Shown in pieces: positions 1 through 40,442 of a DNA stretch of 40,442 bases. Numbering within the stretch: the stretch's first letter is position 1; each line of letters opens with the position of its first letter. The notes beneath the pieces are model-generated. The model was not told where the DNA came from. It saw only the letters and a program-made list of their open reading frames with translations, and did no database searches. Source of the stretch: a virus; the IMG/VR virus record IMGVR_UViG_3300008267_000398, positions 7,480-47,921 of that record. One strand, given 5' to 3'. The position numbers and the translations under genes are program-made.

Positions 1-3000
1 ACAATTCCAGGTGATTATTTTAATGATGTTAATTTCCAAGCACCAAAACTTGAAAAAGCATTAAATGTTGTTAATGGTGTTACCGGTGGTTTGTTAGGTC
101 CAATACTTGATGTTTTTAGAAATCCATCTGAAACATTTGTCGCTAATACCGGAAACGGACAAAGATCCATTTTATTTTCATCATTAGATTATAACAAATA
201 TAGACCAAAATATACCAGAGGACCATTACAAAGTATTACAACTGGACTTGATAGAATTCTTGATCCAGATAAACCAAATACTGGTGGATATTATGTTGGA
301 AGTCCAGAAGCTGAACCATCACAGATTGATTCTCCTGCGAATCAAATTCCAGTTGGACCTGGTGGTAGACAAATAAATACAATTGTTTATGGACCACAAG
401 AATTAGGTATATTATATGAAGGTAATGAAAGTAAAATTGTAAATGGTCTTAAAGGAAAATCATTAAGTAATGGTGGTGGTATTTCAGGTCAATTTGTTTG
501 GACATCACCAAAATATAAAGATAATGCTGGATTCAAGCAAGGTGTTGGTGGTAAAGTAACATCATTAGACCAAGAATTTGAAACAATAAGAGCTGATTAT
601 TCCAGTTATCAATCAACAGAAATTCCATTTAAAGAAGGTTCAATTTTAGATGATACCCAAAGATTAATCGAATCTGCAGATAAGGTTACTGGTCAATCAA
701 GATTAAAACACGTCGGTAATGCAATTAATCAAGTATCAAAAGTGTTTAATGATGGTTACAAAGAATTAACAAAAGGTTCGCAAGTTTTATCTTATAAAAA
801 TAATTCAGATGGAAATGAAGATGGTATTGAATATTGTAGAGTTTTTACAAAAGATACACCATATTACACATACGCCGATTTACAAAAATCTGATGGTATC
901 ACAACAGAAGGTAGAAAATTTTCATACTCAATATTTGACAAAGCGTACAATTTAAATATTGCACCACTTAAAAATCCTGGATCAACGAATATTGTTGATA
1001 ATAAAGTTAAGAAATATATGTTTTCAATTGAGAATCTCGCTTGGAGAACTTCGGATAGACCCGGATTTACTTACGATGATTTACCGGTATGTGAAAAAGG
1101 ACCAAATGGTGGTAGAATAATGTGGTTTCCACCATACGATTTAACATTTTCTGATGATAGCACACCAGAATTTAATAAGACATCGTTTTTAGGTAGACCA
1201 GAACCGATATATACATATAAAAATACAACAAGAAAAGGTTCAATAAGTTGGAAAATAATTGTGGATCATCCGGCGGTAATGAATACAATCGTCCAAAAAC
1301 AATTGAAAAAAATAGACCCACAAAAAGTCGATTCAATGTTGGATTCATTCTTTGCTGGTTGTTTGAAATATGATTTATATGAATTGGGTATTAAATTTAA
1401 CACAATACCGACAAGGGATTTATTTACATACCAACAAGTATTAAATAACCCAAGATTAACATCTGAAGAATTGGGACAAGTTGCATTTGAAATTCCTAAA
1501 CAACCAGAACAAGCAGATAAAACTATTGGAAGTAGTACTAACGCTGACACATCACCGACAGATGCTAAAACTAAAGTTGAAAATAACACAACAAACGCTC
1601 TTGAAGATGTGGATTTATCAAAATTCATAAATTACGCTTTTTATTTTGATAATGATTGTCCTGAATGTAAAGGAAGTTGGAGTAAAACCGCTAGTCAACC
1701 ATATGATAGTTGGTATAGTGGATATGTCGGTAATAAAGGAAAATATGATACATCAGCACCAACCATAACATATTCAAAAGAAAGTGATGGAACATATAAA
1801 GAATGGAGTAAAGCTGGTATTCCAGATTTCTTTACACAAGTTATTGAAGGTAATTTTACAGTAATCAAAGATACTCTTATAACACAAATTGCAGAAATAC
1901 TACTTAATGGTGGTGAAGTATCTGTAGATTTAGTTGGTTCCGCATCTGCGGTACAAACCGTGGCATATAACCAAACTTTATCTGAAAGAAGGATTGATTC
2001 GGTATTACAATGGTTTAGGAAACAAAAAGATAAAAACGGAAAATCTTTTGAAGATTATATTAAGGATAAAAAATTAACAGTTAAAGGTAACCCAAAGGGT
2101 GAAACAGCTGTAATACCAAAAACAAGTACCGAAGTTAAAACTGACGCAACCGTTGTTAATTCATCTGGTAAAGATGGTGTATTAGCTGACACAGTGAATT
2201 GTAGTGCTAACCTTAATATAAAAACCGGTAATACATATAAAGTAACTTCAGCGGCCGAAATATATTCAATACCAGCTATGGCTTGTAGAAGGGTTACAAT
2301 TAAAGACATTAAAGCAAAACAACCACCAAAAAAACAAACTGGCGGTGGTGGTGAAGAAAAAAAACCAACACCAAATGTTGAAGAAAAAAAGGAACAAGCC
2401 TCAAGCGTTCAAACTAATCCAGCTCAAACAATTAAACCATCACCAAACATTACTGTGGAGCAAAAAATTAAAGATGGTATTTCAAAAAAAGTTTTAAGAA
2501 CATTATTTTCTGAATGTGATTATTTTGAGGTGTTAAAAGAATCTGACCCAATGATTTTCCAATCAATTAAAGATAAGATTAAATATTTTAACCCAGCATT
2601 CCATTCAATGACACCTGAAGGTTTAAATGGTAGATTAACATTTTTAAATCAATGTGTTAGACCAGGACAAACAATTCCTATTATTGGTGCCGATGGTAGA
2701 CCAAAATACAATGACGCTTTAAATACTTCTTTTGGTGCACCACCAATTTTGGTTTTAAGAGTTGGCGACTTTTACCATAGTAAAATTGTCCCAAATAGTT
2801 TATCATTTTCATATGAAGAAGCAAAATATGATTTAAATCCAGAAGGTATTGGTGTGCAACCAATGATTGTTAAAGTAACATTAGGGTTTGATTTTATTGG
2901 TGGACACGGACTAAAACAACCAGTAGAAGAATTACAAAATGCACTATCATTTAATTTTTACGCTAATACGGAAATTTATGATGAAAGAGCAACAGCTACT

Positions 3001-4284
3001 GAAGATATTAGTGCTAGAGACAAATATGTTGTTGAAAAAATATTAGCTAGTCAACCACCAGTTTCAGTTGCCGAAATTAAAAATACACAACCTAAAAAAG
3101 GTGGAAATACGATTGGGACAATATTGTCGGATACTCAAATTGATTATACAAGTCAAATGAATGATTTTTGGAATAAAACAAAAGAGTATTTTGATACAGT
3201 TATAGATACACACACAACACTTGTTAAGAATTTTAACATTGGGATTGTTGATTTATTATATTACGATAGAAATTTTAGTGAAGGTAAATTTGATGAATAT
3301 GGAACTTCGTCAAAACTACCAATTTATGGAAAACCAAATAAAATAGAAGATAAGATTAATAAATTATTCAGTGAAAGTATTTCAGATGTTAAAAAAAGAA
3401 ACGACCCTTTTATGGTTGAAATTGATAAAAGTAAGGTGTTAAAAAATACTGAAAAAAGAGAATTAGAAAGAAGATTAATTCTGTTTATTGAAAGTTTACA
3501 ATCTGATTTTTCATTAAAATTAAATAATGATATTTCAAATTTGGTAAATAATCAGCAAGATTATATTCAAAATATTAGAAAATTTAATTTAATATTAACA
3601 AAGACTGATGGTTCATTAAATTCTGAAAACAAACCAGTTGTTTACAACTTATCTGGTGACACATATGATTTATTTAAAAATAATTATACAAAGATTAAAG
3701 ATAAACACATAACATTCTTTGATGAACCAACAAACATTATCCAACAAGATAAATATTTGTTTTTGAATAAAGAACATTATAAACCATCTGCCGCTTTATT
3801 TATTGATAATAATTATAGTAAAAAATCAGTTGATAATAATTTTAGTAAAAAACCAGAGTCTTGGGCTTTCGGTAATTCAACAATAAGTGAAGATGATGCG
3901 ACAAATAGGTTTTATCAAATTATGGCACAAACATTTTTTGTTGAAAATAGTCGAAATTCATTAAAAACTTTCTTATTAGATAGTCAGGTTTATAGGGACA
4001 AAAATTTAGTAGGAACTGAAATAGATAAGGCTATGAATATTTGTGTGATATTATTTAATGGTTATACAAAAGTTAATATAGATATATACGCTAAGATAAA
4101 AGATTCTGATACATATAAGTCGTTAATCCAATCACCACTTAACGAAAATGATAAATATGTTCTTGATTATTTAATACCAACTGATGGTACAAACGACCAA
4201 CAAAAAAGAATAACAGACTTGTATTCGATAAATAATTTAAATAATGACTTTAAAACTTTTGATGGAAAAGTAAAATTTAATTAA
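1..4284 (+). CDS. Large baseplate/tail structural protein with embedded OmpA-like domain (5' partial)
   Basis: The frame is open from base 1, so the true start lies upstream; the TTG at 91 is only the first possible start inside the window and coding-quality residues (TIPGDYFNDV...) precede it. About 1,427 residues are visible. The region around 1010-1280 (GRIMWFPPYDLTFSD, LGRPEPIYTYKNTTRKGSI, IIVDHP) looks like myovirus baseplate/tail-tube-associated proteins. Bases ~1617-2320 encode an OmpA/MotB-like domain: YAFYFDNDCPE, then AYNQTLSERRIDSVLQWF, and a closing CRRVTI. A Gly/Lys/Pro linker follows (~2320-2460), then a second structural region (ILVLRVGDFYHSKIVP, ~2745-2990) and a Lys/Asn-rich C-terminus. 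It ends one base before the gp53-like gene, so the two are probably co-transcribed. The tail/baseplate assignment rests on context and on these motifs; the exact T4 equivalent is not clear. Confidence 0.75.
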   Translation, partial: TIPGDYFNDVNFQAPKLEKALNVVNGVTGGLLGPILDVFRNPSETFVANTGNGQRSILFSSLDYNKYRPKYTRGPLQSITTGLDRILDPDKPNTGGYYVGSPEAEPSQIDSPANQIPVGPGGRQINTIVYGPQELGILYEGNESKIVNGLKGKSLSNGGGISGQFVWTSPKYKDNAGFKQGVGGKVTSLDQEFETIRADYSSYQSTEIPFKEGSILDDTQRLIESADKVTGQSRLKHVGNAINQVSKVFNDGYKELTKGSQVLSYKNNSDGNEDGIEYCRVFTKDTPYYTYADLQKSDGITTEGRKFSYSIFDKAYNLNIAPLKNPGSTNIVDNKVKKYMFSIENLAWRTSDRPGFTYDDLPVCEKGPNGGRIMWFPPYDLTFSDDSTPEFNKTSFLGRPEPIYTYKNTTRKGSISWKIIVDHPAVMNTIVQKQLKKIDPQKVDSMLDSFFAGCLKYDLYELGIKFNTIPTRDLFTYQQVLNNPRLTSEELGQVAFEIPKQPEQADKTIGSSTNADTSPTDAKTKVENNTTNALEDVDLSKFINYAFYFDNDCPECKGSWSKTASQPYDSWYSGYVGNKGKYDTSAPTITYSKESDGTYKEWSKAGIPDFFTQVIEGNFTVIKDTLITQIAEILLNGGEVSVDLVGSASAVQTVAYNQTLSERRIDSVLQWFRKQKDKNGKSFEDYIKDKKLTVKGNPKGETAVIPKTSTEVKTDATVVNSSGKDGVLADTVNCSANLNIKTGNTYKVTSAAEIYSIPAMACRRVTIKDIKAKQPPKKQTGGGGEEKKPTPNVEEKKEQASSVQTNPAQTIKPSPNITVEQKIKDGISKKVLRTLFSECDYFEVLKESDPMIFQSIKDKIKYFNPAFHSMTPEGLNGRLTFLNQCVRPGQTIPIIGADGRPKYNDALNTSFGAPPILVLRVGDFYHSKIVPNSLSFSYEEAKYDLNPEGIGVQPMIVKVTLGFDFIGGHGLKQPVEELQNALSFNFYANTEIYDERATATEDISARDKYVVEKILASQPPVSVAEIKNTQPKKGGNTIGTILSDTQIDYTSQMNDFWNKTKEYFDTVIDTHTTLVKNFNIGIVDLLYYDRNFSEGKFDEYGTSSKLPIYGKPNKIEDKINKLFSESISDVKKRNDPFMVEIDKSKVLKNTEKRELERRLILFIESLQSDFSLKLNNDISNLVNNQQDYIQNIRKFNLILTKTDGSLNSENKPVVYNLSGDTYDLFKNNYTKIKDKHITFFDEPTNIIQQDKYLFLNKEHYKPSAALFIDNNYSKKSVDNNFSKKPESWAFGNSTISEDDATNRFYQIMAQTFFVENSRNSLKTFLLDSQVYRDKNLVGTEIDKAMNICVILFNGYTKVNIDIYAKIKDSDTYKSLIQSPLNENDKYVLDYLIPTDGTNDQQKRITDLYSINNLNNDFKTFDGKVKFN

Positions 4285-4285
4285 T

Positions 4286-4609
4286 ATGAACTTACAATAT
4301 TATAATAGATATAATCAATTTTTAGTAGATGGAAAACAACAAGTTGTTCCTTACATAACCATTCCGTCAAAAGCTACGGATAAGAATTATATTTATATTG
4401 CCGGACAATCAAGATTAGATAAAATATCTTTCCAATTTTACGGATCACCATTTTTTGGTTGGTTAATCCAACAAGCAAATCCACAATATTCCGGATCCGA
4501 ATGGAGTATTCCTGATGGTGCAATATTGACAATTCCATTTCCTTTGCTAAGTTCATTACAAGATTATAATAACGAATTAAACAACCACTTCTTCTATTAT
4601 GGTAGATAA
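4286..4609 (+). CDS. gp53: Baseplate wedge protein gp53-like, LysM-like fold
   Basis: A 107-residue protein. Residues ~30-85 (YIYIAGQSRLDKISFQFYG, FFGWLIQQANP, WSIPDGAILTIPFPL) follow the LysM-like pattern of T4 gp53: a repeat that starts the domain, an aromatic W-L-I-x-x-A-N segment, and an I-P-x-G-x-x-L-x-I-P ending. In T4, gp53 is part of the baseplate wedge and clamps the inner ring. The ATG is one base after the upstream stop, and the stop overlaps the next gene by 11 bases, which suggests translational coupling within one baseplate operon. Its length is about half that of T4 gp53, so it may be only the LysM-like core. A tail protein X-like role is the main alternative. Confidence 0.7.
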   Translation: MNLQYYNRYNQFLVDGKQQVVPYITIPSKATDKNYIYIAGQSRLDKISFQFYGSPFFGWLIQQANPQYSGSEWSIPDGAILTIPFPLLSSLQDYNNELNNHFFYYGR

Positions 4610-7600
4610 CGGAGAAAATATTTTAGTAGAATTTGATTACGACAACATATCCCTTATTGACCCAAACAAAGTAATAGATCAAGATGGTAAGGTTAAAGAT
4701 AGATTAGTCAAACAAGAAAATCTGGTTATGTATGCTAACCTTGAGTGTAGTGTCGTTCCCAGAACAAAATTAGCAATTGGTGCACCACTTAATGATAATG
4801 TAAGAACAATTTCAGTTGGAAAAATAAATTTCTTAAATCCTGGGTTTAAGACATTTATGAATAATAATTGGACTGATGAAATAACAGGTAAGGGTGCTAT
4901 TAAAGGTGAAGGTGTTAATCAACCAAAATTAAATGCGGTTAAAAACCCAAAGAAATCTGATGATTATTATATTTCACAATCATTATCATCAAACGGAACA
5001 CCTGGTGCTGTAGATAATGGACTTTTAGGTATTAAAAGTATTGAAGTTGCGATTGATACAAGCTTTTACCCACAAGTAACAATCCAATTAGAAGATGTTA
5101 AAGGTAGAGCGTTATTTGAAGGTGGAAATAGCTCACCATATGCCGCGTTCTTTCAATTACCATACCCAATATTTTACTTAACATTAAAGGGGTATTATGG
5201 TAAAGCCGTTAGGATGCCACTTATGTTACAGACATTTAATTCTACTTTTGATAACACATCTGGAAATTTTAAGATTAGTTTAAAATTATATGGTTACAAA
5301 TATGGTGTAATGTCTTATATAAATTGGGGACATATGCTTGCTGTTCCACATATGTATAATTCATTTGTAAGTCCAAATCAAGTTTCACAAGGAGGATCAA
5401 AACCAACTAACGGAGTTTCAAAACAATCATCGGACAATGTAAAACCAGTTGTTGTTTCAAGAGGTTACCAAAAAATGAAGGAATTATATTCCGAATATAA
5501 ATCAAAAGGTTTAATTGATGATGATTTTCCGGAATATAGTTTATTCCAATTAAAGAGTAAGTTAGATACTTTCATTAAGGATATATTAGAAAAATTCACA
5601 AAAGAAAATTTAGGATCATTAACTGAACTTGAAAATTTCCAAACATTATTAACCGAATTTCAAAAGAAAGTATTTTTTGATACCAATTCTTGGTATAGAA
5701 CATATATGGATTTTAAATTCCCACTTGTTTTAACCGACAACACAAAAGTATATACCTTTAGTAAAGATTATGATACAGCACAGAAAAAAAATGATGCAAT
5801 AACAGAACTTAATGGTATTATTAAAGATTTTACAAAAAAATTAGAAGCTAATAGTGTTGCCGGTAAAAATGGAAGTTATACTGTTGGTGGAAAACAAACA
5901 AAGAGTCAAGTTCCAGTAAATGTTACAATAGATAAATTTAAAAAAACAATCACAATAAATGACGTTGATTTTACTAAATCATTTAATGAAGCTTATGGTA
6001 AAACAACATCCGGTGGAACATTAGTTCAGGAATTTACAACTACGAAAACTAATGAAATACCATCAAACCAATATTTTGTTTTTGATGGAAAAGGAACTTT
6101 TAATGATATTTGTAATCAAGCAGCAAAAGAATTAACAACTTTAAGAGCTGAAATTGAAAAACAAATTACAGATAATTTAGGAGAACAATTAGCAAGAAAA
6201 GATAGTGGTATTGGGTTTAAACCAACAATTAGAAATATTCTTGCGGTTTTTTACGCCCAAGGTGAAGCTTTTTTAAGATTGATGGATGATGTCCATAATG
6301 CTGCATGGGAAGTAAGAGACGACCCATACAGACGAGCATCTGTTTTCGGAACAACTACAGCTCAGAGTGTTGATGTTAAAAATGCACAACAATCTACTGA
6401 ACCAATATATCCTTGGCCACAAATCATTCTTGAATCACAAGGTGATGATTCACAAGAAAAATTCGCTTTGAAATATCCTGGAGATCCAAAACTATCTTCA
6501 ATAACAAAAGCATATATTCCGGAGTTATGGCCTGAAGTTGAATTTGTTGAAGAATATATAAAAGGTTTTATTGAAAGGGAAGCACCAGAACCGGATTTGG
6601 GTGATTCGAATAATTCCGAACAACAACCAATGAGATTAAGTTTAAACGCTGTAGATTTTCCGGTGTCAAATGAGGTCTTTCAAAATAAAGAAGAAGTAAA
6701 ATTCTATTATGAAATTTACGAAAGGGTTATGGTTAATACTTTTTATTCTAAATTAAGTAGGGTAGATGGTTATCAATCAAGTGTTTATTTAGTTGAATCT
6801 GAAAATGAAAAAATAAATGCACTTAAATCCTTGGGATCTGATAATCCGTTTTTAATCAAAAAGTTAAAACAATATTTAATTGATGGTGCGAACTTCCAAA
6901 CATTTTTAAGACATATATCAAATCAAGGAGAAGGGGAAAGTTGGCAAAAATTTATTAGGGGTGAATTTGTTACACCATATATTAAAAATAAAACAAACAC
7001 ACCTTTTCAGTTATTTAATAGAAACTTATTATTAAGTCCTTCATCACAACCAAATGTTTCGGCAACACAACAAAATAAAATTGAAGATTACATTCAAGTA
7101 AAAACATATAGTAATCAATTTGATTTTACCGATATGTATCCAATAACAAATCTTGATTGGTGTAAAGATTATTTAGCGAATGGTAAAGGAACAAATGGTG
7201 TTAATGAAATTTTTAATACAAATAAAACATTAGTTTATAATACAACACAAAAAACAATCACAAACTTTAAAAGTGATGATACTACTGACGTTAAAAGACC
7301 TATAACTAATTTTAATTATACTACAGATATATTTAATCAAACTATAAATTCAAACCTTAAACAATTTTATAGAAATAGAAAAATTGAAGATCAGTTTATA
7401 ACTGAAGGTAATGTTTATTATTCTGGTTATAATGGTAATTTAAGTGAAGAACAAACAACATCAATGATGAATACACCGTATTTCATAAATGCGATACAAA
7501 ATGGTGTATTTAATTTTAGATATAACTCAAAGGATTTAAATCCATATAAAGCGGCAGCATATCTTTTTATTAATAGTTTACCAACAGCAACATTAAGAGA

Positions 7601-10600
7601 AAGATTTAAAACAAAAGACGCATCAGAAGATTTGGATTATATTGTATCAACACTTAAAAAATTTGGTGCGGTCCATAAATTACCATATGTTTGGGTTTTA
7701 AAATATGGGTCAATCTGGCACAGATATAAAACTTGGAACAGAGAAGGAAAGGACATTTTAGATAATTCTTGGAAAGACTTTAATTATTTATCAAATTATG
7801 ATCCGGTTAATTCGGCAACGACAAAAACATACACATTAAATATTGATGGGACACAAAGAAATATCACTTTAACACAAAATCTTGGGACTGGTTCATATAC
7901 AACATATATGAATACCGGTTTTTACCCAAAATTGATTGATGATATGAATGTATTCTTACAAGGACTTAAATTATTTAGTGGGTCAACACAATTAAACGGA
8001 ACTTGTGATGTGTTTGACGATACTATGGTTGTTTATACGGTAAATGATAATAGTTTAACACCTGGTAATACACTATCCGGACCTAAAGTTGATTTGGGGA
8101 CTACAATTATTTCACAAATTAGTGGGACAACTGGTGGTGTTGGAATTTATAAAATTGCACCATCACAAAATTTAACAAAAATAAATGGAACTTGTAATAT
8201 TTCTGGAACAACACTTGAATTAACCTTTATTACTGGTGGGACATTAGATGTTAATGCGAAAATAGCAGGACCTAATATTATACCAGGAACTAAAATAATT
8301 TCAAAAATAACTGGAACAACAAATCCTAATTTAGTATATACTATTGACACGGCACAAAATTATTCTGGAGCAACATTCTTCGTTTCCGAACCTTCTGATT
8401 TTTTTGTGACCAACGCACAAACAACTGGATACGGACAAGGTGAAATACAAGCACTAATTGACAATAAGAAATTAGTATTATCAACAAATATAAATTCAAA
8501 AATAATTAAAACAACAGGATTTGATTCAAATAACCCAAATCGAAATTTAAATCTAACTCCTTGGTCTGTCTTATCAAAATTAACTAATGAAGAAAAATAT
8601 TATGTTTTACCATCTTTCGGTAATACAAAGAATCAAGTTAATGATGAATGTTTCAAAAATGGTAATCTAAAATTAGAAATTACTGGAAATACAGCTGTAT
8701 TTAATGGTTCAGCAAGAATGTTTTGGGGTGCACCAAATTATGGATATTTTGATAATAATAGTGTTAAAATTCCAGATCCAGATTCCTACCTAAAACAAAT
8801 TTTTAATGACAAGAAAATACAGGAAAATTTTTCAATAAATGGTGATAAGTCAGAATACACAAAAATTTCTGAAATATTCACAACATTTGAAACAAAAGTT
8901 TTAGATTCTTTTGAAGAAGAATTTTTGAATTATAGTAGATCAATTTATGATTATAAAACAATGATTCCAGCTGAAGAAGGTGAAGAAACCGAAACAGAAA
9001 TAGCGGTTAAGAATTTCCAATATTTTATGAGGTTGTTAATGAAAGTTGAAAAACCAACATCAATTGGAACTGAAGGGTTAATTGATGAAGTTATAACAAA
9101 ACAAAATCAAAATTTCCAATCGTTATTTAATAGTCTAATGACATATGACACAGTTTTTAGATTTGGAAACCCAACAATGTTTGATAAAAGATTATTTTAT
9201 ACTTTTTCAACAAAATTTTTAGAAGAACCAATTAGATATCAGGGTTATAATCAAAGTATGGCCGGATTTTTACCAACAGCTGGTGGTGGTGTTACATTAG
9301 CACAATCTAAAGCCGCATACCCAGAAACCTGGAAAGACCTTGAATATTATGTTGGATTTTCTGAAATACCAGAATTGAAATATACTGACAATGGTTCATA
9401 TATTACAGATTTCTTTGTTGATATGAATGTCCAGTTTTCACAAAAAAATATAAAGGATTTCGCACCAATCATTAAATTATATGCAACACAGAAGCTACTA
9501 AACCCAAAGATGGATTATTCAAAGTTCATTACACTTATGAATACATATTTGGATACTTGTGAACTATACCAAACAAATGTAATAAATGATTTAATGACAG
9601 GGATTAGAGGTGGTTTACCTGATGTTTCAATAGTTAAACAAAACCCAGACCAAAAAGCACCACTTGTTGGTGACCAAAGTAGGGATGAACTTTGGGATTC
9701 TTTTAAATCTTTAAATGATACTTGGATTTCTGGTATTGATTTAAAAACTAAAACATTGTTTGAAGATATACTTTTATTTGATAGAGCTTGTAGAGATGTC
9801 GGACAAAAAGTTCTTGTTGATATTTTTAAAATTAAGGATTTAATTGAAACAACATTACCAAATAATAAATTGGAAAATATAGTTAAAACACTTTTAACTG
9901 AAAATAATTTTAGTTTTTTCCCACTACCAGCTTATAGTAATTTTTATAATGCACAAGAAACTGTAAAAAATCCAGTTCCACAAGCTGAAGGAACAAATGA
10001 ATTCGCTAGTTCTATCTGGGGAACATTTTTAAATGTGGACTATAGAAATACTTCACCAAAATATTTGTGTTATTATAGGAGTGTCCCAAGTAATCACTTA
10101 GCAATGAATGATAATGCTGATTATAAATTTAGAGATGATGCTTTTGATTTAAGAAGGGCTAGTGATAACCCACTACTTGAAAATCAATTAAATAAAACTA
10201 ATTGGGATAAATCAAATAAAGTATGTGGGTTCAATGTTGATTTCAGTAATCAAAACCAACAAATATTTTATCAAATCAATTTACAACAAAGTGTTGGAAA
10301 ACCGACAGCAGAATCACTTGAAATGATAAACCAAATGGCAAACTCAAGTAGAAACAGAGGTACAGGGTCTCAAAGTGTATCATTATATAACATTTATAAA
10401 AATAGAAGTTATGAATGTACGATTGATATGATGGGTAATGCGTTGATACAACCTATGATGTATTTTAATTTAAGAAATATTCCTATGTTTAGTGGTCCAT
10501 ATATGATTACTAAAATATCACATAGTATTAGTGAAGGTGACTTTAAAACAAGTATTACCGGAACAAGACAACCATTTTATGATTTACCAAAAATAGATAA

Positions 10601-10724
10601 TTTTATCCAAGCTTTAAGTTTTAAAATAATTGATAAATTAAAGGATCAATTACAGAAGAAAGAAACAGCTGAAATATCATCAAGTATTTACAAATGTTGC
10701 AAACCCAGAATTAACAACAATTAA
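4599..10724 (+). CDS. Giant tail hub/baseplate protein (gp27/gpD-like C-terminus)
   Basis: A 2,041-residue protein overlapping the gp53-like gene by 11 bases. The N-terminal ~250 residues contain IEVAIDTSFYPQVTIQLEDV and PYPIFYLTLKGYYG, typical of phage structural proteins. Near the C-terminus (~10390-10590) the pattern YECTIDMMGNALIQPMMYF, FSGPYMITKISHSI and F-K-T-S-I-T-G-T-R matches the closing part of tail hub proteins (gp27 / late-control gpD type). Residues ~1133-1264 hold two tandem ~65-residue units (separate entry). The last residues (YKCCKPRINNN) look unlike the rest, while good coding sequence continues in another frame, so a frameshift near 10675-10705 is likely. T4 gp27 is only 391 residues, so this is a greatly expanded hub or a fusion. 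The structural call is firm; the exact homologue is inferred. Confidence 0.7.
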   Translation: MVDNGENILVEFDYDNISLIDPNKVIDQDGKVKDRLVKQENLVMYANLECSVVPRTKLAIGAPLNDNVRTISVGKINFLNPGFKTFMNNNWTDEITGKGAIKGEGVNQPKLNAVKNPKKSDDYYISQSLSSNGTPGAVDNGLLGIKSIEVAIDTSFYPQVTIQLEDVKGRALFEGGNSSPYAAFFQLPYPIFYLTLKGYYGKAVRMPLMLQTFNSTFDNTSGNFKISLKLYGYKYGVMSYINWGHMLAVPHMYNSFVSPNQVSQGGSKPTNGVSKQSSDNVKPVVVSRGYQKMKELYSEYKSKGLIDDDFPEYSLFQLKSKLDTFIKDILEKFTKENLGSLTELENFQTLLTEFQKKVFFDTNSWYRTYMDFKFPLVLTDNTKVYTFSKDYDTAQKKNDAITELNGIIKDFTKKLEANSVAGKNGSYTVGGKQTKSQVPVNVTIDKFKKTITINDVDFTKSFNEAYGKTTSGGTLVQEFTTTKTNEIPSNQYFVFDGKGTFNDICNQAAKELTTLRAEIEKQITDNLGEQLARKDSGIGFKPTIRNILAVFYAQGEAFLRLMDDVHNAAWEVRDDPYRRASVFGTTTAQSVDVKNAQQSTEPIYPWPQIILESQGDDSQEKFALKYPGDPKLSSITKAYIPELWPEVEFVEEYIKGFIEREAPEPDLGDSNNSEQQPMRLSLNAVDFPVSNEVFQNKEEVKFYYEIYERVMVNTFYSKLSRVDGYQSSVYLVESENEKINALKSLGSDNPFLIKKLKQYLIDGANFQTFLRHISNQGEGESWQKFIRGEFVTPYIKNKTNTPFQLFNRNLLLSPSSQPNVSATQQNKIEDYIQVKTYSNQFDFTDMYPITNLDWCKDYLANGKGTNGVNEIFNTNKTLVYNTTQKTITNFKSDDTTDVKRPITNFNYTTDIFNQTINSNLKQFYRNRKIEDQFITEGNVYYSGYNGNLSEEQTTSMMNTPYFINAIQNGVFNFRYNSKDLNPYKAAAYLFINSLPTATLRERFKTKDASEDLDYIVSTLKKFGAVHKLPYVWVLKYGSIWHRYKTWNREGKDILDNSWKDFNYLSNYDPVNSATTKTYTLNIDGTQRNITLTQNLGTGSYTTYMNTGFYPKLIDDMNVFLQGLKLFSGSTQLNGTCDVFDDTMVVYTVNDNSLTPGNTLSGPKVDLGTTIISQISGTTGGVGIYKIAPSQNLTKINGTCNISGTTLELTFITGGTLDVNAKIAGPNIIPGTKIISKITGTTNPNLVYTIDTAQNYSGATFFVSEPSDFFVTNAQTTGYGQGEIQALIDNKKLVLSTNINSKIIKTTGFDSNNPNRNLNLTPWSVLSKLTNEEKYYVLPSFGNTKNQVNDECFKNGNLKLEITGNTAVFNGSARMFWGAPNYGYFDNNSVKIPDPDSYLKQIFNDKKIQENFSINGDKSEYTKISEIFTTFETKVLDSFEEEFLNYSRSIYDYKTMIPAEEGEETETEIAVKNFQYFMRLLMKVEKPTSIGTEGLIDEVITKQNQNFQSLFNSLMTYDTVFRFGNPTMFDKRLFYTFSTKFLEEPIRYQGYNQSMAGFLPTAGGGVTLAQSKAAYPETWKDLEYYVGFSEIPELKYTDNGSYITDFFVDMNVQFSQKNIKDFAPIIKLYATQKLLNPKMDYSKFITLMNTYLDTCELYQTNVINDLMTGIRGGLPDVSIVKQNPDQKAPLVGDQSRDELWDSFKSLNDTWISGIDLKTKTLFEDILLFDRACRDVGQKVLVDIFKIKDLIETTLPNNKLENIVKTLLTENNFSFFPLPAYSNFYNAQETVKNPVPQAEGTNEFASSIWGTFLNVDYRNTSPKYLCYYRSVPSNHLAMNDNADYKFRDDAFDLRRASDNPLLENQLNKTNWDKSNKVCGFNVDFSNQNQQIFYQINLQQSVGKPTAESLEMINQMANSSRNRGTGSQSVSLYNIYKNRSYECTIDMMGNALIQPMMYFNLRNIPMFSGPYMITKISHSISEGDFKTSITGTRQPFYDLPKIDNFIQALSFKIIDKLKDQLQKKETAEISSSIYKCCKPRINNN
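7995..8386 (+). repeat. Two tandem ~65-residue repeats inside the hub-like protein
   Basis: Unit 1 (~7995-8183) and unit 2 (~8184-8386) share the order NGTC, then SGP or AGP, then GT.IIS.I.GTT, then Y.I..(S/A)QN. This G-T-x-I-I-S pattern resembles short beta repeats found inserted in many phage virion proteins. It interrupts the surrounding protein and may be a surface-exposed decoration. Confidence 0.6.
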
Positions 10725-10833
10725 TGCAAATGATTTTAATGTTTTATTAAGAGATAAAGTTAGAGCAAATGGATATACAGCACAAACCGAAAAAGAAGTT
10801 TATTTAAGACAACTATTATTTATTTTAATTTTT

Positions 10834-11220
10834 ATGGATTCTGGTAGTGGAAATAATTTGAAGGCGTATGAAAATAATTTTTCATCAGTTTCATTAGACC
10901 AAACCTACGGACCATCATTTATATCGTTTGTTGATAAAAATTATTATTGTATTAATAGAGGAACAATAAAAGACATACCTATGGTTAAGTTTACATCAAC
11001 TGCAAAATTTTTAGATTTTGCAATATCAAAAGCACCATCAATTTTACAAACATATATGAGTAGTAACCAAAAATTACAAACAATTGTAAAAATATACACA
11101 ACTTCTTGGCCAACTATAAGAAATAGTAATGTTTATGATAAATTGACAGAACAAGATAAGAAAAAATTAGAAAATGCTGCAGAACAAGCAAATGATTTAT
11201 TTAATTCCGTTAATAGTTAA
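10834..11220 (+). CDS. C-terminal continuation of the hub-like protein in another frame (or separate small tail protein)
   Basis: From the ATG the protein is 128 residues (MDSGSGNNLKAYENNF...). The same frame is open from 10642, and the stretch between ~10690 and 10834 reads as normal protein (NPELTTINANDF, EKEVYLRQLLFILIF) with no ATG. The ATG at 10834 has no A-rich leader and sits inside a hydrophobic helix. The real product therefore probably begins further upstream, most likely fused to the 2,041-residue protein by a +1 shift, either programmed or a sequencing/assembly error. The segment YLRQLLFILIFMDSGSG...AYENNF looks like a compact globular domain that I cannot name. A bare A/T intergenic follows with a promoter-like motif. 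Confidence 0.55.
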   Translation: MDSGSGNNLKAYENNFSSVSLDQTYGPSFISFVDKNYYCINRGTIKDIPMVKFTSTAKFLDFAISKAPSILQTYMSSNQKLQTIVKIYTTSWPTIRNSNVYDKLTEQDKKKLENAAEQANDLFNSVNS

Positions 11221-11234
11221 TTTTATTCATTAAC

Positions 11235-11250
11235 GATATATTTATAATAA
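11235..11250 (+). promoter_or_regulatory. Promoter-like motif GATATATTTATAATAA
   Basis: This 16-base sequence is identical to the one at 21163-21178. Its TATTTATA core (11239-11246) ends 11 bases before the ATG at 11258. The function as a phage promoter is inferred from recurrence and position. Confidence 0.45.
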
Positions 11251-11257
11251 AAAAAAT

Positions 11258-11485
11258 ATGAGTAATACTAAATTAATATTAGACAATTATTTGGGTAAAA
11301 ATACCAGAATGTCAGAAAAAGAATTAGGCAATGGAATGAAACAAGTATGTGATTTAGATACTGGTGATTGTTATGTTGTTAAAGAAAAAGATGGTCTTAT
11401 CGAAAGAGTTGATAACACTATGAAAACAAATAAAAAAATCCAAGTTGAAACAACTACTGGTATAAAAACATTATTAAACGGATAA
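11258..11485 (+). CDS. Small hypothetical phage protein
   Basis: A 75-residue protein that I cannot assign to a function. It reads MSNTKLILDNYLGKN, then the compact segment LGNGMKQVCDLDTGDCYVV, which has two cysteines spaced C-x6-C and could form a small beta hairpin, followed by a Lys/Thr-rich tail. The start is supported by an A-rich leader (AAAAAAAATATG) typical of this genome. It lies directly behind a promoter-like motif and is followed after two bases by the Pro/Ala-rich leader-bearing gene, so the two are likely co-expressed late with the tail genes. Confidence 0.7.
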   Translation: MSNTKLILDNYLGKNTRMSEKELGNGMKQVCDLDTGDCYVVKEKDGLIERVDNTMKTNKKIQVETTTGIKTLLNG

Positions 11486-11487
11486 AA

Positions 11488-12177
11488 ATGGGTGTCGATA
11501 AAAAAATATTAGAAGAAATCACAAGATTTAAAAAAATCAATCAATATATTACCGAACAAGCAGTAGACCCTACTGCGGCACCGGTAGACCCTATGGCAGC
11601 ACCAGCAGATCCAGCGGCGGACCCTATGGCAGCACCAGTAGACCCTATGGCAGCAGGAGTACCACCAGCAGATCCAGCAGCAGCACCAGCTGACCCAATG
11701 GCCGCGGCAGCACCAGCGGCACCAGCACCGGTAGATGTTGAGGCTGATGCTGATGTTGAAGTTATAGACGATGAAGGAAAACCAGAAAAAGAAGAATTAG
11801 AAATAACAGATCTTGTTGATACACAAAAATCAATAAAAGATAAACAAGATGAATATTTTGATAATCTATTTAACCAATTAAAATCTTTAGAAGATAAATT
11901 GGTTGATATGGATCAGTTAGTTTCAAAGATAGATAATTTAGAAACAAAGATTGAAAAAATGCGTCCTAAAACTGCTAAAGAAAAACTTGAATTAAGAACT
12001 TTAGATTCCGGACCATTTAATCAAAAATTATCAGATTTTTTTAACGATAAAGAAGAAGATTTTGAAAAAACTGGAAAAGAATATGAATTAACCGCTGATG
12101 AGGTTAATAGTTATTCAACAAATGAAATCGAAGATTCTTTTGACGATTATGACGAAAAAGATTCAGATATGATGTAA
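11488..12177 (+). CDS. Leader-bearing, Pro/Ala-rich coiled-coil protein (possible capsid-core or internal virion protein)
   Basis: A 229-residue acidic protein. Residues 1-24 form an amphipathic leader (KKILEEITRFKKINQYITEQ) ending in I-T-E-Q, as do the leaders of the genes at 21188 and 24125. Residues ~25-85 are a low-complexity tract of repeated DPMAAP/PADPAA units. Residues ~105-165 are a predicted coiled coil (IKDKQDEYFDNLFNQLKSL, LVSKIDNLETKIEKM). The C-terminus is very acidic (DSFDDYDEKDSDMM). There is no transmembrane segment. In T4-like phages, scaffold-core and internal head proteins carry short leaders cleaved by the head protease after I/L-x-E; by analogy this could be a capsid-core protein, but no head genes are in view. 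It shares a transcript with the 75-residue gene and ends 7 bases before a terminator. Confidence 0.65.
   Translation: MGVDKKILEEITRFKKINQYITEQAVDPTAAPVDPMAAPADPAADPMAAPVDPMAAGVPPADPAAAPADPMAAAAPAAPAPVDVEADADVEVIDDEGKPEKEELEITDLVDTQKSIKDKQDEYFDNLFNQLKSLEDKLVDMDQLVSKIDNLETKIEKMRPKTAKEKLELRTLDSGPFNQKLSDFFNDKEEDFEKTGKEYELTADEVNSYSTNEIEDSFDDYDEKDSDMM
11560..11733 (+). repeat. GC-rich Pro/Ala/Asp tandem repeat tract
   Basis: The tract is made of near-identical units such as GACCCTATGGCAGCACCAG, encoding DPMAAP/ADPAA repeats. It is conspicuously richer in G+C than the surrounding AT-rich genome and likely varies in copy number by slippage or recombination. Confidence 0.7.
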
Positions 12178-12184
12178 TATTTTA

Positions 12185-12222
12185 AAAGGGACATTATTGT
12201 CCCTTTCATTTTTTTTATTTTA
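12185..12222 (+). terminator. Rho-independent terminator
   Basis: A 9-bp stem, AAAGGGACA / TGTCCCTTT, with a TTAT loop is followed by a T-rich run (CATTTTTTTTATTTT). It closes the tail/leader-protein operon immediately before the gp32-like gene. Confidence 0.85.
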
Positions 12223-12227
12223 ACTTA

Positions 12228-12256
12228 TTGACTGCGACACAAATTTTAATTATACT
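12228..12256 (+). promoter_or_regulatory. Sigma70-like promoter of the gp32-like gene
   Basis: TTGACT (12228-12233) and TATACT (12251-12256) are separated by 17 bases. They lie between the terminator and the ATG at 12288. The form suggests early transcription by host RNA polymerase. Bacteroidetes promoters usually differ (TTG / TAnnTTTG); TACTTTCT at 12253 is a partial fit to that as well. Confidence 0.45.
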
Positions 12257-12287
12257 TTCTATTGTAAACTTTTAAAAACAAATATAT

Positions 12288-13043
12288 ATGGCGACAAACA
12301 ATGTTTTAGATGCGGTTTTGGCTCAGTACGAGAATGCAAAACAAAGTGGTTCTTCTTCCACTTCAAAAATGTCTCAAGAAGAAAGAATGAAAAAGTATTT
12401 TGCTGCAATACTTAAAGACAACGAAAAGCAAGCACAAAAAAAGATTCGTATCTTACCTACACCAGATGGATCATCACCATTCAAAGAAGTTTGGTTTCAC
12501 GAAATCAACGTTGATGGTAAATGGCAAAAATTCTACGATCCAGGAAAGAATGATAATGAACGATCACCTTTAAGTGAAGTTTACGATGTCCTTATGTCAA
12601 CTGGTAGAGAATCTGACAAAGAATTGGCAAAACAATACAAACCTCGTAAGTTTTATATTGTTAAAGTAATTGACCGTGATAACGAACAAGACGGACCTAA
12701 ATTCGAATTAACTAAAGCAAAAACGCCAAAAGGTGCGTTCTATACTGTAATCCAAACAGTTATGTATGATGATCCATCTCCGGTTCACGAAGATGGTGAT
12801 ACAATGTCAGAATGGGTTAATGATGAACTTACTTGGGAAGATGTTTATTCTAAAAAACCTACAGAGTATTTGGAAGCAATTGCTCGTGGTGAAACACCAA
12901 GATGGGATTCTGATGCCGGAAAATATATCTTCGCAAACACAGAAGAAAGTGAAATTTCAATGGGTGGTTCTAAAACAACAGAAGAAGTTAAAGTTGTTGA
13001 CCCACAACTTAATGATGAAATAGACGAAGAATTACCGTTCTAA
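12288..13043 (+). CDS. gp32: Single-stranded DNA-binding protein, gp32-like
   Basis: A 251-residue protein. It coats ssDNA during replication and recombination and would partner UvsX and the helicase encoded downstream. The core KKIRILPTPDGSSPFKEVWF, NVDGKWQKFYDPG and ARKFYIV-like strand (KPRKFYIVKVIDRDNEQDG) match the OB-fold of T4 gp32 (RLLP..., G-K-W). Unlike T4 gp32 there is not a single cysteine, so the zinc-binding subdomain is missing. The N-terminus is followed by a Ser/Thr-rich flexible stretch. The C-terminus is acidic and ends DEIDEELPF, resembling the protein-interaction tip of bacterial SSB (DDIPF). Terminators stand on both sides, and more CGT arginine codons are used than in the tail genes, consistent with a separately and strongly expressed gene. 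Confidence 0.8.
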   Translation: MATNNVLDAVLAQYENAKQSGSSSTSKMSQEERMKKYFAAILKDNEKQAQKKIRILPTPDGSSPFKEVWFHEINVDGKWQKFYDPGKNDNERSPLSEVYDVLMSTGRESDKELAKQYKPRKFYIVKVIDRDNEQDGPKFELTKAKTPKGAFYTVIQTVMYDDPSPVHEDGDTMSEWVNDELTWEDVYSKKPTEYLEAIARGETPRWDSDAGKYIFANTEESEISMGGSKTTEEVKVVDPQLNDEIDEELPF

Positions 13044-13060
13044 ATTTTAGTAAAATAAAG

Positions 13061-13095
13061 TGGGTGTGTTTATATACAATACACCCATTTTTTCT
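13061..13095 (+). terminator. Rho-independent terminator after the gp32-like gene
   Basis: A stem TGGGTGTGTT (13061-13070) / AATACACCCA (13078-13087) with a 7-base loop is followed by six or more T residues. It makes the gp32-like gene monocistronic. Confidence 0.8.
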
Positions 13096-13118
13096 TATAT
13101 TTTTTAAAAAAGAAATTT

Positions 13119-14105
13119 ATGGCAATAAGAAAAAAAGAGTTTAAGTTTGATGATATCAAAGCAAAGTTCTCAAGTAAAACAAAATATAAACCAGAAGCGT
13201 TTTATAATTGTGGCGAAGCATTTATGGAAGCTTGTGGGTTACCAGGACCAGTGATGGGTGGTGTCAATATGTTTTTAGGACATTCGAATAGTTCAAAAAC
13301 AACATCAATGATTTTAGCTGCTGTCGACGCCCAAAGAAAAGGTCATTTACCGGTGTTTATTATTACAGAAAAGAAATGGAATTGGGAACACGCTGTTGAA
13401 TTAGGTTTAGAAGCAACCAAGAACGAAGATGGTGAATGGGACGGAATGTTTATCTTTAATGATTCCTTTGATTATATAGAACAAGCAACAGATTTTATAA
13501 ATAATATTTTAGATTCACAAGAAAAGGGTGATATTCCATATAATTTATTATTTTTGTGGGACTCAATTGGGTCAATACCTTGTAAGATGACGTTTGATGG
13601 TTCAGGTGGTGGAATGCATAACGCAAAAGTTTTAGCCGATAAAATCGGAATGGGGATTCATTCAAGAATTTCAAAATCAAAAAAAGAAGATTACCCATAT
13701 TATAACACTTTAGTTGTTGTTAACCAACCCTGGGTTCTTCTTCCTGATAATCCATTCGGTCAACCTGAAATCAAAAGTAAAGGTGGTGAAGCGATTTGGT
13801 TAGCATCTTCATTAGTATTTTTATTTGGTAATCAAAAGAAAGCTGGTATAAGTCATATTGATGCGACAAAGAATGGTAGAAAAATATCATTCGCTATTAG
13901 AACAAAAATATCCATACTTAAAAACCACGTAAACGGGTTGGGTTATAAAGATGGTAAGATTATTGCGGTTCATAATGGTTATATTTCAGATACGAAAGAA
14001 TCGTTAGATAAATATAAAAGAGATTATGCTGATTATTGGGAAGTAAAAATGGGTGGATCTGAATTCGCATTAGAAGAATCTAATGACGATAATTATGACG
14101 AGTAA
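13119..14105 (+). CDS. uvsX: UvsX/RecA-like recombinase
   Basis: A 328-residue protein. Recombinases of this family form filaments on ssDNA and catalyse strand exchange, driving recombination-dependent replication in T4-like phages. Walker A is GHSNSSKT (residues 54-61), an atypical P-loop like that of T4 UvsX (GPSKSFKS). Walker B is NLLFLWDSIG (~142-151). VFIITEKK (~79-86) is the strand carrying the acidic residue expected after Walker A. GNQKKAGISHIDATKNG fits the DNA-binding loop region. The C-terminus is acidic (EESNDDNYDE). The start has an A-rich leader after the gp32 terminator; no clear promoter is visible in the short gap. Length fits the family (T4 UvsX about 390, somewhat shorter here). 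Confidence 0.85.
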   Translation: MAIRKKEFKFDDIKAKFSSKTKYKPEAFYNCGEAFMEACGLPGPVMGGVNMFLGHSNSSKTTSMILAAVDAQRKGHLPVFIITEKKWNWEHAVELGLEATKNEDGEWDGMFIFNDSFDYIEQATDFINNILDSQEKGDIPYNLLFLWDSIGSIPCKMTFDGSGGGMHNAKVLADKIGMGIHSRISKSKKEDYPYYNTLVVVNQPWVLLPDNPFGQPEIKSKGGEAIWLASSLVFLFGNQKKAGISHIDATKNGRKISFAIRTKISILKNHVNGLGYKDGKIIAVHNGYISDTKESLDKYKRDYADYWEVKMGGSEFALEESNDDNYDE

Positions 14106-14131
14106 AAAAGTAACAAATTATTAATAAAATT

Positions 14132-15154
14132 ATGACTAATAACAAATTAAAAGTAGTATCGTTATTTTCTGGTTATGGAACACAAGAGCTAGCCTTGAAA
14201 TACATTGGTGTTGATTATGAAAATGTTGCGAATTGCGACAATTTTAAACCGGCTAATGAATCTTATAATGCTTTACATACAACAACCAATGGTAATCTTG
14301 GTGATATTAGAATGATTGATGAAACGACACTCCCCCAATGTGATTTACTAACATATTCATTCCCTTGTCAGGATATTTCAATTTCTGGTGTTCAAAAAGG
14401 GATTAAAGAGGGGACAAGAAGTGGCTTATTATTTGAAGTTGAAAGATTATTAAGTGTAAATAGACCAAAATATCTTTTGATGGAAAATGTTAAAAATTTA
14501 ATATCAAAAAATCATATCGATAACTTCCAAAAACACATCTATTTCTTACGAGGTCTTGGTTATAGTTCATTCTGGAGAGTATTAAATGGTGCTGACTTCG
14601 GTTGTCCTCAAAATAGAGAAAGAGTTTTTATGATGTCAGTACTAAATAGTAGTATTGAAGAAGTTAAAGAAAAAATGATGAATGTTGATAATCACAAAAA
14701 AGATAGAGTTCCGATGAAACCATTTATCGAACAAGATTTCAATCAATCGTTAATTGTTGAGTGTGATTATACCCTACATCAACCAAAACAGAATTCAATC
14801 TGTAAGTTAATTGCTAGACGAAATGATGTGAGTTACGATCAAGCAAGACGAATATATTCAATCGATGGTTGTTCTCCTTGTTTAACGACAAGTGGGTCTC
14901 CACAGATTATGACAGAAGATGGTCGAGTTAGAAATATTACAGCAAGAGAAGGTTATAGATTTATGGGTGTAAAAGAAAAAGATATTGATTTATTACTTAC
15001 AACTTCATTATCAAATACATCCCACGTAGCTTTAGCCGGTAATTCAATATGTATTCCAGTTATGGAAGCGATATTTAGTGAATTTTTTTCAGAATATATC
15101 ACAACAGAAGAACCAGTATTGTCAAACCCTATTAACGAAACAACAAATGACTAA
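14132..15154 (+). CDS. DNA (cytosine-5) methyltransferase
   Basis: A 340-residue C5-cytosine methyltransferase that transfers a methyl group from SAM to cytosine in a specific DNA site. Motifs appear in order: I, VVSLFSGYGTQELAL (SAM binding); IV, TYSFPCQDISISG with catalytic C79; VI, LLMENVKNL; VIII, FGCPQNRERVFMM; then a short target-recognition region (~residues 170-290); IX, REGYRFMGV; X, ALAGNSICIPVMEAIF. All key residues are present, so it should be active. No restriction enzyme is encoded nearby, so it is probably an orphan phage methyltransferase shielding the genome from host restriction or marking it. Its stop overlaps the start of the exonuclease gene by 8 bases, placing it firmly inside the replication operon. 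The recognition site cannot be read from sequence. Confidence 0.9.
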   Translation: MTNNKLKVVSLFSGYGTQELALKYIGVDYENVANCDNFKPANESYNALHTTTNGNLGDIRMIDETTLPQCDLLTYSFPCQDISISGVQKGIKEGTRSGLLFEVERLLSVNRPKYLLMENVKNLISKNHIDNFQKHIYFLRGLGYSSFWRVLNGADFGCPQNRERVFMMSVLNSSIEEVKEKMMNVDNHKKDRVPMKPFIEQDFNQSLIVECDYTLHQPKQNSICKLIARRNDVSYDQARRIYSIDGCSPCLTTSGSPQIMTEDGRVRNITAREGYRFMGVKEKDIDLLLTTSLSNTSHVALAGNSICIPVMEAIFSEFFSEYITTEEPVLSNPINETTND

Positions 15155-16163
15155 AACCTTATTGGTTGATGGAAACAACCTACTAAAAGTAGGTTTCCAC
15201 GGTGTTAAAGATTTCTTTAATAAAGGAGAACACGTCGGTGGAACTTGGCATTTCCTAAACACATTAAGAAAGTTTTTAGAAGAAAATAATTACAATAAGA
15301 TTGTTGTTTGTTGGGACAGTGAAACTGGATCTTCACAGAGAAGAATTATATACCCAAAATACAAATTAAACCGAAAACAAAAGGTAGATGTTGATTATAA
15401 AGAACAATCGTTCTTAAATCAAAAGAATAGGGTAAAACAATACCTTGAAGAAATGTTTGTTAGACAATTGGAAGTAGAAGAATCTGAAGCTGATGATTTG
15501 ATTGCTTATTATTGTCAAATTTCAGAAGATGAAGATAAAACAATATTTTCATCCGATAGAGATTTAACACAACTTATTTCCGAAACGGTAACAATATATT
15601 CACCCCAACAAAAAAAATATTACAAGAATGGTGATGGGATTAAAATGGATAGTTCCAAAATCCCACACTATAATATTAAGACCTATAAAATATTAACTGG
15701 TGATAGTTCGGATAATATTGATGGGATTTTTTATTTGGGTGAAAAAACATTTCTAAAATTGTTTCCAGAAATACTTGATACTGAATTAAAATATACTGAT
15801 ATTTTAACAAAGGCGGAAACATTACTTTTGGAACAAAAAGGAAATGTTGCTTTACAAAATCTACTTAATGGTAAAACCAAAGAAGGGATATTTGGAAAAG
15901 AGTTTTTCACAGTAAACGAGAAGTTAGTTGACCTTGCAAACCCACTAATTTCTGAAGAAGGAAAAGAATTAGTTAAACTATATTACTCGGAGTCGTTGGA
16001 TCCAGACGGAAGAGGACATAGAAACCTAATTAGAATGATGATGGACGACGGATTTTTTAAATTTCTCCCAAAGGGTGATGACGCTTGGGTAAATTTTTTA
16101 AAACCATTTTTGAAACTATCAAGAAAAGAAAAAACAAATTTTAGAAACAAAACAAAAAATTAA
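15147..16163 (+). CDS. rnh: FEN-family 5'-3' exonuclease, T4 RNase H-like
   Basis: A 338-residue protein. In T4, RNase H removes RNA primers and adjacent DNA from Okazaki fragments with gp32. The start ATG at 15147 is chosen because the protein then begins MTKTLLVDGNNLL, the family's N-terminal metal-binding strand; a longer frame from 15078 adds only residues out of frame with the methyltransferase end. Acidic metal ligands follow the family order: D8, D57 (VVCWDSE), ESEADDL (E114, D116, D117), SSDRDL (D137, D139) and LTGDSSDN (D186, D189). The helical arch contains IYPKYKLNR. The C-terminus is Lys/Asn-rich. It overlaps the methyltransferase by 8 bases and is followed after 5 bases by the next gene. 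It is slightly longer than T4 RNase H (305). Confidence 0.85.
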   Translation: MTKTLLVDGNNLLKVGFHGVKDFFNKGEHVGGTWHFLNTLRKFLEENNYNKIVVCWDSETGSSQRRIIYPKYKLNRKQKVDVDYKEQSFLNQKNRVKQYLEEMFVRQLEVEESEADDLIAYYCQISEDEDKTIFSSDRDLTQLISETVTIYSPQQKKYYKNGDGIKMDSSKIPHYNIKTYKILTGDSSDNIDGIFYLGEKTFLKLFPEILDTELKYTDILTKAETLLLEQKGNVALQNLLNGKTKEGIFGKEFFTVNEKLVDLANPLISEEGKELVKLYYSESLDPDGRGHRNLIRMMMDDGFFKFLPKGDDAWVNFLKPFLKLSRKEKTNFRNKTKN

Positions 16164-16168
16164 AAAAA

Positions 16169-16612
16169 ATGAGAGAACAGGATGTAACAAAGGTTGAATT
16201 TTTGTTAATGTGTAATGAAAACATCGTAGTACAAAGATTTTTCAATGTGAAAGGTTTTAACAAAACCGCACATAAATCAGAGGAATTTTATGACTATATC
16301 AGAACTTTTTGCAATCAACTTCAAAATGATTTGAAGATGAGGTCAATTGTTTATATGTTAGATAACCAGTACGAAATTTCTGAAAATCCGGATGTTTTAA
16401 ATACATCAATCACTGAAGGTGATGAAAACTTTAACCTTTATATTAAGGTGGAAAATATGACAATTTGTCATAGAGTGTTTGACGCAAAAGTATACCCACC
16501 AAAGGTAAGATACACTGTAGATTTACGCCCAAAGCTAAAAACAATATTATCTGAACTTACTGACATTTTTTCAGGTAAAAAATTTAATTATTTTTATCCA
16601 CAATTTATCTAA
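16169..16612 (+). CDS. Hypothetical replication-module protein
   Basis: A 147-residue protein of unknown function. It looks like a compact alpha/beta domain with no signal peptide, membrane segment or recognisable catalytic motif; visible segments are VEFLLMCNENIVVQRFFNVKG, MRSIVYMLDNQYEISENPD and a C-terminal hydrophobic helix (PKLKTILSELTDIFSG). It lies 5 bases after the exonuclease and before the helicase, behind an A-rich leader (AATTAAAAAAAATG), so it is expressed with replication genes and may be an accessory factor. No closer assignment is justified. Confidence 0.65.
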   Translation: MREQDVTKVEFLLMCNENIVVQRFFNVKGFNKTAHKSEEFYDYIRTFCNQLQNDLKMRSIVYMLDNQYEISENPDVLNTSITEGDENFNLYIKVENMTICHRVFDAKVYPPKVRYTVDLRPKLKTILSELTDIFSGKKFNYFYPQFI

Positions 16613-16621
16613 TATTAGTAG

Positions 16622-16629
16622 TATTTATC
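16622..16629 (+). promoter_or_regulatory. TATTTATC promoter-like motif
   Basis: One of the recurring TATTTAT(A/C/T) motifs in this window; it ends 22 bases before the ATG of the helicase N-terminal fragment. Weak on its own in an AT-rich genome. Confidence 0.25.
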
Positions 16630-16651
16630 ATTACTAACAGAAAGAAAATAT

Positions 16652-17128
16652 ATGGCGACAAACAAAAACTTTGAATACCTTGGTAATAATTTCCAAATTC
16701 AATTACTTAATCAAATCATTTTAGATAAAGAGTTTTCACATTCAATAATTGATGTAATTGAAAACAATTATTTTGAAAACAAGTATTTCAAAATCATCAT
16801 TCAGATGATTAAGGAGTATTATAAAAAATACGAACATACACCATCGTTTGATACTTTAGAACAAGTCGCAAAATCCGAACTACAACAAGAAACCGCAGTT
16901 AAAGTTGTTCTTGATACGATTAAGAAAATTAAGTCCGCACCTATTGATGGGGCTGATTTCGTTCAAGAAAAAGCACTTAAATTCTGTAAACAACAAGAAT
17001 TACAGAAAGTAATGAAACAAGCACAAAAAATTATTGATGGTGGTGAGTTTGAAAGTTATGAAAACATTTCACACTCTGGACAAAGATTCACCCTGACGAA
17101 TTGTCAGAGAAAAAAGAAGATGTTTTAA
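16652..17128 (+). CDS. gp41: Replicative helicase gp41/DnaB-like, N-terminal fragment
   Basis: The reading frame gives 158 residues. The first ~138 (NFQIQLLNQIILDKEFSHSI, IIQMIKEYYKKYEHTPSFDT, ...IIDGGEFESYE) match the all-helical N-terminal domain of DnaB/T4 gp41 helicases. After about base 17060 the frame runs into unrelated residues (NISHSGQRFTLTNCQRKKKMF), because real helicase sequence continues in a different frame. The Walker A region that should follow is absent from the DNA altogether, not merely out of frame. Alone, this fragment could not act as a helicase. It may be a decayed gene, an assembly deletion, or half of a split protein. It starts after an A-rich leader and a TATTTATC motif. 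Confidence 0.7.
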   Translation: MATNKNFEYLGNNFQIQLLNQIILDKEFSHSIIDVIENNYFENKYFKIIIQMIKEYYKKYEHTPSFDTLEQVAKSELQQETAVKVVLDTIKKIKSAPIDGADFVQEKALKFCKQQELQKVMKQAQKIIDGGEFESYENISHSGQRFTLTNCQRKKKMF

Positions 17129-17727
17129 AGAAAGTAAAAGAAATCGAAAGTACAATGGAGAATACTTTAGATTTGAAAAAATTACCTTCTGATACTGTAA
17201 CAATGTTGCAAATCAAAAATGAAATTAGAAAAATGATTGCAGATGGTGTCAAGATAGATATGGTTGTTGTTGATTACATTGATTGTATTGTTCCAGATAA
17301 AAACCTTGGAGATGAATGGAAGAGTGAAGGTTCAGTTATGAGAGGATTTGAAGCAATGTGTCACGAACTTAATCTTGTTGGTTGGACAGCAACACAAGGT
17401 AATCGTTCTTCAATTTCTTCTGAAGTTGTAACAACAGACCAGATGGGTGGATCAATTAAGAAAGCACAAGTGGGACACGTAATTATTTCTGTAGCAAAAA
17501 CATTACAACAGAAAGAAATGAAGTTGGCAACAATAGCAATTACCAAGTCTCGTATTGGGGATGATGGTGTGGTGTTTGAAAATTGTAAGTTTGATAACGC
17601 TATGATTGAAATTGATACCGAATCAACAACCACATTCCTTGGTCTTGAAGAACAAAAAGAAGAACGACAAAGACAAAGAGTGAAAGAATTATTGGAAAAA
17701 AGACAACAAAAAGAACAAAAATCATAA
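17101..17727 (+). CDS. gp41: Replicative helicase gp41/DnaB-like, C-terminal ATPase fragment lacking Walker A
   Basis: From the TTG at 17101 the frame gives 208 residues, but the same frame is open from 17062 and its first residues (KHFTLWTKIHPDELSEKK) read as helicase, so TTG is probably not a real start. Visible helicase features are Walker B (VVVDYIDCI), the WTATQGNRSS strand after it, a conserved H-V-I-I-S-V strand, and SRIGDDGVVF near the arginine-finger region. The charged tail is coiled-coil-like (EERQRQRVKELLEKRQQ). The P-loop and following strand, roughly 110 residues in T4 gp41, are missing. Together with the N-terminal fragment this accounts for about 355 of an expected ~475 residues. 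The next gene, nrdB, follows after 21 bases. Confidence 0.7.
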   Translation: MSEKKEDVLKKVKEIESTMENTLDLKKLPSDTVTMLQIKNEIRKMIADGVKIDMVVVDYIDCIVPDKNLGDEWKSEGSVMRGFEAMCHELNLVGWTATQGNRSSISSEVVTTDQMGGSIKKAQVGHVIISVAKTLQQKEMKLATIAITKSRIGDDGVVFENCKFDNAMIEIDTESTTTFLGLEEQKEERQRQRVKELLEKRQQKEQKS

Positions 17728-17736
17728 AAAAATAAT

Positions 17737-17744
17737 TAACTTTG
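17737..17744 (+). promoter_or_regulatory. TAACTTTG, Bacteroidetes -7-type box before nrdB
   Basis: This matches the Bacteroidetes -7 consensus TAnnTTTG exactly and lies 4 bases before the nrdB ATG. If used, it would give an almost leaderless mRNA. No clear TTG element sits at the expected -33 position, so support is weak. Confidence 0.25.
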
Positions 17745-17748
17745 TGCT

Positions 17749-18696
17749 ATGGAAAAAATATTAGTAGATAACCCCAACCGCTTTGTTATATTCCCAATCG
17801 AACATAATGATATATGGGAATTTTACAAAATGCATCAAGCTGCTTTCTGGACGGCAGAAGAAGTAGATTTAACGAATGATATTCGTGACTGGAACAATTT
17901 AACAGATAATGAAAAATACTTTGTTAAAAATGTTTTATCGTTTTTCGCAGCATCCGATGGTATTGTAAATGAAAATTTAGCTGAAAACTTTTATAGAGAA
18001 GTTCAATACCCTGAAGCTAAGTTCTTCTATGGATTCCAATTAGCGATGGAAAACATACATTCTTTAATGTATTCATTATTAATTGACACATACATTAATA
18101 ATCCACAAGAAAAGGATGAGTGTTTTAATGCGATAGATAGATTACCAGCTGTTCAGAAGAAAGCAAAATGGGCATTAGATTGGATTGAAAACGCATCATT
18201 CCAGGAACGATTAGTTGCGTTTGCTGCTGTTGAAGGAATATTTTTTTCTGGTTCTTTTTGTTCTATTTTCTGGTTAAAATCAAGAGGTATTATGCAGGGA
18301 TTGTGTAATGCTAACTCACTAATCTTTAAAGATGAAAACTTACATTGTGATTTTGCAATCCATTTGTTAAATAACCATTGTGAAAATAAACCATCAGAAA
18401 AAAGGATTAAAGAAATTTTATTATCTGCCCTTGAAATAGAAAAAGAATTTATTACCGAATCATTACCAGTATCTTTAATCGGTATGAACTCAAATTTAAT
18501 GAAACAATATTTGGAGTTTGTTGTTGATGGACTACTCGTTAAGTTTGGTTGTAGTAAAGAGTTCAATGTAGAACAACCATTTAAGTTTATGGAACAAATT
18601 GCGGTTGAAACAAAAGGTAATTTCTTTGAATCAAGAACAATGGAATATCAAAAAGCGAAATTAAATGAAACCATATCATTTACTGATGATTTTTAA
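17749..18696 (+). CDS. nrdB: Ribonucleotide reductase class Ia, beta subunit
   Basis: A 315-residue protein. It carries the di-iron centre and tyrosyl radical that the alpha subunit uses to reduce ribonucleotides. Ligands and radical are visible: D70 (FFAASDGIV), E101 and H104 with the radical tyrosine Y108 ([11 protein letters not shown]), a further Glu in [12 protein letters not shown], and Glu/His in [21 protein letters not shown] is the usual N-terminal motif. The C-terminal tail ends [10 protein letters not shown]; the phenylalanine/acidic tail is the part that docks into the alpha subunit. The alpha gene follows after 12 bases, so both are made together. All catalytic residues are intact, consistent with phage dNTP supply during replication. 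Confidence 0.93.
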
Positions 18697-18708
18697 ATAA
18701 TAATATAT

Positions 18709-21123
18709 ATGTCACTAAAAATAATTAAAAGAAACGGGGATTCAGCGTCGTTTAATCCTCAAAAGATTTACAACAGAGTAAAAAGATCCGCAAAAGGATT
18801 AAATGTGAATTCTGATGAAATTTTTATCAAAGTAATCACTTCCGTCCCAACTGAAGGTGAAATAACAACTAAAGAGTTGGATAAATTGGTTTATGAAATT
18901 GCTGCGGCCTATACCGGTAGTCATCACGATTATTCGAGATTAGCATCGTCTGTTGCGATTTCATCATACCATAAAGAAACTAATGATAGTTTTTCACAAA
19001 CAATGAATACATTATATAATGATGGTATTATTAATGAAAAACTTATTGAGATTATTAAATCTTATGGCGAAGAAATAATTGATGGTATAATCGACCACGA
19101 AAAAGATTATAACTTTGATTATTTTGCTTGGAGGTCTTTACAAGAAATGTATCTATTAAAAAGACCAAATGGTAAAGTTGTTGAAAGACCACAACATATG
19201 TATATGCGAGTTGCATTATGGGTTACCAATTCATTTACTGAAGCTGTTGATTACTATAAGTCTTTATCAAATCAACTTATTTCTAAAGCAACACCAATTA
19301 TGATTAATGCCGGAACAAAAGTTCCACAATTAGCATCTTGTGTATTACATTATAATAATTCAGATTCAAGACAAGGTTTATTGGATACATTAAATGATAT
19401 TTCAACTTTTTCTTCAGACGCAGCTGGAATTGGTTTGGCAATGTCTAATATTCGAAGTAAAGAAAGTAGAATATCGACATCTGGTGGTTTTGCCGGTGGT
19501 TTATTGAAATATTTAAAAATCGTAAATGAATCATTGAGATTCTTTAACCAACAGGGTAGAAGACCTGGTAGTGCTGCAATTTATTTAGAACCGTGGCATA
19601 AGGATATTCTTGATTTATTGGATATTAAGAAAAATACTGGTGCTGAAGAATTGAGAGCTCGTGATTTATTCACCGCATTATGGATTCCGGATAACTTTAT
19701 GAAAGCTGTTAGGGAAAATGGTGATTGGTATTTGTTTTGCCCTAACGATATTAGTAAAGCAGGACTTAAACCATTACAAGAAACTTATGGTGATGAGTAT
19801 GAAGCAATCTATGATAAAGCAATTTCTTTGGGTTTAGGTAAGAAAGTTAAAGCACAAGAAATTTGGTCTAAAATAATTGAATCACAAGTTGAAACTGGTG
19901 TTCCTTATTTATGTGCCAAGGATAGTGCGAATAGAAAAACTAACCATCAAAATATTGGAACAATCAGACAATCTAATTTATGTGCTGAAATTTTCCAATT
20001 CACAAATGAAACCGACACAGCGATTTGTACCCTTTCTTCAATTGTATTAAAGAACTTTATTCAATCAGGTAAGTTTAACCACGAATTATTATTTAATGAG
20101 GTTCGTAAAGTTGTTAGGGCTTTAAACCGAGTTATTGATATTAACAACTATTCAACTAAAAAAGGTTTAAAAGGTGGTATGGAACAAAGAGCAATTGCAA
20201 TTGGAACTCAAGGTTTAGCTGATGTCTTCTATCTTATGGATTATATCTTCACTTCAAATGAAGCTAAAAAATTAAATAAAGATATTTTTGAAACTATCTA
20301 TTACGCTGCAATTTACGAGAGTAACATATTATGTATGGATGGTAAATATGAACGATACACACATTTTGAAGGATCACCGATGTCTAATGGAATCTTCCAA
20401 TTCGATATGTGGGGGTTAGATAGTACACAACTTTCAGGAATGTGGGATTGGGATAAATTGAAAAAAAGTGTCAGCGATTATGGTGTTTGTAATTCATTAT
20501 TTACAGCTCAAATGCCGGTAGCATCTTCAGCAAAAATTACCGGCTCATATGAAATGACAGAACCAGCACATTCTGCAATCTTTAATAGAAGAGTTGTTGG
20601 TGGTGAAATTATGATTGTAAATAAGTATCTAATTAATGATTTTGAAAAATTAGGTATTTGGTCTGAAGAATTGAAAAATGAAATTATTGTTAATGAAGGG
20701 TCAATTCAAAATATCAACTTTAATAATTATCTGGATCCTGAAGATAAAAATTATACCAAAAAAGTTAAACGAATTGAACATTTGATTCAAAAATATAAAA
20801 CAATTTGGGAGATTTCACAAAGAGAGTTAATTGATATGGCAGCAGATAGAGCACCATTTATCGACCAATCACAATCGATGAATATCTATATGGGTAACCC
20901 AACTTTATCTAAAATCACATCATCACATTTCCATTCTTGGGAAAAAGGTTTAAAGACTTTATGTTATTATGTTAGAACAAAAGCAATCTCAACCGGAGCA
21001 AAACATTTAGCGGTGGATATTTCTAAAATTGAAAAACCAACCAAAGTTGAAAAACCAACGGTTGATGTTATACCAAAAAAACCAGAAGATAGTCAATTTG
21101 AATGTTTTGGATGTTCATCTTAA
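18709..21123 (+). CDS. nrdA: Ribonucleotide reductase class Ia, alpha subunit
   Basis: An 804-residue catalytic subunit that reduces ribonucleoside diphosphates to deoxy forms. Residues 1-~95 form an ATP-cone regulatory domain (LKIIKRNGDSASFNPQKIY...), so allosteric control by ATP/dATP is expected. The catalytic core shows PQLASCVLHY and NLCAEIFQF with AICTLSSIVL (the cysteines for radical chemistry and disulfide formation). GVCNSLFTAQMPVASSAKI follows, with the conserved MPVASSA and TEP. The C-terminus ends ECFGCSS, the C-x-x-C redox pair that is re-reduced by thioredoxin or glutaredoxin. It is longer than T4 NrdA (754). It follows nrdB by 12 bases and is terminated by a strong hairpin. Confidence 0.93.
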   Translation: MSLKIIKRNGDSASFNPQKIYNRVKRSAKGLNVNSDEIFIKVITSVPTEGEITTKELDKLVYEIAAAYTGSHHDYSRLASSVAISSYHKETNDSFSQTMNTLYNDGIINEKLIEIIKSYGEEIIDGIIDHEKDYNFDYFAWRSLQEMYLLKRPNGKVVERPQHMYMRVALWVTNSFTEAVDYYKSLSNQLISKATPIMINAGTKVPQLASCVLHYNNSDSRQGLLDTLNDISTFSSDAAGIGLAMSNIRSKESRISTSGGFAGGLLKYLKIVNESLRFFNQQGRRPGSAAIYLEPWHKDILDLLDIKKNTGAEELRARDLFTALWIPDNFMKAVRENGDWYLFCPNDISKAGLKPLQETYGDEYEAIYDKAISLGLGKKVKAQEIWSKIIESQVETGVPYLCAKDSANRKTNHQNIGTIRQSNLCAEIFQFTNETDTAICTLSSIVLKNFIQSGKFNHELLFNEVRKVVRALNRVIDINNYSTKKGLKGGMEQRAIAIGTQGLADVFYLMDYIFTSNEAKKLNKDIFETIYYAAIYESNILCMDGKYERYTHFEGSPMSNGIFQFDMWGLDSTQLSGMWDWDKLKKSVSDYGVCNSLFTAQMPVASSAKITGSYEMTEPAHSAIFNRRVVGGEIMIVNKYLINDFEKLGIWSEELKNEIIVNEGSIQNINFNNYLDPEDKNYTKKVKRIEHLIQKYKTIWEISQRELIDMAADRAPFIDQSQSMNIYMGNPTLSKITSSHFHSWEKGLKTLCYYVRTKAISTGAKHLAVDISKIEKPTKVEKPTVDVIPKKPEDSQFECFGCSS

Positions 21124-21160
21124 AAAAAAAAATCACCAAGAATTTGGTGATTTTTTTTTT
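21123..21160 (+). terminator. Rho-independent terminator after nrdA
   Basis: The stem TCACCAA / TTGGTGA (21133-21139 with 21144-21150) has a GAAT loop and is extended by a run of A on the left pairing with ten T on the right. It ends the replication/nucleotide operon. The A-run makes it potentially bidirectional. Confidence 0.88.
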
Positions 21161-21162
21161 AA

Positions 21163-21178
21163 GATATATTTATAATAA
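21163..21178 (+). promoter_or_regulatory. Promoter-like motif GATATATTTATAATAA
   Basis: Identical over 16 bases to 11235-11250. It begins 2 bases after a terminator and its core TATTTATA (21167-21174) ends 13 bases before the next ATG, exactly where a fresh promoter would be needed. Confidence 0.5.
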
Positions 21179-21187
21179 AATTAAATT

Positions 21188-21691
21188 ATGTCAAAAATTA
21201 TTAGATTAACAGAATCGGATTTAACTAAAATTGTTAAAAAAGTTATTACTGAACAAGAAGAAACTAAAGCTGCTGATAAAATAGAAAAAGTTATTGAAAC
21301 ACCAAAGGTGTTGGATAGATTAGAAGATATCGTTTCAAATATGTCTGAAAGAGAAAAAATGAAACTTAAAAACACTTTAGATGATTTAGGTATCGATGAA
21401 TATTCTTCAGCTAAAGAAGTTCACAACAAAATAAAAGATATTAGTGATGAAGAAATTGGTGGAGAAATTGAAGAAGATGAAAACCAGACACCAAAAGAAA
21501 AGGTTGCGGATATACTAAATTCAATAGGAGCTGGAAATATATCAGCTTGGGGTGGAGTTCCAGCGGCAATACTTATTGGTGGTGCTTTAGTTGGTACCGT
21601 TGCTTCACCTATGGTTGCTGGTTTTGCTATAAGTTGGGGTGTTACTGGTTTATTAATGGGTTTATCAAAACTTTTAAGTGATAAACATTAA
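21188..21691 (+). CDS. Leader-bearing protein with hydrophobic C-terminus (possible internal virion protein)
   Basis: A 167-residue protein. Residues 1-23 are the shared leader (KIIRLTESDL...KKVITEQ) ending in I-T-E-Q; see the gene at 24125. Residues ~24-115 are highly charged and helical (DKIEKVIETPKVLDRLEDIV, EEIGGEIEEDENQTP). Residues ~118-160 hold two Gly/Ala-rich hydrophobic segments (VPAAILIGGALVGTVASPMV and GFAISWGVTGLLMG) that could cross or insert into a membrane. I recognise no family. It is a stand-alone unit with its own promoter-like site and terminator, placed between nrdA and the gp25 gene. A membrane-active protein delivered from the virion is one reading; a simple phage membrane protein is another. 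Confidence 0.65.
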   Translation: MSKIIRLTESDLTKIVKKVITEQEETKAADKIEKVIETPKVLDRLEDIVSNMSEREKMKLKNTLDDLGIDEYSSAKEVHNKIKDISDEEIGGEIEEDENQTPKEKVADILNSIGAGNISAWGGVPAAILIGGALVGTVASPMVAGFAISWGVTGLLMGLSKLLSDKH

Positions 21692-21718
21692 TATTTATTA
21701 TATAAATAATTTAAAACT

Positions 21719-21747
21719 AACCCCAATTCCAAGTTGGGGTTTTTTAT
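21719..21747 (+). terminator. Rho-independent terminator
   Basis: Stem AACCCCAA (21719-21726) / TTGGGGTT (21734-21741) followed by TTTTTATTTA. It isolates the small leader-bearing gene from the gp25 gene. Confidence 0.85.
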
Positions 21748-21770
21748 TTATATAAAATAACCAACCCTTA

Positions 21771-21778
21771 TATTTATT
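21771..21778 (+). promoter_or_regulatory. TATTTATT promoter-like motif before gp25
   Basis: Recurring motif between the terminator and the gp25 start. It ends only 4 bases before the ATG at 21783, so the transcript would be nearly leaderless. Low confidence. Confidence 0.25.
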
Positions 21779-21782
21779 TGAT

Positions 21783-22241
21783 ATGGCAAATGGTGTTACA
21801 TATGGAATAAATTTTCCTTTTAGAGAATCGTTTAATGGTAGGTATTTAGATTTATCAGATACCAGTGATGAAGAAATTAGAAGTGATTTAGTTCATCTAT
21901 TATTAACAAGAAAAGGAACCAGATATTATTTACCAGATTTCGGAACAAGATTGTATGAATATATTTTTGAACCTCTTGATGGACCAACATTTTCTGATAT
22001 TGAAGCTGAAATTAGAGATTCTGTTGAAAAATACATTCCAGGATTACAAATTATAAACATAGAAGTTAAGGATGCTTCGGAAGGTGAAGAAAACAAAGGA
22101 ACTTTTGTAAATTCACAAGGCGAAAGAGAATACACCGTCCAAGGGATTGGTGAAAAAGAACATACCGCAAAAATAAAAATAAATTATAGAATAACAAGTC
22201 AAGCTTTTGAATCGACTGATTTTGTTATAATCAATATTTAA
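21783..22241 (+). CDS. gp25: Baseplate wedge protein gp25-like
   Basis: A 152-residue protein of the gp25/GPW family, a wedge component that nucleates sheath assembly on the baseplate. The hallmark is visible at residues ~37-66: LLLTRKGTRYYLPDFGTRLYEYIFEP, split by family as L-x-T-x-x-G-x-R, then P-x-F-G-T-x-L, then F-E-P. It continues with IEAEIRDSVEKYIPGLQI, the helix and following strand of the fold. Residues ~100-125 contain a Glu/Gly-rich insertion (DASEGEENKGTF). It precedes gp6 by 4 bases, the same order as in many contractile injection systems (gp25 then gp6/baseplate J). Confidence 0.9.
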   Translation: MANGVTYGINFPFRESFNGRYLDLSDTSDEEIRSDLVHLLLTRKGTRYYLPDFGTRLYEYIFEPLDGPTFSDIEAEIRDSVEKYIPGLQIINIEVKDASEGEENKGTFVNSQGEREYTVQGIGEKEHTAKIKINYRITSQAFESTDFVIINI

Positions 22242-22245
22242 TAGT

Positions 22246-24084
22246 ATGGCAGAGAAAAAAATATCATACACCGCTAGAGATTTTCAAACGATAAGAACTG
22301 AACTTATCAATTTTACAAGAACATATTACCCAGATCTTATTCAAAATTTTAATGATGCTGGTGTTTTCTCTGTATTAATGGATTTAAATGCAGCCGTAAC
22401 CGATAACTTACATTTTCAGATAGATAGAAGTATTCAAGAAACGGTATTACAATACGCACAACAAAAATCATCTGTTTATAATATCGCAAGAACATATGGA
22501 TTAAAAGTTCCAGGTCAAAGACCATCCGTAGCGTTAGTTGATTTTTCAATTACAGTTCCAGCTTTTGGTGATAAAGAAGATTTAAGGTATTGTGGTATAT
22601 TAAGAAGAGGGTCTCAAGTGTCTGGTGCTGGACAACCATTTGAAACCGTATATGATATTGATTTCGCATCACCAATTAATGCGGAAGGTTCACCAAATAG
22701 ATTAAAAGTCCCAAATTTTGATTCAAATGGTAAATTGTTAAATTATACAATCACTAAAAGAGAAGTTGTTGTAAATGGTATCACCAAAGTATTCAAAAGG
22801 GTTATTACACCAAATGATGTAAAACCATATTTTGAAATGTTTTTACCAGAAAAAAATGTGTTGGGTATTACAAGTGTGATTCTAAAAGATGGGACACAAT
22901 ACACTAACATTCCAGAACCACAAGAATTTTTAGGTCTTGATAATAGATGGTATGAAGTAAAAGCTCTTGCCGAAGACCGAGTGTTTATCGAAGACCCAAC
23001 AAAAGTATCGGATCAACCAGGAATTAAAGTTGGTAGATATATTACAACAAATACAAAATTCATATCAGAATATACACCGGAAGGTTATTTAAAAATGACA
23101 TTTGGTGGTGGAAATATTTCAGCCGAAGAACAATTAAGAGAATTTGCAAGAACCGGAAATTCGTTTGATTTGAATAAATATTCAAATAATTTAGCGTTAG
23201 GTTCAGCACTAAAATCAAATTCCACATTATTCATTCAGTATAGAATTGGTGGTGGACAAGGGTCAAATCTCGGTTCAAATGTTATAACACAAATTGGGAC
23301 AGTCTCATTCTTTGTTAATGGTCCATCTGAAAGTGCGAATAGAAGTGTGATTAACACATTAAGATGTAATAATGTAACAGCTGCTATTGGTGGTGCAAAT
23401 GCACCAACGACAGAAGATGTTAGACAAATGGTTTCATTTAACTTTGCAGCACAAAATAGAGCAACAACAATTAACGACTATGAGTCTTTAATTCGAACAA
23501 TGCCATCACAATTTGGTGCACCAGCGAAGGTTTCAATTACTGAAGAAAATAATAAGATTAAAATAAAAATGTTATCTTATGATGCTAGTGGTAATTTAAC
23601 AGATACAATATCAAATACATTAAAAAACAATGTTGCAAATTACCTATCAAATTATAGAATGATTAACGACTATATTTCAATTGAAAGTGCAAATCCAATT
23701 GATTTATCTGTTGATGTTGATGTTGTTTTAGATGCAACACAAAATCAAGGAGCACTTGTTTCTAAACTTATTAATTTGGTTACAACATTCTTTAGTCCGA
23801 CAACACGACAATTAGGACAAAATGTTAATGTTTCAGAATTGAGAAGAATTATTCAAAATGAAAATGGTATTGTTAGTATTTCAGATATTAGATTCTACAA
23901 TAAAGTTGGAGGACAATATTCATCAAATCAAACATCTCAAAGGTATTCCGATTTAGCAACAAAACAAATTGAATTAATCAATGATACAATATTTGCTGAA
24001 CCAACACAGATTTACCAAGTTAGGTTTCCAAATAAAGATATTAATGTTAGGGTAATTAATTTAAAAACCGTGAATTTTTCATAA
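22246..24084 (+). CDS. gp6: Baseplate wedge protein gp6-like (baseplate J family)
   Basis: A 612-residue protein. gp6 forms the inner ring holding the wedges around the hub. The N-terminus (YTARDFQTIRTELINFTRTY, DAGVFSVLMDLNAAVTDNLH, VYNIARTYGLKVPGQRPSV) matches the start of gp6/baseplate J proteins, with the D-x-x-x-I-R...Y-P and N-A-A-V-x-D-N patterns. The middle has AAIGGANAPTTEDVRQMV and NRATTINDYESLIRTMP, the typical J-domain segment. The C-terminus (LSVDVDVVLDATQNQGALV, NVSELRRIIQNENGIVSI) matches the last J subdomain. Length is close to T4 gp6 (660). It follows gp25 by 4 bases, probably as a two-gene operon. Confidence 0.9.
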   Translation: MAEKKISYTARDFQTIRTELINFTRTYYPDLIQNFNDAGVFSVLMDLNAAVTDNLHFQIDRSIQETVLQYAQQKSSVYNIARTYGLKVPGQRPSVALVDFSITVPAFGDKEDLRYCGILRRGSQVSGAGQPFETVYDIDFASPINAEGSPNRLKVPNFDSNGKLLNYTITKREVVVNGITKVFKRVITPNDVKPYFEMFLPEKNVLGITSVILKDGTQYTNIPEPQEFLGLDNRWYEVKALAEDRVFIEDPTKVSDQPGIKVGRYITTNTKFISEYTPEGYLKMTFGGGNISAEEQLREFARTGNSFDLNKYSNNLALGSALKSNSTLFIQYRIGGGQGSNLGSNVITQIGTVSFFVNGPSESANRSVINTLRCNNVTAAIGGANAPTTEDVRQMVSFNFAAQNRATTINDYESLIRTMPSQFGAPAKVSITEENNKIKIKMLSYDASGNLTDTISNTLKNNVANYLSNYRMINDYISIESANPIDLSVDVDVVLDATQNQGALVSKLINLVTTFFSPTTRQLGQNVNVSELRRIIQNENGIVSISDIRFYNKVGGQYSSNQTSQRYSDLATKQIELINDTIFAEPTQIYQVRFPNKDINVRVINLKTVNFS

Positions 24085-24092
24085 ATAAAATA

Positions 24093-24100
24093 TATTTATA
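24093..24100 (+). promoter_or_regulatory. TATTTATA promoter-like motif
   Basis: Part of AATATATTTATATTG in the 40-base gap after gp6; it ends 24 bases before the ATG at 24125. It shares the core with the sites at 11239 and 21167, both also ahead of leader-bearing operons. Confidence 0.4.
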
Positions 24101-24124
24101 TTGTAAATAACAAATCAAAAAAAA

Positions 24125-24541
24125 ATGATGAAAAAAATAATAAGATTAACAGAATCAGATTTAGTAAGAATTGTAAAGAAAATTATTAATGAACAGAAAA
24201 CACCAATTGATTTAGGTTTTGAAAAATGGGGAAAAGGGTTTTTATTAAGAATCCCAAAAGAATCAACACCAAATAAAAATGTAATTAGAATACAAGCTGA
24301 CCCAATTGGTGATAATTATAATATTATGATATTAGTACAAGGTAATAAAAGAATCAGATCAGAAATAAAAGGAATTAATGTGTTTAAAGAGATTGAAGAA
24401 ATGATAGGTTCAAAATTTAGAAGACATGATGATATATTTGATAGTGTTAGTGGTGAAGAATCAATAGAAGTGTTAAAAAATATTGTAACAAAATTAAAAA
24501 CATTAAAAATCGACGAAAAGAACAATTGGTTTGTAGTATAA
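24125..24541 (+). CDS. Leader-bearing small protein (possible internal virion protein)
   Basis: A 138-residue basic protein. Residues 1-24 (KKIIRLTESDLVRIVKKII-NEQ) are nearly the same as the leader at 21188, with a 14-base identical DNA stretch (AGATTAACAGAATC), but the remainder is unrelated. Residues ~30-138 look like a small alpha/beta domain with strands VIRIQADPIG and YNIMILVQG and a helical C-terminus (ESIEVLKNIVTKLKTLK). No catalytic motif or membrane segment is seen. It starts at an A-rich leader and is a single-gene unit between gp6 and the next large structural gene, with its own promoter-like site and terminator. Two ATG codons are adjacent (24125 and 24128); either could be the start. 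Confidence 0.65.
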   Translation: MMKKIIRLTESDLVRIVKKIINEQKTPIDLGFEKWGKGFLLRIPKESTPNKNVIRIQADPIGDNYNIMILVQGNKRIRSEIKGINVFKEIEEMIGSKFRRHDDIFDSVSGEESIEVLKNIVTKLKTLKIDEKNNWFVV

Positions 24542-24564
24542 TTTCAATATAGTTTAAAATTAAT

Positions 24565-24591
24565 CCCCACCCTCAACAAGTGGGGTTTTTT
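24565..24591 (+). terminator. Rho-independent terminator
   Basis: Stem CCCCAC (24565-24570) / GTGGGG (24580-24585) with a 9-base loop, followed by TTTTTTATTT. It ends the small leader-bearing gene. Confidence 0.82.
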
Positions 24592-24644
24592 ATTTCTTTT
24601 ACTTTTTTTAAAACAAGATTATTTTTTGAAAATAGGAAATAAAC

Positions 24645-24652
24645 TATTTATC
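24645..24652 (+). promoter_or_regulatory. TATTTATC promoter-like motif
   Basis: Lies after the terminator and ends 16 bases before the ATG of the 1,817-residue gene, which heads the long peripheral baseplate operon. Confidence 0.3.
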
Positions 24653-24668
24653 AAAAAAGTAGAATTTA

Positions 24669-27600
24669 ATGCCCAAATCATATAGAATAAGAACCGAAAT
24701 CGGTCAAGACAAATATGTAAATGTCAAGTTAGAACAAGATTTCGAACAATTAGAAATACTTTCATTAAAAATAAATGAATCCGATATCTATACCAGAGTT
24801 TGTTCTGACTATGGTGTTGTTGTTGGTAGGGTATTAGTAAATGGTGGTTTTGGTATTCCAAACGCTAAAGTATCTGTTTTCGTTCCATTAACACAAGAAG
24901 ACGAAACAAATCCAATTATATCAGAATTATATCCATATAAAACATTATCCGATTTAAACGAAGAAGGTTATAGATATAATTTATTACCAAAAGACCCATC
25001 TTATTCTGTTCACGCAGTAACTGGAACATTCCCAACAAGACAAGAAGTGTTATTGGATCAATCATACATTGAAGTATATGATAAGTATTATAAGTATTCT
25101 GTTAAGACAAATGATAGTGGTGATTTTATGATATTTGGTGTTCCAACTGGAACACAAACCTTGGTAATGGATGTTGATTTATCTGACATCGGTTGTTTTT
25201 CATTAGCACCACAAGATTTGATAGATGCTGGTGTTGCAAATCCATCACAAGTTAATGGGAATAGATTTAAATCATCAACAAATTTAAGTGAATTACCACA
25301 AATTAAAACTTTAAATAAAGTTATTGAAATTTCACCATTTTGGGGTGATGTGGATATTTGTCAATTTGGTATTACAAGAGTCGATTTTGATTTAACAGCT
25401 GAAGCAAATATTAAAATTGAACCAACAGCTGTTTTTATGGGATCCATAATGTCAACATCTGACGATGATGCTTTAAAAACAAATTGTAAACCAAAAAATA
25501 ATACCGGTAATTTATGTGAATTGGTTGCCGGACCCGGACAGATTTTAGCGATTAGACAAACAATTTTTCCGGATCAAAATAATTTACCAATCCTTGAAGA
25601 ATATCAGTTTGAGCAAAATGGAAAAGTAATTGATGGTGATGGTTCCTTTCTTGTGAATGTCCCGATGAATATTGATTATGTAATTACAAACGAATTTGGA
25701 CAACAAGTAATATCAAATGACCCCAAAAAAGGTATTCCAACAAAGGGTAGATATAGATTTAAATTTAAGTGGGAAAACGAACAAGGATTACAAAATGAAT
25801 TTTTAAGGGCAAATTTCCTTGTTCCAAATATTAAAGAACACGGATGGGTTTCATCAAATACAGATCCTTTTAATCCAAATAGTGCAACATTATTCCCAAT
25901 AACACTACCAGTTGGCATTATATCTGGTTCAACGTCAGTTCCAGGAACTGGTGGTATAATATTTGATGGTAGTGTTAATTCATCAAATTTAACAGTTTTA
26001 ATAAATAACCAACCATATTATGGTGATATAACATCAATTCCAGTATCAGCCGGTAATACAATACAAGTTGTGTCAAACCCAACGGATAATACGCAACCAC
26101 AAACAATAAATTTTAAATTTCTACCACAAGGTTATTTTGATGTTTTAAAATCATACGCTTTTAGTTTGGATTGGGACGATTATAATGACAAACAAATAGC
26201 TATTAATTGTGAGGACACATTTTACGAATTTAATTACAATAAGGTCTACACAACAGCAATGTTTTTGGATAGATACAAAAATGGTCTTGGTAGAGCAAGA
26301 CATTTAGGTATTAAAGAAATTGATAATAGAAGTTGTAAAACAACCGTAAATACATTTCCGGTAAATGATGCAATACGAAACTTTGATTTTATATTTTTCG
26401 TATTTAACATTCTAATAAACATATTATCATTTCCAATTCTTGTATTACTTTTTGTTGCACACTTAATTTCATTTATCTGGCCAATATTAAAATATGTTTT
26501 AATTATATTTGGAATTTATTTAACATACGATGCTGGTGTTGCTGCGGTTCAAGCCTTACAAACTTCAGCACAATCAATAAATGCCGCCGCCGGTATATTC
26601 AGCGCAAATATTGGTGGACCAATAATAAATACTGGTTGGTTTTTAGAATGGATTCGATTAATAGCGTATGCAGTATATTTAAGCGCTGTTGCCATATTTA
26701 AAGTTGCTTTAGCATTAACCTTTACATCTTTCGCTGTTGCGGTCGCCTTAAAGGTTAAAGGTTTCCCAAGAATTGGGTTACCAATGATTTCATATCCAGA
26801 ATGTAATAATTGTGATTGTGAATGTGGAAACGCTGAAATGGACGATAATTTCGACTCAAACACAATCCAATCACAAATTGATTCAAATCAACAAGGTTCA
26901 AATAATACTTTAGCCAATTCAAATTCTTTTTTAGCACCAATAAATATTTCACAAACATATAATTTAGTGAATCACCCAAACCTTGAAAATAGACCACTAT
27001 TTGAACAGGATGATGATAATAGAGGTTACTTTTATGAATCATCGACCGCATGGGATTATAATTTAGAATCACTAATCAATCGTTTAGTTGAAAAACAAAT
27101 AACAAATGATGTTGTCGCTAATGCTTCTGTTGATTTTAGAAGAATGTTTTCTGGTTGGGAAGATACCGACTTAAATAATTTTAATAAATTTAAAGCACCA
27201 CAACCATTTCTTTTTTGGGGTGATAAAGTTTCTGGTAGTAATGATGACCCAAGGATTTTCGGTCGACCAAAGGCTGAGAGTTATCCACAAAAACTAAATG
27301 AATTTAATACAAGAGATAATTTTTTTAGTGGTGTTAATGAAATCACAACAACAATAAATCCATTATTATCGAACCCATCATTTAAAGATAATGTGATTGT
27401 TCTATTATCTAAACAAGGAACAACAAGTCAAATGGGTGTTGGAAATATAATTACATTCCAAGACCCAAATAAATCTAATGGTAATATTAATTTAACTGGT
27501 GCAACAACAAATCAATTTGGTTTAAATTCTATTACTGGAACTTCAATATCAAGTCAAACAACTTTACCGATACAAATCCAACATTCAACCGGTATTTCAA

Positions 27601-30122
27601 CAATTTCTATTACACAAACTGGATTGACGGAAAATTATATGCAGTATCTTCCTGATATTGAATATTTTCAAGTTTTAACCGGTATGTCAGTTTCAAATTT
27701 TTTAACACAATCTGATACTTCAACATCCTTTTTTCCAAAAGATTACCTTAAACATATAATATCATACGATACTGTTGATAAGAATAATAACATACAAACA
27801 CCACCACAAACAATAACAACAACAGACGCTAATGGTAATTCAATATCACTTGACACTAATAATTTTGTTGCTTTAGAAATGATTGAAAATTATGATACAG
27901 AATATGAAGTTATAATTTTAGTTAGAGGTGTTGACCCATACACAGAAAAACAGATAATAAAATATGATTTATCTAAAATTTTCGGACATACAACACCAAA
28001 TACAATCACAATACAAGGTTCGTATTATCTGAATATCCCAATTCAATCAGGACTTATAACACCTAAAACACATAACACACCCAATAATACAATATCAACT
28101 GGTGTTTATTTCCCATCATATACTTTTACACCATCAAATAGTTATTCTGCTTTTACATCAATAAATCCTTATTATTATTTATCAACCGATGATACAACAT
28201 TGAATATATACTCAAATGGTGGTTCAACATATAAAAGTATTCCTACCGCAACATTAACAATTGGTTCATATGGTAATCCAAATACAACATCAAATCAATC
28301 GTTACAATTATATAGAAATCAATCAAATTTCATCGGTGGTGGGTCTTTTATTGGTTTAGAACAATATGTTGACACAACAATTATTGGTGCGTATAGGTCT
28401 AATTGTTGGACCGATACACAAGTTGGGTATCCTAAATACGAATCGAATATTTCTAATTGTACAACAACATCTGAAATTGTTTACACATTATATTCTGCTG
28501 CTTATTACAAATACACAAATTCTGGTGAATTAACCGGTGTTAATTTTTCTGATAGTAATAATATCGTAATGAGAAGTGATAGATTACCAACATCGTCTTG
28601 TATTGAAGATGGTCCAGGACCAAGAACCGGTTACGCCCTCCATCAAAATAATAATTTCTGTTATTATACTGCCGATGGTGCTACATCAAACCCAACTCAA
28701 GGAATAGCTGGTGCCTTACCATCTGGAGAAAGTTTTGATAATGATTTAGGTGGTCTAACACAAACATTAAGTTGTGATGGTATGGTTTCATTAGAATGTT
28801 ACCAAGGTACTGGAACTGGTGTTACCGTAAATCAAAATTGTTCAGTTCCAACCAATAGAGTTGTTAATGGTTGTTTTTGTTTATTAAATAAAAAATATCT
28901 TGCTGAGTACGGAAGTGACGCAAAATTGTTTTTAGAATGGAAAGCTAGATTTACTATTACATTTGCCGCTTGTAGAGGTGTATTCGCTCAAACATTCCAA
29001 AATAACTGGGTAAATGGTGTTTTATATATGTTTTCGTTTAATAAAACTGCAATTTATCCGATAAATAATGTAAGTAACCCAACATACACCTATTGTGATG
29101 ATGTTATATTATTTAATGACATTAACAATGGTTTTTACTATAGGTCATCACCTTGGGATGGTAATAATTTTATTGGTAAAAATAGTCCCACACCACCAAG
29201 TTCTTGGCCGGCAAAACTAATAAATGATTATCCTGGTCTTGGTTATAATAAAAAACAAATACAATTTCCAACTACAATTACAGATTTAGGACCAAGAGAA
29301 AGTTTTATTTCAGAAATTTGTAATAATAGTAATTTTAATTCGTATTTTGTTGATAGAGTTAAATCAACATCATATCAAGATTTATCGGATATTATCCAAG
29401 TTGGTTTCCTATCACGAATGTTAAATGAAAACTTTAGGAAATCTGTATTACCAATTTCGAACCCAGCTGGAGACAATACAGAAGGAAAAGGTATTATTCA
29501 ATTCTTTAATAGTGATAGAAAGGGTGATAGAATTGATGGTGATTTCGCTCAAATGTTTTCAATAAACTCCGAATGGAGAGTTAGTCCATTTATATCAGAA
29601 AATTACCCAAATCCAAACTCAATTTATTTTGGAAGTGATTTACAATCACAACCAAGTGCAGTATTTGGTGTATTTTTTGAATCACCACAAATTGATTTTA
29701 GTAGTAGAAGAAACTTATCACCAGGGTTTGAAACGATAAATTTTGCACCATTATTACAAAATTATTACGGATATCCGAAAACACAAGATGTTCCACATTA
29801 TAGATGGGATATAACAGATGGTGCTAATAGTATTTTTGGTTCTGAAAATAACAACTGGTATACAGATGTTCTATCGTCTGGTGGTTTCTACACTAAAGGT
29901 TATCAAGATTTAGATTTTTACACACCTAATGAATATTTCCAAGCTAATCCAACACCAACTGGATTCTTAACTAATTTTACACCAATTGGTGACCCAGAAC
30001 CAGCTAGAGATACAACAGGTAATTATGTTGTTGGTGCTCCATACCATTTTTATTTTGGTTTAAATAATGGAAAAACAGCAATCGATAAATTCGTTAAACT
30101 TTATATAACAACAGAAGGATAA
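24669..30122 (+). CDS. Giant baseplate-region protein with carboxypeptidase-regulatory-like domain and internal membrane segments
   Basis: An 1,817-residue protein. Residues ~48-180 resemble a carboxypeptidase-regulatory-like beta sandwich (VVVGRVLVNGGFGIPNAKV, then TNDSGDFMIFGVPTGTQTLV). Residues ~570-700 are strikingly hydrophobic: NFDFIFFVFNILINIL and FPILVLLFVAHLISF, then LKYVLIIFGIYL, and a second block around WIRLIAYAVYLSAVAIF and ALTFTSFAVAVAL, giving about four possible membrane helices. A cysteine cluster (CNNCDCEC, ~712-719) follows at once. The remaining ~1,100 residues are Asn/Ser/Thr-rich and beta-like, as in tail proteins. No signal peptide is seen. The ending overlaps the next ATG by one base (TAATG). 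Position after gp6 suggests a peripheral baseplate protein; an envelope-penetrating role is speculation. Confidence 0.7.
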   Translation: MPKSYRIRTEIGQDKYVNVKLEQDFEQLEILSLKINESDIYTRVCSDYGVVVGRVLVNGGFGIPNAKVSVFVPLTQEDETNPIISELYPYKTLSDLNEEGYRYNLLPKDPSYSVHAVTGTFPTRQEVLLDQSYIEVYDKYYKYSVKTNDSGDFMIFGVPTGTQTLVMDVDLSDIGCFSLAPQDLIDAGVANPSQVNGNRFKSSTNLSELPQIKTLNKVIEISPFWGDVDICQFGITRVDFDLTAEANIKIEPTAVFMGSIMSTSDDDALKTNCKPKNNTGNLCELVAGPGQILAIRQTIFPDQNNLPILEEYQFEQNGKVIDGDGSFLVNVPMNIDYVITNEFGQQVISNDPKKGIPTKGRYRFKFKWENEQGLQNEFLRANFLVPNIKEHGWVSSNTDPFNPNSATLFPITLPVGIISGSTSVPGTGGIIFDGSVNSSNLTVLINNQPYYGDITSIPVSAGNTIQVVSNPTDNTQPQTINFKFLPQGYFDVLKSYAFSLDWDDYNDKQIAINCEDTFYEFNYNKVYTTAMFLDRYKNGLGRARHLGIKEIDNRSCKTTVNTFPVNDAIRNFDFIFFVFNILINILSFPILVLLFVAHLISFIWPILKYVLIIFGIYLTYDAGVAAVQALQTSAQSINAAAGIFSANIGGPIINTGWFLEWIRLIAYAVYLSAVAIFKVALALTFTSFAVAVALKVKGFPRIGLPMISYPECNNCDCECGNAEMDDNFDSNTIQSQIDSNQQGSNNTLANSNSFLAPINISQTYNLVNHPNLENRPLFEQDDDNRGYFYESSTAWDYNLESLINRLVEKQITNDVVANASVDFRRMFSGWEDTDLNNFNKFKAPQPFLFWGDKVSGSNDDPRIFGRPKAESYPQKLNEFNTRDNFFSGVNEITTTINPLLSNPSFKDNVIVLLSKQGTTSQMGVGNIITFQDPNKSNGNINLTGATTNQFGLNSITGTSISSQTTLPIQIQHSTGISTISITQTGLTENYMQYLPDIEYFQVLTGMSVSNFLTQSDTSTSFFPKDYLKHIISYDTVDKNNNIQTPPQTITTTDANGNSISLDTNNFVALEMIENYDTEYEVIILVRGVDPYTEKQIIKYDLSKIFGHTTPNTITIQGSYYLNIPIQSGLITPKTHNTPNNTISTGVYFPSYTFTPSNSYSAFTSINPYYYLSTDDTTLNIYSNGGSTYKSIPTATLTIGSYGNPNTTSNQSLQLYRNQSNFIGGGSFIGLEQYVDTTIIGAYRSNCWTDTQVGYPKYESNISNCTTTSEIVYTLYSAAYYKYTNSGELTGVNFSDSNNIVMRSDRLPTSSCIEDGPGPRTGYALHQNNNFCYYTADGATSNPTQGIAGALPSGESFDNDLGGLTQTLSCDGMVSLECYQGTGTGVTVNQNCSVPTNRVVNGCFCLLNKKYLAEYGSDAKLFLEWKARFTITFAACRGVFAQTFQNNWVNGVLYMFSFNKTAIYPINNVSNPTYTYCDDVILFNDINNGFYYRSSPWDGNNFIGKNSPTPPSSWPAKLINDYPGLGYNKKQIQFPTTITDLGPRESFISEICNNSNFNSYFVDRVKSTSYQDLSDIIQVGFLSRMLNENFRKSVLPISNPAGDNTEGKGIIQFFNSDRKGDRIDGDFAQMFSINSEWRVSPFISENYPNPNSIYFGSDLQSQPSAVFGVFFESPQIDFSSRRNLSPGFETINFAPLLQNYYGYPKTQDVPHYRWDITDGANSIFGSENNNWYTDVLSSGGFYTKGYQDLDFYTPNEYFQANPTPTGFLTNFTPIGDPEPARDTTGNYVVGAPYHFYFGLNNGKTAIDKFVKLYITTEG

Positions 30123-31861
30123 TGGGAATTGATAATACAACAACAATTGTTTTAGGTAACGAAAGATTTAAATCATCACAGAATACCGATTTATCTTTGG
30201 ATATAACACTTAATGGTGAACAAAAAGAAATCATTGAGTTTGATAGGAATGTGGATTTAAGTTTACAAAGTGTTTTTGATGAAGAAAGACAAAATTCAAC
30301 AATATTTAGACCAACTTGTAAATATTCATTTATTTTCCAAAATGAATTAATTGGTAATACAACTTATGTTCCATTTAGGAATAATCTGTATTATACAAAT
30401 GCTATCAATAATACGATTTCCCAAATTACAAATCCAAACACACCCTGGGAAGGTTATCCGCAATATTTTGAATTTGATTTTGTTAGAACCGACAATAATA
30501 CACCTGGTTATACACAACCACCAAATAATCATTTAACTTTTATAAACAAAAGCGCTAGCACATATAATTGGTCTAATTACATTACATATGCATTTGATAA
30601 CGATTACGATAAACCATTATATGTAATTGACCCAGAAACCCAAGCTTCTTGGTATTGGTTAGCAAATGATGGAATTCCATTTTATATTTCAGTTGGAACG
30701 GATCAAAACCCAAATGAAATATCATTCAAATGTCCAATGAAACACGGATTACAATCCGGTGAATATGTTCGACTACCTTTTGATTATAATGGGACAGATA
30801 TTTTCCAAATTAGTAGTTTAGGTGATGTTGGATACGATAGTGATTTGTATATATTCAATATTGATAATATTGGATATACAGGAACAACATTCCAATCAGG
30901 AACAATTGGTAATTTTAAACGAATTTTAAATAATGAAAATGTTAATGAAACAACATCAAAATATTATGTAAGGATTCATAAAGTTTTAACTGAAGCTGAT
31001 TGTGCGGTTTTATTAAAGGCCGGATTCGAGCTCAATAATTTTAGGTCAAAAACAAAACTTGAAAAAAGTGTAATCACACCAAATAGTGTTGAAAGAACAT
31101 CAATAAAAGAAGGTAATCAAAGTTATACCCTATCTTTTAATTGTGATATTGATATAAAACCACTAAAAGATAATCAAAAACGACCAATTACAGAATTATT
31201 TTTCACAACGATTTGGAAGGGTTATTTTGGTTGGACCAAAAATTTAAAACAAGGTTTTGATTTTAATGTTCCATTAATTAATAAGTTACCAAATTCTTGG
31301 TGGGATCAAACAAATCCATTATCATCAACTGGTATTCCACAATTACAATACAATTCATCAACAACACCACCACCTCCAGACCCATTCTATTATAATGGTG
31401 ATTTAAATATTGGTGATATTATAGATGGTGCGTATTGTGAATGGAATGATTACGAACAAACGGAAAGGGTTATATCGGATATAAATCATAAAATAACATT
31501 TAATGATAAACATTTTAATGTTCCATCCAAATCACCAGCAACAAACCCACTTGGTTATTATTATAAACCACATTCACCTTTAACTATTAGAGTATTTTCA
31601 GATTATATTGAAGAAGCACCAAGATCTGGTGTTTTAGGTGTTCCGAATTATGCTTACTATTCAAATTTATCAAATAGTTTTAGATGGAGAGAAATATACA
31701 CATATGGTTTTATTGATACATCAGATATTGGTGTTGATTATCCATTTTTAAATGGAAAACACTACCCGTACTCTAATTATATATTTAGAGTATATCCAGA
31801 AGGAATTGGATTGCAAAACATAAATGAAATTACAACACCTACTGTAGATGAGTGTGAATAA
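30122..31861 (+). CDS. Baseplate/tail structural protein, unassigned
   Basis: A 579-residue protein that I cannot match to a named family. Composition is that of a virion beta protein: rich in Asn, Tyr, Thr and Pro, with no membrane segment or catalytic motif. It contains a Pro run (TTPPPPDPFYYNG), many aromatic residues (SWYWLANDG, SWWDQTNP) and a C-terminal part with YEYYSNLSN-like segments (PNYAYYSNLSNSFRWREIY). Its start overlaps the previous stop (TAATG) and its end overlaps the next gene by 14 bases, so it is translated as part of one late operon. A peripheral baseplate or fibre-attachment role is inferred from position only. Confidence 0.65.
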   Translation: MGIDNTTTIVLGNERFKSSQNTDLSLDITLNGEQKEIIEFDRNVDLSLQSVFDEERQNSTIFRPTCKYSFIFQNELIGNTTYVPFRNNLYYTNAINNTISQITNPNTPWEGYPQYFEFDFVRTDNNTPGYTQPPNNHLTFINKSASTYNWSNYITYAFDNDYDKPLYVIDPETQASWYWLANDGIPFYISVGTDQNPNEISFKCPMKHGLQSGEYVRLPFDYNGTDIFQISSLGDVGYDSDLYIFNIDNIGYTGTTFQSGTIGNFKRILNNENVNETTSKYYVRIHKVLTEADCAVLLKAGFELNNFRSKTKLEKSVITPNSVERTSIKEGNQSYTLSFNCDIDIKPLKDNQKRPITELFFTTIWKGYFGWTKNLKQGFDFNVPLINKLPNSWWDQTNPLSSTGIPQLQYNSSTTPPPPDPFYYNGDLNIGDIIDGAYCEWNDYEQTERVISDINHKITFNDKHFNVPSKSPATNPLGYYYKPHSPLTIRVFSDYIEEAPRSGVLGVPNYAYYSNLSNSFRWREIYTYGFIDTSDIGVDYPFLNGKHYPYSNYIFRVYPEGIGLQNINEITTPTVDECE

Positions 31862-32660
31862 AGTTAAAATAGTTCTTCCGGATACTGATAAGTATGTTAA
31901 TATACCTGTGGAATTGAAATGGGATTTTACCGGTAGGGATGATAGTATTGAAGAATATCAAAGAGAAATGGTTAAGGAAGTTATTGGTATTGCCAATGAT
32001 TTTGAAACTTTACGATTCACACATAATCAATTTTTAAATCAATCAACAGAAATAAATTATGAGTTTTCATTTTTTGATAATTCACAACCAATAACCGCAA
32101 CAACATTAACAATTGGTAATTGGGATGTATCATATCAGAATCAAGGGTTTACGCCTGCTGACATTTATTACTTTACAAAACCATTCACAAAGTCATTCTT
32201 TAAATTGGATTTTTATGATACACCAGAAGATAAAACACAAACATTATATTTTTCAATAATATTACCAGTTCAACAAGGACAATTTGAAAATAATATTTTA
32301 CTTTCAACACTATTACCACTTGTTGATATTAAAAAACCAAAGTTTAATTTGGATTATATTGGTGATAAAGAAGGGTTTTTTATTTATTGGTTAAGAAAAA
32401 GAGATTTTATAAATATTGATGAGTTTTATATGTCAGCGAAGTTCTTCAATGGAAGAAGAGGTGTTTACTCAACAATGACAAATAAAGTTCAACCACAAAT
32501 AACACCATCAAGATTTAATTTCTTGGGTGGTGATTATTTTTATTATAAAGTTAATTTGGATTACACAACAAACACATATGAGGTCTTTGAAACCTCAACA
32601 AACACGAGGGTTGGAGATTCTACCAATCCGATAAAATGGTATGAATATGTAAATCCATAA
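31848..32660 (+). CDS. Baseplate/tail structural protein, unassigned
   Basis: A 270-residue protein of unknown function. The start at 31848 overlaps the upstream gene by 14 bases (ATGAGTGTGAATAA), and the stop overlaps the next start (TAATG). The sequence is beta-rich and aromatic: TDKYVNIPVELKWDF near the N-terminus, then IGNWDVSYQNQGF and a central hydrophobic strand LYFSIILPVQQGQF. The N-terminal D-K-Y-V-N-I/V phrase also appears at the start of the 1,817-residue protein (GQDKYVNVKLEQDF), hinting at a small shared structural element, though this is a short match. No signal peptide or membrane segment is seen. Confidence 0.65.
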   Translation: MSVNKVKIVLPDTDKYVNIPVELKWDFTGRDDSIEEYQREMVKEVIGIANDFETLRFTHNQFLNQSTEINYEFSFFDNSQPITATTLTIGNWDVSYQNQGFTPADIYYFTKPFTKSFFKLDFYDTPEDKTQTLYFSIILPVQQGQFENNILLSTLLPLVDIKKPKFNLDYIGDKEGFFIYWLRKRDFINIDEFYMSAKFFNGRRGVYSTMTNKVQPQITPSRFNFLGGDYFYYKVNLDYTTNTYEVFETSTNTRVGDSTNPIKWYEYVNP

Positions 32661-33835
32661 TGGAAGAACAAAAATATTATTTTAAAATATCACCAGAGAA
32701 TATAATCTCGGATTTAACTAATGTGGTTTATACCGCAGGGACAGAGGTTATTTATGATATTGATAAATGTTGTTATATTACAGCAACAACCGAGAATACA
32801 ATTACTGGAACAACCGGACTTTATCTTTCGATGCAAGATATTTTATCTGGTGGGACTAATGGAACATCATTACTAACAGGACTAACAATACCTATTTTAT
32901 TTACACAAACCGCTGTTGATATTGGATATTATTCGACATTTGATGGTGCTATTTTACAAAAAGATGTGATTAATAATTTTATTTTCACAGGAAACACATT
33001 AAACCCATTTGATTACATTTTTTATAACACATCAGAACAAGAACTGGTAAAATTTCTTGGTCTTATCACATATAAATTAGATTGGGGTGATGGTTCACCA
33101 GAAATAACATTAACATCGTCTGGACCAATAACACATACTTATCCATCTTCAAATGGAACATATGTGATTAAAATGACCGCTAATTCACCTTGGGGTATAT
33201 CATTGGTTGAAAAAACAATCACAGTTCCCGTAACTCAAACAACAATACCAAACCCATATGGGGTTGCAACATTTTTTCCTGCGGGTGGAAACTGGACTGG
33301 AACACCGATAAATTATGATTACATTTTTAGTGGAGATTCAAATACAAATTTAGCTGATTTTTATAGTAGTAATTACACATCAGTTCCATTTATTATCAGT
33401 GGTTATACTGAATCATCAATAAATGATTTAACACAATATGGACCAAAATATAATTTATTAGGTGGTAAATTTAAAGTTGGTGTCCAAGTTACCGGAACAA
33501 CTGGATGTGTTGGTACGGTATGGGGGCCTGACCCACAGAATACATATACAGCATATACTATAAACAATATTGACTATTATGACTTTGAGGACTATACCTT
33601 ATATGTAACATATTCTTCCGGATTTACACAAAATGATTTAGTAATGTCCGCATTAACAAAAAATGAAGGATTATTAAATGTGATTGCACAACCAGAAGTT
33701 CAAACAAATGTATTTGTTGAACGAGGAAAACAAGCTGTCCTTGAGTATATGGAAAGATTAGGTGAAGTTGATAATGTTGGGGATTTAGAAAAATACGGAT
33801 ATGGATTTTTCAAGGTCAAAAAAGATACTGCATAA
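32660..33835 (+). CDS. Tail/fibre-associated protein with PKD-like domain
   Basis: A 391-residue protein. Residues ~125-195 form a PKD-type beta sandwich: YKLDWGDGSPEITLTSSG, then GPITHTYPSSNGTYVIKMTA, ending in a VEKTITVPV strand. The W-G-D-G and H-x-Y...G-x-Y pattern is diagnostic of PKD domains, which mediate binding or spacing on extracellular proteins. The N-terminal segment and C-terminal half are unassigned; the C-terminus (FVERGKQAVLEYMERLGEV, YGYGFFKVKKD) is helical and may dock to the baseplate. It starts at a TAATG overlap and is followed by a 42-base gap with a promoter-like motif. Confidence 0.7.
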   Translation: MEEQKYYFKISPENIISDLTNVVYTAGTEVIYDIDKCCYITATTENTITGTTGLYLSMQDILSGGTNGTSLLTGLTIPILFTQTAVDIGYYSTFDGAILQKDVINNFIFTGNTLNPFDYIFYNTSEQELVKFLGLITYKLDWGDGSPEITLTSSGPITHTYPSSNGTYVIKMTANSPWGISLVEKTITVPVTQTTIPNPYGVATFFPAGGNWTGTPINYDYIFSGDSNTNLADFYSSNYTSVPFIISGYTESSINDLTQYGPKYNLLGGKFKVGVQVTGTTGCVGTVWGPDPQNTYTAYTINNIDYYDFEDYTLYVTYSSGFTQNDLVMSALTKNEGLLNVIAQPEVQTNVFVERGKQAVLEYMERLGEVDNVGDLEKYGYGFFKVKKDTA

Positions 33836-33836
33836 G

Positions 33837-33844
33837 TATTTATA
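33837..33844 (+). promoter_or_regulatory. TATTTATA promoter-like motif
   Basis: Exact copy of the core motif, in one of the few gaps of the late operon; it ends 33 bases before the GTG start at 33878. Confidence 0.4.
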
Positions 33845-33877
33845 ACAAAAGAACAATAAATTTTTAAAACATAAGAA

Positions 33878-34783
33878 GTGGCAGTTGGCACATATGGAAC
33901 CATAAGAAGCGCGGATGTCAGTCCGGACGATGTTGAGGTAATATTAAATTATACCCCAAGTAGAGATTCAACTGAAAATTTTGTTTTAACAAAACTTGAT
34001 GCTAAAACAATATTAAGACCATATTTCCACAATTCAAATACTGGTGGATCAAATAATGAATTACTTGGTGGTCTTTATAATCTAAAATTACCAGCCGACC
34101 AGTTTAATAAACTTGGTATTTATACACTTTATATTAGACCGGCTGAAATTAGAACAACAATTACTGATTGTGGTATTTTATCAGCATTACCAAATGTTAA
34201 AGGGATTGTTATTGATTTAAACAATGTTCCACAACAATTTAGGAATAAGTTTGTAAATCAAGGACTCGTTGGGTTTAGAGTTGAATATCTAAATTCTGAT
34301 GGTAGTAAAATCCCAAACTTTTTTAGGGTTATTACATCATCATTTTATTGTGAACCAGTGGTTCAAAACTTAACAAATACAAGTCAAAAATCAATTAGAT
34401 ATATCTATGTTGAAGGGACATCAAACCTATTATTTTGCACATTATCACCGTCTTCTTCACCGACAAATAAACCAAATGCTACACCTTTTATCGGTCAACC
34501 GAATCAAAATATTATTATAACAAACACATATTTTAATCCAATTACAACAGAAATTGAAATTGTAGATCAAGATATTTCAACACTTGCTATCGCTCTTTAT
34601 GGTAATCAAACTAAATCTATGGATGATGGTATTTACACAATTTACGATAGTGGTAATAATATTTACAAACAATACAATTTATACGAAATTAGAGACCAAT
34701 TTAATAACTTACTTTATGAAGTTAGACAAGATAGAGGTAATAATATTGATTTTAGCAAAGCTTTCAATAACATAACCGGATAA
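33878..34783 (+). CDS. Baseplate/tail structural protein, unassigned
   Basis: A 301-residue protein starting with GTG (MAVGTYGTIRSADVS...). GTG is favoured because the coding sequence fits from there and the preceding A-rich stretch is typical of starts here; no in-frame ATG precedes it. The sequence is beta-rich with paired segments such as LGIYTLYIRPAEIRTTITD and VKGIVIDLNNVPQQFRNKF. The C-terminus (YNLYEIRDQFNNLLYEVRQD) is helical. No family is recognised. Its end overlaps the start of the 1,005-residue gene (TAATG). It may connect the wedge candidate that follows to fibres; this is inferred from adjacency. Confidence 0.65.
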   Translation: MAVGTYGTIRSADVSPDDVEVILNYTPSRDSTENFVLTKLDAKTILRPYFHNSNTGGSNNELLGGLYNLKLPADQFNKLGIYTLYIRPAEIRTTITDCGILSALPNVKGIVIDLNNVPQQFRNKFVNQGLVGFRVEYLNSDGSKIPNFFRVITSSFYCEPVVQNLTNTSQKSIRYIYVEGTSNLLFCTLSPSSSPTNKPNATPFIGQPNQNIIITNTYFNPITTEIEIVDQDISTLAIALYGNQTKSMDDGIYTIYDSGNNIYKQYNLYEIRDQFNNLLYEVRQDRGNNIDFSKAFNNITG

Positions 34784-37700
34784 TGGCTTTAAAGAAATAT
34801 ACTTGCCCCCCACAAACAGCATCTGGAGCTGGAACATTCTCGGACAATTTGGTTGGATTCCAACTTGTCGATGGGGGTGGTTTTACCCAGGGTAATTTTG
34901 AATTTACTGAAAATCTTAACGAAAAGCAAAATAGAAATTTTAATATTGGCTCGTTTTCAGATCCGATAAATTTGGACGCTTTAAATATTGAAAGTGTTGC
35001 ACAATCAAGATTAATTCAAGCGAATAACTTTAGAGTTTATCCAAATTTTGACTTATCACAAGTAACCAATTTTACACTTTATGGTTCATTGGTAAAACGA
35101 GTATCAACATCAATTACAAATATTATTAATTATTTTCCAGCAGCACTTGAAGTGTTACCAACCAAAAGTGATTTTACAACAAGTGAAACTGCACAAAATA
35201 TTATTTACGATCAAGTTGAAGATGTAACAACATTTGAAATACCATTAAGTGTTATTAGGAATCCATTTGATATTGATTATAGTGTAAATGCAATAAGAAA
35301 TTTTGAAGTTAGTGAAATTAGAGTGTCACCGCTTAGAAATTTTACATCAAATTATCAAAACTACGCTGTTTATGTTGATAATAGTCCATATAAAATAATA
35401 AGTTTTTTACCAACAAACACATCATCATCAGTTTTAGATTTTACAATAGAAGGTAATCCTTTTTCTGGTAATTCAATTTCATATCAACAGATAGTAATTA
35501 GGCCAACTGATAATAATGTATCAAAAGTCTTTAATGAAGACTTTGATGTTGTTGAAAAGTTTTTACTCGATAGAAGTTCAGTCCCACAATATACGGCAAA
35601 ATTTGTTGTTTCAAGAGAAGATGAAGATGGAACATATTATTTAACAAATCAAAATTTAACTTTTCCAAAAAATGGTGTTTGGAACTTGGATATTACATCT
35701 GCCGCATTTGACACTTATTTGACACAATTAAATGATTTTACGACAAGTTTAGACACATATAGAACAAACTTGGTTTCAAGGTTTTTAACAACTGGTGCGT
35801 TTAAAGAATTTGACACTGACGACCAAAAAATGGAAAAAGTGTTGCAAATTTATGGTAGAAGCTTTGATGAATCAATGAAATTCATTTTAGCTTTACCAAA
35901 TATGAATAATGTTCACTATATTGTTAAGAATGATATTCCGTCACAATTATTAAAAAATTTAGCACAAACATTAGGTTGGAATACAAACATTTCACCAATT
36001 ACAGAACAAAATTTATTGGATTCCGTTTTTTCAAACGGGTCGAATGGATTTTCTGGAGTTGGAATAGGTCAAACGCCAGAAGAATTAAATTACCAATATT
36101 ATAGAAACTTAATATTAAATTCAGCATATCTTTTTAAATCAAAAGGAACACGAAAATCAATTGAAATCTTATTAAGATTAATTGGAGCGCCAGAAGCACT
36201 CGTTGAATTTAATGAATATATTTATGTTGCCGATCAGAAAATTAACATTGATGATTTCGACAAACAATATGCTTTAATTTCAGGTGGGACATACACACAA
36301 GAATTACCAACACTTGATACTACAGATATATTTTCAATTATGGGAACCACATATACTGGGTTCACAACACAAAGTATTTCATCAAATGTTGATAGTGTTA
36401 TTGAAGACTATCCACTTGACGATGATGGTTACCCAAGTATGCCACAAGCAACAGATTCGTTTTATTATCAAATTGGTGGTGGTTGGTTTGAATCAACACC
36501 TCAACATAGAATGCCAGAAAAGGTTGATATAACGAATAGTGTATTTACTGGTGCGAACCAAAATTTCCAAACAACATTACTTCCATTTAATTATGGAGAA
36601 CAATATCTACAAAGATATAGACAATTTCCATATATGGATTTAGGATTTAGATTAAGAAAGGTTGTTGATAATAAAAAAAGTTGGACTGATGAAGAACCAT
36701 TTTTACGACAAAGTTTTGATGGTAATTTTAACTCGTATTATGAAGTTGGTGATGAAAGATTAACACTTAATGTTAAAAATGTTGATATACATATGAACCC
36801 AGCTCAAGGTTTGGTTTATGATGTGTGGTCGATGTCAAGAATTTACAATTACCCAATACCAAACGAAGGATTGAGATATGTTGAACCAACCAAATGTAAT
36901 CCAAATCCAAATACACCATACCCACAAAGAGGTGGTATTGATTGGACTGAAATTGTTCCAAAACCAAAACAAAAAACATTTTTTGAATTTGCACAGACAT
37001 TTTGGAGAAATATGATAAATGTTAGAAACCGCCAATATATTACAGACGGAAAGACTGGTGGATACCCAACATTACAATCTATTTATTGGAAATATTTAGA
37101 ATCAGAACAAGCAATCAACATCCCAAATGATAATTTCACATATCAAACGATGATGGATTATGTTCACGGACTTGGTGATTATTGGATTAGATTAATCGAA
37201 CAAATGGTTCCTGCAACAACAATATGGAATACCGGTGTTAAATACGAAAACTCAATATTTCATAGACAAAAATTTGTATGGAGAAGACAAGCTGGTTGTC
37301 AAATCATTCCAGTTCCTTGTAATCCTTGCTCACTAATCGGTCAGTTGTTTGCATATGATTGCCCGATTCAGAAAGTAGAATGTTCTTTATATCCTTGGGG
37401 GTCAAACCCTACTGTAAATTCATTTGGTGTTGTTTTATCAAATGTAATAAATAACTATTTGACAACAAATGGGTATGACCCAACAAATGATTGTATTTTA
37501 AATTCAATTACATCAAGTTGGTATGTTGATATAAGAGTAAATGGTGATTTAATCACTTCTACACCATTCTTTAATGGTCTCGGATTTAGTTTAAGTGGAA
37601 CCAGTTATCCAACACCGACAGATTGGATAAACGGAATAAACAATTCAAGTTCTGAACTACAAGTTTATGGGTTAAGCTTTATAATTGATGAAGATAATGA

Positions 37701-37800
37701 AACGATAGTGGTTTATAACAATAACTGTATTCCTTTAAGTATTCAGAATGTTTTTGAATTTAATGTTGGGATAAATTTTGATATATATTGTAACGGATAA
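34783..37800 (+). CDS. Baseplate wedge candidate with tail protein I-like region (gp7-like?)
   Basis: A 1,005-residue protein. Residues ~365-480 (KFILALPNMNNVHYIV, then QYYRNLILNSAYLFKSKGTR, then KSIEILLRLIGAPEALVEF) resemble the K-G-T...G helix region of phage tail protein I (P2 gpI type), which corresponds to part of T4 gp7. Length is close to T4 gp7 (1,032), so a gp7-like wedge role is plausible but not proven. The N-terminal ~360 residues are beta-rich. The C-terminal ~105 residues (37483-37797) share a pattern with the C-terminus of the next gene: N-x-C-I-x-N-S, then YPT..DW.N.I, then Y-G, T-I-x-x-x-N, ending D-x-x-C. A cysteine cluster (CNPCSLIGQLFAYDCPIQKVEC, split) precedes it. It overlaps the next start (TAATG). 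Confidence 0.6.
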   Translation: MALKKYTCPPQTASGAGTFSDNLVGFQLVDGGGFTQGNFEFTENLNEKQNRNFNIGSFSDPINLDALNIESVAQSRLIQANNFRVYPNFDLSQVTNFTLYGSLVKRVSTSITNIINYFPAALEVLPTKSDFTTSETAQNIIYDQVEDVTTFEIPLSVIRNPFDIDYSVNAIRNFEVSEIRVSPLRNFTSNYQNYAVYVDNSPYKIISFLPTNTSSSVLDFTIEGNPFSGNSISYQQIVIRPTDNNVSKVFNEDFDVVEKFLLDRSSVPQYTAKFVVSREDEDGTYYLTNQNLTFPKNGVWNLDITSAAFDTYLTQLNDFTTSLDTYRTNLVSRFLTTGAFKEFDTDDQKMEKVLQIYGRSFDESMKFILALPNMNNVHYIVKNDIPSQLLKNLAQTLGWNTNISPITEQNLLDSVFSNGSNGFSGVGIGQTPEELNYQYYRNLILNSAYLFKSKGTRKSIEILLRLIGAPEALVEFNEYIYVADQKINIDDFDKQYALISGGTYTQELPTLDTTDIFSIMGTTYTGFTTQSISSNVDSVIEDYPLDDDGYPSMPQATDSFYYQIGGGWFESTPQHRMPEKVDITNSVFTGANQNFQTTLLPFNYGEQYLQRYRQFPYMDLGFRLRKVVDNKKSWTDEEPFLRQSFDGNFNSYYEVGDERLTLNVKNVDIHMNPAQGLVYDVWSMSRIYNYPIPNEGLRYVEPTKCNPNPNTPYPQRGGIDWTEIVPKPKQKTFFEFAQTFWRNMINVRNRQYITDGKTGGYPTLQSIYWKYLESEQAINIPNDNFTYQTMMDYVHGLGDYWIRLIEQMVPATTIWNTGVKYENSIFHRQKFVWRRQAGCQIIPVPCNPCSLIGQLFAYDCPIQKVECSLYPWGSNPTVNSFGVVLSNVINNYLTTNGYDPTNDCILNSITSSWYVDIRVNGDLITSTPFFNGLGFSLSGTSYPTPTDWINGINNSSSELQVYGLSFIIDEDNETIVVYNNNCIPLSIQNVFEFNVGINFDIYCNG

Positions 37801-39959
37801 TGGGTATAATAACAATAAATAACTACTCTGTAACTGGAGATTGTGGAAATTTAGGACTTGGTGAAGTATTTTTTAATATCACTGGTGATAGTCCAGGTTG
37901 GGCTGTTAATGAAATATCAACAAGTGGGTTATTACCAACATCAGCAACAACAAACACATATTATGTTAATAATTTACCAGCTGGAAGTTATTTTGTTGAA
38001 GTAATTGATTCCGCATTCAGCACTACGATATTACCAATATATATATCATCAGGAACTTGTATCTCAATAGATGTTAATGGAACAAATTGTGGTTTTGATA
38101 ATGGAACTTTAACCGCAACTACAGAAAATGTTTATGGTCCGATAGATTTTTATCTATACGATATAAGTGATATATTAGTTTATAGTGCGATTGGTGTAAG
38201 TAATGATTATGTTTTTAATAGTTTATCACCAAATACATATTATGTTATAGCTAATGATGGTGGTGGATGTTCTGGTAGATCGGAAACTTGTATTATAAAC
38301 ACATCAACACCAATTAGTTATGGTTTCTATGTTGTAAATGATGCCAATTGTGTGTCAACAGCAGGTAGTGGTAAAATTTTTATAACTGGATTAACTGGTA
38401 ACGCACCATTTACATATCTATGGTCTAATGGTGAAACAACAGCTTCAGTTGAAAATTTACTCCCTGGTGTTTATTCTGTTACCATAACAGATAGTAATGG
38501 TTGTGAATTAACACAATCTACAACAATAACTAAAGTTTCACCAGTTCAATTTGGGTCGTTTATTGTAACACAACCAACTTGTTTTAATAATGACGGAGAA
38601 GTTGAGGTTACAATTGTTGATGGGACAGCACCATACTATTTTAGTGGTAGTAACGGACAAACCATTGTTACATTTTCACAAACATATACTTTTACAAACT
38701 TAAACGCTGGACCATTTTCTGTTTTCGTTCAAGATGCTGGACTTTGTAGTTTTATAAATTCAACATCATTAATAACACCAAATTCATTTTCCGTAACTTC
38801 AGTAAATACAACAAATTCAAGTTGTAATAACAATAACGGAAAAATTGATATTATATTAAATAATAGTGTTCCAGCTGGAACATTCACATATTCATTAACT
38901 GATTCAAGTTCAAATACGGTAACAGAAACAACATCTTTAGTTGTATTTTCTTTTGAAAATTTACCATCTGATACATACACATTAACAATAACTGATGGGA
39001 CTTGCACTTACACAACAACTGTGACAATAACTAATGTTCAGTTATTCACAATATCAGCGGTAACAACAGGGACAACTTGTGGTTTCAATAATGGTTCAGT
39101 TCAAATTTTAGCGAGTACTGGTGGAACATTACCATATTCGTATCAAATAACCGGGCAACCACCATCATCACAAACAATATTTAATAATTTATCTTCTGGA
39201 ACATATACCGCAATTGTAACTGATAATAATGGTTGTAGTCAAACGGAAATATTTAATATCACACCATCAACCGGTGTTTTCTTTGATTTTTCATTAATAC
39301 AACCAACAAATGGTAATGATGGTGAAATTGATGTATTAATATATAATGGTGAACCCCCATTTACATATTCTTGGAGTCCAAATGTTGGTATGCAAACCGG
39401 ACTTTCTGTTGTTGGGTTATCAGCCGGAACATATTCTTTACAAATAACAGATAACAATGGTTGTGTGTATTCAAAAAATACAACATTACAAGGAACAAAC
39501 TTAATCTCAACATATCAAGTATATAACATATGTGATACACAATTCCAAAATACAAGTGTTTTCGGTAAAAGAGGTATTTTACAAATGTATAATGAAGGTT
39601 TTTACGATTTAACACTTGGTGATACAAATTGTATTATAAATTCTGCTGATTTCATACTTGAAATAACGGTAGATGGTGAATTAAAAACTGTAAATTTTTA
39701 CACATCAACCGGAATTGATGATTACCCAACAGATGTTGATTGGGTTAATATTATTACAGACACACTTAAAACTTTTTATGGTATTGGTGATATTGTTGTT
39801 GATTACCAGAAAAATACGATTCAAATATTCAATACTTGTGTCACAGGAACAACTTGTAATCCGGGAAATACAAATTTATTGTCAGATGCTAAAATAACAA
39901 TAAATTTAATAATTGATTATGATATTTCTTGTGTGAGTTGTGATTTACCAACGATATAA
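37800..39959 (+). CDS. Fibre/adhesin protein built of SprB-like repeats
   Basis: A 719-residue protein. About seven beta-sandwich repeats of 75-80 residues run from the N-terminus to residue ~563; the clearest lie at 38310-39490. Each shows C-F/G-x-N-N/D-G, then P-F/Y-T/S-Y-x-W/I, then L-x-x-G-T/V-Y-x-V/A-x-I-T-D-x-N-G-C, the pattern of the SprB repeat of Bacteroidetes gliding and surface adhesins. An example is FTYLWSNGETTASVENLLPG. The last ~110 residues share a domain with the previous gene's C-terminus. No signal peptide is present, as expected for a virion protein assembled in the cytoplasm. It probably forms a tail fibre or baseplate spike contacting the cell surface. Conserved cysteines in the repeats may be reduced inside the cell. 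Confidence 0.75.
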   Translation: MGIITINNYSVTGDCGNLGLGEVFFNITGDSPGWAVNEISTSGLLPTSATTNTYYVNNLPAGSYFVEVIDSAFSTTILPIYISSGTCISIDVNGTNCGFDNGTLTATTENVYGPIDFYLYDISDILVYSAIGVSNDYVFNSLSPNTYYVIANDGGGCSGRSETCIINTSTPISYGFYVVNDANCVSTAGSGKIFITGLTGNAPFTYLWSNGETTASVENLLPGVYSVTITDSNGCELTQSTTITKVSPVQFGSFIVTQPTCFNNDGEVEVTIVDGTAPYYFSGSNGQTIVTFSQTYTFTNLNAGPFSVFVQDAGLCSFINSTSLITPNSFSVTSVNTTNSSCNNNNGKIDIILNNSVPAGTFTYSLTDSSSNTVTETTSLVVFSFENLPSDTYTLTITDGTCTYTTTVTITNVQLFTISAVTTGTTCGFNNGSVQILASTGGTLPYSYQITGQPPSSQTIFNNLSSGTYTAIVTDNNGCSQTEIFNITPSTGVFFDFSLIQPTNGNDGEIDVLIYNGEPPFTYSWSPNVGMQTGLSVVGLSAGTYSLQITDNNGCVYSKNTTLQGTNLISTYQVYNICDTQFQNTSVFGKRGILQMYNEGFYDLTLGDTNCIINSADFILEITVDGELKTVNFYTSTGIDDYPTDVDWVNIITDTLKTFYGIGDIVVDYQKNTIQIFNTCVTGTTCNPGNTNLLSDAKITINLIIDYDISCVSCDLPTI
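38310..39490 (+). repeat. Five tandem SprB-like repeats
   Basis: Units begin near 38310, 38545, 38788, 39042 and 39278. They share G-x-Y-x-x-x-(I/V)-(T/Q)-D-(N/S)-(N)-G-C and the NG(S/E)(V/I) turn; two more divergent units precede them. They differ considerably at DNA level, so this is an old protein repeat rather than a recent duplication. Confidence 0.7.
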
Positions 39960-39981
39960 TAATACTTAATATAAAAAGATA

Positions 39982-40287
39982 ATGACAAATCTTGTGTTTA
40001 GTGGTGTATCAGGAATGGATTTACCATATAATGTGTGGGGATGTGATATATATGGAAATAATTGTATTTTAATTGCAACAATAGAAACATCAATACCACC
40101 AACACTTACAATTCCTTTACCACCACTTTTTGATACATATCCAGGTCTATTAATAAAATTAACAAATTGTTCGAATTGTGATTATACGGAATATTCCGTT
40201 TGCGATATATTTGGAACTACAAAACAATTCCAAGATGGTGATTTGTTCTTTTTTATGGATGGAATACCATATACTTTTCAAAATTAA
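39982..40287 (+). CDS. Small tail/fibre-associated protein
   Basis: A 101-residue protein with six cysteines (VWGCDIYGNNCILIATIE, then TNCSNCDYTEYSVCDIFG). Its Pro-rich middle (SIPPTLTIPLPPLFDTYP) and hydrophobic strands suggest a small beta fold. I recognise no family; the C-D-I-Y-G-N-N-C turn is the most distinctive element. It follows the SprB-repeat fibre by 22 bases and precedes another start by 23 bases, so it probably belongs to the fibre region as an adaptor or cap. Real coding status is supported by the A-rich leader, position and composition. Confidence 0.65.
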   Translation: MTNLVFSGVSGMDLPYNVWGCDIYGNNCILIATIETSIPPTLTIPLPPLFDTYPGLLIKLTNCSNCDYTEYSVCDIFGTTKQFQDGDLFFFMDGIPYTFQN

Positions 40288-40289
40288 AG

Positions 40290-40297
40290 TATTTATT
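40290..40297 (+). promoter_or_regulatory. TATTTATT promoter-like motif
   Basis: Within AGTATTTATTATTAAAAT, it ends 13 bases before the ATG at 40311, the same spacing as at 21167-21174. Confidence 0.35.
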
Positions 40298-40310
40298 ATT
40301 AAAATACAAA

Positions 40311-40442
40311 ATGGCATTTCTTACCGACAGATCTTTAGCAACAGGGGTTACATTACAAGACTTAATACACATTGTAATTACCGGTGATACATCACAAGGA
40401 AATCCAGACGGATCATCATATAAAGCAACGATAGGACAAGTT
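40311..40442 (+). CDS. Tail fibre/structural protein, 3' truncated by window end
   Basis: Only 44 residues are visible (MAFLTDRSLATGVTLQDLIHIV, then ITGDTSQGNPDGSSYKATIGQV, in two parts) and the frame is open at the window end. The phrase G-S-S-Y-K-A-T-I-G-Q-V is typical of the N-terminal baseplate-anchoring part of phage tail fibre proteins. An A-rich leader and a TATTTATT motif precede it. The fibre call is by analogy and position. Confidence 0.55.
   Translation, partial: MAFLTDRSLATGVTLQDLIHIVITGDTSQGNPDGSSYKATIGQV

Follow-up and report, generated by a model that had tools for sequence, protein, structure and literature searches.

The replicative helicase gene in IMG/VR virus record IMGVR_UViG_3300008267_000398 is broken in the middle, raising the question of whether the virus has lost the P-loop of its helicase or the record has lost a part of the virus. 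The window analysed here – a stretch of 40,442 nucleotides cut from the 47,921-base record, which is itself probably an incomplete fragment of the genome – has its first base at record position 7480, immediately behind a run of 39 Ns (record 7441-7479). A preliminary description reported N-terminal and ATPase parts of a helicase preserved in different frames, with about 330 bases (about 110 residues) including the P-loop absent between them. The split gene is composed as follows:

16652 to 17061, plus strand: N-terminal part of a DnaB-like (T4 gp41-like) replicative helicase (phrog_19, E=3e-12)
17061 to 17062, plus strand: join lacking 304 bases, Walker A among them, with a 2-base GA ambiguity; read as an unmarked contig join
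17062 to 17727, plus strand: ATPase part that follows Walker A, in a different frame (phrog_19, E=2.7e-27; Pfam DnaB_C)

Both parts are indeed recognizable, with the N-terminal domain (16652-17059) aligning to positions 161-283 of phrog_19, and the downstream fragment also to positions 88-242 of Pfam DnaB_C (E=1.1e-05), scoring 25.4 bits (cut-off 27) compared to 46.6 bits for the intact helicase of the near-identical locus L087. The open frame from 16652 extends to 17128, and includes about 20 out-of-frame residues after 17061. The intact protein of a sister phage aligns with phrog_19 over 12-452 (E 1e-62), representing the DnaB-like helicase of T4-type phages (gp41; PHROG 19), and PDB 8dtp along 18-432, as well as 8due and 8g0z; all three entries are named DnaB-like replicative helicase, and we take them to be T4 gp41. 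The genes found beside the helicase – a gp32-like single-strand DNA-binding protein (SSB), a C5 cytosine methylase, a 5′-3′ exonuclease and, by inspection of translations, UvsX-like and ribonucleotide reductase genes – are consistent with a T4-like phage.

Several relatives lack the methylase gene (14108-15145), which is missing from them as one block of about 1,010 bases and is thus a variable gene in this phage group. Two otherwise unlike open reading frames (21188-21691 and 24125-24541) have a common start segment, M.KIIRLTESDL..IVKK.I.EQ, and starts of this type are shared by 26 open reading frames in 22 related loci; the segment may serve as a tag for sorting or capsid targeting that a prohead protease removes from the N-terminus, as in T4 internal proteins. 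The second of these frames is located in a segment of about 510 bases (24097-24598) that is lacking in the sister L092 and, in all, in well over 100 related loci, and is either a gained gene or another join. Upstream of the window, beside tail genes, locus L083 encodes two related proteins of about 530 amino acids (128-1744, minus strand, and 2380-3963, plus strand), which by eye look like putative homing-endonuclease-type proteins.

Relatives were gathered using the C-terminal helicase half as the query, giving 80 viral loci, 76 of which contain both halves, and seven near-identical contigs were recruited with an exact 24-base pattern from the helicase gene. Losses were tallied along the whole window against all fetched loci; because several loci are pieces of one contig, the tallies count loci and not independent viruses. 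The two helicase halves are 304 bases further apart in all 76 relatives, and the whole-window tally at 17061|17062 gives exactly 304 bases in 115 of 116 locus comparisons. The absence that had been described is therefore confirmed, with a size of 304 rather than about 330 bases, and the frame change arises because 304 bases correspond to about 101 codons plus one base. Intact frames of the relatives are 457-466 amino acids long, and every one listed has Walker A as APTGVGKS at residue 200; the window helicase lacks residues 138-238 or thereabouts of this form, P-loop included. The helicase Walker A (GxxxxGK[ST]) is lacking from the window copy and from the record, and a search of the 47.9-kb record for the lost segment matched only the fragment at the helicase locus itself. 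Unusual nucleotide conservation was considered as a cause of an assembly break and rejected, the lost segment being about as conserved as its flanks.

The closest sequences have an intact gene. Up to 17061, L087 and L090 each share 99.3% identity with the window, and both continue across the site without interruption; in L087 the 304 bases follow, then sequence at 98.8% identity to the window, and the helicase is intact at 459 amino acids. With sisters about 99% identical across the site carrying the whole gene, the earlier picture of a dead helicase in an otherwise complete replisome finds no support. The first 136 helicase codons have no nucleotide difference between the window and L087, and the last 221 differ by 15 synonymous and 0 non-synonymous changes. 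No residues private to the window are found in the fragments when compared to the 80 viral loci, and no relaxed selection or decay is seen relative to L087 and those loci, which is not as expected of a gene whose P-loop was lost some time ago.

The helicase is not the only gene affected. Three clean losses (107, 111 and 304 bases) stand out in that the window alone lacks each stretch, the first two being within 6.4 kb of the helicase join:

4599 to 10724, plus strand: large structural-region gene of 2,041 codons, truncated by the frame change at 10685|10686
10685 to 10686, plus strand: third unmarked join, with loss of 107 bases and no homology (0 bases)
12288 to 13043, plus strand: gp32-like SSB gene, lacking 111 bases
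12704 to 12705, plus strand: second unmarked join, with loss of 111 bases and no homology (0 bases)

The 111 bases missing from the SSB gene represent 37 codons (WRFKHNYK...DLIL), and the loss is seen relative to 64-67 relatives, a few of which give 109; L090 also retains them. The 107-base loss is seen relative to all eight loci compared, and in L251 the frame of the large gene runs 213 amino acids further, taking in the open reading frame at 10834-11220. Findings based on the lengths or frames of the SSB gene or the 2,041-codon gene should be re-read in light of these losses.

The 39 Ns ahead of the window offer a calibration. In L265, and in ten further loci whose edges are equally clean, 316 bases stand in their place, and in more distant relatives 313-331 bases, showing that this gap was underestimated by about 277 bases; a mask would have preserved the length. 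An error of about 277 bases would make the true gaps of 107 and 111 bases negative and that of 304 bases near zero, such that they would be closed without Ns, as observed. According to the OPERA-LG authors, scaffold indel errors stem from gap-size estimation where read coverage is low, and truncated insert distributions introduce a bias (PMC4864936).

Taken together, the comparisons suggest, at a probability of roughly 0.93, that the helicase break is an assembly artefact in which short-read contigs were abutted with underestimated gaps. The window would belong to a scaffold pieced together from short contigs of a metagenome, between which the assembler or scaffolder set gap sizes too small by as much as about 300 bases. 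One gap would have stayed marked, with 39 Ns for 316 bases, and three (304, 111 and 107 bases) would have been closed to nothing, leaving blunt joins in the helicase, the SSB and the large structural-region gene. All of the lost segments are present in near-identical sequences (L087, L090, L251 and L265), and the three losses occur in the same record as the marked gap of wrong length. Against this stands the lack of Ns at three of the four joins. Loss of bases during assembly was among the options in the preliminary description, and four joins – one of them N-marked – together with intact sisters strongly support it. We infer that scaffolding, and not the sequenced molecules, gave rise to the joins, and that the helicase of the phage is very probably an ordinary, intact protein of the gp41/DnaB type, about 459 amino acids long.

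Locus L084 bears on this from two sides. It matches the window at 100% over two stretches, 12705-17061 (4,357 bases) and 12591-12704 (114 bases), and contains the 111 SSB bases, showing that the SSB loss is absent from another assembly of apparently the same genotype; its contig terminates exactly at 17061, which is thus a point where assembly stops. This end can be read either as a contig end later joined by a scaffolder, or as a graph branch formed by reads of both forms. The latter, a de Bruijn branch, would be compatible with a deletion that is real but confined to a minority, or with a chimera from the library, and it is mainly for this reason that our confidence in scaffolding as the explanation is not set higher.

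A real deletion variant would be a defective genome lacking the P-loop segment and living beside, or helped by, intact phages or the host DnaB, the last being a suggestion already made for this DNA. The clean junction sequence without Ns fits such a variant, and a mixed population would be expected to end L084 exactly at a branch point, but the helicase, the SSB and the large gene of some 2,000 residues would all have to be broken by independent, near-blunt deletions in one genome of a recently intact lineage, with a marked scaffold gap adjoining the same region, the SSB segment kept by the same genotype in L084, and the helicase fragments free of decay. Neither the helicase junction (17061|17062) nor the SSB junction (12704|12705) matches any other viral contig, in a search that may omit the records nearest to the window's own. 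The A-rich microhomology deletion point that had been proposed also finds no counterpart, since homology with the lost segments at the four edges is 0, 0, 2 and 0 bases – the two being GA at the helicase join – rather than the several bases at a breakpoint that microhomology-mediated deletion would leave. We regard a deletion variant as very unlikely, and its fuller form – a real, helper-dependent genome of a large T4-like phage, defective in replication through its disabled helicase and SSB and sharing a natural population with its intact parent – as less likely still.

Physical chimeras from library preparation, produced by amplification or template switching and assembled as genuine, would account for the near-blunt character of the joins (0-2 bases of homology), and would likewise yield reads across the junction and a branch in the assembly graph at 17061. 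They leave the wrong-size 39-N gap in the same record unexplained, however, and three chimeras each beating the true path are less likely than wrong gap sizes; this origin is a slimmer prospect than either form of the deletion. A family naturally without the region is refuted, since the region is in place in every relative, and supply of the lost part by another gene, through a split gene or bypass, fares little better: the gene could lie outside a record that is probably a fragment, but no P-loop piece is encoded elsewhere within it, and ribosome bypass could not restore codons missing from the DNA. We give these last possibilities almost no weight.

The helicase break is therefore a real observation with an almost certainly artefactual cause, and no biological significance is expected of it, the phage helicase very likely being normal. 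Its wider relevance is that in public virus records a gap closed without Ns can mimic the loss of an essential gene, and that setting a record beside near-identical contigs, and beside the gaps still marked within it, exposes such cases.

Relative to T4-type gp41 and DnaB, the window copy differs in lacking the Walker A region and in its frame change, both of which we judge to be artefact. The closer parallel is with the scaffold indel errors of short-read metagenomes, with which the window shares clean losses whose contig edges show no homology, a gap in the record marked at the wrong length, and intact near-identical sequences elsewhere. It differs from them in that three of the four gaps are without Ns, and can thus pass for genuine deletions.
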